The notes under the pieces: generated by a model
The model's database searches: none
What the model saw: only the letters and a program-made list of their open reading frames with translations
What the model was told of the DNA's origin: nothing
Assembly: GCF_028463845.1 (NCBI RefSeq)
Contig: NZ_CP116805.1
Location: 1,984,001 to 2,048,000, forward strand
Length of the DNA: 64,000 nt
Reading direction: 5' to 3'
Source: Gimibacter soli
Lineage (GTDB): Bacteria; Pseudomonadota; Alphaproteobacteria; Sphingomonadales; Kordiimonadaceae
Shown: positions 1 to 64,000 of the stretch, in pieces
Position numbering within the stretch: position 1 is the stretch's first letter
Layout: every line of letters begins with the position of its first letter
Translations under genes and position numbers: made by a program

Positions 1-965
1 TCGCCCGACCGACCGCCGGTGGCTTCCGTGTCATCGATGCCTTTTCGCGCATCGTGCGGCTCGGCGAAGGCGTTGCGCAAACCCGTCGCCTTTCCGACGA
101 CGCGATGAACCGTACCATCGAAGCCCTGAAGGTCTGCGCCGACAAGATCGACCGGCGCGGCGTCACCTGCATGCGCCATGTGGCGACCGAAGCCTGCCGC
201 ATGGCCGAGAACAGCGACGAGTTTCTGGCGCGGGTGCGCGAAGAAACCGGCATCAATCTGGATATCATCAGCGCGGGCGAGGAAGCGCGGCTTGCTGTCA
301 TGGGCTGCCAGTCGTTGATTGCCCCCGGCAACCGGCATGCGCTGGTGTTCGATATCGGCGGCGGCTCCACCGAGCTGATCTGGGTGAAGGTGCTGCCTGA
401 GCGCCGCACCGAGATCCAGGGCTGGATGTCGATCCCGTGGGGTGTGGTCTCGCTGACCGAAGCCTTCGGCGCCTCCGGTGCTACGGTGGGGATCGATAAA
501 TATCACCGCATGGTATCGACCGTGCGCGATCACCTGCAGGCGTTCGAGGACGCACATCAGCTGTCGAAGGTCGTCAAGCGCAAGCGGGTCCAGTTCCTGG
601 GCACGTCGGGCACGGTGACGACGCTCGCGAGCCTGCATCTGAAACTGCCGCGATACAGCCGGGACCGTGTGGACGGCGCCTGGATGAAATCGTCGGAAAT
701 TGCCCGTCTTTCCTACAGTGTCGCCATGATGTCGCATGAGGAACGGGCAGCCGAGCCCTGCATCGGGCACGAACGCGCCGACCTTGTGGTGGCGGGTTGC
801 GCCATCCTCGATGCGATCCTCGGCATGTGGAATGTACAAAGCCTGCGCGTGGCCGACCGTGGCATCCGCGAAGGCATCCTGCGCGGCCTGATGTCGCCCG
901 AACGCTCGCTGCCCCAACAGGCGCGGCGCGGTTATCGGGGCGGGCGGCAGCAGGGCCAGCGATGA
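1..965 (+). CDS. ppx: Exopolyphosphatase / pppGpp phosphohydrolase, 5'-truncated
   Basis: The reading frame is open from the window edge and about 320 residues are visible, so the N-terminus and start codon lie outside. The product belongs to the Ppx/GppA family of the ASKHA fold, which hydrolyses terminal phosphates of polyphosphate or the 5'-phosphate of pppGpp in the cytoplasm. Seen directly are the phosphate-binding motif DIGGGSTE near nt 350-375 and a second glycine-rich motif GTSGTVTTLA near nt 600-630. The form is short and lacks the C-terminal HD-like extension of long Ppx proteins. rlmE follows after 16 nt on the same strand, a pairing that is common in alphaproteobacteria. Ppx and GppA cannot be told apart from this fragment. 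Confidence 0.9.
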   Translation, partial: ARPTAGGFRVIDAFSRIVRLGEGVAQTRRLSDDAMNRTIEALKVCADKIDRRGVTCMRHVATEACRMAENSDEFLARVREETGINLDIISAGEEARLAVMGCQSLIAPGNRHALVFDIGGGSTELIWVKVLPERRTEIQGWMSIPWGVVSLTEAFGASGATVGIDKYHRMVSTVRDHLQAFEDAHQLSKVVKRKRVQFLGTSGTVTTLASLHLKLPRYSRDRVDGAWMKSSEIARLSYSVAMMSHEERAAEPCIGHERADLVVAGCAILDAILGMWNVQSLRVADRGIREGILRGLMSPERSLPQQARRGYRGGRQQGQR

Positions 966-981
966 GTGAAGGACAGGACTG

Positions 982-3326
<2,345 letters not shown>

Positions 3327-3338
3327 GGTGCCTCGGGC

Positions 3339-4652
3339 ATGACGCCCGCTGCCCGTATCGCAGCCGCCATCGAACTTCTCGACGAGATCGAGAAGGCGAT
3401 GGTGTCGCGCGGCGCACCGGCCGACGCGATTGTCGCCAGCTTTTTCCGGGCGCGCCGTTATGCGGGCTCGGGGGATCGGCGCGCCGTAACCGGGCTTGTC
3501 TATGGCATCCTGCGCTGCCGGGCGCTCCTTGTGCATATGGCGGGCGCTGCCGGGCTTGAGCCTACAGCCCGTGCGCTGGTGATTGCTGCCCTGAAGCTGG
3601 ACGGTGAAGCACTCGATATGTTCGGCACGGAAGACCGTTTCGCGCCGGCGGCGCTGACACCTGCGGAAGAGGGCATGTCGGTGGATGTGGGCAGTGCGCC
3701 CGAAGATGCCCGCCTGAATATCCCGGATTGGGCGGCGGCTGGCCTGCATGCCCGCTTTGGTGACGCCTTGGCGCCCGCCATGACTGCACTCGCCGAAACC
3801 GCCCCGCTGGACCTGCGCATCAACCCGCTGAAACGGGTCAGTGAAAAGATAATCAATAACTTTAATAATGATTTTGAACTTATTGATTTAAAAGAATATA
3901 CAGAAATTTCGATTCGCAGCGCGCATCACCGCATGCTGACCAACGAAGCGCTCTACCGCGATGGTCAGATCGAGGTGCAGGATGTGGCCGCGCAGGTTGC
4001 CTCGCTGCTTGTCGGTGCTAGGCCCGGCGAGCAGGTCGTCGACTTTTGCGCGGGCGCGGGCGGCAAGAGCCTCCTGATGGCGGCGACCATGGAAAACCAT
4101 GGTCAGATCCATGCCTTCGACATTTCAGGGAAACGGCTGGACGCGCTGAAGGAACGCGCCAAGCGCGCCGGTGCCCACAATATTCAGGTCAAACGGCTGC
4201 CGTTCGAGGATGACGAGCGGTCGGCGCTGCAGCGTCCGCTCCTTGGCCGTATGGACCGGGTTGTCGTTGATGCGCCGTGCTCGGGCAGCGGCACTTGGCG
4301 GCGCAACCCGGACCAGCGCTGGCGGCTTGATGATGCCGCGCTTGCAGAGCAGGCAGCGCTGCAAGGCTCGATCCTCAAGGAGGCCTCGGCGCTCGTGAAG
4401 CCCGGCGGGCTGCTGGTTTACATGACCTGCTCGCTGCTGCCGGCAGAAAACGAGGCGGTTGCCGATGCGTTTGCCGCAGATAACCCGGATTTCGTCCGGC
4501 GCGATTTCCGCGATTTCTGGACGGGGCCGTGGCTCAAAGGCGAGGCGCCCGCATCGCTTGCCCTGAATGGCACCGACCTGCAGCTGGCGCCGCATACCCA
4601 CGCCACAGACGGTTTCTTCATTGCCTTCTTCGAACGCAAGCCCGGCGCATAA
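3339..4652 (+). CDS. rsmB: 16S rRNA (cytosine-967-C5) methyltransferase RsmB
   Basis: This 437-residue protein of the RsmB/Sun/NOP2 family methylates C967 of 16S rRNA using SAM. An N-terminal NusB-like helical domain (about residues 1-130) precedes the catalytic domain, which has the SAM motif DFCAGAGGKS. The two family cysteines are C314 in DAPCSGSG and the catalytic C364 in MTCSLLP. The gene starts 12 nt after guaB. One segment is odd: codons for about residues 167-191 (nt 3841-3900) are extremely AT-rich, roughly 17% GC by hand count, and read SEKIINNFNNDFELIDLKEY. The protein length around this segment looks normal for the family, so it resembles a replaced or drifted segment more than an insertion. 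Confidence 0.94.
   Translation: MTPAARIAAAIELLDEIEKAMVSRGAPADAIVASFFRARRYAGSGDRRAVTGLVYGILRCRALLVHMAGAAGLEPTARALVIAALKLDGEALDMFGTEDRFAPAALTPAEEGMSVDVGSAPEDARLNIPDWAAAGLHARFGDALAPAMTALAETAPLDLRINPLKRVSEKIINNFNNDFELIDLKEYTEISIRSAHHRMLTNEALYRDGQIEVQDVAAQVASLLVGARPGEQVVDFCAGAGGKSLLMAATMENHGQIHAFDISGKRLDALKERAKRAGAHNIQVKRLPFEDDERSALQRPLLGRMDRVVVDAPCSGSGTWRRNPDQRWRLDDAALAEQAALQGSILKEASALVKPGGLLVYMTCSLLPAENEAVADAFAADNPDFVRRDFRDFWTGPWLKGEAPASLALNGTDLQLAPHTHATDGFFIAFFERKPGA
3841..3900 (+). other. AT-rich islet with inverted repeat inside rsmB
   Basis: Only 10 of these 60 bases are G or C, whereas the flanking coding sequence is strongly GC-rich. A perfect 9-bp inverted repeat lies inside it: AATCAATAA at 3851-3859 and TTATTGATT at 3880-3888, separated by 20 nt. 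The frame stays open across it. Confidence 0.85.
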
Positions 4653-4737
4653 AGTTGCAGACAGCCACAGGCGGACTGGCTATGCTTCCATTAATGGACG
4701 GCAGAGTTTTGCCGGCAAGAAGACGAACGAGGACGGA

Positions 4738-5259
4738 ATGACTTTCTTGAACCTGCGCAAATCCATCACCGGTGCGGCCCTCTGTGCGCTTCTGGCGGCC
4801 CCCGTGGTGGCGGCCCAGACGGCGCCCCAGTATCAGGCCCTGTCGAAAGATCTGGTGACGCAGGCGGAGGCCGCCCTTGCCAAGGATGCAGCCGACGCGC
4901 AGCTCCTGTTTGAACGCGCGCTGGTGGCAGACCCTGCAAATGTTGAAGCGCTTGTGGGCCTTGGCCATGCGTTTGAAGAGCAGGGCAAACTAGGCCGCAG
5001 CCTGAAATATTACCGGCAGGCCCTCGAAATCCGCCCGAACAATGTGGTGGCACTGGAAAGCCAGGCGCTGGCCTTCCTCAAGCGCAAGCTGCCGGACCGT
5101 GCCGAGCGCAACCGTGCCCGCATCGCCGAGATTTGCGCGAACGATTGCCCGTCGCTGGATAAAGTGACAGCCGCTATCGAGGCGCATCACGCTGCAGCCG
5201 AAGCTGCCGACGCCAAGTCCAAAATGGCGGACGCAACGCCCGCCACTGAAGGGCGCTGA
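4738..5259 (+). CDS. Secreted tetratricopeptide-repeat protein
   Basis: The 173-residue product starts with a probable signal peptide: a basic n-region, then a hydrophobic stretch ending near VVAAQT. Residues of about 45-115 form TPR-type helix pairs, with the pattern LFERALVADPANVEALVGLG followed by YYRQALEIRPNNVVALE. The C-terminal 40 residues are Ala-rich. The ATG at 4738 was chosen because GAGGA precedes it and the signal peptide begins there; the frame extends upstream into the end of rsmB. It probably acts as a protein-binding scaffold in the periplasm. The specific partner is unknown, and no enzyme domain is seen. Confidence 0.8.
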   Translation: MTFLNLRKSITGAALCALLAAPVVAAQTAPQYQALSKDLVTQAEAALAKDAADAQLLFERALVADPANVEALVGLGHAFEEQGKLGRSLKYYRQALEIRPNNVVALESQALAFLKRKLPDRAERNRARIAEICANDCPSLDKVTAAIEAHHAAAEAADAKSKMADATPATEGR

Positions 5260-5262
5260 GCC

Positions 5263-6618
5263 TTACTCGGCGGCGACCGAAAGGCCGCCGAGCTCCGCAA
5301 TCCACTGATCGATATCGGCGTTCGCCCGGCGGGTGATCGCCTGTTTGCGTTCGTTCTTGCGCACCCGGCCTTCCGGCGGCGGCATCAGGCCGAAGTTCAC
5401 ATTCATCGGCTGGAAGGTCTTTTCGTCCGCCCCGCCGGTGATATGGCCAATGAGCGCGCCGAACGCGGTGGTCGCGGGCGGAATGGCAGGCTCGTGGCCC
5501 AACCGGTCAGCTGCCGCGAAAAGGCCGGCGATCAGGCCGACGGCCGCACTTTCCACATAGCCTTCAACGCCGGTGACTTGCCCCGCGAACCGCAGGCGCG
5601 GATCGGCCTTCAGGCGCAGGCGGCCATCCAGCACCTTCGGGCTGTTGATGAAGGTGTTGCGGTGCAGGCCGCCAAGGCGGGCGAACTCGGCATTCTCCAG
5701 CCCCGGAATGGTGCGGAAGATGCGGGTCTGCTCGCCGTATTTCAGTTTCGTCTGGAAACCGACCATATTGTAGAGCGTGCCGAGCTTGTTATCCTGCCGC
5801 AGCTGCACGACAGCTTCGAGCCAGTCGTCAGAATGCGGGTTCTTGAGGCCCACAGGCTTCATGGGGCCGAACTTCAGCGTCTGGGGGCCACGTTCCGCCA
5901 TCACCTCGATCGGCATGCAGCCTTCGAAATAGGGGGTGTCTTTCTCCCATTCCTTGAAATCGGTCTTGTCGCCATCCAGCAGTGCCTGCACGAAGGCCTG
6001 ATACTGTTCGCGGCTCATCGGCAGGTTGATGTAATCGGCGCCGTCGCCCTTGTCATAGCGGCTCTGGTACCAGGCTTTCGAGAAATCGATGCTTTCCTTG
6101 TAAACAATCGGCGCGATGGCATCGAAGAAGGCGAGGCTGTCCTCGCCTGTCAGCTTCAGCACGGCTTCCGAAAGCGCCGGGGAGGTGAGCGGGCCGGTGG
6201 CCACAATCACATTGTCCCACTCGGCGGGCGGCAGGCCGTCCACTTCGCCGCGCTCGATGGTGATCAGGGGATGGGACGACAGGATCGCCGTCACTTCATC
6301 GGAGAAGGCGTTGCGGTCCACGGCGAGGGCTGATCCCGCCGGCACCTTGTGCTTGTCCGCCGCTTTCATGATGATCGAATTCATCTTGCGCATTTCGGCG
6401 TGCAAAAGGCCAACTGCGTTATTCTCGGCATCGTCCGAGCGGAAGCTGTTGGAGCAGACAAGCTCGGCAAAGCCTTCGGTTTCGTGGGCGTCGGTTTTGC
6501 GGACAGGGCGCATTTCATGCAGCACCACCGGCACCCCGCGCGAGGCGACCTGCCATGCGGCTTCGGAGCCCGCGAGCCCGCCGCCGATGATATGGACCGG
6601 TTTCATGCTGTCTGTCAT
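5263..6618 (-). CDS. trmFO: Folate- and FAD-dependent tRNA (uracil-54-C5) methyltransferase TrmFO
   Basis: TrmFO makes ribothymidine at position 54 of tRNA, using methylenetetrahydrofolate as carbon donor and FAD as reductant. The 451-residue product has an N-terminal dinucleotide-binding motif [12 protein letters not shown]. The CSNSFRS motif carries one functional cysteine and EGCMPIE the other. It converges on the TPR gene with a gap of only 3 nt. Its last codons overlap a strong 9-bp GC hairpin, and the protein ends in Ala-Ala-Glu. Confidence 0.96.
5266..5292. terminator. GC-rich hairpin at convergent gene ends
   Basis: CTCGGCGGC at 5266-5274 pairs perfectly with GCCGCCGAG at 5284-5292 across a 9-nt loop. 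It lies in the final codons of trmFO and immediately downstream of the TPR gene stop, where a transcription end for the plus-strand gene is expected. There is no clear U-tract, so its terminator role is inferred from position. Confidence 0.4.
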
Positions 6619-6731
6619 GGAATGTGCCTTTTATCCGTTCGATTTCGGTCGCCTGTTTACAGATATGCGGGCGCTTCGTTAAGAGAAAAAGGGGATGACG
6701 GGATGGCAGCCACCAGCGTCAGGGGGAAAGT

Positions 6732-8066
6732 ATGGATGTTATCGTTGTAGGAGCCGGACTTGCCGGCCTCGCCACAGCCCGCCAGCTGCTGGCGGCGGGC
6801 AAGTCGGTAACACTGATCGAGGCGCAGGACCGGGTGGGTGGCCGCACCGACTCGCGCGCCGGGCCGGGCGGTACATGGCTTGATGTCGGCGCGCAGTGGA
6901 TCGGCTCGAAACACACCCGCATGCAAGCGCTGGCGGGCGAGCTGGGTGTCGGTACCTTCAAGACCTACACAGACGGCGGCATCATCTTCAACTGGAATGG
7001 CCGCCAGCATAGTTACCGGGGCCTGATCCCGCGCATCAATCCCTTCGCCCTTGTCAATTTCGCGCTGGCCCAGCTGAAGCTCGACTGGATGGCCCGCAAG
7101 GTTGATCTCGCCAAGCCGTGGGAACAGTCCCAGTGGGACCATGAGACCTTCGAAAGCTGGATCAGGCGGCACACGGTCGGCAAGAAGGCCCATGCGCTGT
7201 TCACGGCCTACACGAACGCCGTGTTTGCGACCGAGCCGAAGAATGTGAGCCTCCTGCACGCGCTTTATTACACGCATTCGTCGGGTGGCAGTGAATGGCT
7301 GTCGAAATCCACCGGCGGGGCGCAGGAGACGCGCTTTGAGGGCGGCACGCAGGCGGTGGCCAAGGCGCTTGCCACTGCCTTGCCGCCGGGTGTCTTGCGG
7401 CTTGGCTTGCCGGTGCGCCGGGTGCAGGCCACGAAGGATGGTGTGGCGGTCACCGCTGGCAAGGAATTGTTCCTCGCCAAGCGGCTGGTGATGGCTGTGC
7501 CACCCGCGCTGATCCCGACGATCGATTTCCAGCCGATCCTGTCGCCAAAGCGCGCGCAGCTTCTGCAGCGCATGCCGATGGGCAGTGTGATCAAGGGGCA
7601 GGCTGTCTATGCCTCGCCTTTCTGGCGGGGGCGTGGGCTTTCGGGTCAGGTAGTCTCCAACGAGGGGCCGGTGAAAATCATGTTTGATAATAGCGCCGCT
7701 GACGGCAAAACCGGCGTGCTGACCGGCTTCTTCGAAGGCGAAGCTGCGATTGAATGGTCGGAACGTACGGACGCCGAGCGGCAAGCCGCCTTCCGCGACT
7801 GCGCCGTTCGCTACTTCGGGCCGGAAGCTGCCGACATGATCCATTTCGAACAGAAGGTCTGGGCTGCCGATCCGTGGGCGCGGGGCTGCTACAGCGCCCA
7901 TTTCGCACCGGGGGTATGGACGCAGTTCGGTGACGTACTCCGCCGCCCCGAGGGCCGCGTGCATTTCGCGGGCACGGAAACGGCAGTGCAGTTCTCGGGC
8001 TATATGGAAGGGGCGGTACGGTCCGCCGACCGTGTGGTGGCGGAGGTGATCGATGCCCTCGATTGA
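6732..8066 (+). CDS. FAD-dependent flavin monoamine oxidase family protein
   Basis: The 444-residue protein begins with a classic Rossmann FAD-binding motif, VGAGLAGLATA, followed by the acidic residue in LIEAQDRVGGR. It ends with the conserved FAD-contacting segment FAGTETA...GYMEGAVRSADR. This architecture matches the flavin amine oxidase family (MAO, PuO, L-amino-acid oxidase), which oxidises amines to imines with hydrogen peroxide release. The substrate cannot be deduced. The ATG at 6732 has an AGGGGG ribosome-binding site. It overlaps the following M28 peptidase gene by 14 nt, so the two are translationally coupled; trmFO diverges upstream. Confidence 0.88.
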   Translation: MDVIVVGAGLAGLATARQLLAAGKSVTLIEAQDRVGGRTDSRAGPGGTWLDVGAQWIGSKHTRMQALAGELGVGTFKTYTDGGIIFNWNGRQHSYRGLIPRINPFALVNFALAQLKLDWMARKVDLAKPWEQSQWDHETFESWIRRHTVGKKAHALFTAYTNAVFATEPKNVSLLHALYYTHSSGGSEWLSKSTGGAQETRFEGGTQAVAKALATALPPGVLRLGLPVRRVQATKDGVAVTAGKELFLAKRLVMAVPPALIPTIDFQPILSPKRAQLLQRMPMGSVIKGQAVYASPFWRGRGLSGQVVSNEGPVKIMFDNSAADGKTGVLTGFFEGEAAIEWSERTDAERQAAFRDCAVRYFGPEAADMIHFEQKVWAADPWARGCYSAHFAPGVWTQFGDVLRRPEGRVHFAGTETAVQFSGYMEGAVRSADRVVAEVIDALD

Positions 8067-9195
8067 GGCTGATCTTTTCGCCCGCCTTTCCGAATGGCCG
8101 CACCGGGGTGTCGGCACCGAAGAAGAAATGGAAGCACGCGAAAGCCTGATGGCCGCGCTGATGGACGAGCCGGACCTCGATATCACCGAGGAAGGCTTCA
8201 TGGCGCCCGCGTCCTACCTGAATATGGTATGGGCGATTGCCGGCGGGCTGGCGCTGTGCCTGTGGGTGGCGCCGTTTGCGCCCCTCTGGGTGGGGCTGGC
8301 GGGACTTGGCCTCTTTGCCTCGCACCTGTTGTTCTTCGACTGGCGCCGCTCGCCGCTCGCCTGGATCAGCTCGAGCCGGGTGACGGCCAATCTGGTGGCC
8401 TCCAAGGGTACAGGCCGGCGGCTCCTCATTCTCATGGCGCATCTGGACAGCGCACCGGCTTCCTTCGCTTACCGGGCCAATCAGGTCCCGCATTTCAAAC
8501 AGTCGGTGTGGCTTGGCACCGCCATCATTGGCGTAGCGGCCCTTGCATGCTTCATCGGCGGCGGTTTGCCCATCTGGATCAAGGCCGGGCTGACGCTGGC
8601 GCTTCTCGTCACTGCCATCATGACATCCATCGATTTCTGGCGTTTTGGCTATGTGCCGGGTGCGAGCGACAATCTTTCGGGCGTGGTGGCCGTGGCCGCT
8701 GCAGCGCGGCGCCTGTGGCGGGATATGCCAGCCGACACCGAAGTGCGGCTGGTGGTGACGAGCGCGGAAGAAGCCGGGATGCTCGGCGCGCAGGCTTATT
8801 GGCAAACGCACAGGGATGCCCTGATGGCGCGGGAGACCTATCTGATCAATGTGGATACCGTGGGGGTCGGGGAGCTTGCCTTTGTCACCGAAACAGCGGG
8901 CTTCACAAAGCAGGCTTATGGCAATGCCCTGACGGCAACGGCTGCAAAGCTTGGTGCGTCCATCGGTATCGGCCCTGCCAGCCATCATGTGGGGGACTTT
9001 GACAGCGTCTGGTTCAACCGGGGCGGGGTGGCGTCTGTCACACTCGCGGCTTATGACGGGGAGGGCCTGATGCCCCGTATCCATACGCCCGATGACCGGC
9101 CGGAACATGTATCGACAGACAAGATCGCGAAGGCCGCCGCCTTCGCCGAGGCCATCGCCCGCGATGTGTTGGCAACAACAGGAGAGACCCCATGA
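8053..9195 (+). CDS. Membrane-anchored M28 family zinc aminopeptidase
   Basis: The 380-residue product has M28 metal-site signatures in order: LMAHLDSAP for the first His/Asp pair, PGASDNLSG for the bridging Asp, TSAEEAGMLG for the catalytic and ligand glutamates, NVDTVG, and RIHTPDD for the last His. Two hydrophobic blocks (about residues 55-95 and 150-190) lie around the first part of the peptidase domain and indicate insertion in the inner membrane. M28 enzymes remove N-terminal residues from peptides with two Zn ions. The gene overlaps the amine oxidase by 14 nt and DUF924 by 4 nt (ATGA), which suggests one operon for degrading amino compounds; that role is inferred. Confidence 0.85.
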   Translation: MPSIEADLFARLSEWPHRGVGTEEEMEARESLMAALMDEPDLDITEEGFMAPASYLNMVWAIAGGLALCLWVAPFAPLWVGLAGLGLFASHLLFFDWRRSPLAWISSSRVTANLVASKGTGRRLLILMAHLDSAPASFAYRANQVPHFKQSVWLGTAIIGVAALACFIGGGLPIWIKAGLTLALLVTAIMTSIDFWRFGYVPGASDNLSGVVAVAAAARRLWRDMPADTEVRLVVTSAEEAGMLGAQAYWQTHRDALMARETYLINVDTVGVGELAFVTETAGFTKQAYGNALTATAAKLGASIGIGPASHHVGDFDSVWFNRGGVASVTLAAYDGEGLMPRIHTPDDRPEHVSTDKIAKAAAFAEAIARDVLATTGETP

Positions 9196-9734
9196 TCCGC
9201 CCCGACGATATCCTCTATTTCTGGTTCACCGAATGCAGTCCGAAGGACTGGTGGCAGAAATCGAAGGCATTTGACGATCTGGTCCGGCGGCGTTTCCTTG
9301 ACCTTTACGAGGCGGCAGTGGCGGGGGAACTGTCGGTCTGGCGCAGCAGCATCCGCGGGCGGCTCGCCGAAATCATCGTGCTTGATCAGTTTCCGCGGAA
9401 TATGTTCCGCGATAGCGCCCGGGCCTTTGTGGCAGATACCGTGGCGCTGGTGCTCTCACAAGAGGCCATCAAGGCGCCGGGCTATGGGCGGCTGACGGCG
9501 GAGGAGAAGGCGTTTCTCCTCATGCCCTTCATGCACAGCGAAAGCCCGGCGGTGCATGCGCAGGCGGTGCTGCTGTTCGATCAGCCGGGGCTTGAGAATA
9601 ATCTGGATTTCGAGCATCGCCACAAGGCGATCATCGACAGGTTCGGGCGCTATCCGCACCGCAATGCGATCCTCGGGCGCGCCAGCACGCCCGAGGAGAC
9701 TGCCTTCCTGAAGGAACCCGGCAGCAGCTTTTAA
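9192..9734 (+). CDS. DUF924 family protein
   Basis: This 180-residue protein shows the DUF924 hallmarks: DDILYFWF near the N-terminus, the central LDQFPRNMFR motif, and FMHSES. The fold is predicted to be all-helical and TPR-like. Its biochemical role is not established, and no secretion signal is visible. Its start codon overlaps the stop codon of the M28 gene (ATGA), and its stop codon overlaps by 4 nt the stop of the convergent DUF4139 gene. It is the last gene of the three-gene operon. Confidence 0.87.
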   Translation: MIRPDDILYFWFTECSPKDWWQKSKAFDDLVRRRFLDLYEAAVAGELSVWRSSIRGRLAEIIVLDQFPRNMFRDSARAFVADTVALVLSQEAIKAPGYGRLTAEEKAFLLMPFMHSESPAVHAQAVLLFDQPGLENNLDFEHRHKAIIDRFGRYPHRNAILGRASTPEETAFLKEPGSSF

Positions 9735-11302
9735 TAACTGCGCGAGATCTGCTTGCCGTCCGGATAGCTGATCCGGTAGCCGTGGCGGATCGTCCAGCTT
9801 TCGCCGGGCTGCAGGGTTTTCTTCCATTTCAGGATGCCGGGCTCATCCTCGCCGCCTTTCGAGGTGGCGGGGGTGGCATCCTTGGCGATTTCCACTTTCA
9901 CATCCTCGTGGGTGGATACCGGCACGCGGTCGATGATCTCGACGGTCGTCGGGCGGTCGTGATTGTTTTTCACATTGATCAGGTGACGGCTTTCATCGCC
10001 CGATTTACCCCGGAATAAGCCGCCTTCCTTGTCTTTCTCGGCTTCGCGGACATATTCCACGGTGACGAGCGGGTCTTCGCCGTAAGGGAGTTCAACCTTT
10101 TCGTCCGGCACAAGATTTGGCCACTGGCCTTCGCCCACGAAATTGCCATCGCGGATAAGGCGCGCGGTGACATTGTTAAGCGTCGTCTTGCCGCTCCAGG
10201 TCAGGTCCGCAAAGACGAAGGCGGTGGGATTTTGCGACGGGATGGCGCGCACCACGAATTCGGCCTTTTCGTCCACGACCTCAAGGTCAAAGCGCTGCTC
10301 ATCGCCGCCAGAGGGCAGGGAGAGGGCATCCTTCAGCGCATAGCGGCGGTCAAAGGCGGTCATCTGCAGGTCAGCAACATCGGCCATCTGGCCTTTTCTC
10401 ATGCGGGCGGATTCGGCCTGCATCGGCGCTGCCATGGCAAAGGTGGCCGTGGGGCGGGGCACCTCAAGGCCGACATAGGACGGGCTGAGGTCGGCATTGC
10501 CAAAATAGCCGGACGGGCGGTGAACGGCGAGATCAACCTTCACGCCTTGCCAGTCTTCCCCGGTTGACTGTGAAATCTCGCCCACATAATGGATTGCCAC
10601 TTTGCCCGTTGCGCTGTCGAGATAGCTTTCAACCTTCGGGCGCCAGCTTGCCTCGTTGAGGAAATAGCTGAGCGATAGCGGCGCCGTGACGGCTTTCGGC
10701 GAGTGGACGCTGAGGATCACCTCGGCGGACCGTCGGACCTGGCCACCGGCGCGGTTAAGCTCGGCCTGCAGGGCATTCATGGCGGGCATGATGCCGTCGA
10801 TGGCTTTCTCTTCCATGCGGCGGGCAGCGATCAGGGTTTCGGTCTGTTCGCCTGCGAACTTGAGCGCAGCGCCCCAGCCTTTGGGGTCACCGGCAAGGCC
10901 GCCTGTGTTGCCAAGAAGGCCAAGCTGGATATCGATGCCGCGGATCGTGTCGTTATGGCCGTCGATTTCGGCCTGCAGGGCGTCGATCTGGTCTTCAAGT
11001 GTTTTGAGGCGCGGGTTGGGATTGTCGGTTTCATCGGCTGTGCGCACGCGCAGGTCGGTCAGCACCACGTCGCGGCCAAGGGTGGCGCGGACGAAGGCAG
11101 GGTTTTCGGCGAGGCGCGCCGGCAGATCACGGATCACGATTTCATGGTCGCCAGCCGGGACGTTCACGGACCCGACCCGTGTGGCATCCACCCCGCCGTA
11201 AACATAAACGGTAGCATGATCGAGCCGTGTCGAGGCCGTATCGGCAAAGGCGGGGGCGGTCAGCACCGTGGCGGCGAGAAGGGTGGCAAAGGAACGGGAC
11301 AT
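9731..11302 (-). CDS. Secreted DUF4140/DUF4139 (MuiA-like) protein
   Basis: The 523-residue product opens with a signal peptide ending in APAFADT. A DUF4140-type beta region follows (about residues 20-110), then a coiled-coil segment around residues 90-190 (LKTLEDQIDALQAEIDGHND). The C-terminal half is a DUF4139 domain containing VHYVGEISQSTGEDW-like strands. Family members include proteins annotated as mucoidy inhibitor MuiA; their molecular role is unclear. The start at 11302 was chosen because GGAGGAAATT lies directly upstream; the frame runs open to 11335. The stop codon overlaps that of the convergent DUF924 gene. Confidence 0.83.
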   Translation of the reverse strand: MSRSFATLLAATVLTAPAFADTASTRLDHATVYVYGGVDATRVGSVNVPAGDHEIVIRDLPARLAENPAFVRATLGRDVVLTDLRVRTADETDNPNPRLKTLEDQIDALQAEIDGHNDTIRGIDIQLGLLGNTGGLAGDPKGWGAALKFAGEQTETLIAARRMEEKAIDGIMPAMNALQAELNRAGGQVRRSAEVILSVHSPKAVTAPLSLSYFLNEASWRPKVESYLDSATGKVAIHYVGEISQSTGEDWQGVKVDLAVHRPSGYFGNADLSPSYVGLEVPRPTATFAMAAPMQAESARMRKGQMADVADLQMTAFDRRYALKDALSLPSGGDEQRFDLEVVDEKAEFVVRAIPSQNPTAFVFADLTWSGKTTLNNVTARLIRDGNFVGEGQWPNLVPDEKVELPYGEDPLVTVEYVREAEKDKEGGLFRGKSGDESRHLINVKNNHDRPTTVEIIDRVPVSTHEDVKVEIAKDATPATSKGGEDEPGILKWKKTLQPGESWTIRHGYRISYPDGKQISRSY

Positions 11303-11390
11303 AATTTCCTCCATCATGAAATCCTTTGTGGGCAACAGTGCCCGGCAATCAAGGCAACCATGAGGCGCAAAAGATGACCCTGTGATGAAT

Positions 11391-11427
11391 GCGCCAGTCA
11401 GGAAGGAGCAGGGCTCCTGCCTGGCGC
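11391..11427 (-). terminator. Imperfect palindrome downstream of uvrA
   Basis: GCGCCAG at 11391-11397 pairs with CTGGCGC at 11421-11427. An inner GGAGC/GCTCC stem with a 3-nt loop is separated from it by a small internal loop. The element lies 8 nt beyond the uvrA stop, where transcription should end, but no U-tract follows on the minus strand. Confidence 0.45.
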
Positions 11428-11434
11428 GATGTCG

Positions 11435-14302
11435 CTATTCTGCCGCCACACGGGCGAGAACCGGGGCCAGATACTGGCCGGTATAGCTGCGCGGATTGTC
11501 GGCCACTTCCTCGGGCGTGCCCACGGCCACAATCTCGCCGCCGCCATCGCCGCCCTCGGGGCCAAGGTCGATGATCCAGTCGGCGGTCTTGATGACCTCG
11601 AGATTGTGTTCAATCACCACAACCGTATTGCCCTGATCAACGAGCGCCTGCAGGACTTCCAGAAGCTTCCTCACATCCTCGAAATGCAGGCCGGTGGTCG
11701 GCTCGTCCAGAATATAAAGCGTCTTGCCGGTGGAGCGTTTGGAAAGCTCCTTGGCGAGCTTCACGCGCTGGGCTTCGCCGCCCGAAAGCGTGGTGGCCTG
11801 CTGGCCAACGCGGATATAGCCGAGGCCGACTTTTTCGAGCATTTCAAGCTTGGTACGGATAGCGGGCACGGCCTTGAACAGCTCGACGCCGTCTTCAACC
11901 GTCATATCAAGAACGCCTGATATCGATTTGTCTTTAAAGCGAACTTCCAGTGTTTCGCGGTTGTAACGCTTGCCCTTGCACTGGTCGCATTCCACATAGA
12001 CATCCGGCAGGAAATGCATCTCGATCTTCAGCATGCCGTCGCCCTGACAGGCCTCACAGCGCCCGCCCTTCACGTTGAAGGAGAAGCGGCCCGGCTTGTA
12101 GCCCCGCGCCTGCGCTTCAGGCAGGCCCGCAAACCAGTCGCGGATCGGCGTGAAGGCGCCGGTATAGGTGGCGGGGTTGGAACGCGGCGTGCGGCCGATG
12201 GGGCTCTGGTCGATGTCCACGATCTTGTCGAGATGCTGCAGGCCTTCGATGGCATCATGCGCGCCCGGCACTTCGCGGGCACCGTTCAGATGCTTGGCGA
12301 CGGCCTTGTAAAGCGTCTCGATCGTGAAGGTGGATTTGCCGGAGCCCGACACGCCAGTGACGCAGGTGAGGGTGCCGAGCGGGATCGAGGCGGTCGCACC
12401 TTTCAGGTTGTTGGCGGTGGCCCCCTTGATCGTCAGCTTCTTGCCCTTGTGGCCGGTGCGGCGCATGGCCGGGATGGGCACGCTGCGGGCGCCGGTCAGA
12501 TACTGGCCGGTCATGCTTTTTGGGTTGGCCATCACCTCGGCAGGGGTGCCTTCGGCGACAATCGTACCGCCATGCTCGCCGGCACCCGGTCCCATGTCGA
12601 TCACATAGTCGGCCACACGAATGGCGTCCTCGTCATGCTCCACCACCAACACGGTATTGCCGATATCACGCAGGTTCTTGAGCGTTTCCAGCAGCCGGTC
12701 GTTGTCGCGCTGATGCAGGCCGATGGAGGGCTCGTCGAGCACATAAAGCACGCCTGTGAGGCCGGAGCCGATCTGGCTGGCAAGGCGAATACGCTGGCTT
12801 TCGCCGCCAGAAAGCGTTCCGGATGAACGGCTTAGTGTAAGATATGAAAGTCCGACATTAACAAGAAAACCGAGCCGGTCCTGAATTTCCTTCAGTACCT
12901 TGGCGGCAATCTGTTGCTGCTTGTCGGTCAGTTGATCGGGCAGCGCGGTGAACCAGTCGTGCGCGGCTTTCACCGACAGGCTGGAGATTTCACTGATGGG
13001 GCTGGTGCCCACCTTCACGGCCAACGCTTCGGGCTTCAGGCGGGCGCCGTTGCAGGCCGAACAGGTGGTGGCGGCCTGATAGCGGGAAAGTTCCTCGCGC
13101 ATCCAGTTGCTGTCGGTTTCGCGCCAGCGCCGCTCGATATTGGTGATCACGCCTTCAAACGGCTTGCGGGTTTCAAACCGCCGCTTGCCGTCGGCATAGA
13201 CAATGGTGATGGCCTCGTTACCGGTGCCATAAAGGATCGCCTTCTGCGCCTTCTCGGGCAGCTTGCTCCAGGGCGTGCGGGTGTCGCAGCCATGATGGTG
13301 CGCCACGGCCTCCAGTGCCTGAAAATAGAAGGGTGACGGGTTCTGCAGCTTGTTCGACCAGGCGGCGATGGCACCATCGATGAGCGACTTGGTGTGATCG
13401 GGCACCACAAGGTCGGGATCGAAATAGAGCTGGTTGCCAAGCCCGTCGCAGGTGGGGCAGGCGCCATAAGGGTTGTTGAAGGAGAAAAGCCGGGGCTCGA
13501 TCTCTTCAATCGTGAAGCCGGAAACCGGGCACGCGAACTTGGCGGACATCAGGTGGCGGGCTGGCGCTTCGCCGTCAGCCGGCTTGTCGGCCATCTCCAC
13601 GATGATCAGGCCATCAGAAAGCTCGAGCGCGGTTTCCACGCTGTCTGCCAAGCGCTGGGCGAGGCCTTCCTTGATCACAAGGCGGTCCACCACCACTTCG
13701 ATCTCGTGCTTGATCTTCTTGTCGAGCGCCGGGGCTTCCTCGATGAGGTAAAACTCGCCGTCGATCTTCACGCGCTGAAAGCCGCGCTTCTGCAGCTCGG
13801 CCAGTTCCTTCTTGAACTCGCCCTTGCGGCCGCGCGCGATGGGGGCAAGGAGGTAAAGCCGGGCGCCATCACCCAGCGCGATGATGCGGTCCACCATCTG
13901 GCTCACCGTCTGGCTTTCGATAGGGAGCCCGGTGGCGGGTGAATAAGGGATGCCGACGCGCGCCCACAGAAGGCGCATATAGTCGTAAATCTCGGTCACC
14001 GTGCCGACGGTCGAGCGCGGGTTCTTGCTCGTTGTTTTCTGCTCGATGGAAATCGCCGGCGACAGGCCCTCGATATGGTCCACATCCGGCTTCTGCATCA
14101 GTTCCAGAAACTGGCGGGCATAGGCCGACAGGCTTTCCACATAGCGGCGCTGGCCTTCGGCATAGATTGTATCGAACGCCAGCGAGGACTTGCCGGAGCC
14201 TGAAAGGCCGGTGATCACCACCAGTTTGTCGCGCGGGATATCCACATCGACGGATTTCAGATTGTGTTCACGCGCACCGCGGACGGAAATTTGGGTCAGC
14301 AT
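11435..14302 (-). CDS. uvrA: Excinuclease ABC subunit A
   Basis: UvrA is the damage-recognition ATPase of nucleotide excision repair. The 955-residue product has two ABC modules: Walker [10 protein letters not shown] near residue 32 with its signature [12 protein letters not shown], and Walker [10 protein letters not shown] with signature [15 protein letters not shown]. The C-terminal zinc finger is intact (CEACQGDG...CDQCKGKR). In the first finger one CxxC is replaced by CPVSG, which I recall as usual in alphaproteobacterial UvrA, while CPTCDGLG is kept. It diverges from the GFA gene, and a LexA-type box lies in the shared promoter region. It ends in Ala-Ala-Glu. Confidence 0.97.
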
Positions 14303-14363
14303 CGAAGAACGGCCTTGTTCGGGGAGTTTCTTGGTTTCATCAAGTGGCTGTCACCAGCCTCGC

Positions 14364-14380
14364 TGTCAAGCGCCTTGACA
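14364..14380. promoter_or_regulatory. Back-to-back -35 elements for uvrA and the GFA gene
   Basis: TGTCAAG-CGC-CTTGACA is a perfect 7-bp inverted repeat around 3 nt. Each arm contains an outward-facing consensus -35 hexamer TTGACA: 14375-14380 on plus for the GFA gene, and 14364-14369 read on minus for uvrA. The plus-strand -10 would fall at about 14398-14403, inside the LexA box; the minus-strand -10 is less clear. Confidence 0.6.
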
Positions 14381-14395
14381 TTAGCGTGCGGCTGG

Positions 14396-14410
14396 GAACA
14401 AATAAAGAAC
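14396..14410. promoter_or_regulatory. LexA (SOS) box
   Basis: GAAC-AAATAAA-GAAC matches the alphaproteobacterial LexA site (GTTC-N7-GTTC read on the minus strand) without a mismatch. It lies 94 bp upstream of uvrA and 20 bp upstream of the GFA start, over the presumed -10 region of the GFA promoter. Ten bases (GAACAAATAA) are duplicated in tandem with an 11-bp period. Confidence 0.8.
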
Positions 14411-14430
14411 AAATAAGCGAGGAGCAAAAC

Positions 14431-14859
14431 ATGAGCGATTGGCGAGAAGGCGGCTGCCTGTGCGGGGCGGCGCGCTACGAGATTGATGTGGAGGGTGCCC
14501 GCACCGGCAATTGCCATTGCCGCGATTGCCAGAAGAATGCCGGCGCCCCTTTCATGACTTTTACGAGCGTTGTGCGCGGCCGGTTCAACTGGGTTGCAAT
14601 GCCGAAGGGCGAAGCCCATGCGAGCGACATAGCCGTGCGTCGTTTCTGCGAAAAGTGCGGCACACCGCTGACATGGGAGGCACTGGACGGCGCCGAAAGC
14701 GTGGGGGTTTCAACGCCAACGCTTGATCAGCCTGCCGATATCCCGGTGCAGTACGAGATTTACACCCGCACCCGTTTCCCCTGGATGGCGCCAGTGGCGG
14801 GTGCCTTGCAGTTTGATGCGGACGGCACGGTGCAGGCGATGGATGGTAATCAGGGCTGA
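14431..14859 (+). CDS. GFA (glutathione-dependent formaldehyde-activating-like) family zinc protein
   Basis: The 142-residue product has the GFA/CENP-V zinc-binding pattern: GGCLCGAARYE, then GNCHCRDCQKNAG, then FCEKCGTPL. Family members bind one or two Zn ions and act on glutathione adducts or serve as small-molecule enzymes; most are uncharacterised, and the formaldehyde role of the founding member is disputed. The ATG at 14431 is preceded by GCGAGGAG. The position next to a LexA box, and divergent from uvrA, suggests damage-linked expression; this is inferred. Its stop overlaps the convergent DUF1579 gene by 10 nt. Confidence 0.85.
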   Translation: MSDWREGGCLCGAARYEIDVEGARTGNCHCRDCQKNAGAPFMTFTSVVRGRFNWVAMPKGEAHASDIAVRRFCEKCGTPLTWEALDGAESVGVSTPTLDQPADIPVQYEIYTRTRFPWMAPVAGALQFDADGTVQAMDGNQG

Positions 14860-15380
14860 GGCACGGCCTTCACCCGTTCGTAGCGCCCATCGAACCAGTC
14901 GTTCCAGGTGGACGTTTTGGCGTCATATTGTTGGAAATACTGGCGCACGCTGCCGTCGGCCTCGGCGCTCCATGTGCCCCGGAAGGGGATGGCAGCCGGT
15001 TGGCCATAATAGAAGATACTGCCTTCAAGGACCATGGCACCGTCCTTGAGGCGGCCTTCGATATCGATGGAATAACCACCGGCCGATACCCAGACCTGCC
15101 GCCATCTGGCAGTGACAGGGTTATAGAGATTGAGGCTCATGCCGGTGGAGCCGCCATTGCCGGCCCAGGTTTCGACAAGGGCACAATGGGCCTCGATGGC
15201 CTCGATACGGTTTTCGCCGGCATGTTTGCCGGTGGCGCGGTCAGTGACCGACCAGTTGCCGAGCCAGAAATCGAAGTCGTGAAAGCCGGGTGTGTCGGCG
15301 CAGGAATAGGCTGACTGGGCCGTTGCGGGCGCGCTGAGCGCGAACAGGGCAATCGCCGGGGCAAGACAGATGGTGCGCAT
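14850..15380 (-). CDS. Secreted DUF1579 family protein
   Basis: The 176-residue protein starts with a signal peptide ([16 protein letters not shown], then APATAQ). It carries the DUF1579-type lipocalin-like signature [10 protein letters not shown], followed by beta-strands rich in aromatic residues such as [10 protein letters not shown] and [11 protein letters not shown]. Function is unknown; the fold suggests binding of a small hydrophobic ligand in the periplasm. The start at 15380 was chosen because GGGAGG lies 6-7 nt upstream and the signal peptide begins there. Confidence 0.75.
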
Positions 15381-15460
15381 GATAGGCCTCCCTCCCTTGG
15401 ATGGTGCCATGGTAACAGGCGCGGGCAGGGCAGGCAGCGCAACTTTCGTTGCGGCGGCGC

Positions 15461-15489
15461 TTGGATTCAGGCGGCGACTTGTCTAAAGT
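15461..15489 (+). promoter_or_regulatory. Candidate sigma-70 promoter of ssb
   Basis: TTGGAT at 15461-15466 and TAAAGT at 15484-15489 are separated by 17 nt and would give a leader of about 35 nt before the ssb ATG. No LexA box was found here. Confidence 0.45.
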
Positions 15490-15530
15490 CCGCCGACATA
15501 AACATACACTCTAGATATCAGGGGGCTCTT

Positions 15531-16052
15531 ATGGCCGGTAGCGTCAACAAAGTCATTCTCGTCGGCAATCTCGGGCGCGACCCGGAAGTGCGCAACATGC
15601 AGGATGGCTCGCCGGTGGTGAATTTGAGTATCGCAACGAGCGAATCGTGGCGCGACAAGAACACGGGCGAACGCCGGGAAAAGACCGAGTGGCACCGTGT
15701 GGTGATCTTCAACGATCAGCTTGCCAAGGTGGCCCAGCAATATCTGAAGAAAGGCTCGACCGTTTATATCGAGGGCCAGCTTCAGACCCGCAAATGGACC
15801 GACCAGTCGGGCCAGGAAAAATATTCGACCGAAATCGTCCTGCAGCGCTATCGCGGTGAACTGACGATGCTCGGTGGCCGCGGTGATGGCGGTGGCGGCG
15901 GCGACTTCGGTGGCGGCGATTACGGCGACCAGTCGGGCGGCTATGGCGGTGGCAACGGCGGCGGTGGCCGTTCGGGCGGCGGCGGTGGTCGTGGCGGCCA
16001 GCAAGGCGGCTTCGGCGGCGGCTCGGACCTCGACGACGAAATCCCGTTCTGA
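15531..16052 (+). CDS. ssb: Single-stranded DNA-binding protein
   Basis: SSB coats single-stranded DNA during replication, repair and recombination. The 173-residue product has an N-terminal OB fold (residues 1-112, beginning [18 protein letters not shown]). A long glycine-rich linker follows (about 115-165), and the acidic tip DLDDEIPF binds partner proteins such as DNA polymerase III chi, RecO and PriA. The ATG at 15531 is preceded by GGGGG. An intrinsic terminator follows directly. In many proteobacteria ssb adjoins uvrA; here GFA and DUF1579 genes lie between them. Confidence 0.97.
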
Positions 16053-16074
16053 TCGCGGATCAAATATCCATCAC

Positions 16075-16110
16075 AAAGGGCGGCGCCATATGGGGCTGCC
16101 CTTTTCTTTT
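16075..16110 (+). terminator. Intrinsic terminator of ssb
   Basis: AAAGGGCGGC at 16075-16084 pairs with GCTGCCCTTT at 16095-16104 (10 bp, one G-T pair) across a 10-nt loop, followed by TTTTCTTTT. Confidence 0.85.
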
Positions 16111-16135
16111 CATTTCCAGCTGATAGGGTTGAAGG

Positions 16136-16555
16136 ATGACCGATACCAACCCCATCAATCTTGCAATGATCGACCATGTGGTGCTGCGCGCCGAGGATGC
16201 GCCGCGGCTGATTGCTTTTTACTGCGATGTGCTCGGCTGCCGGCTGGAAAAGGTGCAGGAAAAGATCGGGCTCTGGCAGCTCCGTGCCGGGGCGTCGCTT
16301 ATCGATATCGTCAGCGTGGATGGCACCCTTGGCCAGCGGTTCGATGCCCCGCGCCGGGACGCGCCGAACATGGATCATTTCTGCCTTCAGGTGACACCAT
16401 GGGACGGGGAGGCGATCCTCGCCCATCTGGCGCGCCACGAGGTCTCAAGCCTTGAAATTGTCACGCGCTACGGGGCTTTGGGCGAGGGGCCTTCGATCTA
16501 TCTCGATGACCCGGAAGGCAATTCGGTGGAGCTGAAAGGCCCAGCTTTCGCCTGA
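16136..16555 (+). CDS. VOC (glyoxalase/dioxygenase) superfamily protein
   Basis: The 139-residue product has two beta-alpha-beta-beta-beta modules typical of vicinal-oxygen-chelate proteins. The first begins IDHVVLRAEDAPRLIAFY and the second MDHFCLQV. The sequence ends with YLDDPEGNSVELKG, where the glutamate is a usual metal ligand along with the two histidines. Such proteins include lactoylglutathione lyase-like enzymes, dioxygenases and fosfomycin-resistance relatives; the substrate here cannot be assigned. It lies downstream of the ssb terminator and 94 nt before the patatin gene. Confidence 0.83.
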   Translation: MTDTNPINLAMIDHVVLRAEDAPRLIAFYCDVLGCRLEKVQEKIGLWQLRAGASLIDIVSVDGTLGQRFDAPRRDAPNMDHFCLQVTPWDGEAILAHLARHEVSSLEIVTRYGALGEGPSIYLDDPEGNSVELKGPAFA

Positions 16556-16649
16556 ATTTCGTGCAGGATGACTTGTAGTGGCGGATTGCGGCTCCCATGT
16601 CAGGGAGACCAACCGGCCCAAAAGTCATAGACAGCGAGGAAACGACGGC

Positions 16650-17489
16650 ATGATCGGATTGGCATTAGGCGGCGGCGCCGGGCTCGGCTGGGCCCATATC
16701 GGTGTCATCCGCGCCCTTCAGGACGAGAATATCCCCATCAGCGCCGTTGCCGGCACCTCGATCGGCGCCATCGTCGGTGCGGGTGTGGCACTCGACCGGC
16801 TTGACCTTGTGGAGGAAACCGCCCGGTCGCTTTCCTTCCGCACCATGCTCAGGATGGGCGAATTTTCCTTCCGCTCCGGCGGGCTTATCGGCACCAACAA
16901 GATCGAACAGGAACTGCGCCGTCATTTCGGCAGTGTCCTGATCGAGGACCTGCCAGTTCCATATGCGGCGGTGGCGGCTGACATGATCAGCGGCGACCGG
17001 GTCATCCTCGATGGCGGTGATCTTGTGATGGCGCTCAGGGCATCATCGGCCATTCCCGGCGTGTTCCCGCCAGTGCAAACAAGCCGCATGCTCCTTGCCG
17101 ATGGCGGCATGGTTGACCCCGTGCCGGTGGCAGTGACGCGGTCGCTGGGCGCGGCCCATGTTGTGGCGATTGATCTGCAAGGCGATTATATCGGGCGGGC
17201 GCAGCGCATGGGGCTGGAGGCCAAGGGGATTGGCACTAAGATGCCCGGCCCCTTGAAGATGGCGCGGGCTGCCCTTTTCATGACGATGCGGACGCTTGGC
17301 CGCGTGCGGATGGCCCACGAAGGCGCCGATGTGGTGATCACACCCAAGATCGGCCATGTCGATGTGGCGGATTTCACGAAGGCGGATGAGCTGATCGCGC
17401 TCGGGCGACAAGCGGGGCAACAGGCGATCCCTGAAATCCTCGATCTTCTGGAGAGGGAACCGGCGCCCGCGATGGAGAGCGCCGGTTAA
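16650..17489 (+). CDS. Patatin-like phospholipase family protein (RssA-like)
   Basis: The 279-residue product carries the full patatin catalytic signature: oxyanion-hole glycines in LGGGAGLGWAHIGV, the nucleophile motif GTSIG with Ser near residue 40, and the catalytic Asp in DGGMVDPVPV. Patatin-like enzymes hydrolyse acyl esters of lipids through a Ser-Asp dyad. This short single-domain form resembles bacterial RssA. No signal peptide is seen, so it is probably cytoplasmic or peripheral on the inner membrane. The ATG at 16650 follows GAGGA; the frame runs open upstream to 16578. It converges on the acyl-CoA dehydrogenase gene. Confidence 0.88.
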   Translation: MIGLALGGGAGLGWAHIGVIRALQDENIPISAVAGTSIGAIVGAGVALDRLDLVEETARSLSFRTMLRMGEFSFRSGGLIGTNKIEQELRRHFGSVLIEDLPVPYAAVAADMISGDRVILDGGDLVMALRASSAIPGVFPPVQTSRMLLADGGMVDPVPVAVTRSLGAAHVVAIDLQGDYIGRAQRMGLEAKGIGTKMPGPLKMARAALFMTMRTLGRVRMAHEGADVVITPKIGHVDVADFTKADELIALGRQAGQQAIPEILDLLEREPAPAMESAG

Positions 17490-17500
17490 AAGAAAAGGGA

Positions 17501-18634
17501 TCAGCGCGCCAGTTCGCGCTGGATCACGATCCGCTGGATATCGGACGTGCCTTCGTAAATCTGGCAGACCCGCACATCACGGTAGATTTTCTCGACCGGA
17601 TAGTCAGCGAGATACCCGTATCCACCGAGCGTCTGGATCGCGGCAGAGCAGATGCGCTCAGCGGCTTCCGACGCAAAAAGCTTGGCCATGCAGGCTTCCT
17701 TGAGGCAGGGCTCGCCAGCATCCTTTTTGGCAGCAGCGTTCAGTACCAGCAGTTCAGCGGCTTCAAGGTCAGTTGCCATATCGGCAAGGCGGAAGCCAAC
17801 GGCCTGATGGTTGAAGATCTGTGTGCCGAAGGCCTCACGTTCCTTGGCGTAGGCAAGGGCATAGTCGAACGCGGCACGCGCCATGCCGACCGATTGGGCG
17901 GCGATGCCGATACGGCCGGTTTCAAGGTTGGCGAGTGCGACCTTGTAGCCGTCACCTTCCTTACCGAGCAGGCAATCAGCGGGCACTTCCATATCCTCGA
18001 ACACCAGCGAGCAGGTGTCGGACGCCTTCTGGCCAAGCTTGTGTTCGACGGACGCCACCGTGAAGCCCGGCGTGTCGGTCGGCACGAGGAAAGCTGAGAT
18101 GCCCTTCTTGCCGGCTGCAGGGTCGGTCACCGCGAAAATGATCGCTGCCTTGGCGATCCGGCCCGACGTGATGAACTGTTTGGTGCCGTTCAGTTTCCAG
18201 CCGCTGTTGGTGCGCTCGGCCCGGGTTTTGAGCATCGAGGCGTCAGATCCCGCCTGCGGTTCGGTCAGGCAGAAGGCGCCGATCCATTCGCCGCGGGCGA
18301 GCGGCTTCAGATAAGTTTCCTTCTGGGCGTCGGTGCCATTCTGGTAAACCGCGGCGCAGACGGGGGCATTGTTCACGCTCATCAGTGTGGAAAGCCCGCC
18401 ATCCCCGGCGGCGATTTCCATGAGTGCGAGGGCATAGGATACATAGTCCGTCTCGGCGCCGCCCCATTCTTCGGGGATGGTCATGCCAAGAAGGCCCAGT
18501 TCACCCATTTCTTTCAGGATGTCGGCGGGGATTGCCCCGGCGGCTTCCCATGCACGGCTGTTCGGCCCGATACGGTCGCGGGAAAAGTCCCGCGCCATAT
18601 CGCGCACCATGCGCTGTTCTTCTGTCAGGATCAT
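17501..18634 (-). CDS. Acyl-CoA dehydrogenase
   Basis: The 377-residue product is an FAD-dependent acyl-CoA dehydrogenase that introduces the alpha-beta double bond in fatty-acyl or branched-chain acyl-CoA. Seen are the FAD/substrate loop FCLTEPQAGSDAS, the middle segment KQFITSGRIA, and the C-terminal IYEGTSDIQR, whose glutamate is the usual catalytic base of short- and medium-chain types. The ATG at 18634 begins MILTEEQRMVRD, the common N-terminus. The gene follows the thiolase gene by 13 nt, so the pair probably forms a beta-oxidation operon. Confidence 0.93.
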   Translation of the reverse strand: MILTEEQRMVRDMARDFSRDRIGPNSRAWEAAGAIPADILKEMGELGLLGMTIPEEWGGAETDYVSYALALMEIAAGDGGLSTLMSVNNAPVCAAVYQNGTDAQKETYLKPLARGEWIGAFCLTEPQAGSDASMLKTRAERTNSGWKLNGTKQFITSGRIAKAAIIFAVTDPAAGKKGISAFLVPTDTPGFTVASVEHKLGQKASDTCSLVFEDMEVPADCLLGKEGDGYKVALANLETGRIGIAAQSVGMARAAFDYALAYAKEREAFGTQIFNHQAVGFRLADMATDLEAAELLVLNAAAKKDAGEPCLKEACMAKLFASEAAERICSAAIQTLGGYGYLADYPVEKIYRDVRVCQIYEGTSDIQRIVIQRELAR

Positions 18635-18647
18635 GGCTGTTGCCGGA

Positions 18648-19829
18648 TCACACCAGTTCGATCGCCACGGCGGTGCCTTCACCGCCGCCGATGCAGATGC
18701 CGGCGATGCCTTTTTTGAGGCCGCGTTTCTGCAGGGCGTTGATGAGGGTCACACAGATGCGCGCGCCCGAGGCGCCGATCGGGTGGCCAAGCGCACAGGC
18801 GCCGCCATTCACATTGACCTTCGCGTGATCGAGGCCAAGTTCGTGCATCACTGCCAGCGGAACAACGGCGAAGGCTTCGTTGATCTCGTAAAGGTCAACG
18901 TCGTCCTTGGTCCAGCCGGCTTTGGCCATCACGTCCTTGATCGCTTTCACGGGCGCGGTGGTGAACCATTCCGGGGCCTGGCTGTGGCTGGCGTGCGCCA
19001 CGAGGCGGGCAAGCGGCTTCAGGCCTTTGCTGGCGGCTTCGCCGGCCGACATAATCACAAGGGCGGCCGCACCATCCGAGATCGAGCTGGCGTTGGCCGC
19101 GGTTACCGTGCCGTCTTTCTTGAAGGCGGGTTTCAGGTTCGGGATCTTGTCGAGGCGCGCCTTGCCGGGCTGTTCGTCAACAGCAACCACAACGTCGCCG
19201 CCGCGGCCTTTGACGGTCACGGGCACGACTTCGCCTTCGAAGCTGCCATCTTCAATCGCACGCTGGGCGCGTTTCAGCGACTCGATGGCATAGGCGTCCT
19301 GCGTTTCGCGGGTGAACTGGTAATGCTCGGCGCACATTTCGGCGAAATTGCCCATGGGCTCGCCCTTGTAGGCGTCGGTCAGGCCGTCGAGGGCCATGTG
19401 ATCCTTGAGGGTGCCGTCGCCGTATTTGATGCCGGTGCGGGCGGTGGGCAGAAGGTGCGGCGCGCGCGACATGCTTTCCATGCCGCCAGCCACGACGATC
19501 TTGTTGGTGCCGGCCTTGATGCTGTCATGCGCCTGGATCATGGCCTGCATGCCCGAGCCACACATCTTGTTGATGGTGACGGCGTGGGTGTCGTCCGGCA
19601 GGCCGGCATGGCGCATGGCCTGGCGGGCAGGCGCCTGGCTGAGCCCGGCGGGGAGGCAGCAGCCCATGATGGTTTCGTCGATAGCGTCTTCAGCGACACC
19701 GGAAGAGGCAAGCGCGCCCTTGATGGCGGTCGCGCCAAGCTCAGGCGAGGATACGCCGGAAAGGTCGCCGAGCAGGCCTCCCATCGGGGTGCGGGCCATG
19801 CCTACAATGACGATTGCGTCTTCAGCCAT
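18648..19829 (-). CDS. Acetyl-CoA C-acyltransferase (thiolase)
   Basis: This 393-residue enzyme catalyses thiolytic cleavage or condensation of acyl-CoA and acetyl-CoA. The nucleophilic cysteine is C90 in NKMCGSGMQ. The catalytic His lies in GHPIGASG, and the second Cys lies in the C-terminal CIGGGEG motif. The start at 19829 is preceded by AAGGAG; the frame extends open to 19865. It is upstream of and close to the acyl-CoA dehydrogenase gene, consistent with fatty-acid or polyhydroxybutyrate metabolism. A perfect palindrome lies 41 bp upstream. Confidence 0.93.
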   Translation of the reverse strand: MAEDAIVIVGMARTPMGGLLGDLSGVSSPELGATAIKGALASSGVAEDAIDETIMGCCLPAGLSQAPARQAMRHAGLPDDTHAVTINKMCGSGMQAMIQAHDSIKAGTNKIVVAGGMESMSRAPHLLPTARTGIKYGDGTLKDHMALDGLTDAYKGEPMGNFAEMCAEHYQFTRETQDAYAIESLKRAQRAIEDGSFEGEVVPVTVKGRGGDVVVAVDEQPGKARLDKIPNLKPAFKKDGTVTAANASSISDGAAALVIMSAGEAASKGLKPLARLVAHASHSQAPEWFTTAPVKAIKDVMAKAGWTKDDVDLYEINEAFAVVPLAVMHELGLDHAKVNVNGGACALGHPIGASGARICVTLINALQKRGLKKGIAGICIGGGEGTAVAIELV

Positions 19830-19869
19830 TTTTGTCTCCTTGCGATATCTCTGATTTCTGGACATAGGC

Positions 19870-19881
19870 GTGTCGCGACAC
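19870..19881. promoter_or_regulatory. Palindrome upstream of the thiolase operon
   Basis: GTGTCGCGACAC is a perfect 12-bp palindrome 41 bp upstream of the thiolase start codon, a position expected for an operator. No regulator is identified in the window. Confidence 0.4.
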
Positions 19882-19963
19882 CCGGGGAAGGGGATAGCGC
19901 CGCCGGTTGCGGCTACTGTCGCAAATCCTGTTCATTTCGCAAGTGCAAAATATTCACATGCGG

Positions 19964-19993
19964 TTGACCGGTGTGGGGCGCACGGCCTATAGA
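19964..19993 (+). promoter_or_regulatory. Candidate promoter of the 58-residue membrane protein gene
   Basis: TTGACC at 19964-19969 and TATAGA at 19988-19993 (18-nt spacer; CTATAG gives 17) lie about 30 nt before the ATG at 20022. Confidence 0.5.
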
Positions 19994-20021
19994 AACCCGG
20001 CATTCATAAGGGAGCACAGCG

Positions 20022-20198
20022 ATGACGACGCGGATTGGTTTCTTCGGATTTCTGGGCCTTGTGCTCGGCGCTATCATCGGCAACTGGCTGCCGTTCGCCC
20101 CGACCATCGAGGCGGTGGCCGGCTGCGTGATCGCCATCGTGCTCGGATTTCTGCTGGATCGCCGCGCGCCCGAAAACCGCAAGAAAGGCGACAGCTGA
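20022..20198 (+). CDS. Small two-helix membrane protein
   Basis: This 58-codon gene begins ATGACGACGCGG after GGGAG and ends at TGA 20196-20198. The product has two hydrophobic stretches, FFGFLGLVLGAIIGNWL and AVAGCVIAIVLGFLL, with small-residue packing motifs. A charged C-terminal tail follows, DRRAPENRKKGDS. It matches no family I recognise. A reasonable promoter lies upstream and the sterol desaturase gene converges 3 nt after the stop. Codon use is like its neighbours, which supports it being a real gene. Confidence 0.6.
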   Translation: MTTRIGFFGFLGLVLGAIIGNWLPFAPTIEAVAGCVIAIVLGFLLDRRAPENRKKGDS

Positions 20199-20201
20199 GG
20201 C

Positions 20202-21134
20202 TTACTCGGCCGCGATATCGGCGGGCTCTGTGCCCTTCACAGCCTGGCGGCGCTTCCAGTCTTCCTTGATCATGTCGCTTGTCATGCGGCTGCCATCGGG
20301 CGTCCAGCCCGGCGGGCCGACAAGGAACATCAGCTTGTTTTTCAAGCCCTTGGCGTGCCACATGTCTCGCGCGATGCCGACCCATTCATGAACCGCGACC
20401 CGCAGGGGGTTGAAGGTGCCAAGGTCGTGAACGAGGCCGTAGCGGCAGGGGTTGCCCGCCTTGTCCTCGGGGATGAAGGTGCCGAACATCTTGTCCCAGA
20501 TGATGAAGACGCCCGCATAATTGGCATCCAGATAATCGGGGTTGGTGGCGTGGTGCACCCGATGATGGCTCGGCGTGTTCATCACGGCCTCAAACCAGCG
20601 CGGGCATTTGTCGATGGCTTCGGTGTGGATCCAGAACTGATAAATCAGGTTGATGCCGCTGACGAAGGCGATGATTGCGGGCTCGAAACCCACGAAGGCG
20701 AGCGGCAGGGCAAACAGGAACCCGGGCGTCAGTTTGCCCGTCCATGTCTGCCGAAGCGCGGTCGAGAGATTATAATGCTGGCTTGAATGGTGGATGACGT
20801 GCGCCGCCCACATCCAGCGCATCCGGTGGCCGAAGCGGTGGACCCAGTAATAGGCGAGGTCATCGAGAACGAAGGCGACAACAAAGACCCACCATGCGTA
20901 GCCAAGGTCGAAAAGGCGCCATTCGTTCCAGATATAATAGGCGGCCCCATAGCCGAGGCCAGCCGGGATCAGCCCGGCCACCACACTGCCTGTACCCATC
21001 AGAAGAGAGGTCAGCGTATCCTTGCCTTCATAAACCGCGCGGCCGGACATGCGGCCATAAATCATTTCCGCCAGCATCAGGACGATGAAGCCGGGAACGG
21101 CGAGGTCGGTCGGCTTAGGCAGATCAAGCGGCAT
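20202..21134 (-). CDS. Sterol desaturase / fatty acid hydroxylase family protein
   Basis: The product of about 310 residues is an integral membrane di-iron enzyme. The histidine clusters are visible: HRFGH, HVIHHSSQHYN and HHRVHHATN, embedded between four or so hydrophobic segments. Family members hydroxylate or desaturate sterols, carotenoids or fatty acids using O2; the substrate is unknown here. The start was placed at 21134 (MPLDLPKPTDLA); an in-frame ATG at 21146 is an alternative, and neither has a strong ribosome-binding site. It overlaps the end of the upstream membrane-anchored gene, so the two are likely co-translated. It ends in Ala-Ala-Glu. Confidence 0.88.
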   Translation of the reverse strand: MPLDLPKPTDLAVPGFIVLMLAEMIYGRMSGRAVYEGKDTLTSLLMGTGSVVAGLIPAGLGYGAAYYIWNEWRLFDLGYAWWVFVVAFVLDDLAYYWVHRFGHRMRWMWAAHVIHHSSQHYNLSTALRQTWTGKLTPGFLFALPLAFVGFEPAIIAFVSGINLIYQFWIHTEAIDKCPRWFEAVMNTPSHHRVHHATNPDYLDANYAGVFIIWDKMFGTFIPEDKAGNPCRYGLVHDLGTFNPLRVAVHEWVGIARDMWHAKGLKNKLMFLVGPPGWTPDGSRMTSDMIKEDWKRRQAVKGTEPADIAAE

Positions 21135-21549
21135 GGGCGTGTCCATTCGGCGCATCAAGGAGGGCGAGCCATGATTCGGCCCGGGCAACGCCTTCCGCAT
21201 CGAGGGCGAGGGTGATCTTCGGCTCGGTGAAATCGTCGGTATCGAGCACGAGGCCGGTGGGTGCAGGTGCTGCCGTGACCTTGGTGCCCGGCGCCCAGTG
21301 GCGCAGCACGGCTTTGTCGCCAAGGCGGCGGACAGCGACAAGCCCCATGCCGCCTGAAAGGCGCAGGAGGGCGGCATCGCCCGCCTGGTCGATCAGGATT
21401 TCCTCAGCCGTCAGATCGGGGTAAACCCGATCAAGTTCATGGCGCAAATGGGCATCATCCAGCCGGAAGCGGACAGGGAACAGCCAGCGCGCGATGGCGG
21501 CAACGATGAAGACGGCGATGACAGAGCCAAGAAGCTGTAATAGTGACAT
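21124..21549 (-). CDS. Membrane-anchored protein of unknown function
   Basis: The 141-residue product has one N-terminal transmembrane helix (LLGSVIAVFIVAAIARWLF). A soluble domain of about 110 residues follows, predicted to alternate strands and helices (DLTAEEILIDQAG, MGLVAVRRLGDKAVLRHW). I do not recognise the family. The start at 21549 gives an AAGGA element at an acceptable distance; 21558 is an alternative. Its stop lies inside the start region of the sterol desaturase gene, so translation of the two is probably coupled and a shared lipid-related role is possible. Confidence 0.6.
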   Translation of the reverse strand: MSLLQLLGSVIAVFIVAAIARWLFPVRFRLDDAHLRHELDRVYPDLTAEEILIDQAGDAALLRLSGGMGLVAVRRLGDKAVLRHWAPGTKVTAAPAPTGLVLDTDDFTEPKITLALDAEGVARAESWLALLDAPNGHAHAA

Positions 21550-21627
21550 GGTAGGCATGTTCCTTACGGTTTCATGGACCGTCAAGTCTGAAAATAGAAT
21601 TGCCATCGAGTATGAGGGAAAAGGGTT

Positions 21628-22620
21628 TTGAAAAGGTTGAAAATGATGGGGCTGGCACTGGCGGGTTTCGCCGCAGTGATCAGCACGGAAGGAACGGCAG
21701 TCATGGTGGACGAGCCAATCATCATCGCGCACCGGGGTGCGAGCGGCTATCTGCCCGAACATACGCTGGCGGCTTACGACCTGGCGATCGAGCAGGGCGC
21801 TGATTATATCGAGCCCGACCTTGTGATGACAAAAGACGGGCATCTGGTGGTGCGCCATGATCCGTGGCTTTCGGATAGCACCGATGTGGCCGATCATCCC
21901 GAATTTGCCGACCGCAAGCGGGTGATCCAGGGCATGGAAGACTGGTGGAGCATCGATTTCACGCTCGCTGAACTCCGCACGCTGAAAGCCAGGCAGGTGC
22001 GCCCGGCGCGTGGCACCGAAGCCGACGGCCAATATGACATCCCGACCTTTGACGAAGTGATTGCCCTTGCCATCAAGACGCGCGCTGGCGGGCGCGATAT
22101 CGGCATCTATCCGGAAGTGAAGCATCCGGCGCTGTTCACGCAGGCGGGGCTGGACCCGACGGCAGCCGTCCTTGAAGCGCTTGGCCGGGTTGAGGCGGCG
22201 GGCGTACCGTATTTCCTGCAATGCTTTGAGCCTGCATGGCTGAGTTCGGTGGCGGGCAAGGTGAAGGGGCCGCGTATCCTGCTGATCGACGGTAAGGAAG
22301 ATGCCCCCAACACACCGGCACTGCCGCTGTCGCTGGCTGCGGCTGAAGGTTTCGATGGTGTGGGGCTTTATAAGGAACTGCTGGTGTCAGCCGAGGGCCA
22401 TCCGACTGACATTGTGACCCGTGCCCATAATGCCAAGCTGAAGGTGCATGTGTGGACGGTGCGGCAGGATCAGGTCGGCCCGAATTTCAAAACGGTGGAA
22501 CAGGAATTCAAGGCCATCTTCGCCTCGGGCGTTGACGGCATCTTCACCGACTATCCGGATATCGGCGTCGCGGTCAGAGGCTCCTTCGACCTGATGAAGC
22601 CGCCGGCGGATATCGACTGA
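21628..22620 (+). CDS. glpQ: Periplasmic glycerophosphodiester phosphodiesterase (GlpQ-like)
   Basis: The enzyme hydrolyses glycerophosphodiesters to glycerol-3-phosphate and an alcohol. The 330-residue product carries the catalytic His and metal ligands in IIAHRGASGYLPEHT, then EPDLVMTKDGHLVVRHD, then the EVKH motif. The length and the insertion between the second and third motifs fit the GlpQ type. The N-terminus KRLKMMGLALAGFAAV looks like a signal peptide. The TTG at 21628 is preceded by GAGGG at a good distance; ATG at 21643 is an alternative. A bidirectional terminator follows. Confidence 0.88.
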   Translation: MKRLKMMGLALAGFAAVISTEGTAVMVDEPIIIAHRGASGYLPEHTLAAYDLAIEQGADYIEPDLVMTKDGHLVVRHDPWLSDSTDVADHPEFADRKRVIQGMEDWWSIDFTLAELRTLKARQVRPARGTEADGQYDIPTFDEVIALAIKTRAGGRDIGIYPEVKHPALFTQAGLDPTAAVLEALGRVEAAGVPYFLQCFEPAWLSSVAGKVKGPRILLIDGKEDAPNTPALPLSLAAAEGFDGVGLYKELLVSAEGHPTDIVTRAHNAKLKVHVWTVRQDQVGPNFKTVEQEFKAIFASGVDGIFTDYPDIGVAVRGSFDLMKPPADID

Positions 22621-22641
22621 CCATCTGAATAAGCCAAAAGA

Positions 22642-22667
22642 AAAGGGCGCCGCATCGGGCGCCCTTT
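22642..22667. terminator. Bidirectional terminator between glpQ and the DUF4389 gene
   Basis: AAAGGGCGCC at 22642-22651 pairs perfectly with GGCGCCCTTT at 22658-22667 around a 6-nt loop. The A and T runs of the stem allow function on both strands between convergent genes. Confidence 0.8.
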
Positions 22668-22688
22668 CTGTTTCCGCTGCTTGCTGGC

Positions 22689-23303
22689 TCAGTCTTCCAC
22701 GGGGAAGGGCTTGCCAAGCGGGAAAGGCTGGTCGTCGCTTTTGAAGCTGAGGAAGGCCAGCGCCTGGCTGATATAGTCGCCAAGGCCGATGATCCAGCGC
22801 TGCAGGTTGCCGTTCGGCTCGCCCGTGAGGGCTGCGAGGATCAGTTGCACCAGCGACAGGCCAAGGCTTGCCAGCATGGCGATCCACGCGAGGACACCGA
22901 AAAGCAGCATGAAGGCAGCCCGGACCAGAAGCTTCGACCAGAATTCGTTCTTGTCTGCGTCCGGCGGGGGCAGGGTGGTGTCTGCCGAATCTGCCATTGC
23001 CTCGGCTTCGTAGCTTTCGATTACCGGCGGCTCTTCTGCCTTGGCAGCGGCAGCGGCGGGTTTCGGCGCGGGCTTGGGCTTCGGCGCTGCTTTCGGCTTC
23101 GAAGCTGGCGCTGCCGCCGCTGCAGCTTTGGGCGCTGCAGGGGCCTTGGCAGCTGCCGGCTTTTTGGCTGCAGGCTTGGCTGCAGCAGCTTTCGGGGCGG
23201 CGGTTTTGGCGGCTGCGGGCTTTTTCGCTGCTGCCGGTTTCTTTGCCGGTGCCTTTTTCGCGGCGGGGGCGGCAGGCTTGTCCGGGCTCGTCTCGTCGCT
23301 CAT
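22689..23303 (-). CDS. DUF4389 membrane protein with Lys/Ala/Pro-rich H1-like N-terminal tail
   Basis: The 204-residue product has two parts. Residues of about 5-95 are a low-complexity chain of AAKKPAAAK-like repeats, resembling bacterial histone-H1-like and AlgP tails. An acidic spacer follows (EEPPVIESYEAEAMADSADT). Residues of about 120-204 form a DUF4389-type domain with a transmembrane helix (LLFGVLAWIAMLASLGLSL) and the ending YISQALAFLSFKSDDQPFP. The start at 23303 has GGGAG 8 nt upstream. The tail would face the cytoplasm if the helix is inserted in the usual way, where it could touch DNA or RNA; that is inference. Confidence 0.78.
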   Translation of the reverse strand: MSDETSPDKPAAPAAKKAPAKKPAAAKKPAAAKTAAPKAAAAKPAAKKPAAAKAPAAPKAAAAAAPASKPKAAPKPKPAPKPAAAAAKAEEPPVIESYEAEAMADSADTTLPPPDADKNEFWSKLLVRAAFMLLFGVLAWIAMLASLGLSLVQLILAALTGEPNGNLQRWIIGLGDYISQALAFLSFKSDDQPFPLGKPFPVED

Positions 23304-23410
23304 CAAAAAATCTCCCATGGGTTTGGAGCTCGAAGGCATTGGTTCTGCAACAGTTTAGGCGCTCCCGCATATAAGGCAAGCCCTGTGTCAAATGCGAGTT
23401 TCCAAAAAAC

Positions 23411-23484
23411 GTGTAAAGTGTGCTTGACAGGGCAATCTGCCGGGAATATGTAAAGGACAGTTGACAGTCAAGGAAGCTTTACAC
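23411..23484. promoter_or_regulatory. Promoter with three TGTAAAG motifs upstream of the XRE cassette
   Basis: TGTAAAG occurs at 23412-23418 and 23449-23455, and inverted as CTTTACA at 23477-23483; the outer pair is the perfect inverted 8-mer GTGTAAAG/CTTTACAC. A promoter with TTGACA at 23424-23429 and TATGTA at 23447-23452 (17-nt spacer) lies among them, the middle copy overlapping its -10. This is a plausible autoregulatory operator for the XRE protein at the end of the operon. Confidence 0.5.
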
Positions 23485-23500
23485 ATAAAGGAGAGCGAGG

Positions 23501-23749
23501 ATGCAATGGAAGAAACTGGTACTTTGGACCGTATGGCCGCTGGCCGCCGCTACCTGGGTGGCACTGGTTGTGCTGTACTTCACCAACCCTTCGACGGCGG
23601 TCTGGACCGGTGCGGTCGTGGCGGCCGCGGTCATGACCGAGGTGGCTTTCTGGGGAACCGCCGTGGTGCTTGGCACCAATCTCTGGGGCAGCCGTCGCCG
23701 CGTGTTTGATTTTATCTGTTCGCCGTTCAGCACCCGCCAGAACGGCTGA
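23501..23749 (+). CDS. Small two-helix membrane protein of the XRE cassette
   Basis: The 82-residue product has two hydrophobic helices, at about residues 6-28 (LVLWTVWPLAAATWVALVVL) and 37-60 (GAVVAAAVMTEVAFWGTAVVL). A short basic C-terminus follows. No family is recognised. The ATG at 23501 is preceded by AAAGGAGAGCGAGG. It is the first gene of a three-gene unit with the membrane protein at 23771 and the XRE regulator at 24178. The promoter in front of it is surrounded by repeated TGTAAAG motifs. Confidence 0.7.
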   Translation: MQWKKLVLWTVWPLAAATWVALVVLYFTNPSTAVWTGAVVAAAVMTEVAFWGTAVVLGTNLWGSRRRVFDFICSPFSTRQNG

Positions 23750-23770
23750 TAACCAAGACGAGACATAAAG

Positions 23771-24181
23771 ATGACAACCATACCGAACGGCAAGAAACGC
23801 ATGGGCAAGTTTGCACGCCATTTCCTGGAAGCAGCACTCGCCACCGGCTTTGTAATCAGCTTCGTAGCTGGCAAGGATCTTGTCGCGGTAGAGGGAGTCA
23901 CGACAGCAAGCAGGCTGATGGGGGCGTTGGTCCCCGTCAGCTTGCTGACCATCTGGTTCCTCTATTATTTCTTCCAGATCAGGCGGATGGACGAGCTCGA
24001 GCGATATCTCGAGGTTCTCTCCCTTGCCGTCGCTGGCGGCGTCTGCATGTGGATCGTGATCGTTTGGGGTACGCTCAGCGCCTTCATGCAATGGGAAGAG
24101 GCTGATATCATGCTTGCGGCCCCCATTGTGGCCGGGGTTTACGGCCTGATCCGCGGCTTCATGATGGTGCGCTACCGGTGA
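23771..24181 (+). CDS. Four-helix membrane protein of the XRE cassette
   Basis: The 136-residue product has a basic start (TTIPNGKKRMGKFARHF) and four hydrophobic segments near residues 22-38, 55-75, 88-110 and 115-132. A charged loop, QIRRMDELERYLEVLSLAV, sits between the second and third. I do not recognise a family. It starts 21 nt after the first cassette gene and its stop overlaps the GTG start of the regulator (GTGA), so expression is coupled to that of the DNA-binding protein. A role in sensing or modulating the envelope is possible but not shown. Confidence 0.7.
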   Translation: MTTIPNGKKRMGKFARHFLEAALATGFVISFVAGKDLVAVEGVTTASRLMGALVPVSLLTIWFLYYFFQIRRMDELERYLEVLSLAVAGGVCMWIVIVWGTLSAFMQWEEADIMLAAPIVAGVYGLIRGFMMVRYR

Positions 24182-24369
24182 ATAATCATCTGAAAGACCT
24201 GCGCAGTGAGCGTGGCTGGAGTCAGGGCAAGCTCGGCGAGCTTCTCGACGTTTCCCGCCAGACCGTGAATGCCATCGAGACCGGCAAATATGATCCGAGC
24301 CTGCCGCTCGCATTCAAGATTGCCCGGCTGTTCGAAATGGCGATTGAAGATATCTTTATCGACGAGTGA
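24178..24369 (+). CDS. Small XRE/Cro-CI type transcriptional regulator
   Basis: At 63 residues the protein is little more than one helix-turn-helix domain: LKDLRSERGWSQGKLGELL, then DVSRQTVNAIETGKYDPSL, with the C-terminal helix LAFKIARLFEMAIEDIFID. Such minimal HTH_3 proteins usually bind inverted repeats as dimers and often repress their own operon. The GTG start at 24178 overlaps the stop codon of the membrane protein gene. The TGTAAAG repeats before the first cassette gene are the obvious candidate target. A UUCG hairpin starts within its last codon. Confidence 0.88.
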   Translation: MNNHLKDLRSERGWSQGKLGELLDVSRQTVNAIETGKYDPSLPLAFKIARLFEMAIEDIFIDE

Positions 24370-24383
24370 GGCTTCGGCCTCAC
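24366..24383. terminator. UUCG-loop terminator between the XRE and GGDEF/EAL genes
   Basis: GTGAGGC at 24366-24372, loop TTCG, GCCTCAC at 24377-24383. The hairpin overlaps the stop codon of the XRE gene and lies just downstream of the convergent GGDEF/EAL gene. The U-tract is weak (CCTTATG). Confidence 0.6.
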
Positions 24384-24390
24384 CCTTATG

Positions 24391-26145
24391 CTATTTCAGC
24401 CAGGGCAGGCGCCCGCTGATCAGGTTGCCCACATCGCTTGCGGGCATCGGCTTCGAGAAATAGAAGCCCTGCGCGAAATTGAAATCGAGATCGGCCAGCA
24501 TCTGGATATGGTCGATATCCTCAAGCCCTTCCGCCACAACCTCAAGGCCAAGGCTTTTGGCCAGAAGCCCGATCATCGACAGAATCTTGTAGGGTTCGTT
24601 ATCGAACTGCAGCTGGTTGATGAAGCTGCGATCGATCTTGATCACGTCAATCGGGAACTGGTGGATATAGTTGAGGGACGAATAGCCGGTGCCGAAGTCA
24701 TCGAGCGCGACCTTGACGCCCAGCCGGCGCAGGCGCGACAGCGATTCCGAGATGCGCACCGGGTTCGCCATGATGGCGCTTTCCGTCAGCTCGATCCGCA
24801 GCCATTCGCCGGGCACCTGATATTCTTCAAGCGAAGCTTCCACCATCGCGGCCACATCGTCGCGCGCGAACTGGATGCCTGAGACATTCACGTTGATCGG
24901 CATCACCTTTTCGGTCCCGTAGGCATCCATCCAGGTGCGGATTTGCGCGCACGCCGTGCGGGTGGCCCAGCGGCCGAGCGCCACGATCACGCCGGTTTCT
25001 TCAGCCAGCGGAATGAATTCGGCGGGCGATACGAAGCCGCGTTCCTTGTGGTGCCAGCGGGTGAGGGCTTCAAAACCATGGATTTGCGAGGTCTTCAGGT
25101 CGACGATGGGCTGGTAGTAAAGCTCAAGGTCATCGCGTTCCACGGCGCGGCGGAGCTCGGTTTCCAGATGGAACTGGCTGCGTACCCGCTGGTGGCTGTC
25201 GCGCTGGTAAATCTCCGTCCGTGCCTTGCCGGCCGCTTTCGCGCGGTGCATGGCAAAGTCGGCGTCGCGGATCAGGTCCTCGGGGTGCGTCGAGCTCGAA
25301 AGCGTTGTGGCAACCCCGATGGAAACCGAGGTGAAGACCTCGTTGCCGTCCAGATCATAGGGCAGTTCCATCGCTTCATGGATGCGGCCGGAGACCAGAT
25401 TGACTTCTTCAAGGTCGCGGCACTTGCCGACAAGGATCGCGAATTCATCACCCGAGAAGCGGGCGAGGGTATCGGTCGAACGGATGCAGCGGCGGAGCGT
25501 GGCGGCCATCGCGACAAGGAAGCGGTCGCCGGCCGAGTGCCCGAAGCTGTCGTTGATCTGCTGGAAGCGGTCGATATTGACGATCAGGACGGCGCAGCCG
25601 ATTTCCTTGTCGTCCCCCATCGGGCGCGACACGGCTTCTTCCAGTTTGTTCCGGAACAGCACGCGGTTCGGCAGGCCGGTCAGCGCGTCGTGGAAGGCAT
25701 GGTGCAGAAGATTGCGTTCGGCCAGTTTCTCGGCCGTCTGGTCTTCCACGGTGCAGATCACCTGATAGACCATGCCTGTATGATCCTTCAGCGGGATCAG
25801 CTGGCTCGAAAGATAGCGTTCCACCGCGCCGTGCCGCACGCTCCATTCGAAATTGGAACGGCGCTGGCTCCTGAAGGTTTCCTGCACCTGGCCTGACAGG
25901 ATGTAATTCTCGCCCGAGCCCCAAAGCGCCTCGATCGGGCAGGGGGCTACAAGGTTGGTATCGGTGGTGAAAATGTCGCGCGCGAATTTGTTGATGAACA
26001 GAATTTCGATAGCCTTGCCGGGGGTGAGCCCGCACACGAGCACACCTACAGGCAACCGTTCTACAACCGCACTTGTGTTTACAATGCGGGAAACGAAGCT
26101 GCCACCTTCCGCATGACTTGCGATTGGCGCAATCTTGGATTCCAT
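24391..26145 (-). CDS. PAS-like/GGDEF/EAL cyclic-di-GMP signalling protein
   Basis: The 584-residue product has a PAS-like N-terminal region (about residues 25-140), then a diguanylate cyclase domain (about 148-310) and an EAL phosphodiesterase domain (about 328-575). The GGDEF motif is altered to SGDEF (231-235), but the RxxD inhibitory site (R222-D225) sits exactly five residues before it. EAL catalytic residues appear complete: E359, N420, E452, D482-D483, K503 and E539. It is therefore probably an active c-di-GMP phosphodiesterase; cyclase activity is uncertain. No transmembrane helix is seen, so it is likely cytoplasmic. It converges on the XRE cassette. Confidence 0.93.
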   Translation of the reverse strand: MESKIAPIASHAEGGSFVSRIVNTSAVVERLPVGVLVCGLTPGKAIEILFINKFARDIFTTDTNLVAPCPIEALWGSGENYILSGQVQETFRSQRRSNFEWSVRHGAVERYLSSQLIPLKDHTGMVYQVICTVEDQTAEKLAERNLLHHAFHDALTGLPNRVLFRNKLEEAVSRPMGDDKEIGCAVLIVNIDRFQQINDSFGHSAGDRFLVAMAATLRRCIRSTDTLARFSGDEFAILVGKCRDLEEVNLVSGRIHEAMELPYDLDGNEVFTSVSIGVATTLSSSTHPEDLIRDADFAMHRAKAAGKARTEIYQRDSHQRVRSQFHLETELRRAVERDDLELYYQPIVDLKTSQIHGFEALTRWHHKERGFVSPAEFIPLAEETGVIVALGRWATRTACAQIRTWMDAYGTEKVMPINVNVSGIQFARDDVAAMVEASLEEYQVPGEWLRIELTESAIMANPVRISESLSRLRRLGVKVALDDFGTGYSSLNYIHQFPIDVIKIDRSFINQLQFDNEPYKILSMIGLLAKSLGLEVVAEGLEDIDHIQMLADLDFNFAQGFYFSKPMPASDVGNLISGRLPWLK

Positions 26146-26220
26146 TCGCGCTTAACCCCCCGGCGCTATACTGCAAACAAGACGTGTCGAATGCCGGACC
26201 CGGCCACGCCACCACAGCTC

Positions 26221-26238
26221 ACTTCAACAGCTTGAAGT
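26221..26238. promoter_or_regulatory. Palindrome ACTTCAA-N4-TTGAAGT upstream of the GGDEF/EAL gene
   Basis: A perfect 7-bp inverted repeat (26221-26227 and 26232-26238) lies 76 bp upstream of the GGDEF/EAL start, in an operator-like position. A related palindrome lies at 26279. Confidence 0.4.
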
Positions 26239-26278
26239 AAATAAAGCGTAAAAGCCTTCTCAACAACAGGGCTTATTT

Positions 26279-26292
26279 TTCAAATAATTGAA
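26279..26292. promoter_or_regulatory. Second palindrome TTCAA-ATAA-TTGAA
   Basis: It shares the TTCAA-N4-TTGAA core with the palindrome at 26221, with centres 56 bp apart, in an AT-rich stretch between the GGDEF/EAL promoter region and the nrdJ terminator. Confidence 0.35.
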
Positions 26293-26330
26293 GCGCCCTG
26301 ATGTTTCTTTGCAACTGCCTGCGGGGCCAC

Positions 26331-26360
26331 AAAAAAATGGGGGAAGGACAAGCCTTCCCC
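26331..26360 (-). terminator. Intrinsic terminator of nrdJ
   Basis: On the minus strand, GGGGAAGG and CCTTCCCC (plus 26353-26360 and 26340-26347) form an 8-bp hairpin with a 5-nt loop, followed by seven T residues (plus 26331-26337 are all A after a short CC spacer). A second imperfect 11-bp hairpin (26368-26399) lies between it and the nrdJ stop. Confidence 0.85.
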
Positions 26361-26418
26361 TGAGGAAATCCACCCGCTGGGACGGGTTAGCAGGTGGATA
26401 AAACTTCAATCAGTGCGT

Positions 26419-29400
26419 TCACGAGCAGCCGCTTGTGCCACCGCAAGTATCGCATTTCAGGCAGGTGCCGTTGCGAACGAGGGTGAAATTCCCGCATTCG
26501 CCGCAGGCGTCGCCTTCATATCCTTTCATGCGGGCGGCTGCGCGGGCGTCCATTGTCGCCTCGGTGCCGCCGTTCGCCATCGCCGAGCCAAGCGTAACGC
26601 GGGCCGTGCCATCGGTGCCGGTGGCACTGGTGGCGGTCACCAATTCGCGCTCTTCCTTGATGGCTTTCTTCGATTTCTCGGTTTTGGACTTCAGCACCAC
26701 AAGGTTGGTGCCGCGTACATAGCCCGAAGAAGCGAGTTTCTGCACGCGCTCCAGCGTTTCGGTCACGTCGTGATCGAGCTCCGGCAGGCCGTCGCCCGCG
26801 TCACCACGGCCGGTAGTGTCGTGCAACAGGTCTGCCGGCGAGGCATGGGCCAGGTCGTCGCGACCGAGATAGGAAATTGCCAGTTCGCGGAAGAGATAGT
26901 CGAGAAGCGAGGTCGCCATCTTGATGGCTTCGTTGCCTTCCACGCGACCGAACGGTTCGAACCGGGTGAAGGTGAAGGCATCGACGAATTCCTCGAGCGG
27001 TACGCCGTACTGGAGGCCTATGGAGATGGCGATGGCAAAATTGTTCATCAGCGAGCGGAAGGCGGCGCCTTCCTTGTGCATATCGATGAAGATCTCGCCG
27101 ACCGAGCCGTCGTCATATTCGCCGGTGCGCAGGTAAACCTTGTGGCCGCCGACGATGGCTTTCTGGGTGTAACCCTTGCGGCGCTCGGGCAGGCGGCGGC
27201 GCTTGGCCGGGCCCTGGCGTTCCACCTCGATGATCCGTTCGACAATGCGTTCGGACACGATCTCGACCTTCTCGGCGAGGGTCTTGTCTTCAAGGTCCTC
27301 GGCAAGGTCTTCGTCATCCAGAAGGGCCGAGTTGAGCGGCTGGCTGAGTTTGGAGCCATCGCGGTACAGCGCATTGGCCTTGAGCGCGAGCGACCAGCTG
27401 AGTTCGTAAGCCTTCAGGCAGTCCTCAACGCTTGCGGCGTTCGGCATGTTGATGGTTTTGGAGATGGCGCCCGAGATGAAGGGCTGGGCTGCCGCCATCA
27501 TAAGGATATGGCTTTCCCAGCTCAGGTAGCGCTTGCCGATCTTGCCGCACGCATTGGCGCAGTCGAACACGGCATAGTGCGTTTCTTTCAGGTGCGGTGC
27601 GCCTTCGAGCGTCATGGCGCCACAGCAATAGATATTGGCCTTGGCCACATCGTCCTTGCTGAAACCAAGCTCGGCCAACAGGTCAAAGCCGAAATCGCTC
27701 AGCTGGTTGCGGTCGAAACCTAAAGTATCGGTGCAGAAGTCGGCGCCAAGGGTCCACTGATTGAACACAAATTTGATATCGAAGGCGTTCTTGAGCTGGG
27801 CTTCGACAAGGCCGATTTCGCGGTCGGTGAAGCCTTTGGCGCGCAGAAGTTCGTGGTTGATGCCGGGCGCACCATCCAGCGTGCCATGGCCGACGGCATA
27901 TTTGTCGATGGCTTCGATCTGGTCGGCATTGTAGCCCAGCACTTCAAGCGCTTGCGGCACAATCCGGTTGATGATCTTGAAATAGCCGCCACCGGCGAGC
28001 TTCTTGAACTTCACCAGCGCGAAATCAGGCTCGATGCCCGTGGTGTCGCAGTCCATGACAAGGCCGATGGTGCCCGTGGGTGCGATCACGGTTGCCTGCG
28101 CGTTGCGGAAGCCGTGCTGCTCGCCAAGTTCCAGCGCCATATCCCACGCACCGGCAGCAGCAGCAGCGAGCGCTGCGTTCGGGCAGCCTTTGATATCAAG
28201 GGCAACCGGGTTGGTATTCAGGCCCTCATAACCTTCATCCTGCCCGTAGGCGGCGCGGCGGTGATTGCGGATCACGCGCAGCATATGATCGGCGTTTTTC
28301 TTGTAGCCCGGGAAGGCGCCAAGTTCGCCTGCCATTTCGGCGGACGTCGCGTAGGAGGTGCCGGTCATCAGCGCCGTGATGGCACCGCAAAGCGCGCGGC
28401 CTTCGCGGCTGTCATAGGGCAGGCCAAGGCTCATCAGCAGGCCACCGATATTGGCGAAGCCAAGGCCGAGGGTACGGTACTCATAGGAAAGCTTGGCAAT
28501 TTCCTTCGAGGGAAACTGTGCCATCAGCACCGAAATCTCAAGCACAACGGTCCACAGCCGGCAGGCATGGCTGAAGCTTTCGATCCGGAAGCCGCCATCC
28601 TCGGTGCGGAAGGTCATCAGGTTCAGGGACGCCAGATTGCAGGCCGTGTCATCCAGGAACATATATTCCGAGCACGGGTTGGAGGCGCGGATATCGCCGG
28701 ACGCCGGGCAGGTGTGCCAATCGTTGATCGTGGTGTGGAACTGGATGCCGGGATCGGCGCAGGACCAAGCCGCATGGCCGATATCGGACCAGAGTTCCTT
28801 AGCGTTCAGCTCTTTCGACACCGCACCTGTGGTGCGGTTGGTGAGTGCCCAGGCGCGGCCTTCGGCAGCGGCCTTCATGAAATCGTCGGTTACCCGGATC
28901 GAGTTGTTCGAGTTCTGGCCGGAAACGGTGAGATAAGCGTCCGAATCCCAGTCGGTGTCGTAGGTCTTGAACTCGATCGAGGTATAGCCCTGTTCGGCGA
29001 ACTGGATGACCCGTTTGATATAATTCTCGGGGATCATCACCTTGCGCGCGGCAATCACCTCTTTCTTCAGGTCCTTGTTGGCCTTCAGGTCAAAGGCATC
29101 CTTGCCAAGCATCTGCCGGCGATCCCAGCAGGCCTTGATGATGCGATTGAGATGGATTTCGTTGAGCTTGGAGCCGGAAACGAGGGCCGCCACCTTCTGC
29201 TCTTCGATGACCTTCCAGTTGATGAAGTTTTCGATATCGGGGTGATCGACATCCACTACCACCATCTTGGCAGCGCGGCGGGTCGTGCCGCCCGACTTGA
29301 TGGCGCCCGCTGCACGGTCACCGATCTTCAGGAAGCTCATGAGGCCCGAGGATTTTCCGCCGCCCGAAAGCCGTTCGCCTTCGCCGCGCACGTTCGAGAA

Positions 29401-30102
29401 GTTGGTGCCGGTGCCGGAGCCATATTTGAAGAGGCGCGCTTCACGGGTCCAGAGATCCATGATCCCGCCTTCATTGACGAGATCGTCGGAGACGGACTGG
29501 ATGAAGCAGGCGTGCGGCTGCGGATGCTCGTACGAGCTTTTGGAACGCACCAGCTTGCCGGTTTCGAAATCCACATAATGGTGGCCTTGCGCCGGGCCGT
29601 CGATCCCGTAAGCCCAGTGAAGGCCGGTATTGAACCATTGCGGGCTGTTCGGTGCGGCCATCTGCGCGGCCAGCATGAAGCGCATTTCATCGAAGAAGGT
29701 ACGGGCGTCGGCTTCGCTATCGAAATAGCCACCTTTCCAGCCCCAATAGGTCCAGGTGCCAGCAAGCCGGTCGAAGACTTGCTTGGCACTCTGTTCGCCG
29801 CCATAGCGTTTCTCTTCCGGCATGGAGGCGAGAGCCGTTTCATCGGCAGCCTTGCGCCACAGCCATGCGGGTACCTCTTTTTCCTTCACGGCCTTCAGGG
29901 CCTGCGGCACCCCGGCCTTGCGGAAATATTTCTGGGCGATGATGTCGGTCGCGACCTGGCTGAAGGTGGCGGGTACTTCGACATCGGCAAGATGAAAGAC
30001 AACCGAGCCATCAGGGTTGCGGATTTCACTCGTCGCCGAGCGCCAATCAAGCGCTGCATACGGGCAGACTTCTGTCGACGTGAAATGCCGGTTGATCTTC
30101 AT
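26419..30102 (-). CDS. nrdJ: Vitamin B12-dependent (class II) ribonucleoside-diphosphate reductase
   Basis: NrdJ reduces ribonucleotides to deoxyribonucleotides using adenosylcobalamin as radical source, and so works with or without oxygen. The 1227-residue product has the conserved NPCSE motif with the thiyl-radical cysteine at C477, and the phosphate-binding loop [17 protein letters not shown] long C-terminus ends in a cysteine-rich zinc-ribbon-like tail (CGECGNF...[14 protein letters not shown]), which probably receives electrons from thioredoxin. It stands alone, with its own promoter, candidate NrdR boxes and a strong terminator. No cobalamin riboswitch was recognised upstream. Confidence 0.96.
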
Positions 30103-30258
30103 GGCCGATCGTTCCCCCTGAACAAAAAATTACAAAGTCTCGATGCCGGGGGCGCGCTTCTTATCAAGCGTCGGCGGTCATGGCACGGGAGGGCTCCTCA
30201 TGGCTGGGAGCGGCGCACTATAAGCTGATGTCTGTCCCCCGTGGGTTTGCCAGTCCCG

Positions 30259-30274
30259 ACACAATATCTTGGGA
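30259..30274. promoter_or_regulatory. Candidate NrdR box A
   Basis: ACACAATATCTTGGGA fits the NrdR consensus (acaCwAtATaTwGtgt) at most positions. Its start is 32 bp from that of box B, the spacing usual for NrdR box pairs. It lies just downstream of the predicted nrdJ transcription start. Confidence 0.6.
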
Positions 30275-30290
30275 TTGGCCCCCGATCAGG

Positions 30291-30306
30291 ACACAATCCT
30301 ATGGAT
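30291..30306. promoter_or_regulatory. Candidate NrdR box B
   Basis: ACACAATCCTATGGAT shares its first seven bases with box A and keeps the TG half-site, but departs from consensus at the centre. It covers the nrdJ -10 element. Confidence 0.5.
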
Positions 30307-30324
30307 CATATTGGGGTGCGACAA
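30296..30324 (-). promoter_or_regulatory. Candidate nrdJ promoter
   Basis: On the minus strand TTGTCG (plus 30319-30324) and TAGGAT (plus 30296-30301) are separated by 17 nt. The -10 lies inside NrdR box B. Confidence 0.5.
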
Positions 30325-30452
30325 GCGCAAAATTCCAGATATTGTGGTTGACACCGGGGGGCTGAACGAAGGTTGGGGTTCGACTCGCGGTGGCACTTGG
30401 TATCGCCGCAATTTGGCCCCGATTGTCGGGCATCCAGTCTTTTGTGCATCGT

Positions 30453-30480
30453 TTGCTTTTCAGGCTGGTGCGACTATGCT
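30453..30480 (+). promoter_or_regulatory. Candidate promoter of the NDUFA12-mlaD-DUF2155 operon
   Basis: TTGCTT at 30453-30458 and TATGCT at 30475-30480 are separated by 16 nt and would give a leader of about 57 nt. Confidence 0.45.
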
Positions 30481-30544
30481 AAACGGGCGCACATGATGCG
30501 GAACCGTCCGTAGAGAGCCTTTATTCCCAAGGACCTGAAACCCT

Positions 30545-30943
30545 ATGGCAAACCTGATCGAGAAACTTTTCTCCTCTCCGATTTTCACCTGGTGGAACAG
30601 CGCGACCTTCGGTACGCGGCTTTACACTGCCCGCAAGGGCGTCAAGGTCGGTGAAGACAAGGAAGGCAACGTCTATTACCGCGAGAAGGACGGTAAGCGT
30701 CGCTGGGTCATCTACAAGAATGGCCCGATTGAAGCTTCCCGCGTGCCGGCGGAATGGCATGGCTGGCTGCATTATACGGTGGACACCCCGCCGAGCGAGC
30801 AGCCGCTGCCGACCAAATCCTGGGAAAAAGACCATGTGCCGAACCTGACCGGCACCGCCGGCGCCTATGTGCCGCCGGGCAGCCAGCGCGCCGGTGGCCA
30901 GCGGGCGGCCTCGTCCTCCGATTATGAAGCCTGGAAGCCCTGA
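30545..30943 (+). CDS. NADH:ubiquinone oxidoreductase subunit NDUFA12 homologue
   Basis: The 132-residue protein is the bacterial homologue of mitochondrial complex I accessory subunit NDUFA12/B17.2, found in alphaproteobacteria. Conserved features are FFTWWNSATFGTRLYT-like residues near the N-terminus, YYRE, and RRWVIYKNGPIEASRVPAEWHGWLH. It is a peripheral subunit that stabilises the junction of the complex I arms. As is usual in this class, it lies outside the nuo operon and directly before mlaD and DUF2155 genes. AAGGA lies 12 nt before the ATG. Confidence 0.95.
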   Translation: MANLIEKLFSSPIFTWWNSATFGTRLYTARKGVKVGEDKEGNVYYREKDGKRRWVIYKNGPIEASRVPAEWHGWLHYTVDTPPSEQPLPTKSWEKDHVPNLTGTAGAYVPPGSQRAGGQRAASSSDYEAWKP

Positions 30944-30968
30944 CGGCATCCGGGGAGTTTGACCTGAT

Positions 30969-31445
30969 ATGACATCCAACTGGATTGAAACGATTGTCGG
31001 CGCCGCTGTTCTGGTGGTGGCCGGCTGGTTCCTCATCTTCGCCTACGACCGCACGGAAGGCGGTATGGGGGGCGGCTATGAGCTTTCGGCCCGTTTCAAC
31101 CGGGTCAGCGGCCTCACGATTGGCAGCGATGTGCGCCTTTCGGGCATCAAGGTTGGTGCCGTGAAGTCGCAGAAGATCGACCCCGAAACCTATCAGGCGA
31201 TTGTCACCTTCTCGGTGACGAAAGAGGTGGAGCTGCCGGAAGACTCGGGCGCTGCCATCACGTCGGAAGGTTTGCTCGGCGGCAATTACCTTGCCCTGAT
31301 CCCCGGCGGCAGCGATGAAATGCTGGCCGACGGCGACGAGATTTCCGAAACGCAGGACGCCGTGGACCTGATGGGCCTCATTGGCAAATTCATGTATAGC
31401 GGCGATGACAAGAAAGCGTCGGGCAGTGAGAACAAGCCGTCCTGA
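30969..31445 (+). CDS. mlaD: Outer-membrane lipid asymmetry maintenance protein MlaD
   Basis: MlaD is the periplasmic MCE-domain subunit of the MlaFEDB ABC transporter, which moves phospholipids between the inner membrane and the outer membrane. The 158-residue product has one N-terminal transmembrane helix (IETIVGAAVLVVAGWFLIF). The MCE domain follows, with FNRVSGLTIGSDVRLSGIKVG and LLGGNYLALIPGG. The other Mla subunits are not in this window. GGGGAG precedes the ATG. It is 25 nt after the NDUFA12 gene and overlaps the DUF2155 gene. Confidence 0.93.
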   Translation: MTSNWIETIVGAAVLVVAGWFLIFAYDRTEGGMGGGYELSARFNRVSGLTIGSDVRLSGIKVGAVKSQKIDPETYQAIVTFSVTKEVELPEDSGAAITSEGLLGGNYLALIPGGSDEMLADGDEISETQDAVDLMGLIGKFMYSGDDKKASGSENKPS

Positions 31446-31881
31446 CCGCGCGCTGGCGCTGATCCTTGGCCTGATGCTGGCCGCCCCCGTGGCGGCGCAG
31501 GAAACGAGCCTGCCTATCGAGCGGCCGAGCGCGGTCGAGATCGAGGCTGCCGAGCCGACAATCGCCGTTCTCCGTGCCCTCGACAAGATCACCGCCCGTA
31601 TCACCGAGCTTGAAATCCCGGTTGGCGGCAAACAGGGCTTCGGCACGCTGACCATCGACGTGCAATATTGCCGCTCGCGCCCGCCCATCGAGGCGCCCGA
31701 GAGCTTCGCTTACCTGACGATCCATGACCGGCCTGCCGGGCAAACCGAAGAAGTGAAGGTGTTTGAAGGCTGGATGCTGGCCTCGTCGCCGGCGCTCAAT
31801 GGCCTTGAGCATCCTGTCTATGATGTCTGGGTTATCGCCTGCAAGGCAGCAGCCCCCGAAAGCGACGCTGGCAGCCGCTGA
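31405..31881 (+). CDS. Secreted DUF2155 protein
   Basis: The 158-residue product has a basic n-region and hydrophobic core ([17 protein letters not shown]) forming a signal peptide. The DUF2155 domain follows: [27 protein letters not shown], and a C-terminal [10 protein letters not shown]. Two cysteines are positioned to form a disulfide. Function is unknown, but the gene travels with mlaD and NDUFA12 genes in alphaproteobacteria. The start could be ATG 31405 or GTG 31426; both overlap mlaD. The 3' end overlaps the convergent aat gene by 64 bp. Confidence 0.85.
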
Positions 31882-32477
31882 AAATCGGCGTCTTCAATCG
31901 CCAGCGAGTCGCGCAGGCGTGCCTTATATTCCCCGCGCGGAATTTCTATAGCCCCGAACTGTCTCAGATGCTCGGTCACGAACTGGGTGTCGAGAAGCCC
32001 GAAGCGTCCGGCTTTGAGGCGTGCAGCCAGATGCACCAGCGCCACCTTGCTGGCATCTGTTGCCCGGTGGAACATGCTTTCCCCGAAAAAGGCCCCGCGC
32101 AGGCGAACGCCATATAGCCCGCCGACCAGTTCGCCGTCCTGCCAGCATTCCACGCTGTGCGCGAAGCCCATCTCGTGCAGCTCGGTGTAAAGATCCTCGA
32201 TCCGTTCGCTGATCCAGGTGCTTTCGCGTGCGCGGGCAGGGGCGGCGCAGGACCGCACAACCTGCCGGAAGGCGCTGTCCACCTTCACGGTGAAAACATC
32301 GCGGCGCACCGTGGCGGCAAGCTTGCGGGAAATATGGAAATTCTTGAGCGGCAGGATGCCGCGCGCGTCCGGATCAATCCAGAAAAGGCTGTCGTCGTCG
32401 CGGGCCTCCGCCATCGGGAAGACCCCGGCGGCATAGGCCTGCAACAGAAGCTCAGGGGAGACAGTGCGATCGCTCAT
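31818..32477 (-). CDS. aat: Leucyl/phenylalanyl-tRNA-protein transferase
   Basis: Aat transfers Leu or Phe from aminoacyl-tRNA to proteins with N-terminal Lys or Arg, marking them for ClpAP through ClpS. The 219-residue product shows the conserved blocks [52 protein letters not shown] and the C-terminal ITQTS. GGGGGAG precedes the ATG at 32477. It lies downstream of accC on the same strand. The last 64 bp overlap the convergent DUF2155 gene. Confidence 0.95.
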
Positions 32478-32534
32478 GTCTCCCCCTTGCATGCATGCGT
32501 GACGCGCCGCTCAAACGCCGCGCGGGCTTTATGC

Positions 32535-33890
32535 CTACTTTTCCTTGGCGTTGTGAGTTGCCAGGAATTTCTCGAGCCAGTGGATGTCATATTTTCCGGC
32601 GCGGAAGTCATCATTTTCAATCAGGGTCTGGTGCAAGGGGATCGTTGTCGTGACACCCGAAACCACGAACTCCTCCAGCGAGCGACGCAGGCGGAGCAGG
32701 CAGCCTTCGCGGGTGTAACCCGAAACGATCAGCTTGGCGACCATGCTGTCATAATAGGGCGGGATCGCATAGCCCGCATAGATCGCGCTGTCGCACCGCA
32801 CATTGAGGCCGCCCGGTACATGATATTGGGTGACCATGCCGGGGCTCGGCACGAAGGTGAAGGGATGCTCGGCATTGATGCGGCATTCGATGGCATGACC
32901 GTGGAAGCGCACCATATCCTGCGTGTAGGAAAGCGGCGCGCCCGAAGCCACGCGGATCTGCTCGCGCACGATATCGATGCCGGTGATCATTTCTGTCACC
33001 GGATGCTCCACCTGCACGCGGGTGTTCATCTCGATGAAGTAAAACTCACCGTCCTCATAAAGGAACTCGATGGTACCGGCACCCGAATAGCCGAAGTCCG
33101 CCATGGCCTTGGCGACGATGCCGCCCATGCGCTGGCGGGTTTCCTCGTTGATCACGGGCGATGGTGCCTCTTCCAGGACCTTCTGGTGGCGGCGCTGCAG
33201 CGAGCAGTCGCGTTCCCCGAGGTGGATACAGTTGCCGTGATTGTCGCCGATGATCTGGAATTCGATATGGCGCGGTTTTCCGAGGAATTTCTCGATGTAA
33301 ACAGCGTCATCCCCGAAAGCGGCCTTGGCTTCGGTACGGCAGGCATTGAGCGCGGTCGGCAGCTCTTCTTTCGAGCGCACGACTTTCATGCCACGGCCAC
33401 CACCGCCGGCAGCGGCCTTGATGATGACCGGGTAGCCGATCTTTTCGCAAACGGCGCGGGCTTCCTCGTCGGTCGTCACGCCACCGTCCGAACCGGGCAC
33501 CACGGGGATGCCGAGCTTCTTGACGGTTTCCTTGGCGATGATCTTGTCGCCCATCATGCGGATATGTTCGGGGCTCGGGCCGATGAAGGCGATGCCATGG
33601 TCGCGCAGGATTTCTGCGAACCGGGCATTTTCCGAAAGGAAACCATAGCCGGGGTGAACCGCATCGGCGCCGGTGATTTCAGCGGCAGCGATCAGGCGCG
33701 GGATATTCAGGTAGCTTTCACGCGACGGGGCAGGGCCGATACAGACCGATTCGTCTGCAAGGCGCACATGCATGGCATCGGAATCGGCTGTGGAGTGCAC
33801 AGCCACCGTCTTGATGCCCATCTCGTGACAGGCCCGGTGAATCCTGAGGGCGATTTCGCCCCGGTTGGCGATCAGGACTTTCTTGAACAT
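32535..33890 (-). CDS. accC: Acetyl-CoA carboxylase, biotin carboxylase subunit
   Basis: AccC uses ATP and bicarbonate to carboxylate biotin on AccB, the first half-reaction of fatty-acid synthesis. The 451-residue product starts [16 protein letters not shown]. The ATP-grasp glycine-rich loop [14 protein letters not shown] and the motif [14 protein letters not shown], with catalytic Glu and Arg, are present. It is 11 nt downstream of accB; the order aroQ-accB-accC-aat on this strand suggests one operon. Confidence 0.97.
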
Positions 33891-33901
33891 TGGCTGGCGC
33901 C

Positions 33902-34378
33902 TTATTCGATAATCATCAGGGGCTGGCCGAATTCAACCGGCTGCGCATCGCCGATCAGGATTTCCTTCACGGTGCCGGATTTGGGCGCGGCAATCTGGTT
34001 CATCACTTTCATGGCTTCGATGATGAGGATGGTTTCGCCTTCCTTCACCTGCTGGCCAACCTTCACGAACGGCGCAGCTTCGGGAGACGGCGACAGGTAA
34101 ACGGTGCCAACCATCGGCGAGGGCACAGCACCCGGATGATCTTCGGCAGCGGCGGCGGCAGCCACTGGGGCAGCGGCAACGGGTGCTGCGGCAGGCGCCG
34201 CAACGGGGGCAGCGGCCATGGGGGCCGGCATCGAATAGGTCATCGCAGCCTGCGGCACTTCGCGGGCTACACGGATGCGGAAATCATCCTCTTCGACCTC
34301 GATTTCGCTCAGCGTCGACTTGTCGAGCAGTTCGGCGAGTTCGCGGATAAGTTCTTTATAATCATTGAGTTTTGACAT
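33902..34378 (-). CDS. accB: Acetyl-CoA carboxylase, biotin carboxyl carrier protein
   Basis: AccB carries biotin between the carboxylase and transferase subunits. The 158-residue protein has an N-terminal helical region and an Ala/Pro-rich mobile linker (about residues 48-80). The biotinyl domain follows, with the target lysine K124 in EAMKVMN. It is directly upstream of accC. The palindrome at 34423 separates it from aroQ and may reduce read-through. Confidence 0.97.
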
Positions 34379-34422
34379 CAGGGTATCCCCCAGTTCTGAC
34401 TTGTTCTGTTATCTGATTAGAG

Positions 34423-34447
34423 TGACCGGCCTTGGCCTGGCCGGTCA
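34423..34447. terminator. Strong palindrome at the end of aroQ
   Basis: TGACCGGCC at 34423-34431 pairs perfectly with GGCCGGTCA at 34439-34447, with a 7-nt loop; it overlaps the aroQ stop codon. No U-run follows on the minus strand, so it may be an attenuator or mRNA-end stabiliser before accB. Confidence 0.5.
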
Positions 34448-34906
34448 GGTCTTGGCCCGGTCGAGAAGGGCACTGGCTGCGTCGATGGCGAGCCGGTAGC
34501 CGTCCGCGCCAAACCCGCAGATGACCCCGGCAGCAACCGGCGACACATGCGAATGATGGCGGAACTCTTCTCGCGCGAAGATATTGGAAAGATGCACTTC
34601 GATCACCGGCAGGGCGACGGCACTGAGCGCGTCGCGCACGGCGATCGAGGTGTGCGTATAGGCGGCGGCATTCAGGATGATGACATCCGCGTCCCCCTTG
34701 GCGGACTGAATCCAGTCCACAAGCGTACCTTCGCTGTTGGTTTGTCGGAAATCGGCAGCAAGGCCATGCCTGCCCGCAGCCTCATGGCACAGGGCCTCAA
34801 TATCGGCGAGCGTCGTGGTGCCATAGGTGGCCACTTCGCGGGTGCCGAGAAGATTGAGGTTAGGACCATTAAGGATCAGGATTTTTGCGTCCCGGGTTTG
34901 GGGCAT
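34445..34906 (-). CDS. aroQ: Type II 3-dehydroquinate dehydratase
   Basis: AroQ dehydrates 3-dehydroquinate to 3-dehydroshikimate in the shikimate pathway and is a dodecamer in other bacteria. The 153-residue product has [14 protein letters not shown], with the catalytic tyrosine at Y28 in a flexible loop read here as REVATYG. The substrate-binding NAAAYTHTS follows, then the catalytic His in EVHLSNI. The ATG at 34906 begins the conserved N-terminus; the open frame extends to 35056 across the divergent promoter. aroQ heads the accB-accC-aat strand, a common order in alphaproteobacteria. Confidence 0.95.
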
Positions 34907-34945
34907 GCCACCGTCCGATCTGTCGACTGAGCGCTTGATGGCCCC

Positions 34946-34973
34946 TGTATAATGCCATATGTAGGCAATGCAA
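34946..34973. promoter_or_regulatory. Overlapping divergent promoters of aroQ and thiS-thiG
   Basis: On plus, a perfect TATAAT lies at 34948-34953, but no good -35 is seen. On minus, TTGCAT (plus 34968-34973) and TATACA (plus 34946-34951) are separated by 16 nt. The two -10 boxes overlap, so the promoters should compete. No TPP riboswitch was recognised in the thiS leader. Confidence 0.45.
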
Positions 34974-35047
34974 AGCCGGAACCGCATGGTCCATGTTTGA
35001 TGATGCGGACAGCCCCACCTTCCCGCACTGACGAAACGGACAGAGAC

Positions 35048-36025
35048 GTGATTCATCTGACAGTTAACGGCGACCCCAAATCCATCGAAACGCCGGTCAC
35101 CCTTGATGCCTTCCTCACCTCGCTCGGCCTTGATCCGACCAAGATCGCGGTAGAGCGCAACCTCGCCATCGTGCCGAAATCAACCTACGGCGAAACGACG
35201 CTGGCGGACGGCGACAGGCTCGAAATCGTCCATTTCATCGGGGGCGGCAACACGAAGGGCGACAGCTGGTCGGTCGGCGGCAAGACATACTCGTCCCGCC
35301 TGATTGTAGGCACCGGCAAATACAAGGATTTCCAACAGACCGCCGAGGCCATCACGGCTTCGGGCGCTGAAATCGTCACGGTGGCCGTGCGCCGCGTGAA
35401 TGTGACAAACCCCAACGAGCCGCGCCTTGTGGATTTCGTGGACCCGAAAAAGATCACCTATCTGCCGAACACGGCGGGTTGCTTCACAGCGGACGACGCG
35501 CTCCGCACCCTGCGGCTGGCGCGCGAGGCCGGGGGCTGGGATCTGGTGAAGCTTGAAGTGCTGGGCGACCAGAAGACGCTTTACCCGAATATCGTGGAGA
35601 CGCTTTCAGCCGCTGAAACCCTGATCAACGAGGGTTTCAAGGTGATGGTCTATACGAACGATGACCCTATTATCGCCAAGCGGCTGGAAGATATGGGCTG
35701 CGTGGCGATCATGCCGCTTGGCGCGCCCATCGGTTCGGGCCTTGGTATCCAGAACCCGGTGCAGATTCGCCTGATCATCGAACAGGCGAAAGTGCCGGTG
35801 CTGGTGGACGCGGGCGTTGGCACGGCCTCAGACGCTGCCATCGCCATGGAACTTGGCTGTGACGGTGTTCTCATGAATACCGCGATTGCCGAGGCAAAAG
35901 ACCCGGTCCTGATGGCGCATGCCATGAAGCTCGCGGTCGAATCCGGCCGGGCCGCCTATCTCGCCGGGCGGATGCCCAAGAAGAAATATGCGGACCCGAG
36001 CTCGCCGCTCTACGGCCTGATCTGA
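35048..36025 (+). CDS. thiG: Fused sulfur carrier ThiS - thiazole synthase ThiG
   Basis: One uninterrupted frame of 325 residues joins both proteins. Residues 1-67 are a ubiquitin-like ThiS ending in HFIGGG, whose diglycine would normally be the free C-terminus that is converted to a thiocarboxylate. After a short linker (NTKGDSW), residues of about 75-325 are a full ThiG barrel: [11 protein letters not shown], the Schiff-base lysine K168 in VKLEVLGD, and [11 protein letters not shown]. ThiG condenses deoxyxylulose phosphate, dehydroglycine and ThiS-bound sulfur into the thiazole of thiamine. The GTG at 35048 was chosen because ThiS begins there. No thiF, thiE or thiO is in the window. Confidence 0.94.
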
Positions 36026-36031
36026 TCCTGC

Positions 36032-36799
36032 TTACTGGCCGGCCTTCGCCTTGTCCGCACGGGCACGGGCGATGGCCTGCCGGACGCGGTCGGGGCCCTC
36101 AGCGCCGAGCAGGATATCATTGCCGATGATATAGCCCGGCGTGCCTTCGAAGCCGATATCGCGGCCGATGGCGAGGGCGTTTTCAATCGCCTTGTCGATG
36201 AGCGAACTTTTCATATCAGCCTGCAGGCGCGTGGTATCGAGGCCGACACGTTCGGCAATCGCCAGCATTTCCTTTTCGCTGGCCGGCGTCTTTGGTGCCG
36301 TCATCAGCGCGTCATGGAAGGGCGCAAACTTGCCTTGCAGGTTGGACGCGAGTGCAGCGCGCGAAAGGATGCGCGACATCGGCGTTTCGCCGTCGCGGTC
36401 GAGGATCGGGAATTGCAGTGCCGTGAGCCGCACATTGCCGTCTTTCGCGAGGATATCCTTCATCACCGGATAGTGGCGACGGCAATAGCCACAGCGATAG
36501 TCGTAAAACTCGACAATCGTCACGTCGCCCTTGGGGTTGCCAAGCACTGGGATCGAGGGATCGTTTTCAAGATAGCCACGATAGAGCCCCACGGTCGGCA
36601 GCATCTGCTCGGTCTGGCGGCGGCGCTGCCATTCGCTGATCGAGCGGACGATCAGTTCGGGATGCTCCATCAGGTAGCTTTCGATAACGGCCTCGATTTT
36701 CTCGCGTTCTGCGTCGCTCACCTTCACGTCAGAAGACTGGGCGAGGGCGGGCAGGCTGGTCGAAAGCACGAGGGCAAGGCTGGCGATCTGGCGGCGCAT
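36032..36799 (-). CDS. DsbA-family thiol-disulfide oxidoreductase with CGYC active site
   Basis: The 255-residue product has a signal peptide (RRQIASLALVLSTSLPALA) and a thioredoxin fold with helical insertion. The redox site is C103-G-Y-C106 in FYDYRCGYCRRHY, and the cis-proline loop is GTPGYIIG. An N-terminal helical extension (residues 25-75) with EHPELIVRSISEW is typical of Com1/ScsC-like DsbA relatives. It probably oxidises or isomerises disulfides in the periplasm. The start at 36799 follows AAGGA. It is 29 nt after the M48 protease gene, so the two are probably co-expressed. Confidence 0.9.
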   Translation of the reverse strand: MRRQIASLALVLSTSLPALAQSSDVKVSDAEREKIEAVIESYLMEHPELIVRSISEWQRRRQTEQMLPTVGLYRGYLENDPSIPVLGNPKGDVTIVEFYDYRCGYCRRHYPVMKDILAKDGNVRLTALQFPILDRDGETPMSRILSRAALASNLQGKFAPFHDALMTAPKTPASEKEMLAIAERVGLDTTRLQADMKSSLIDKAIENALAIGRDIGFEGTPGYIIGNDILLGAEGPDRVRQAIARARADKAKAGQ

Positions 36800-36828
36800 G
36801 GATATTCCTTGGAAAAGAGAAAGAGGTG

Positions 36829-38193
36829 TCAGCGGCGGCGCATCCGCTCGCGCATCTGTTCGGCATAGGGCTCGGATATCATCAAAATATCCTGCGCGCG
36901 AATCCAATCTGGCGATCCTTTTTCAAGGCCTTCCATGGCATTGCGGGCATGATTGACGGCAAGATGCAGTGCGCCTACCGAATAGAAGCGTTCGGCAGTG
37001 GCAAGGGCTGCATGGGGTTCATCCTCAAGCCAGCTGTAGGCGCGGGCGAGATTGAACCAGGCGAAGGTGTTGGTCGGGTCGATCTTGGCGGCGCGTTGCA
37101 GGACGGGCAGGGCGATTGCCATTCGTGCCGCATCCTCGTGACTGACAAGGGCCTGGCCGTAGGCTGTCAGGATAAGGGCTTCGCCCGGGGCAAGGTCAGC
37201 GGCGCGCTTCAGCACGGTGATGGCTTCGTCTACCCGGCCGTTCTCAAACAGGATCTGGCCTTTGATTTCGTGGAAATAGGGGTTTTCCGGCTCCATCTGG
37301 ATCAGCGCATCGGATTCAGCGAGCGCCTTGTCCCATTCCAGCGCCTTGTGCCACGCGTAAACGCGGGCGTACCGCGCGGCGGCACTCTTATCGCTTTCCG
37401 GATATTTGGCCAGCACCTGACGCGGCTTGGCGAGATAGCCGACGAGCTTTGCCTGAAGCCGTTTGAAGGTTTCTTCCTCGGCTGCATCGGGCTTTGTGTC
37501 GCGGAACGGGCTTTCATTCACCCGCTGTTCCAGTTGCAGCATGCGGGTGGAGTTCAGCGGGTGGCTCCGCACATAGGGATCCTGCCGGACCTGCGCGAGG
37601 ATTTCCTGATTCTGGAGCTTGCGGAAGAAGCGCACCATGCCGGAAGCGGAGGTGCCGGTTGCCTCAAGGAAGGTGGCGCCTGCCTGATCGGCCGCACTTT
37701 CCTGTACGCGAGTATAGGCCAGGAACTGGCGCTGCGCCATCGACTGGCCGGCCATCAGGATGCCCATGCCGGCATCCCCGCCGCCCGCCGCAATGGCAGC
37801 GGCACCCAGCACCAGCGAAATGACCGACATCATCGTGGCGCCCTGGACGCCTTCCCCCATGCGGGCGAGGTGGGCGCCTGAAATGTGGCCGGTTTCGTGG
37901 GCGATCACGCCTTTCAGTTCGTTCACATCGTTGGCGGCTTCGATAAGGCCAGAATGGATGAAGATATTTTGCCCGCCGGTGACGAAGGCGTTGATGCTGT
38001 TGTCGCCGAGGAGATAAATCTCGACCGAGCGCGGGTCGAGCCCGGCGGCCTTGAACATGGGATCCGAAATTTCGTGGAGGAAACGTTCCGTCTCCGCATC
38101 CCGAAGGATGGACTGGGCCTCGGCAGGAGCGGCAAGGGCGATGGCGAGGGCACTGACGGCAGCAAGTTTCTTCAGACTGGACGGCATGGTCAC
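36829..38193 (-). CDS. Periplasmic M48 metalloprotease with TPR repeats (BepA-like)
   Basis: The 454-residue product has a signal peptide (SSLKKLAAVSALAIALAAPAEA), then an M48 domain with zinc motif H99-E-T-G-H103 and the third ligand Glu near residue 165 (ESAADQAG). A C-terminal set of TPR helices follows (about residues 290-430). This architecture matches BepA/YfgC, which assists outer-membrane protein and LptD assembly and degrades misfolded forms. The GTG at 38193 has GGAGA at optimal distance; ATG 38187 is an alternative. Together with the downstream dsbA-like gene it suggests an envelope-quality-control operon. Confidence 0.9.
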   Translation of the reverse strand: MTMPSSLKKLAAVSALAIALAAPAEAQSILRDAETERFLHEISDPMFKAAGLDPRSVEIYLLGDNSINAFVTGGQNIFIHSGLIEAANDVNELKGVIAHETGHISGAHLARMGEGVQGATMMSVISLVLGAAAIAAGGGDAGMGILMAGQSMAQRQFLAYTRVQESAADQAGATFLEATGTSASGMVRFFRKLQNQEILAQVRQDPYVRSHPLNSTRMLQLEQRVNESPFRDTKPDAAEEETFKRLQAKLVGYLAKPRQVLAKYPESDKSAAARYARVYAWHKALEWDKALAESDALIQMEPENPYFHEIKGQILFENGRVDEAITVLKRAADLAPGEALILTAYGQALVSHEDAARMAIALPVLQRAAKIDPTNTFAWFNLARAYSWLEDEPHAALATAERFYSVGALHLAVNHARNAMEGLEKGSPDWIRAQDILMISEPYAEQMRERMRRR

Positions 38194-38223
38194 CGATTCA
38201 TTCTCCGGCTTGTCTCGGGCCTC

Positions 38224-38262
38224 AGGCTAGGGCGACAGCACTGAACCGTCAATGAACAGTGC
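38224..38262 (-). promoter_or_regulatory. Candidate promoter of the M48-dsbA operon with inverted repeat
   Basis: On minus, TTGACG (plus 38247-38252) and TAGCCT (plus 38224-38229) are separated by 17 nt. GCACTG (38238-38243) and CAGTGC (38257-38262) form an inverted repeat centred on the -35 element. Confidence 0.45.
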
Positions 38263-38293
38263 GGTGAAAAGCTGTGATCGCACGCCAGAACGA

Positions 38294-38319
38294 AAACGGG
38301 CCCCCGCAGGAGCCCGTTT
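38294..38319 (-). terminator. Intrinsic terminator of rne
   Basis: AAACGGGC and GCCCGTTT form an 8-bp stem with a 10-nt loop; on the minus strand it is followed by TTTTCGTTC. It lies 24 nt after the rne stop. Confidence 0.75.
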
Positions 38320-38342
38320 CTAGGATCGGATCGTGGCTTTTC

Positions 38343-41150
38343 TTAGCCGAAGGTGCGTTGCCACCAGCCTTTGCGCTTCGGCTGGTCGCCATCGGCGCCA
38401 GCTTCCACCGTGGTGACCTGCAGCGCCGGATGTGCGGCAGGTGCGGCGGTCGCGGGCTCTGCGGCCGGTTCTGCAGCGGACTTTTCCGCCTTCACGGCTG
38501 CTGCCGGTGCTTCGGCTGCTGCTGTTTTCGCAGGCGCCTTGCGCTTGCGGGGGGCAGCTTTCTTCTTCGGCTCGGCCGGTGCTTCCTCAGCCGGGGCTTC
38601 AGTGGCTTCGGGGGCTGCCTCGGGGGCGGCTTCCTCAGCCTTCGGCTTGGCTTTGGTGGTGCGGCGGGCGCGCGGCTTTTTGGCCGGTGCTTCTTCCGCT
38701 TCCACCTTTGCTTCCTCAGCGGGTGCTTCCACGGCGGTTTCCGCTGCGGCTGCTTCGGCCTCGGCGGCGAGCTGTGCCTTGGTCTTGCGACGGGCACGCG
38801 GCTTTTTGGCCGGTGCTTCTTCCGCTTCAGCTTTCACTTCCTCAGCCGGTGCTTCTGCGGTTTCCACAGCAGCTTCGCCTTCGGCACCCTCAGCACGTTT
38901 CACGCGGCGACGACGGCGCGGCTTGGGTGCCGGGATATTGCCATCGGCAGCGGCTTCTTCGCCTGCATCGGCGTCGGCTGCTTCAGCGTCAGCGGCTTCC
39001 GAGCGAGCCTCGGTCGCAACGCCTGCGTCTTCGGCTGCCACGTCATCGCGCTGGCCTTCTTCGCCGCGACCGCGACGACGACGACCACCACGACGACCGC
39101 GACGACGACGCGAGCGGCTTTCACCGTCAGCGCGGGCTTCGCCTTCGCCATTATCTTCGTCGGCGCCTTCGCCGGCTTCATCAGCGGCAGCTTCTTCGCC
39201 GTCTTCATCACGGCGAGCAGTGCGCTGTTCGTCACCACGTTCGGCTTCGCCACCACGGCCCCGACGACGACGACGACGGCGCTTGCGGCGCGGGTCGGCA
39301 TCACCGCGTTCTTCGCGGGCATTGGTGCGGACTTCTTCTTCCTCGATGTCCTCGATATCGTCTTCTTCGTCTTCAGCGTCGAATTCGGCGATATTTTCCT
39401 GCGTGATAACCGTTGCGGGCTCAACCGCGCGGATCGTCGGCGTGCCGGCTTCACGGGTCAGTTCGATATCCGAATTGCCGAAGCCGGTTTTGGCGATCAC
39501 TTCGATCTGGTAGCCATACTGGGCTTCCAGTTCGACAAGGGCGTCGCGCTTCTTGTTCAGGATATAGATGGCAACGTCCGGGCTCGTGGCGATTCGGACA
39601 ACCGTGCTGCGGGCGCGGATGCCTTCTTCCTCAAGCTGGCGGAGCGCATTGAGTGCAGCGAATTCAACCGACAGCACAAGCCCCGTCCCTTTACAGGTGG
39701 AGCAGGTGACCATGCTGGTTTCCTGCAGGTTCGGACGCAGGCGCTGGCGCGACATTTCCATAAGGCCGAAGCTCGAGATGCGGCCCACCTGAATGCGGGC
39801 GCGGTCGGCCTTCAGGGCTTCCTTCATGCGACGTTCGACATTGCGGTTGTTACCGCGTTCTTCCATGTCGATGAAGTCGATGACGATGAGGCCCGCAAGG
39901 TCGCGCAGGCGCAGCTGGCGTGCGATCTCGTCTGCGGCTTCAAGGTTCGTGTGAAGCGCGGTTTCCTCGATATTGTGTTCTTTCGTCGCCCGGCCCGAGT
40001 TCACGTCGATCGAGATCAGCGCTTCGGTCGGGTTGATGACGATATAGCCGCCGGACTTCAGCGTCACGACCGGCTGGTACATGGTCTCCAGCTGGCTTTC
40101 CACCTGATAGCGATGGAACAGCGGGATGCGGTCCTTGTAGTGCTGAACCTTCCTTGCGTGGCTCGGCATCAGGAGCTTCATGAAGTCCTTGGCGGCGCGA
40201 TAGCCTTTTTCGCCCTCGACAAGGATCTCGTCGATCTCGCGGGTGTAAAGGTCGCGGATGGTGCGCTTGATCAGGTCGCCTTCCTCATAGATGAGGGCAG
40301 GGGCCACCGATTTCAGGGTCAGTTCGCGGATGCCGCTCCAGAGGCGCAGCATATATTCATAGTCGCGCTTGATCTCGGCCTTGGTGCGCTGCATCCCGGC
40401 GGTGCGGATGATGAGGCCCATGCCGGCAGGCACGTCCAGCTCGCCGATCACGCTTTTCAGGCGTTTGCGGTCAGCCGTCGACGAAATCTTGCGGCTGATG
40501 CCGCCGCCGTGGGTCGAGTTCGACATCAGCACGCAGTAACGGCCGGCGAGCGACAGATAGGTAGTCAGCGCAGCGCCCTTGTTGCCGCGCTCTTCCTTCA
40601 CGACCTGCACAAGGATGATCTGGCGACGCTTGATCACTTCCTGAATGTTGTAGCGACGCTTCAGGGTGCGGATCGAACGGCGCCGTTCAGCTGCTTCCTC
40701 AAGGTGGGCGTCAGCCTCTTCCTCGGCGTTTTCCTGCAGAACGGTGGCTTCGATCGGCTCTTCGCCGTCGGCATCTTCATGCTCGGCGTCAGCGTCTGCT
40801 TCGGCTTCTACCGGGGCAGCAGCTTCTTTCACCGGTGCAGGCAGGATTTCCTCGACCTTGGCGGTCTCGAATTCCTCGGCTTTCAGCTTGTCGCGGTCTT
40901 CAACCGGGATCTGGTAATAATCCGGGTGGATTTCGCTGAAGGCCAGAAAGCCATGACGGTTGCCGCCGTATTCAACGAATGCGGCTTGCAGCGACGGCTC
41001 GACGCGGGTGACGCGGGCCAGATAGATATTGCCTTTAAGTTGACGGCGGGAAGCGGATTCGTAGTCGAATTCCTCGACGCGGCTACCCTCGATTACGGCA
41101 ACCCGGGTCTCTTCCGGGTGGCGGGCATCGATCAACATACGTGTGGACAT
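38343..41150 (-). CDS. rne: Ribonuclease E
   Basis: RNase E is the essential single-strand endonuclease that starts mRNA decay and processes rRNA and tRNA. The 935-residue product has an S1 domain (about residues 38-205) interrupted by an acidic insertion of some 70 residues (88-160). The catalytic aspartates are D382 (ISIDVNSGR) and D425 (VIDF), and the zinc-link is C483-S-T-C486. The C-terminal 400 residues are disordered, with acidic, Arg-rich and Ala/Lys/Pro-rich blocks. They include a twice-repeated basic module (APAKKPRARR) and end in RKGWWQRTFG, like other alphaproteobacterial degradosome scaffolds. The ATG at 41150 follows GGAG; the frame runs open to 41432. Confidence 0.96.
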   Translation of the reverse strand: MSTRMLIDARHPEETRVAVIEGSRVEEFDYESASRRQLKGNIYLARVTRVEPSLQAAFVEYGGNRHGFLAFSEIHPDYYQIPVEDRDKLKAEEFETAKVEEILPAPVKEAAAPVEAEADADAEHEDADGEEPIEATVLQENAEEEADAHLEEAAERRRSIRTLKRRYNIQEVIKRRQIILVQVVKEERGNKGAALTTYLSLAGRYCVLMSNSTHGGGISRKISSTADRKRLKSVIGELDVPAGMGLIIRTAGMQRTKAEIKRDYEYMLRLWSGIRELTLKSVAPALIYEEGDLIKRTIRDLYTREIDEILVEGEKGYRAAKDFMKLLMPSHARKVQHYKDRIPLFHRYQVESQLETMYQPVVTLKSGGYIVINPTEALISIDVNSGRATKEHNIEETALHTNLEAADEIARQLRLRDLAGLIVIDFIDMEERGNNRNVERRMKEALKADRARIQVGRISSFGLMEMSRQRLRPNLQETSMVTCSTCKGTGLVLSVEFAALNALRQLEEEGIRARSTVVRIATSPDVAIYILNKKRDALVELEAQYGYQIEVIAKTGFGNSDIELTREAGTPTIRAVEPATVITQENIAEFDAEDEEDDIEDIEEEEVRTNAREERGDADPRRKRRRRRRRGRGGEAERGDEQRTARRDEDGEEAAADEAGEGADEDNGEGEARADGESRSRRRRGRRGGRRRRGRGEEGQRDDVAAEDAGVATEARSEAADAEAADADAGEEAAADGNIPAPKPRRRRRVKRAEGAEGEAAVETAEAPAEEVKAEAEEAPAKKPRARRKTKAQLAAEAEAAAAETAVEAPAEEAKVEAEEAPAKKPRARRTTKAKPKAEEAAPEAAPEATEAPAEEAPAEPKKKAAPRKRKAPAKTAAAEAPAAAVKAEKSAAEPAAEPATAAPAAHPALQVTTVEAGADGDQPKRKGWWQRTFG

Positions 41151-41637
41151 AGAAAATTCTCCAGGCATCTGGCCGCGCGGAATCGCCCGCGGGCATGCGG
41201 GGCGCGCTGGCCATGCCATTGATGTGAAGGGATCCCGAAGGAACGAGGTGGGCAGAAATCGGCGTATTCCGGTCGATAAGGCGAGCATCGTCCCGCAGCG
41301 TAACCAAGCGGCTGGAGTGTGATGCGTCCTGGTGGCTAAGCCGTTCGACCATTGCCGGTTCTTGTCCTTATTATGACCCGGTCTCGCCCGTTTTCTGCCG
41401 ATGGCCATAACGGCGGCCTCTCGGATAGTCACGGCCTGCCCTCGCGTTGCGATCGCGTCGGGGCCGGGTCATGGTTCGCCGCCCGAAAGCGCCAAACCGA
41501 TAATCTCGCGCCGCTAACGTAGTAACTTCATCCGTCTTTTACAACGGAAAATGTTGAGACTGTTGCCACTTCTAAATAGTATGCTGATCAAACGGGATGT
41601 GCCGGGGACTAAACCTTCCGGCCCGTCATGAGTGAAC
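41151..41637. other. 487-bp region between divergent rne and amidase genes
   Basis: No gene is recognised. It holds the promoter of the amidase gene near 41554-41582 and presumably a long rne leader. Long leaders of rne mRNAs are known elsewhere to mediate autoregulation by RNase E cleavage. The open minus-strand frame from 41432 is not convincing as protein. Confidence 0.5.
41554..41582 (+). promoter_or_regulatory. Candidate promoter of the amidase-PBP1A-prfB strand
   Basis: TTGAGA at 41554-41559 and TAGTAT at 41577-41582 are separated by 17 nt, about 50 nt before the amidase start. Confidence 0.5.
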
Positions 41638-42864
41638 ATGAGCAGGGTTTTGCGCGTGAACTGCAGGATCATCAAGGCTTGTCTGGCGTTCGCCCTTTGG
41701 TGCTGCACGTCCTTTGCCGTGGCGGCGGAAGTCGCCATCAGCAGCATCCGATTTGGCGAAAATGGCGCTACATCGCGGGTTGTCCTTGATGTGGACAGCG
41801 CGATCGAGCCCCGCATCTTTCTTCTGGCCGGCCCCAACCGCGTCGTGATCGACGTGCCGATGGGCGCATGGCGGGGCAACGGCGCCAACCGTGGTCTCGG
41901 CCTGATCGGCCAGTTCCGGCATGGCCTTTTCGATGCCGATACCTACCGGATCGTGCTTGATCTCGAACGCCCCGCCCTTGTCTCATCAAGCTTCGCGCTG
42001 CCTCCGCGCGAGGGTTATAACCACCGCTATGTCATCGACCTGAAATCCACGAATGCGGCGGATTTTGCCGCTGCTGTGGCGGCTGACAGGGCGGTTGCCT
42101 CTGCCGCACGCCCCGATGTGGCGTCGGTGGCGCCGAGTGTGCCTGCAACGCGCCCGTCTGCCATTCCCGGCGCCAAGAAGGTTATCGTGCTGGATGCCGG
42201 GCACGGCGGGCCGGATCCCGGTACTCTGGGTGTGCTTGGTGTCAACGAGAAGCATATCGTGCTCGCCATGGCCAAGGCCATCAAGACCGAGCTTGAGCGC
42301 ACCGGCCGCTATACGGTGAAGCTGACCCGCGACAGGGATTTCTTCATCCCGGTGCGGGAGCGGTTCGTGCTGGGTCGCAAGCTTGGTGCTGACCTCTTCA
42401 TCAGTATCCATGCGGATTCGATCCAGAACCCGACCGTCACTGGTGGCAGTGTGTATAGCCTTTCCGAAACCGCGTCGGACAAGGAAGCCGAACGGCTGGC
42501 TGCCCGCGAGAACAAGTCTGACCTTGTAGCGGGGCTTGACCTCAATGAAGCGGACGACGAAGTGGCGGGCATCCTGATTGACCTCGCGCAGCGCGAGACG
42601 CTCAATTATTCCGCCCAGTTCGCCGAAATTCTGGTGAACGAGATGAAGCGCGACAACCCGATGCTGTCACGCGCACACCGCTACGCCAACCTCGGCATGC
42701 TGAAAGCGCCGGATGTACCGAGCGTGCTGATCGAATGCGGCTATCTTTCCAACAAGGATGACGCGCGCCGGCTGGGCAGTGCTGAGGGGCAACGCAAGAT
42801 TGCCCGCTCGGTCAGCCGTGCCGTTGACCGCTATTTCGAGCATATGATCGCGCTTGGGCGCTGA
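41638..42864 (+). CDS. amiC: N-acetylmuramoyl-L-alanine amidase (AmiA/B/C type)
   Basis: The enzyme cleaves the amide bond between MurNAc and L-Ala to split septal peptidoglycan. The 408-residue product has a signal sequence (IIKACLAFALWCCTSFAVAAE). An N-terminal AMIN domain follows (about residues 30-140, with RVVLDV and NRVVIDVP), then a flexible Ala/Pro linker. The Amidase_3 domain has zinc-binding AGHGG, SIHAD and the catalytic glutamate in IECGYLSN. AMIN domains target the enzyme to the division site. The ATG at 41638 was chosen; GTG at 41632 is in frame. PBP1A follows after 97 nt. Confidence 0.93.
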   Translation: MSRVLRVNCRIIKACLAFALWCCTSFAVAAEVAISSIRFGENGATSRVVLDVDSAIEPRIFLLAGPNRVVIDVPMGAWRGNGANRGLGLIGQFRHGLFDADTYRIVLDLERPALVSSSFALPPREGYNHRYVIDLKSTNAADFAAAVAADRAVASAARPDVASVAPSVPATRPSAIPGAKKVIVLDAGHGGPDPGTLGVLGVNEKHIVLAMAKAIKTELERTGRYTVKLTRDRDFFIPVRERFVLGRKLGADLFISIHADSIQNPTVTGGSVYSLSETASDKEAERLAARENKSDLVAGLDLNEADDEVAGILIDLAQRETLNYSAQFAEILVNEMKRDNPMLSRAHRYANLGMLKAPDVPSVLIECGYLSNKDDARRLGSAEGQRKIARSVSRAVDRYFEHMIALGR

Positions 42865-42961
42865 TTTCCTTGTGCACCCCAGTGCGTTTGCGCCTTACCA
42901 GCGCCACAAAATTCTGGCATAGGGTGCGCCCGAACGTGAACAGGAAGAGCCTGACCCGCCC

Positions 42962-45499
<2,538 letters not shown>

Positions 45500-45542
45500 T
45501 CCGCCTGCCTATTCTGCAAACGAGTAACGATAAGGAACTGAC

Positions 45543-46671
45543 ATGCGCGCGGAAGCCCAGGCAACCGTCGACCAACTCAAGCAGTCTATGGCACTGCTGA
45601 GGAGGCATCTTTGACTGGGATCAGGCTCTGTTGCGGCTTGAGGAACTGAACGCCCTCGCCGAAGATCCCGATCTCTGGAACGATCCCCAGAAAGCGCAAG
45701 CCCTGATGCGCGAGCGCACCAAGCTCCACGATGCCGTCTCCGGCCTCAAGGCGATTGACGCTGACCTCAATGACACGCTCGAACTGATCGAGCTTGCCGA
45801 GATGGACGGCGACGATGCGATGCAAGCGGAAGCCGAAGGCTCACTGAAAGGGCTGCAGGCCAAGGCCAAGGACGCAGAGCTCAAGGCGCTGCTTTCGGGC
45901 GAGGCTGACGGCAATGACACCTATGTCGAAATCCATTCGGGCGCTGGCGGCACTGAATCGCAGGACTGGGCGAGCATGCTGTTCCGCATGTATTTCCGCT
46001 GGGCCGAGAAGCGCGGCTACAAGGTGGAAACCGTCCAGTACATGCCGGGCGAGGAAGCCGGCATCAAGTCTGCCACGCTGCAGATCAAGGGCGAGGATGC
46101 CTACGGCTGGATGAAGACCGAAAGCGGTGTACACCGGCTGGTGCGGATTTCGCCCTACGATTCAAGCGCGCGGCGCCATACGAGCTTCGCGTCCGTCTGG
46201 GTCTATCCCGTGATCGATGACAATATCGATATCGAGATCGTCGAATCCGACCTGAAGGTCGATACCTACCGCGCCTCGGGCGCCGGTGGCCAGCACGTGA
46301 ACACGACCGATTCCGCCGTGCGCATGACTCACATTCCTTCGGGTATCGTGGTGCAGTGCCAGGCTGAACGCTCGCAGCACAAGAACCGCGCCTCCGCGCT
46401 TTCGATGCTGAAAGCCCGGCTTTATGAGGCCGAACTGAGGAAGCGTGAGGAAGCGGCCAATGCGCTGAACGCGACCAAAAGCGATATCGGCTGGGGCCAC
46501 CAGATCCGCTCCTATGTGCTGCAGCCATACCAGATGGTGAAAGACCTGCGCACGGGCGAGGAATCAGGCCAGCCGCAGGTCGTGCTGGACGGTGACCTTG
46601 ACCGCTTCATGGCAGCGGCCCTTGCGGCGCGCGTCTATGGTGAAAACAAGGACGTTGGCGATATCGACTAA
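45543..46671 (+). CDS. prfB: Peptide chain release factor 2 (programmed +1 frameshift)
   Basis: RF2 releases peptides at UGA and UAA. The gene is in two frames: 23 codons from ATG 45543 end at an in-frame UGA (45612-45614), and the rest continues in the +1 frame from GAC at 45613 to TAA 46669-46671, giving about 375 residues. The junction CTT-TGA-C with AGGAGG three bases before CTT is the classic autoregulatory frameshift site. The anticodon-like tripeptide reads SPY (203-205) where E. coli has SPF, and the catalytic GGQ is at 248-250. It follows mrcA by 43 nt and ends before a strong terminator. Confidence 0.97.
45600..45615 (+). promoter_or_regulatory. RF2 programmed +1 frameshift signal
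   Basis: The internal Shine-Dalgarno AGGAGG at 45600-45605, three spacer bases, CTT, then the UGA stop followed by C. Spacing is identical to the E. coli prfB site. Low RF2 lets ribosomes slip from CUU to UUU and read on. Confidence 0.95.
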
Positions 46672-46692
46672 GTCGTCTCGCCCTCCAATACA

Positions 46693-46731
46693 AAAGCCCC
46701 GGCGCCAACTGGCTGCCGGGGCTTTTTGTTT
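46693..46731. terminator. Bidirectional terminator between prfB and bactofilin genes
   Basis: AAAGCCCCGGC at 46693-46703 pairs with GCCGGGGCTTT at 46715-46725, 11 bp, followed on plus by TTTTTGTTTT and on minus by TTTTGTATT. Confidence 0.88.
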
Positions 46732-46749
46732 TCGCCTGATCGTTCGCGC

Positions 46750-47151
46750 TTATTCAGCGGCGGATTTGGCGGCGGCGCGGGTGACCGTCGAAAGGTCGGC
46801 AATGCGGCCGGTCAGCTTGGCACCGGCTTCGACCGACAGGCTTTCCTGATAAAGGTCGCCGTTGATGACGGCGGACTTTTCAACGCGCAGCACGCGGACC
46901 TTCACTTCACCCTTGATGTTGCCGCGAATGGTGGCGCTGTCGGCGGTGACAGTGCCGGTGACCGAGCCATGCTCGCCCATCACAAGCTCGCCGCATACGA
47001 CATCGCCCTTGATGGTGCCATCAAGCTGCAGTTCGCCGTTCACGGTCACATTGCCTTCGATTGTCACATCGGCGGAAAGGATGGAAGGGGTAGACGGGCC
47101 GCTGACGCTAGCCATCGGTCCTTTCTTGTTTTCTTTGGAAATGTCGAACAT
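46750..47151 (-). CDS. bacA: Bactofilin
   Basis: Bactofilins polymerise without nucleotides into membrane-associated filaments that localise cell-wall enzymes. The 133-residue protein has a short disordered start. The bactofilin right-handed beta-helix follows (about residues 25-115) with regularly spaced GNV, GTIKGDV, GSVTGTV, GNIKGEV, INGDLY repeats. The tail is short and ends KSAAE. The gene overlaps the upstream M23 peptidase gene by 44 bp. Linked bactofilin/M23 pairs such as BacA-LmdC of Hyphomonas neptunium control local cell-wall remodelling, which suggests a similar job here. Confidence 0.93.
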   Translation of the reverse strand: MFDISKENKKGPMASVSGPSTPSILSADVTIEGNVTVNGELQLDGTIKGDVVCGELVMGEHGSVTGTVTADSATIRGNIKGEVKVRVLRVEKSAVINGDLYQESLSVEAGAKLTGRIADLSTVTRAAAKSAAE

Positions 47152-48403
47152 CCGCTGCCACTTTCAGGAAGGGCATGGGGTCCAGGATCCGGTCCCCCTG
47201 CCAGATTTCATAATGGAGGTGGGAACTGGTTGCACGGCCGGTGCGTCCCATGTCTCCGATTTGCTGCCCCGCCGCGACAGTCTCACCCACAGAGACGCGC
47301 AACCGGCGCATATGACCATAACGGGTTCTGAGCCCATTGCCATGGTCGATTTCGATCATATTGCCATAGGGGCCCCATTTGCCAGACTTGATCACCTTGC
47401 CGGCGCCTGTGGCATAGATTGCGGTGCCCGGCCAGCCAGCGAGATCAAGCCCCTTGTGGCTTTTCCATTTGTTGGAGAAGGGGTCGCGGCGGCTGCCGAA
47501 ACGGCTGGAAACATAATAGTCGGCGGCAGGTTCAGCGGCCGGGAAGGCCTCAAGGAGCACCAGAAGATTCTGATACTGGTCCCACTTTTCCTTCAGTCCG
47601 ACGAAGGCGGGGTCTTCATATTCCATGCCGAATTCGCTGCCGGGCAGCTTGTTCGTCAGGTACGTGGCCGGATGCCAAAGCGAGCGGCCCTTGGGGGCCA
47701 GTTGCTCGCTCGTCAGTTTGGTGGGCTTCAGGATTGCATCAAGGCTTTCCATCTTGGAGTCGAGCGCAAGTGCAAGCGACCGGGCAACGCTGCGCTGGCG
47801 GAGGTCCATTTCCGCAAAGCGCGCTGTCAGCGCATCGGAGCGCGATTCGGCGGCATCTGGCAGCGACGCGTAGGCGTCACCAGTGTTGAAGATTTCGCGC
47901 AGGAAGCCGGTAACCGGCCCTTCGGCCTCAGCCGGCGCTTCGAATACGGATGGTGCCAGTGTCGCTGTCTTGTCGCCCGCCGACTTTTCGGCTTCCTCGC
48001 TCGCGGGGCTTTCGGCGGTGCCTTCAGCTTCCGGACGGGGCGGGGCGATCTGGTCGACGATTTCCTCGAGATATTGCTGGCGGCGCTCAAGCTTGGCGGC
48101 GCGGCGTTCAACATCATTCTCGAGGGTCGACAGGTCTTCCGTCACGCTTTGCATATTGGCGGACATGACCTTGATGGTGCGATTCTTGGCGTCAAGCGTG
48201 AGATCGCGGCTCACGTACGCGATGGTTGCAACGAGGCCCCACAGTACAAATAGAAGAAGCAGCCCGGAAAGGGCCACTTGGGTGTAACTGCCGATGGTAA
48301 GGAATCGCACACGGCCTTCGCTGCGCAAAAACAGTTGCCGCTCAGGAAAGTGCCTGAGCCGCAAGCCGTCAAGGCGTGCAAAAAGTTTTTTCAGTGCGTT
48401 CAA
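47108..48403 (-). CDS. Membrane-anchored M23 (LytM-type) peptidoglycan endopeptidase
   Basis: The product has a short basic cytoplasmic N-terminus, a transmembrane helix (VALSGLLLLFVLWGLVATIA) and a periplasmic coiled coil (about 50 residues, with LSTLENDVERRAAKLERRQQYLEEI). A low-complexity linker follows, then a C-terminal M23 domain with zinc ligands in HKGLDLAG and SSHLHYEIW, a full active site. It should cleave peptide cross-links in peptidoglycan. The start is uncertain: TTG 48403 gives 431 residues, GTG 48457 and GTG 48499 are in frame. Overlap with the bactofilin gene and the layout resemble LmdC. Confidence 0.88.
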   Translation of the reverse strand: MNALKKLFARLDGLRLRHFPERQLFLRSEGRVRFLTIGSYTQVALSGLLLLFVLWGLVATIAYVSRDLTLDAKNRTIKVMSANMQSVTEDLSTLENDVERRAAKLERRQQYLEEIVDQIAPPRPEAEGTAESPASEEAEKSAGDKTATLAPSVFEAPAEAEGPVTGFLREIFNTGDAYASLPDAAESRSDALTARFAEMDLRQRSVARSLALALDSKMESLDAILKPTKLTSEQLAPKGRSLWHPATYLTNKLPGSEFGMEYEDPAFVGLKEKWDQYQNLLVLLEAFPAAEPAADYYVSSRFGSRRDPFSNKWKSHKGLDLAGWPGTAIYATGAGKVIKSGKWGPYGNMIEIDHGNGLRTRYGHMRRLRVSVGETVAAGQQIGDMGRTGRATSSHLHYEIWQGDRILDPMPFLKVAADVRHFQRKQERTDG

Positions 48404-48554
48404 GCCTTTAGCCCCGTTTCGAGAGACCCTTTTTCGGGTCTTTTCTTCCCTTGGCACCTGTCTGCACTGGTTTCCCCCCGCACATCTGGCGCAAGCCACG
48501 GCGCATTCCAGCGACTCGAGGGGGGCTGAGTCAACCCCTAATGCGGTGAGGCGT

Positions 48555-49370
48555 TCAAAGTAACATGTCCGCGAGGGGATCGTAGAAGCTGAAGGGCAGT
48601 CCTGCAGAATCGCGGGCCGGTCGGTTGAAGGGGCGCTTCAGAAGGCCTTTGAAATAGGTGCGAACCAGAGACTGGAACTTTTCTTCAGGCTCGGCGCCCT
48701 CGATGGCGCACAGGTGATGGAACCAGCGAGAGCCCGCCTCCACATGGCCGACTTCCTCGTCATAGATCGTTTGCAGCGCTGCCGCTGATTCTGCGTCGCC
48801 AAGCCGGGCGAAGCGGTCGATCATCTGCGGGGTGACATCCAGCCCCCGCGCTTCCAGTACCATGGGCACAACAGCAAGCCGCGCGGCGATATCGTGCGCG
48901 GTGGCGGTGGCGGCTTGCCACAGGCCGTCGTGGGCGGGCAGGTCACCATAGGTACAATCAAGGGCCGCGAGGCGAGCCGACAGCAGGCCGAAATGCCGGG
49001 CTTCATCGTCGCCTACCCCGATCCAGTCATCGGTGAAGGCACGCGGCATCTCGCCGCCAAAACGGGCGACGATATCGAAGGCGAGATCGATGGCATTCAG
49101 CTCGATATGCGCAACCGCATGGATGAGCGCGCGGCGATTGTCAGCCGTACCCGCCTTGCGGCGTTTCGGCATGTCGGCGGGCAGCAGCAGTTCGGGCCTT
49201 GCCGGACGGGCAGGGCGATCCGGTGGCGGCGTATCGTAGGTCGCTGCAAGAGATCCGGCGCGCCAGGCAGCTGCCGCCGCGCGGGCAGTGGCGGCCTTTT
49301 CGGCGGCGCCGGCGGTCGTCAATACAGCGACGGCTGCTTCGCCGATGGTTTGCCAGTCTGGTTGGCGCAT
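48555..49370 (-). CDS. DUF455 ferritin-like protein
   Basis: The 271-residue product has the DUF455 ferritin-like helical core with glutamate/histidine metal-ligand motifs: HIELNAIDLAFD, DEARHFGLL and DEEVGHVEAG. These suggest a di-iron site related to the tRNA hydroxylase MiaE. The N-terminal 65 residues are Ala-rich with a Pro/Arg spacer. It is 6 nt downstream of bcp and belongs to the glnE-bcp operon. The reaction is unknown. Confidence 0.88.
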   Translation of the reverse strand: MRQPDWQTIGEAAVAVLTTAGAAEKAATARAAAAAWRAGSLAATYDTPPPDRPARPARPELLLPADMPKRRKAGTADNRRALIHAVAHIELNAIDLAFDIVARFGGEMPRAFTDDWIGVGDDEARHFGLLSARLAALDCTYGDLPAHDGLWQAATATAHDIAARLAVVPMVLEARGLDVTPQMIDRFARLGDAESAAALQTIYDEEVGHVEAGSRWFHHLCAIEGAEPEEKFQSLVRTYFKGLLKRPFNRPARDSAGLPFSFYDPLADMLL

Positions 49371-49376
49371 GATGGA

Positions 49377-49844
49377 TCAGGCAAGCGCCTTCGCGGTTTC
49401 AAGCACAGCGTCGGCATGGCCTTTCACCTTCACCGAATGCCACACTTCACGGACCTTGCGGTCGCCGTCCAGAAGGAAGGTGGCGCGTTCGATGCCCATA
49501 TAGGCGCGGCCATAAAGCTTCTTCTCGATCCACACGCCCCAGGCCTCGATCACCTTGCCGTCCACATCGGCTGCAAGCTGAACTTTCAGGTCATGTTTGG
49601 CAGCAAACTTGGCATGCTTTGCTGCCGTGTCTTTCGAGATGCCGATGACAGTGCAGCCAAGCGCCGCGAAATCGGCGATGCGGGCGCTGAAATCGATGGC
49701 TTCCGTGGTGCAGCCCGGCGTGTCGTCTTTCGGGTAGAAATAAACGACCACCGGTTTGCCCGCGAAGGCGGAAAGGGTGATATCGGTGCCGTCACCGCCG
49801 GGCAGGGTGAAATCGGGGGCAATGTCGCCGGGTTTCAGGCTCAT
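49377..49844 (-). CDS. bcp: Peroxiredoxin of the Bcp/PrxQ type
   Basis: The 155-residue thiol peroxidase reduces hydroperoxides. The peroxidatic cysteine is C45 in DDTPGCTTEA. The resolving cysteine that E. coli Bcp has at position 50 is replaced by isoleucine (EAIDF), and the only other visible cysteine is C64 in LGCTVIG. It may therefore act as a 1-Cys enzyme, or use C64 or an external thiol. It overlaps the end of glnE by 4 nt (ATGA), so the two are translationally coupled. Confidence 0.94.
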   Translation of the reverse strand: MSLKPGDIAPDFTLPGGDGTDITLSAFAGKPVVVYFYPKDDTPGCTTEAIDFSARIADFAALGCTVIGISKDTAAKHAKFAAKHDLKVQLAADVDGKVIEAWGVWIEKKLYGRAYMGIERATFLLDGDRKVREVWHSVKVKGHADAVLETAKALA

Positions 49845-52774
49845 GTCGCGTTCCTCTGATCATTTTCCGTGTCGTTGCGGTCGTCCCCTAGCATGGACTG
49901 ATAGAGGGCGTAAACCGCCGCCTGGGTACGTGCGAGGCTCGCCTTCAGATCATCGAAGCAGGGAATGCCGAGGGCCGTGGTGAGAATATCACGCAAACCT
50001 GCGGAGATTTCGGCGTCATCCGCCGGCGATTTGCCAAGGCACAGCCGGAAGATCGATTGCAGATGATGCTGCAGCACATAGGCATCCTTCAGTGTGGCGG
50101 CGTCTGCAGCATCAAGCGCGCCGCAATCGGTGAGCCGGTCGAAGGCTGCCATCAGTTCGGGTATGAAAACGCCGGTGTGGCGTGCCCCTTCGCGCAGCAT
50201 CAGATACTGGCCGATAAACTCGATATCGACGAGGCCGCCGCGCACATGCTTCACCGAGTAGAGGTTCACGGTGCCGAACTCCTTGGCGAGCCGCAGCCGC
50301 ATGTCGGCAACAGCAGCCTTGAGGGCGATACCGTCGCGGGGGGCGGTCAGCACACCGTGAATGGTGCTTGTTATAGCCTTGCCGAAAGCGTCTGAGGCGA
50401 TCACCACCCGCGCGCGGGTCAGGGCCATATGCTCCCATGTCCAGGCGGCTTCGGTATAATAGTCCGAGAAAGTCTTGAGTGTGACGACAATCGGCCCCTG
50501 GTTACCCGAGGGGCGCAGGCGCGTGTCGACCTCGAACAGTCGGCCTTCGGGCGTCAGTGCCGTAATTGCCGTGATGATATTCTGGCAGAGGCGCGAGAAA
50601 TACTGGCTCGGCATCAGGGGGCGGTCGCCGTCTGACTGCGCATTCATGTCCGGCACGTCATACAGGAACACGATATCAAGGTCGGAAGTTTGGGTCAGCG
50701 CGCCGCCGCCATATTTGCCCATGGCAAGCACGGCAAGGCTGCCGCCGGGGAAATGTCCGTGGCGGCGGGCGAATTCCTCGGATACTGCCGGCACCAGCGC
50801 CTTAAGCGTTACATCGGCAACACGGGCAAGGGCGTGGGCGCATTCCTCGACGCCGGCGATGCCTTCAAGGCCGTGCACGCCGATGCGGAAGCGATAGTCC
50901 GCCACAAAGCGCCGGGCGATATCGAGGATATCCTGATAATCCTTGGCGCGCCGGAGCATAGATTTGAGGATGGCGGCAAGCTCGTCTTCTTCCTCCACCG
51001 GCATGAAGAAATCGGGATCAAGCACCGCATCCCAGAGGGAAGGCTTTTTGGCGAGCGTTTCAGCGAGTGCGGGCGCCAGCCCCATCACGCGGGCCAGCAG
51101 CTTGAAAAGCGAGGGGTTGGCATCGAGAAGCGAGAAAAGCTGCACACCCGCCGGTAGTTGTTCGATGAACTGGTCGAAACGGGTGAGGGCTGCCGACGGC
51201 GCGTCGGTCGCTGCAAAGGCATCGACAAGCCGGGGCAGCAGCTTCTTCATCAGGTTTTTCGAACGGTCATTCTTGAGTGCACGGTATCGGCCCCGGCGCC
51301 AGCCATCGATGATCGCGGCTATGCTCGGCACATCGCTGTAGCCAAGCTCGGTCAGCGTTGCCTCGATGGCTTCGGGTTTGGTGCGGGCGTCTTCGTCGTC
51401 GGCGCTTTGCGGCAGGAAGGCATCATAGATGGCCTTCACGGCGCGGGTGTGATCGAAAAGGGCGTCCTTGAGCTCGGCAGGGCTCGCGAACCCGCAGAAG
51501 GTGGCAAGGCGCGCGATATCGTCCGGCTCGGTCGGTATCTCGTGGGTCTGATCGTCATTGACCATCTGGATGCGATGCTCAAGCGTGCGCAGGAAAATGT
51601 AGGCTGCGGCAAGGGTATCCCTGATTTCGGGCTCAATGAGCTCCTCCGCCACCAGCGCATCCAGTGCTTCGAGTGTGCCGCGCAGGATCAGCGACGGATG
51701 CCGCCCGGCAAACAGCAGCTGATGGACCTGCGTATAAAACTCCACCTCGCGGATGCCGCCTTGCCCGAGCTTCACATTATAGCCCTCGAACGAGAGCTCC
51801 TGCTGGCCATAGTGCCGGTTGATCTGGTTCTTGATCGCGGCAATGTCGGCAAGGGCGGCGAAATCGATGGTGCGGCGCCAGATCCAGCTTGAAAGCGAGG
51901 CAAGGAAATCGGCACCCGCCTGCCGGTCTCCCGCCACTGTCGCCGCCTTGATCATGGCGGAGCGTTCCCAGTTGACGGCCATCGAATGATAGTAAACCTC
52001 GGCGGCCCCCACCGTCATGGCGAGCGGGTTGGAGGCAGGATCAGGTCGAAGACGCAGGTCGGTCCGGAAGACATAACCGTCGCCGGTGCGCTTCTCCATC
52101 ATCTCGATCAGGTCCCGGGCGAGGCGGACATAACAGTCGCCCAGCGTTTTGCGGCCGGTGTAGCTGATCGCTTCGGGCTCGTAGAACAGGATGAGGTCAA
52201 TGTCGGATGAATAGTTTAGCTCGCCGGCGCCAAGCTTGCCCATGCCAAGGACAAAAAAGCCGGTGCCCGCCGACAGGCGCGGGCTGACGGATTCGGGCTC
52301 GCCACGCGGCCATCCGAGTTCACCCGCCCGCATGCGGATTTCCAGCAGGTGGGCGACCGCGAGGTCGAGCGCTTTGGAGGCAAAATCGCTGAGGGCAGCA
52401 GTGACCTTTAAAAGCGGCCATTCGCCGCTCACGTCGGCAAAAGCTGTGATCAGCGCCACATCTGCCTTTGCCTGCCGCAACACCGCCATCAGGCTTGCGG
52501 TATTCTCGCCCTCCAGCCTGTCTGCATCCAGTACTGCGAAAACGCTGGCGAGGCAGGCGTCCGGCCCTTCGGCCAGAACCCGGATCGCGGTGGCAGGGCG
52601 GCGACGGGCGGTGGTGGCGAGGAACGGGCTGTTACCGAACACAGCATCAGCGAGTGCGCGGTTCGCGGGCAGGGGATCACCATTCTCTGCCGCGACTTCA
52701 CAAAGGATTGCCCAGATTTCGTCCGTATTTGCTGTATCATGGGGATTGGGATATGGACTGTGACAGGCGGTCAT
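49841..52774 (-). CDS. glnE: Bifunctional glutamine synthetase adenylyltransferase/deadenylase
   Basis: GlnE attaches AMP to glutamine synthetase under nitrogen excess and removes it under limitation, directed by PII proteins. The 977-residue product has two nucleotidyltransferase domains: an N-terminal one with GMGKLGAGELNYSSDIDL (deadenylase) and a C-terminal one with AMGKYGGGALTQTSDLDI (adenylyltransferase). A helical PII-responsive region lies between them. The ATG at 52774 starts a typical weakly conserved leader. It heads the bcp-DUF455-M23-bactofilin strand and diverges from the AsmA-like gene. Confidence 0.96.
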   Translation of the reverse strand: MTACHSPYPNPHDTANTDEIWAILCEVAAENGDPLPANRALADAVFGNSPFLATTARRRPATAIRVLAEGPDACLASVFAVLDADRLEGENTASLMAVLRQAKADVALITAFADVSGEWPLLKVTAALSDFASKALDLAVAHLLEIRMRAGELGWPRGEPESVSPRLSAGTGFFVLGMGKLGAGELNYSSDIDLILFYEPEAISYTGRKTLGDCYVRLARDLIEMMEKRTGDGYVFRTDLRLRPDPASNPLAMTVGAAEVYYHSMAVNWERSAMIKAATVAGDRQAGADFLASLSSWIWRRTIDFAALADIAAIKNQINRHYGQQELSFEGYNVKLGQGGIREVEFYTQVHQLLFAGRHPSLILRGTLEALDALVAEELIEPEIRDTLAAAYIFLRTLEHRIQMVNDDQTHEIPTEPDDIARLATFCGFASPAELKDALFDHTRAVKAIYDAFLPQSADDEDARTKPEAIEATLTELGYSDVPSIAAIIDGWRRGRYRALKNDRSKNLMKKLLPRLVDAFAATDAPSAALTRFDQFIEQLPAGVQLFSLLDANPSLFKLLARVMGLAPALAETLAKKPSLWDAVLDPDFFMPVEEEDELAAILKSMLRRAKDYQDILDIARRFVADYRFRIGVHGLEGIAGVEECAHALARVADVTLKALVPAVSEEFARRHGHFPGGSLAVLAMGKYGGGALTQTSDLDIVFLYDVPDMNAQSDGDRPLMPSQYFSRLCQNIITAITALTPEGRLFEVDTRLRPSGNQGPIVVTLKTFSDYYTEAAWTWEHMALTRARVVIASDAFGKAITSTIHGVLTAPRDGIALKAAVADMRLRLAKEFGTVNLYSVKHVRGGLVDIEFIGQYLMLREGARHTGVFIPELMAAFDRLTDCGALDAADAATLKDAYVLQHHLQSIFRLCLGKSPADDAEISAGLRDILTTALGIPCFDDLKASLARTQAAVYALYQSMLGDDRNDTENDQRNAT

Positions 52775-52887
52775 GCTCTAACCCATGGCAGAAGGGGACG
52801 TGTCCCGCCAGTCTTTCGTGTTGGACCGATGAAATCAAGCAAAGTGGCTATCGGCAGAGTTCCTGATCACCCCAAGATGAGCATCCG

Positions 52888-55800
52888 ATGCTGATCCGTT
52901 CCTGTATGTTCGCAGGCAGGGCGCTCGTTTGGGCCGTAACACTCGTTGTCGTGATCGCGTGCCTTGTGACGGCACGGTTGGTGATCGCGCCGATCGATCT
53001 TGGCTTTGCGCGCGGGATGATCGAGGCTCGCGTCGAATCCCTCCTGCCCGGATGGCACATCAAGTACGACAGCGCCGAGGTCGGCTGGGACTGGCGCGGC
53101 GTGCGGCCTTGGGTGGAGATGAAAGGCGTCGCAATCGATGATGGTGCCGCACGCGGGCGTATCCGTATCCCGGAAATGGCTGTGGGCCTCAGCCGCAGCA
53201 CGCTTCTTGGCAATATCGGGATCGCGACCGTGCGGCTCGACAGGCCAAACGTGCATTTCGAAAAGCTTGATGCGCTGATGGGTCAGCAAAACGGCCCCAA
53301 TCCGTTCAAGGACCTGATGGCCGATGGCCGCCCGGTCCGGCCCGACCTTGCAGGCCCTTTCACCCATATCGTCTCCGGCCTTGCCAGCCAGTTGATGAAG
53401 GATATTTCCGACCTCAGTTCGGTCGAATTTCGCCAGCTTCATCTGACCATTGCAGGGAATGAAACCCGCGCCGCCACGGACCTGATGATTTCCCGCATTA
53501 CCTTCGGGCAGGATGGCCGGCGGCTGGATTTCGATATCCGTGGTGATCTTGCGATTGGCGACATGCCGGCGTCACTTGGCATTACCGCCACAAGCTATCC
53601 TGAAGACGAGACGCTCGACCTGATGGTGCGCGTCGGGAAGCTGGTGCCGGCTGAACTCGCGCGCCATATGGAAGCGCCGGAAGTCGTTTCCTATTTCGAT
53701 CTGCCGGTCGATGTGCAGGCGAGCCTCAGCCTATCGACTGCCATCGGGCTTGAATCCGCTGATGTTGAAGTCAGCCTTGGTGATGGGCGCCTTTCACACG
53801 TAACCGCTTTCCCCGATGGCTCGCCGGTGCCCTACGGCGAAATCCGCGCCTACTGGCAGCCGGACGAAAAGGCTTTCGAGATTGAAAAGGTGGAAGTTGC
53901 CGCTGGCAAGCGCGTCGTGAAGGGCGACGGGCTTGTCTATTGGGTGGACGCCAGCGACACGCCGGGCGTTCAAATGAATGCGACCATCGACGAGGCGACG
54001 ATCCCCGAAGTGCTGTCCTATTGGCCGATCAAGGTCGATGAGGAAGGCAATGAACGCGGCGCTCGTGTTTGGGTGAAAGAGCATATCTCGAAGGGCACGG
54101 CAAGGCGCGGCAAGTTCGAATTCTATATGCTGCCGGATGGCAGCGGCGGTTTGTTCGACAAGCACTATCTGGCGCTTTCCTTCAGCCTCGACGATGTGAC
54201 GACCAGCTATCTGAACGATATGGCGCCGGTTTCCTCGATCAGCGGACGCGGGCTCCTCACCGAAGACAGGCTTGATATCGCCATCGACCGCGGCGTGATC
54301 ATGGATATGCCGCTTTATGGGTCGCGCGTGCTGCTGACCGACATTGATGTTAAGAATGGCGCAAAGGGTCAGTTCGATATTCGTGTGAAAGGCGGGGTTG
54401 ATCAAATCCTCGCCCTTGTGACGCCACCGCCGGTGCGCGTGGCGGATCGTATCGGCATCGATCTCGCCCGGCTTGGCGGCGAGGCCGAGCTTTTCGCCAG
54501 CATCAAGGTGCCGCTTATCAAGGATATGCCCGCCGACGCTGTTCGCTATGACGTGGCGGCGGATATAACGGATGCGCGGGTTTCCGATCTCCTCGGCGGC
54601 GAGGGCATCCGCAATGGCGCCTTGCGGCTGGAACTTGATAACGACCGGATCGACGTAGCGGGCGACGCACGCTTCAACGGTGTGCCGATGCGCCTGCACT
54701 GGAAGGAAGATTTCGCGGCTGGCCGCAAGGACGCCGAGGCGGAAACCACCCTTGTCGAACTGTCGGGTCGGCTGGATCACAACGGCCTCAAGGCCTTCGG
54801 ATTGAATTTCGATACCTATATCAATGGCGACATGCGCGCGGATGCCAGCTTCACCGGCCGCAATTTCAAATTCACCAAAGGCAGCTTCAAGGCAGACGTG
54901 ACGGCGACGCGCGTGATGGTGCCTGAACTTGCATGGGCGAAGGCAGCGGGCGTGAAGGCAACGGCCGCCGGGCTTATCGAATTTGAAGCTGACGGCAGTA
55001 CGCGGGTGGCGCCGATGTCGTTGAAGGGCGATGGGATCGATGCCGATGCGCTCTTTATCTGGGGTGCGCCGGATACGGGCCGTTTCGAACTCAGCTTCGA
55101 TGCTCGCGCGCTTGATAACAACCGGTTGAGTGGCATTGTGGTGCGCACGGCGGGTGACCAGCCCTACCGGGTTGAAGTCGCCGCCGAGCGGCTCGACCTT
55201 TCAGGTTTCCTCGGGTCAGACCTTGAAGACGAGCCGGTGTCACCAGCCGTGCAGGCGGCAGAAGGGGAGCCGACACCAACCATTGACCTCAGCCTGCATG
55301 CAGACCGGGTTGACCTCCTGAACGGTGAAACGCTGCAGGACCTGCAGCTTGATACATTGTTCCTGAACGGCGCCCCGACCGCGACCGACCTGACGGCGAT
55401 CCTTTCGGGCGGCGATGTCGGGCTGACGATCAGCGCGGACGTCAACGGCGACAATACAATCCGGCTGAAGGCCGCAGATGGCGGTGCCTTCGTACGCGGC
55501 CTTGGCTATTTCAGCCATCTTGATGGCGGCGCGCTTGATCTTTCCGGCGAGACAAGCGGCTGGGGCCGCACCCTGCGCCTGGACGGCGAGGCGAAGATCG
55601 CCAAATCGTTGATGGTGCCGACCGCCAAGCTTGATCCAGCCGTTCAGAAAGGCACCATGCCGGCGCTCGACAAGCAGCTTGGCGACGATGGTATTCCGCT
55701 TGACCAGATCAATATGAAATTCCGCCTGCGTCACGGGCTTCTGGATATCGACGACCTGAAAGCCAACGGCGCCTCGCTTGGCGTGACGCTAGCGGGCCAG

Positions 55801-56229
55801 GTGGATGCGATCCAGAAGAAGGTGAATGTGAACGGCGTAATCGTGCCCGCCTATGGCATCAATGCAGTAGTCGGCAAAATCCCGCTGATCGGTGCGATCC
55901 TGACCGGCGGCGAAGGCAAGGGCGTCATCGGCATCACCTACCGGGTGAAGGGCATGACCGATAATCCGGAAGTCTCCGTGAATGCACTATCCGGCCTTGC
56001 ACCCGGCTTCCTGCGCTTCTTCTTCGAAGGCGCCAAGGGCAAGGTCGCGACCGTCAAGACACCAGATGCACCACCTGCCGCCGAAGGTGAGGCGCCGAAG
56101 GTGGAAGAAGCCCCGGTCGAGGATTTGCCGGATCAGGAAGCAGCCGAAGAAGAAAAGCCGGACAGTGGAAACGAAGAACCGGCCGAAACGCCCGAGGCGC
56201 CGACCGGTTCCGAAACCCAAGCTGAATAG
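52888..56229 (+). CDS. Large AsmA/YhdP-like envelope protein (DUF3971)
   Basis: The 1113-residue product has one N-terminal transmembrane helix (about residues 10-32). A very long periplasmic region rich in beta-strands follows, with a DUF3971-type centre. The C-terminal AsmA-like domain reads LRHGLLDIDDLKANGASLGVTLAGQVD...VNVNGVIVPAYGINAVVGKIPLIG. The end is a 60-residue acidic, Pro-rich tail. YhdP, TamB and AsmA relatives form hydrophobic-groove bridges thought to carry phospholipids to the outer membrane, and this protein is a candidate for that role. mlaD elsewhere in the window serves the same membrane. Confidence 0.88.
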   Translation: MLIRSCMFAGRALVWAVTLVVVIACLVTARLVIAPIDLGFARGMIEARVESLLPGWHIKYDSAEVGWDWRGVRPWVEMKGVAIDDGAARGRIRIPEMAVGLSRSTLLGNIGIATVRLDRPNVHFEKLDALMGQQNGPNPFKDLMADGRPVRPDLAGPFTHIVSGLASQLMKDISDLSSVEFRQLHLTIAGNETRAATDLMISRITFGQDGRRLDFDIRGDLAIGDMPASLGITATSYPEDETLDLMVRVGKLVPAELARHMEAPEVVSYFDLPVDVQASLSLSTAIGLESADVEVSLGDGRLSHVTAFPDGSPVPYGEIRAYWQPDEKAFEIEKVEVAAGKRVVKGDGLVYWVDASDTPGVQMNATIDEATIPEVLSYWPIKVDEEGNERGARVWVKEHISKGTARRGKFEFYMLPDGSGGLFDKHYLALSFSLDDVTTSYLNDMAPVSSISGRGLLTEDRLDIAIDRGVIMDMPLYGSRVLLTDIDVKNGAKGQFDIRVKGGVDQILALVTPPPVRVADRIGIDLARLGGEAELFASIKVPLIKDMPADAVRYDVAADITDARVSDLLGGEGIRNGALRLELDNDRIDVAGDARFNGVPMRLHWKEDFAAGRKDAEAETTLVELSGRLDHNGLKAFGLNFDTYINGDMRADASFTGRNFKFTKGSFKADVTATRVMVPELAWAKAAGVKATAAGLIEFEADGSTRVAPMSLKGDGIDADALFIWGAPDTGRFELSFDARALDNNRLSGIVVRTAGDQPYRVEVAAERLDLSGFLGSDLEDEPVSPAVQAAEGEPTPTIDLSLHADRVDLLNGETLQDLQLDTLFLNGAPTATDLTAILSGGDVGLTISADVNGDNTIRLKAADGGAFVRGLGYFSHLDGGALDLSGETSGWGRTLRLDGEAKIAKSLMVPTAKLDPAVQKGTMPALDKQLGDDGIPLDQINMKFRLRHGLLDIDDLKANGASLGVTLAGQVDAIQKKVNVNGVIVPAYGINAVVGKIPLIGAILTGGEGKGVIGITYRVKGMTDNPEVSVNALSGLAPGFLRFFFEGAKGKVATVKTPDAPPAAEGEAPKVEEAPVEDLPDQEAAEEEKPDSGNEEPAETPEAPTGSETQAE

Positions 56230-56238
56230 GTTAAGAGC

Positions 56239-57480
56239 CTAACCTTCGAGGGAGAGAAGACCGTGGTTCTTCTTGCCCTTCGAAAGCTTGATCTTGCCGT
56301 CGATCAGTTCGGTGCCAGCGTCGATCACGGCATCAACATCGCTGACTGCATTGTTGTTCACCTTCACCGCGCCCTGCTGAATCTGGCGGCGCGCATCGCC
56401 CTTGGAGCTGGCGAGGCCAAGGCCGACAAGGGCGTCCACAAGGCTCGTGCCCGCTTTCACACTGATGGTCGGCAGGTCTTCACCGGCACCACCTTTTTCG
56501 AACACTTCGCGGGCTGTGGCTTCGGCGGCTTCGGCAGCGGCACGGCCACGGCAAAGCGTGGTGGCCTCGTTGGCGAGCACGGCCTTGGCATGGTTGATTT
56601 CCGATCCGCCAAGCGCTTCAAGGCGCGCGACTTCATCCATCGGCAGCTCGGTGAAGAGGCGCAGGAACTTGCCAACGTCGGCATCCTGCGTATTGCGCCA
56701 GAATTGCCAGTAATCATAAGCCGGCAGCTGCGCTTCATTGAGCCAAACGGCGCCAGCGGCGGTTTTGCCCATCTTCTTGCCGTCGGCAAGGGTGACAAGC
56801 GGCGTGGTGAGGCCAATGACATGCGCGCCGTCCGTACGGCGGGTCAGTTCCATGCCGTTCACGATATTGCCCCACTGGTCCGAGCCGCCCATCTGCAGCA
56901 CGCACTTGTGGCGGCGGTGCAGTTCCATGAAGTCATAGGCCTGCAGGATCATGTAGTTGAATTCGAGGAAGGTCATCGGCTGCTCACGCTCAAGCCGCAG
57001 CTTCACGCTATCGAAGGTGAGCATCCGATTGATCGTGAAGTGGGTGCCGACATCGCGCAGCATTTCAATGTAGGAAAGCTTAGAGAGCCAGTCGTCGTTA
57101 TTCACCATGATGGCGTCCGAGCCGGTGTCGCCGAAGGTCAGGAACTGGCTGAAGATCGAGCGAATGCCATCCATGTTGGCGTTGATATCGGCGTCCGTCA
57201 GCATCTTGCGGCTTTCGTCGCGGCCGGTCGGGTCGCCGATCCGTGTGGTGCCGCCGCCCATCAGGACGATCGGCTTGTTGCCGGTTTTTTGTAGCCAGCG
57301 CAGCATCATGATCTGGACAAGGCTGCCCACATGCAGCGAGGGCGCCGTGCAATCGAACCCGATATAGGCCGTGATCGGGCCTTTCTTCAGCTGGTCGGCA
57401 AGGGCCGCCTCATCAGTGATCTGATGAACGAAGCCGCGTTCCTTAAGGATGCGAAGAAAGTCGATATGGGAAGCACTCAT
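56239..57480 (-). CDS. tyrS: Tyrosyl-tRNA synthetase
   Basis: TyrS charges tRNA-Tyr. The 413-residue product is a class I synthetase of the TyrRS-B/TyrZ-like long type. It has the HIGH-equivalent H50-V-G-S, the tyrosine-specific segment DQWGNI, and the KMSKS-equivalent KKMGKT in [13 protein letters not shown]-terminal S4 RNA-binding domain follows (about residues 345-405). The ATG at 57480 begins [12 protein letters not shown], although the ribosome-binding site is weak; an in-frame TTG lies at 57516. It converges on the AsmA-like gene and diverges from anmK. Confidence 0.96.
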
Positions 57481-57599
57481 GAGATCAAGGGTCCGCTTGC
57501 AAAAATTCGTTTCCAAGGTCGGGCTGATGTAGCATAGGGTGGCTGAAAGGCAAAGGTTTTAGCCGCATATTCGGCGTGTCCTCGGGGAGTTCTTCAGTC

Positions 57600-58751
57600 A
57601 TGACATTTTTCGGTGAACCGGCGGAAATCAAAATGGCCGTCGGTCTGATGAGCGGCACCTCGATGGACGGGATCGATGCGGCGCTTGTCTATACGGATGG
57701 TGTCCGCGTCGAACGCCTTGGCCCTTCGCTGATCAAGCCCTATTCAAATGCCGTGCGGTCGCGCCTGCGGGACGGGCTGAGCGTGGCTGCGACCTCGCAG
57801 ACAAAGGATATCTCGGCACCCGGCCTTGCGATGCTGGAACGCGAGCTGACCGACCTTCATGCCGAGGCGGTTTTCGATCTTCTCTCCGTCAACAACCTGC
57901 ACCCGACACAGATCGATGTGATCGGCTTCCACGGCCAGACGCTGACCCACCGGCCCGAGCGTGGCTGGACATGGCAGATCGGCGACGGCGGGCGGCTCGC
58001 CGGGCGCACCGGTATTCCGGTTGTGAATGATTTTCGCACGGCTGATATGGATGCGGGCGGGCAGGGCGCGCCCCTGGTGCCGCTCTATCACGCGGCGCTC
58101 CTGTCGCGCGAACGCCGCCACCAGACGGTCGCAATCCTCAATCTGGGCGGTGTGGCGAATGTGACGTGGGTATCCTTCGCAGAAAACCCCGAAGCCCCCG
58201 CCATCATGGCGTTCGACACCGGGCCGGGCAATGCCATGCTCGATGACTGGACGATGCTGCACACCGGCAAGCCATTTGACGAAGACGGCGCGCTCTCCTC
58301 GCGTGGGCTGACGCATGATGAAGTGCTCTCCGGCCTTATGGCGTCGCCTTTCTTCGATGAAATGCCGCCAAAGACGCTGGACCGTGATGATTTCAATATC
58401 CAGACGGTGCGGGGCCTGTCGGTCGAAGACGGCGCCTCCACGCTCACCGATTTCGTGGTGGAAACGATTGTCTCCTCGCAGAGCCATTTCCCGTCGCCGC
58501 CGGATGCCTGGTATATCTGCGGGGGCGGGCGCCTGAACACCACGCTGATGCGCCGCCTGCGCCGCCGCATGCCGGTAACGGTCGATCCTGTGGAAGTGCT
58601 GGGCTGGCGTGGTGGCGCGCTGGAGGCGGAGGCCTTCGCCTTCCTCGCCGTGCGGTCGCTGCGTGGCTTGCCGCTCAGCCTGCCGTCCACCACCGGCTGC
58701 AATGCGCCCACGCCGGGCGGCGTCTATCACGAGCCGCATACGATCCGCTGA
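57600..58751 (+). CDS. anmK: Anhydro-N-acetylmuramic acid kinase
   Basis: AnmK phosphorylates and opens 1,6-anhydro-MurNAc to MurNAc-6-phosphate in peptidoglycan recycling. The 383-residue product has the nucleotide motif GLMSGTSMDGIDAAL, GFHGQTLTHRP, NLGGVANVTW and the C-terminal CGGGRLNTTLM typical of the family. The ATG at 57600 is preceded by GGGGAG. It diverges from tyrS, as is often seen in alphaproteobacteria, and ends in a strong bidirectional terminator. Confidence 0.95.
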   Translation: MTFFGEPAEIKMAVGLMSGTSMDGIDAALVYTDGVRVERLGPSLIKPYSNAVRSRLRDGLSVAATSQTKDISAPGLAMLERELTDLHAEAVFDLLSVNNLHPTQIDVIGFHGQTLTHRPERGWTWQIGDGGRLAGRTGIPVVNDFRTADMDAGGQGAPLVPLYHAALLSRERRHQTVAILNLGGVANVTWVSFAENPEAPAIMAFDTGPGNAMLDDWTMLHTGKPFDEDGALSSRGLTHDEVLSGLMASPFFDEMPPKTLDRDDFNIQTVRGLSVEDGASTLTDFVVETIVSSQSHFPSPPDAWYICGGGRLNTTLMRRLRRRMPVTVDPVEVLGWRGGALEAEAFAFLAVRSLRGLPLSLPSTTGCNAPTPGGVYHEPHTIR

Positions 58752-58757
58752 CAAAGA

Positions 58758-58783
58758 AAAACCCCGGCGAAAGCCGGGGTTTT
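58758..58783. terminator. GAAA-loop terminator between anmK and the hydrolase gene
   Basis: AAAACCCCGGC at 58758-58768, loop GAAA, GCCGGGGTTTT at 58773-58783: an 11-bp perfect stem with A and T runs usable from both sides of convergent genes. Confidence 0.9.
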
Positions 58784-58804
58784 CGTTAGTGCCTGCGCGT
58801 TGGC

Positions 58805-59452
58805 TCAGCGACCGCTGGTCAGCCGTTTCGTCAGGTAATTGTTCACCGAGGTCATCAGCTGGGCCAGTTCATTCTCGAAGAAATGGTTGGCGCCCTTGAT
58901 CGTCTCATGATCGATGGTGATCGACTTCTGCGCTTTCAGCTTTTCGACGAGCTTCACGATCGAGATCGGCGTGACGAGGTCGTCGTCTTCCGCCTGCACG
59001 ATCAGGCCTGAAGACGGGCAGGGTGCAAGGAACGAGAAGTCGTAGAGGTTCGCCGGCGGCGCAACCGAGATGAACCCCTGGATTTCCGGGCGGCGCATCA
59101 GGAGCTGCATGGCGATCCAGGCGCCAAACGAAATGCCGGCGATCCAGGTGCCGGTCGAATTCGCATTCATCGACTGCAGCCAGTCCAGCGCCGACGCGGC
59201 ATCCGAAAGCTCGCCGTTGCCCTGGTCGAACTCGCCCTGGCTGCGGCCGACGCCACGGAAGTTGAAACGCAGGGTCGCGAAACCGCGATGCGCAAAGGCA
59301 TGATACAGATAGTAGGTGGCCTTGTTGTCCATGGTGCCGCCATATTGCGGATGCGGATGCAGGATCAGGGCAACCGGGGCGGTGTCGGACTTGCCGGGCT
59401 GGTAGCGGCCTTCAAGGCGACCGGCCGGACCGTTGAAAATAATCTCGGGCAT
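58805..59452 (-). CDS. Alpha/beta hydrolase family protein
   Basis: The 215-residue product has the small alpha/beta-hydrolase layout: LILHPHPQYGGTMDN near the start, FNFRGVGRSQGEFD, the nucleophile elbow GISFGA, the acid-turn EDDDLVTP and the catalytic His in KGANHFF. The HPHP motif and length match a bacterial hydrolase group often annotated next to iron-sulfur assembly genes in alphaproteobacteria. The substrate is unknown. It is divergent from the cysteine desulfurase operon with a 145-bp intergenic region. Confidence 0.9.
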   Translation of the reverse strand: MPEIIFNGPAGRLEGRYQPGKSDTAPVALILHPHPQYGGTMDNKATYYLYHAFAHRGFATLRFNFRGVGRSQGEFDQGNGELSDAASALDWLQSMNANSTGTWIAGISFGAWIAMQLLMRRPEIQGFISVAPPANLYDFSFLAPCPSSGLIVQAEDDDLVTPISIVKLVEKLKAQKSITIDHETIKGANHFFENELAQLMTSVNNYLTKRLTSGR

Positions 59453-59597
59453 ATTCTCGACTTCGAATAAGAGCTTGTGCGGGATGCGGCTTGTTGCCTT
59501 TCCCTATAGCGAATCTGTAGCCCCCGCTGCAAGCATGGTGGCTCGTGTCACCCAAAATTGCGTTGAACGGCCCACGGATTGCCCCTATTTGAAGCGT

Positions 59598-60722
59598 ATG
59601 AAGAGCTTGGCCTATCTTGATTATAACGCGACAGCGCCGATCCGGCCCGAGGTTATCTCGGCAATGGCCGAATCGATGGCGCATGTTGGTAACCCGTCTT
59701 CCGTGCATCAGGCAGGCCGCGAAGCGCGCCGCCGGGTGGAAACCGCCCGCACGCAGGTGGCCGCCCTTGTGAATGCACGGGCACGGGATGTGGTCTTCAC
59801 CGGGGGCGGCACCGAATCCTCAAATGCTGTGATCCGCATGACGGGCGCGAAAAGCCTGATCGTCTCGGCGGTGGAGCATGACTGCGTGCTGGCGGCGGCA
59901 AAGCTCGCCAGTGTGCCGGTGTTCAGCCTGCCGGTTGCGGCTGATGGCCGGATTGATCTTGCGGCCCTTGAAAAGCTTCTGGCGGAAGCCCCGAAGCCGG
60001 CGCTCGTGTCCGTGATGCTCGCCAACAACGAAGTCGGCACCCTGCAGCCGGTGGCGGAGGTGGCAAGCCTCGCCAAGGCGGCGGGTGCACGCGTCCATAC
60101 TGATGCCGTGCAGGCGGCAGGCAAGATTGATATCGATTTCAAGGCGCTTGGCGTTGATTACCTCACTCTTTCCGCCCACAAGGTTGGCGGGCCGCAGGGT
60201 GTGGGGGCCATCGTCTGTGCGCCGACCGCACCGCTGGCGCCGCTGATCGCCGGTGGTGGGCAGGAACTGGGGCGGCGCTCGGGCACCGAGAATGTGGCTG
60301 GCATCGTCGGCTTCGGGGTTGCAGCGCTTGCGGCGATGGACGGGCTGGGTGATATGCCCCGCCTGAAGACCCTGCGCGACAGGTTTGAGGCGGCAGTGGC
60401 GACCCACGGCAATCTTGCCCGCGTGGTGGGGGCGGCAGCTGACCGGCTGCCGAACACCAGCTGCATCATCATGCCCGGCGTGCGCGGCGAAACGCAGGTG
60501 ATGCATTTCGATCTCGCTGGCGTCTGCATTTCCTCAGGCTCGGCCTGTTCGTCCGGCAAGGTGAAGGTCAGCCATGTGCTGGGCGCCATGGGCGAACCGG
60601 CAGCAGACGCCGAATGCTCGATCCGCGTGTCGCTCGGTTACGGCACCACCGACGAGGATATTCACCGCGCCATTGAGGCTTGGAAAGCACTTTACGACCG
60701 CACTGTGGGGCGGGCGGCATGA
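59598..60722 (+). CDS. Cysteine desulfurase (first copy)
   Basis: This 374-residue PLP-dependent class V aminotransferase-fold enzyme removes sulfur from cysteine as a protein persulfide. The PLP lysine is K195 in SAHKVGGPQG and the active-site cysteine is C317 in SSGSACSSGKVK. The N-terminus LDYNATAPIRPE is characteristic. It is more diverged from IscS than its neighbour. The ATG at 59598 was chosen from homology; the upstream frame is open to 59433. It overlaps the second desulfurase gene by 4 nt. Confidence 0.93.
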   Translation: MKSLAYLDYNATAPIRPEVISAMAESMAHVGNPSSVHQAGREARRRVETARTQVAALVNARARDVVFTGGGTESSNAVIRMTGAKSLIVSAVEHDCVLAAAKLASVPVFSLPVAADGRIDLAALEKLLAEAPKPALVSVMLANNEVGTLQPVAEVASLAKAAGARVHTDAVQAAGKIDIDFKALGVDYLTLSAHKVGGPQGVGAIVCAPTAPLAPLIAGGGQELGRRSGTENVAGIVGFGVAALAAMDGLGDMPRLKTLRDRFEAAVATHGNLARVVGAAADRLPNTSCIIMPGVRGETQVMHFDLAGVCISSGSACSSGKVKVSHVLGAMGEPAADAECSIRVSLGYGTTDEDIHRAIEAWKALYDRTVGRAA

Positions 60723-61870
60723 AGCAGCCAGTGTATCTCGACTATCAGGCGACAACGCCGATGGACGAGCGCGTGCTGGCCGCCATGATGCCCTATCTGA
60801 CCGACCGTTTCGGCAATCCGCATTCCGCCACCCACCGTTACGGCTGGGAAGGCGAAGCCGCCCTTGATGTGGCACGCGGGCAAGTCGCTGGCCTGATTGG
60901 TGCGCGCGACAAGGAAATCATCTTCACGTCGGGTGCGACCGAGGCCAACAACATGGCGCTGAAGGGCGTTATGGAAGCCTGGGGCCACAAGCGGCCGGGC
61001 CTTGTGACGGTCGCGACCGAGCACAAATGCGTCCTCGAAAGTGCGGCTTGGTGCGCCCGGCATGGCGCCGAGCTTACTGTCGTGGGGGTGGACGGCGACG
61101 GCCTCGTGCGGATGGACGAACTGGAGGCCGCCGTGAACGAACGCACGGCGATTGTCAGTGTCATGGCGGTCAATAACGAGATCGGCGTGGTCCAGCCCTT
61201 GAAGGAAATTGGGGCAATCGCCAAGCGTCACGGGGCGATCTTCCACACAGATGCGGCGCAGGCCTTCGGCAAGATCCCGCTGGATGTCGATGCGCTCGGC
61301 ATCGATCTGATGAGCCTTTCCGGGCACAAGATATACGGCCCCAAGGGCGTGGGGGCGCTGTATCGCCGTGATGAGCGCCGCGTGGCGCTTCGGCCTTTCA
61401 TGTCCGGTGGCGGGCAGGAGAGTGGCTATCGCTCCGGCACGCAGGCGCCGGCATTGGTCGCGGGCTTCGGCAAGGCTGCAGCGATTGCGGCCGAGGAAAT
61501 GGCGCAGGAAGAAGGCCGGCTTGCAACCCTGATGGCCCGGCTGAAAGCGCGGCTTTGGGAAGCGTTGCCAGGTCTGATTCTGAACGGGCACGCAGAGAAC
61601 CGCTGGGTTGGGAACCTCAATCTCAGCGTACCGGGCGTGGACGGGGCCCTGCTGCTGGCCGAGCTTTCGCCGCTCGCGCTGTCCTCCGGGGCGGCTTGCG
61701 CCTCGGCGGTCAGCGGGCCTTCCTATGTGCTTGCAGCTATCGGGCGGACAGGGGCGGAAGCCAAGGCTGCGCTCCGGATCGGCATCGGCCGCTTCACGAC
61801 CGACGAGGAAGTGGATTTTGCCGCCGATACGCTCGTCAACACCATCACTAAGCTGAAAGGCCGCCCATGA
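60719..61870 (+). CDS. Cysteine desulfurase (second copy, IscS-like)
   Basis: The 383-residue product looks like IscS/NifS: LDYQATTPMDERV, ATEHKCVLES, the PLP lysine K204 in SGHKIYGPKG, and the catalytic cysteine C327 in SSGAACASAVSGPSYVL. It provides persulfide sulfur for Fe-S clusters, thiamine or tRNA thiolation. The start codon overlaps the stop of the first desulfurase (ATGA), and its own stop overlaps the ferredoxin start (ATGA). Two desulfurases in tandem probably act in one pathway or give different sulfur acceptors. Confidence 0.94.
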   Translation: MKQPVYLDYQATTPMDERVLAAMMPYLTDRFGNPHSATHRYGWEGEAALDVARGQVAGLIGARDKEIIFTSGATEANNMALKGVMEAWGHKRPGLVTVATEHKCVLESAAWCARHGAELTVVGVDGDGLVRMDELEAAVNERTAIVSVMAVNNEIGVVQPLKEIGAIAKRHGAIFHTDAAQAFGKIPLDVDALGIDLMSLSGHKIYGPKGVGALYRRDERRVALRPFMSGGGQESGYRSGTQAPALVAGFGKAAAIAAEEMAQEEGRLATLMARLKARLWEALPGLILNGHAENRWVGNLNLSVPGVDGALLLAELSPLALSSGAACASAVSGPSYVLAAIGRTGAEAKAALRIGIGRFTTDEEVDFAADTLVNTITKLKGRP

Positions 61871-62199
61871 TCCGCCTTACCTTCATCCGCCCGGACAACA
61901 GCATACTCGAAGCCGAGGGCGAGGCGGGCGATACGCTGTTGAAGGTGGCGCAAGGGGCAGGGCTTGATGTTGAAGGCGCTTGCGAAGGCAACATGGCCTG
62001 TTCGACCTGCCACATGATCATCGACAAGGCCTGGTACGGGAAACTGCCTGAGGCGTCCCACGAGGAAGAAGAGATGCTCGACCTCGCGCCCGGGCTTAGC
62101 TCCACCTCGCGGCTCGGCTGTCAGGTGGAGCTGGTGGATGATCTGGACGGCATCACCGTGCGCCTGCCCAAATCCACGCGGAACATGATGGGCTTCTGA
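61867..62199 (+). CDS. fdx: [2Fe-2S] ferredoxin, adrenodoxin/Isc type
   Basis: The 110-residue protein has the vertebrate-type ferredoxin cysteine pattern C39-x5-C45-x2-C48...C85, in ACEGNMACSTCH and RLGCQVE. It also has the acidic helix EEEEMLDL used to bind partners. Isc-type ferredoxins give electrons for persulfide reduction during Fe-S cluster assembly, which fits the two upstream desulfurases. Translation is coupled by a 4-nt overlap. A palindromic repeat separates it from the convergent dnaB gene. Confidence 0.95.
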   Translation: MIRLTFIRPDNSILEAEGEAGDTLLKVAQGAGLDVEGACEGNMACSTCHMIIDKAWYGKLPEASHEEEEMLDLAPGLSSTSRLGCQVELVDDLDGITVRLPKSTRNMMGF

Positions 62200-62206
62200 A
62201 ACTTAC

Positions 62207-62283
62207 CCGTCATGCCGGGCTTGACCCGGCATCCGGCGACGCATGCAGCCGGCATGGACCCCGGATCAGGTCCGGGGTGACGG
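62207..62283. repeat. Cloverleaf-like palindromic intergenic repeat
   Basis: An outer stem CCGTCA (62207-62212) / TGACGG (62278-62283) encloses three hairpins: ATGCCGGG/CCCGGCAT (62212-62219, 62225-62232), CCGGC/GCCGG (62233-62237, 62248-62252) and ACCCCGGA/TCCGGGGT (62258-62265, 62271-62278). This resembles the repeated palindromic elements scattered between genes in many alphaproteobacteria. It could terminate both fdx and dnaB transcripts. Confidence 0.8.
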
Positions 62284-62299
62284 AATTCAGTCAGGCGGC

Positions 62300-63829
62300 T
62301 TACTCGAAGCGCTCCGGCAGATGGTCTTCGTCCACAAGGTCGCTGAAGCGGGTAACTTCCTTGTCGAAGCGAAGGTGAACGGTGCCCACGGGGCCGTGAC
62401 GCTGCTTGCCGATGATACATTCGGCGCGGCCATACAGCTGCTCCATCTCGGCGCGCCATTGCAGCATCTTTTCCTGATCGGATTCGGACGGTTTGTCCTT
62501 CTCCTTGTAGTATTCCTCACGGAACACGAACATCACCATATCGGCGTCCTGCTCGATCGAGCCGGATTCCCTAAGGTCCGAAAGCATCGGGCGCTTGTTC
62601 TCGCGGCTTTCCACAGTACGAGAGAGCTGCGACAGGGCGATGACCGGTACATGAAGTTCCTTGGCCAGCGCCTTCAGGCCGCGGGTGATTTCCGATACTT
62701 CCTGCACCCGGCTTTCGCCGCCGCCCTTGGCAGTACCGCGCAGGAGCTGCAGGTAATCGACGATCACAAGGCCTAGGTTATGCTGGCGCTTCAGGCGGCG
62801 TGCGCGCGTGCGCAGGCCCGCGATGGAAAGCGCAGGCGTGTCGTCGATGAACAGGGGCACGTCTTCAAGCTCGATCGCCGCGCGGGCGATAGCCTCGAAC
62901 TGTTCTTTCGTCAGCTTGCCTTGCCGCATGGCGTGCGACTGGATCGTGTCATGACCCTGATAGTGCAGGTTGGCGCGGTCGGAAAGCACCCGGGCGGCCA
63001 GCTGGTCAGCCGACATCTCGAGGCTGAAGAAGCCGACAACGGCGCCCTTCGAACGGCTCATGTCCGCGCCTGCCACCTTGTCGTCCGCATAACGCTTGGC
63101 TGCGTTGAAGGCGATGTTGGTGGCAAGGGCGGTTTTACCCATGGCGGGGCGGCCAGCGAGGATCACAAGGTCCGAGTTGTGAAGGCCGCCGATCTGGTCG
63201 TTCAGCTTCGTCAGGCCCGTGGTCACCCCGGAAAGGCTGTCGGGGTCCTGATAGGCGCTTTTGATATTCTCTACCGCCTTCTGCAGTGCGCGATAGAAAG
63301 GTTGCGACCCGGATTCGGCTTGCCCGAGCTCGGCAAGGTCAAAGAGGCGCTTTTCGGCTTCGGCGATCTGCTCCGTGGCTTCGGCATCGACCTCGGCGTC
63401 ATAGGCATCGATCACCATCTGCTCGCCGATCTGAATGAGCGCCCGCCGGGTGGCAAGGTCATAGATCGTGCGGCCGTAATCTTCGGCGTTGATGATGGTG
63501 GCTGCAGACGCCGCGAGGCGCACCAGATACTGCGCGCCGCCAACGTCGGCCAGGGCCTCGTCATGCTCGAAATAGGGCTTCAGCTTCACGGGGTCGGCGA
63601 TCTGGTTCTTGTCCATCAGCTTCAGGATGGACAGATAGATGCGCCCGTGGACGGGCTCGTAGAAATGGTCTGGGAGCAGGAAGTCCTGCACCTTCTGCAC
63701 GGCCTCGTTATTCACAAGAATGGCCCCCAACAGGGCTTGCTCGGCTTCCAGATTGTGTGGTGGCTGCCGGTAGCTCAGACCCGTCTCATTCTCGTTTTCG
63801 GCTGCGCGTGTGGTACGAAGAACTTCCAT
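62300..63829 (-). CDS. dnaB: Replicative DNA helicase
   Basis: DnaB is the hexameric 5'-3' helicase of the replication fork. The 509-residue product has the N-terminal helical collar domain (about residues 20-125, PPHNLEAEQALLGAIL), a linker helix, and the RecA-like motor. The motor shows Walker A GRPAMGKT, FFSLEMS, Walker B VIVDYLQLL, and the QLSRTVE and QDADMVMFV motifs. An insertion ADDKVAGADMSRSKGA lies just before FFSLEMS. It ends PERFE, with the cloverleaf repeat just downstream. Confidence 0.97.
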   Translation of the reverse strand: MEVLRTTRAAENENETGLSYRQPPHNLEAEQALLGAILVNNEAVQKVQDFLLPDHFYEPVHGRIYLSILKLMDKNQIADPVKLKPYFEHDEALADVGGAQYLVRLAASAATIINAEDYGRTIYDLATRRALIQIGEQMVIDAYDAEVDAEATEQIAEAEKRLFDLAELGQAESGSQPFYRALQKAVENIKSAYQDPDSLSGVTTGLTKLNDQIGGLHNSDLVILAGRPAMGKTALATNIAFNAAKRYADDKVAGADMSRSKGAVVGFFSLEMSADQLAARVLSDRANLHYQGHDTIQSHAMRQGKLTKEQFEAIARAAIELEDVPLFIDDTPALSIAGLRTRARRLKRQHNLGLVIVDYLQLLRGTAKGGGESRVQEVSEITRGLKALAKELHVPVIALSQLSRTVESRENKRPMLSDLRESGSIEQDADMVMFVFREEYYKEKDKPSESDQEKMLQWRAEMEQLYGRAECIIGKQRHGPVGTVHLRFDKEVTRFSDLVDEDHLPERFE

Positions 63830-64000
63830 GCTCCCAGTAAGGGCCCCCCTAAGCCAGTCTGTGCGGTCTCTCAGGGAGGGGAAGCAGGCAAGGCTTCCGA
63901 AGGCTCATTCCCAGTGCCGCTCGTTCGTGTGGCGGGCACCATAGCGGGCAGGGCAAGGTAGCGGTATCGCTATTTTCCGGTTGCCCCCGTTATTCAATCC
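63830..64000. other. Region upstream of dnaB at the window edge
   Basis: The 171 bp to the window end show no recognisable gene on either strand. They probably hold the dnaB promoter or the spacer to the next upstream gene. Confidence 0.4.

Follow-up and report, generated by a model that had tools for sequence, protein, structure and literature searches.

The rsmB gene of Gimibacter soli raises the question of why a short stretch inside a conserved and otherwise GC-rich coding sequence should consist largely of A and T, and whether this composition has been imported, has arisen by drift, or is kept. In the window, by which the whole analysed stretch of 64,000 nucleotides is meant, rsmB occupies positions 3339..4652 of the forward strand and codes for a protein of 437 amino acids of the 16S rRNA m5C methyltransferase family, as judged from the open reading frame, its PF01189 match and the folds discussed below. 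A recount confirmed the ten G/C among the 60 nucleotides of 3841-3900 which had drawn attention in an earlier note on this DNA, but the true low-GC tract is wider, extending over about 3834-3926 of the same strand (3834..3926, codons 166-196), with a GC content of 0.30, measured on codons 166-195, versus 0.66 for rsmB outside this tract. The lowest 60-mer GC is 0.15, at position 3849; given a window mean of 0.614 and an sd of 0.065, this value is too low by about 7 sd. In a sample of the same genome, whose 41 stretches add up to 864 kb or about 24% of 3.59 Mb, a single place, which is intergenic, has a 60-mer GC below that of the rsmB islet. The most AT-rich 60-mer of this sample (0.133, at L233:10735) is located between a TonB-receptor-like and a LacI-like gene, as named by reading the translations. 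Inside the islet, a core at 3867..3914 of the forward strand (codons 177-192) carries A or T at most of its third codon positions; per codon, this applies to 0.71-1.00 of the 17 islet-bearing genes, with a value of 1.00 at codons 180, 183, 187, and 190. No Rfam family matched at E <= 1 over rsmB, and the 3' end of the islet presumably resembles helix 31 of the 16S rRNA, a likeness recognized by eye only.

The gene harboring the islet can be placed by features of its product. The protein matches the RsmB/F methyltransferase domain PF01189 with 144.4 bits (cut-off 27) and contains C314 and C364, which are invariant in 18 aligned sequences and which we take to be the catalytic pair. Structure comparison yielded 2yxl, 1sqf, and 1sqg as the best solved folds, including those of E. 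coli Fmu (RsmB; 1sqf and 1sqg, E 3.8e-23 and 5.5e-22, respectively). Because the score for TIGR00563, the NCBIfam rsmB equivalog, is 192.4 bits and stays below the cut-off of 269.05, the protein is filed as a member of the RsmB family, with C967 as its putative target nucleotide. Its predicted structure has a mean pLDDT of 93, with values of 66-84 around the islet, and shows the islet residues before the methyltransferase domain, forming a helix at 169-178 and strands at 181-183 and 191-194. The length of the protein is in line with other RsmB proteins, as the earlier note had held, being identical to that of the congener and similar to those of other relatives.

A foreign origin of the islet, either as a recombination tract from an AT-rich donor or as a domesticated palindromic insert like those of Rickettsia, was suggested by its striking local composition together with a perfect 9-bp inverted repeat. 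This repeat is indeed present on the forward strand, with its left arm AATCAATAA at 3851..3859 and its right arm TTATTGATT at 3880..3888, both read from the sequence, but it is marginal and unremarkable for the composition of the islet: when the 60-mer was shuffled 2000 times, an arm of 9 bp came up in 4% of the cases, and among 30 genes the repeat occurs only in the window gene (L002) and its congeneric counterpart (L003). Rickettsia palindromic elements are AT-rich, lie in frame, and carry an inverted repeat. The islet shares all of these properties, but differs from such elements in that it is no insertion, that no other copy was found, and that its palindrome is not conserved. Relative to RsmB homologues, no in-frame insertion is apparent at the islet, whose length in residues equals that in many of 17 aligned relatives and exceeds that in the others by at most one; a few relatives bearing deletions are shorter there, L011 having its deletion at the islet position. 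The search for further copies of the islet, which the earlier note had proposed, returned a single match of the 160-nt islet region in its own genome at E <= 0.001, and no similar DNA was present in phage and plasmid collections at E <= 0.01. As to a recombination tract, the congener and 14 further genes of the family are AT-rich at the corresponding position and have diverged to an ordinary extent, so that relatives sharing the segment and diverging gradually, the very finding named beforehand as speaking against an unusual origin, have nearly been obtained. A recent foreign event is contradicted by the occurrence of the islet in the congener and across the family, and both versions of a foreign origin are highly improbable. 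As judged from the sequence comparisons, the islet is native to rsmB and was not acquired as a foreign tract or through insertion of a palindrome. An SPxGxR-like motif encoded at the islet is common to the RsmB proteins of relatives and outgroups; the RsmB encoded in the window has itself lost it.

A view on the relatives shows that an AT-rich patch recurs at a fixed place of rsmB across one family of the Alphaproteobacteria, the class being taken from named relatives and the family being presumably Kordiimonas-like. Full-length rsmB genes were obtained from 25 of the 29 family genomes, the exceptions being G006, G022, G326, and G329, in three of which guaB was likewise not found. In 16 of these 25 genes, including that of the congener (G001), the GC content of the islet segment is lower than elsewhere in the gene by at least 0.18 (0.18-0.43), while four show a weak islet (0.05-0.11 below) and five none. 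Looking at synonymous choice only, a residual of -0.25 or lower in the islet segment was found in 11 of the 25 family genes, compared to one of 28 genes from other families of the order (L029), two of 80 named outgroup genes (L100 and L123), and none of 40 genes from the class. The strongest 25-codon synonymous dip of rsmB falls at residues 166-200 in 16 of the 25 family genes, against about 8% expected from position alone; the respective values for the outgroup samples are 4/28, 11/80, and 2/40, with dips of -0.25 or lower located elsewhere in rsmB in 8/28, 12/80, and 9/40 genes. Seemingly the same RsmB locus is represented in two of the samples in the cases of L030/L059, L057/L304, and L093/L335. 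The two outgroup genes mentioned, L100:3001-4317 from Burkholderiales and L123:3001-4200 from Xenophilus, both with a GC3 of about 0.9, show dips of -0.32 and -0.38 at the islet codons and have the dip codons GCA GCT ATC AAA ... GTA GCA ACG in common, although their identity at the dip is not outstanding compared to the rest of the gene. Within the family, carriers and non-carriers are interleaved in an unrooted tree of four neighboring proteins from 17 regions, indicating that the islet is either old and was lost several times or was gained repeatedly; since the family genes share ancestry, the counts given here overstate the number of independent events. The lineages carrying the islet are about 50% identical in RsmB.

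The composition of the islet is only partly a matter of the encoded residues. The mean GC content falls from 0.557 to 0.320, of which about 60% (0.557 to 0.412) is due to amino acid content and about 40% (0.412 to 0.320) to synonymous choice. After correction for amino acids, the 16 carriers use G/C-ending codons to within 0.07 of the expected level throughout rsmB outside residues ~157-213, whereas at residues 172-195 the deviation reaches -0.34. The A/T third positions of the core hold across 17 genes whose GC3 elsewhere ranges from 0.36 to 0.75, and Lys is always encoded there by AAA and Glu nearly always by GAA, whatever the genome. As an example, SPIGFR is encoded as TCG CCC ATC GGG TTC CGG in the islet-less L011 and as TCA CCA ATT GGA TTT AGA in L007, and SPIGYR in L006 as TCA CCA ATT GGA TAT CGT, despite a GC3 of about 0.7 in the rest of that gene. 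Between carriers, the identity of codons for the same amino acid is 0.72 in the core versus 0.28-0.43 in the other stretches measured, which mostly reflects composition: the excess over codons for the same amino acids in other islet columns amounts to 0.13, which is the maximum over 25 windows and is followed by 0.10. At fourfold sites, the ratio of A to T is 47:39 in the islet versus 496:883 outside (p 0.0008, ignoring relatedness), i.e., the islet prefers A on the mRNA strand. The two congeners differ at 15 of 81 nucleotides of the islet, with an amino acid identity of 0.70 as opposed to 0.92-0.93 in the flanks; the islet changes faster than its surroundings, which indicates that its composition is kept while its sequence turns over.

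Such rapid change might also be expected if the force that keeps the gene GC-rich were absent at this spot and the islet had settled at an AT-rich mutational equilibrium. Among the alternatives to selection, such a mutational or recombinational oddity of local extent has to be taken most seriously, even if we consider it unlikely. It is in agreement with the fast divergence between the congeners and with the fact that the islet contains the least conserved protein windows; an additional islet of the same genome in a gene of the PolyA_pol family, described below, is also strongly diverged from the congener. Conversely, other rsmB windows matching the conservation at the center of the dip (pairwise protein identity 0.27-0.31) keep their codon use within 0.07 of expectation, the fourfold A:T ratio is unlike that of the rest of the gene, and no reason is known why such a spot should persist across lineages as distant as these. 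Drift toward AT under relaxed constraint is disfavored, given that codon use is normal in other windows of roughly equal variability, although the very lowest conservation values (0.19-0.23) are still found only inside the islet. Taken together, it is probable that selection of some kind at the nucleotide level keeps the islet A/T-rich. Of the suggestions of the earlier note, the data favor the third, a local composition connected with a putative mRNA or cis-regulatory role.

Synonymous dips in single genes are not rare; what is unusual here is that their position is shared. In the sample from the same genome, 9 of 373 open reading frames, some of them false, show a 25-codon dip of -0.45 or lower; rsmB reaches -0.50, but was skipped by the gene finder and is therefore unranked in this table, which includes false reading frames. 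A scan of 15 neighboring genes, each represented by 10 to 17 of 17 regions, gave the deepest dips for uvrA (-0.27) and rsmB (-0.22, non-carriers included), followed by guaB with -0.16 at the gene start. A second region of 17 genes yielded two lowest dips of -0.15, both at gene starts, and a lowest internal one of -0.14. Among the genes of both regions, a comparable conserved internal dip is present in uvrA only.

The uvrA gene (11438-14302, minus strand) contains a synonymous element at the level of sequence at 11901-11938, which was kept in 8 of the 11 uvrA copies read in the neighborhood set. With up to three mismatches, the pattern TTTAAARACAAATCNATATCNGAYGTTCTTGAYATGAC was found in 12 of 385 genomes of the class, belonging to ten families and including the genome studied here; some of the carriers have a GC3 near 0.9, and a reversed-pattern control gave 0. 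Across 29 members of the class, the mean dip at this element is mild (-0.06), and the gene dips more deeply elsewhere. Viral contigs contained no match to a related exact pattern, and Rfam returned for this stretch one miRNA match far below its cut-off. Another synonymous dip of uvrA (-0.46) is located at codons 478-502 (12797-12871, minus strand), a stretch that also heads the list of GC dips in the region of the congener, where rsmB was not among the reading frames kept. The additional AT-rich islet mentioned above (L048:3392-3486, corresponding to G000:C1:2983392-2983486) has a 60-mer GC of 0.22 and lies near the 3' end of the PolyA_pol-family gene; it is weaker in the congener (GC 0.48 versus 0.64 in the rest), and the largest drop in 25 other alignable genes of the family is 0.11 (L196 was not aligned).

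As to the level at which the islet may act, the arrangement of the genes points to a shared message. The guaB gene (1851..3326, forward strand, the start at 1851 being chosen by eye) is located directly upstream of rsmB, which starts after a gap of 12 nt from the guaB stop, and both are likely part of one operon, to which the gene for a small TPR protein downstream (4738..5259, forward strand, found in 16 of 17 regions) possibly also belongs. The gene order ppx-rlmE-guaB-rsmB is kept in 17 of 17 regions, including those of islet non-carriers, and guaB ends close to the rsmB start in 16 of them (about 530 nt before rsmB in G018), suggesting that rsmB is probably read from the guaB message. The predicted folding of the mRNA over codons 100-300 is weakest at the islet, with about -7 kcal/mol per 60 nt as compared to -12 to -20 beyond its shoulders. 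RNase E is known to act at the motif RNWUU, and the corresponding RNWTT words occur in 17 of 17 islets at 4.5 per 100 nt versus 1.7 outside; their number of 68 exceeds the 47 obtained for the same protein with the codons of the own gene (reached by 0 of 300), but not the 75 expected from islet composition. The predicted unpaired fraction is not above that of codon shuffles either (mean z -0.56). With neither value in excess, nothing beyond composition points to RNA.

A precedent comes from the puf operon of Rhodobacter, where RNase E is reported to initiate processing of the mRNA at AU-rich sites in the coding sequence of pufQ and pufL, and intragenic cuts shape the abundance of the message segments (PMC6238624). 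The rsmB islet is similar in being AU-rich and in lying within the coding sequence of an operon from the Alphaproteobacteria, but differs in that its cleavage is a prediction, that it recurs as a composition across a family, and that it shows no enrichment of RNase E motifs beyond composition. Weak folding, the preference for A, the RNWTT words, and this precedent favor the idea that the islet may be a processing or decay site in the guaB-rsmB message, which we propose tentatively and with somewhat less than even confidence. Selection at the nucleotide level would then hold some 50-90 nt of rsmB A/T-rich while the protein turns over quickly, and within the polycistronic mRNA the islet would form a patch that is A/U-rich and folds weakly. 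A nuclease, for which RNase E or one like it is our guess from precedent, might cut or enter there, and the cut would lower the rsmB part of the message relative to the guaB part. An argument against such a site is that guaB also precedes rsmB in relatives which have no islet. Among the 80 outgroup loci, 33 have guaB within 3 kb before rsmB, and none of these shows a strong dip.

The patch could also be read as duplex DNA, either as an internal promoter or as a binding site for IHF, a xenogeneic silencer, or another nucleoid protein, which appears improbable to us. Its length and composition are like those of AT-rich non-ORF tracts of the genome, some of which surely are promoters, and the use of both A and T at fourfold sites would suit a reader of low specificity, whereas the shift of A over T at these sites is strand-specific. 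The best score for the IHF consensus is 7.71, compared to 7.09 for codon shuffles and 7.43 for randomizations encoding the same protein (reached by 2 of 200), and an FNR-like word behaves similarly, somewhat above chance, but seven motifs were tried and the IHF-like sites are found at shifting positions. Matches of the sigma-70 type score 8.0 versus 8.1 in codon shuffles of 17 islets, and none of the sigma-70, CtrA, DnaA, and GANTC motifs is enriched in the islets. A promoter-like match, GTGAAA-17-AATAAT, at 3841..3869 of the forward strand (9 of 12 positions; one found, 0.4 expected) is probably due to chance. Moreover, the islet is present irrespective of whether the gap between rsmB and the TPR gene measures about 60 or about 500-650 nt. 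A report on MucR ties its targets to AT-rich foreign genes in alphaproteobacteria (PMC8857273), and the islet resembles such MucR-bound DNA in its composition, but is unlike it in that seven islet carriers have no MucR match, for which reason MucR was rejected as the reader. The MucR/Ros family PF05443 has no match in 8 of the 29 family genomes (G012, G013, G015, G016, G018, G019, G023, and G329), all of them islet carriers except G329, which is without full-length rsmB; this suggests that MucR was lost in one clade of the family. A role in pacing translation, in which the codon patch would slow the ribosome about 15-45 codons past the N-terminal helical domain and so assist folding, seems still more doubtful. 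The islet does lie 15-45 residues past a long predicted helix (130-151), its codons are rare in the GC-rich members, with L002 and L006 showing the lowest values of all gene windows, and conserved clusters of rare codons are already known (PMC5438181). The islet is comparable to them as a position-specific, conserved, and synonymous intragenic signal, but conserves A/T content rather than rarity: its codons are as common as those of the rest of the gene or commoner in L007, L013, L023, and L029, and close to the rest in L010, L012, and L018, and the constant choice of AAA and GAA in the core holds in any genome. Codon rarity was therefore discarded as the conserved property, being found in the GC-rich members and missing in the GC-poorer ones.

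Irrespective of the molecule that is read, A/T content itself may be what is selected, in all three codon positions of some 16-30 fixed codons of this housekeeping gene and with little specific sequence, in a large part of the family. We regard such a composition-coded element as rather unlikely, if conceivable; if it existed, it would represent a class of intragenic signals missed by searches for motifs and structures, and the nearby uvrA would carry a counterpart conserved in sequence. In the titles and abstract openings surveyed, nothing refers to such an islet in rsmB. The finding cautions against taking every AT-rich islet of a core gene for foreign DNA, and the rsmB genes of this family, 16 with the islet, 4 with a weak one, and 5 without, offer a ready natural experiment. 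If the islet is selected, local base composition inside a core gene could be inherited as a signal that depends neither on codon rarity nor on a motif or RNA structure.
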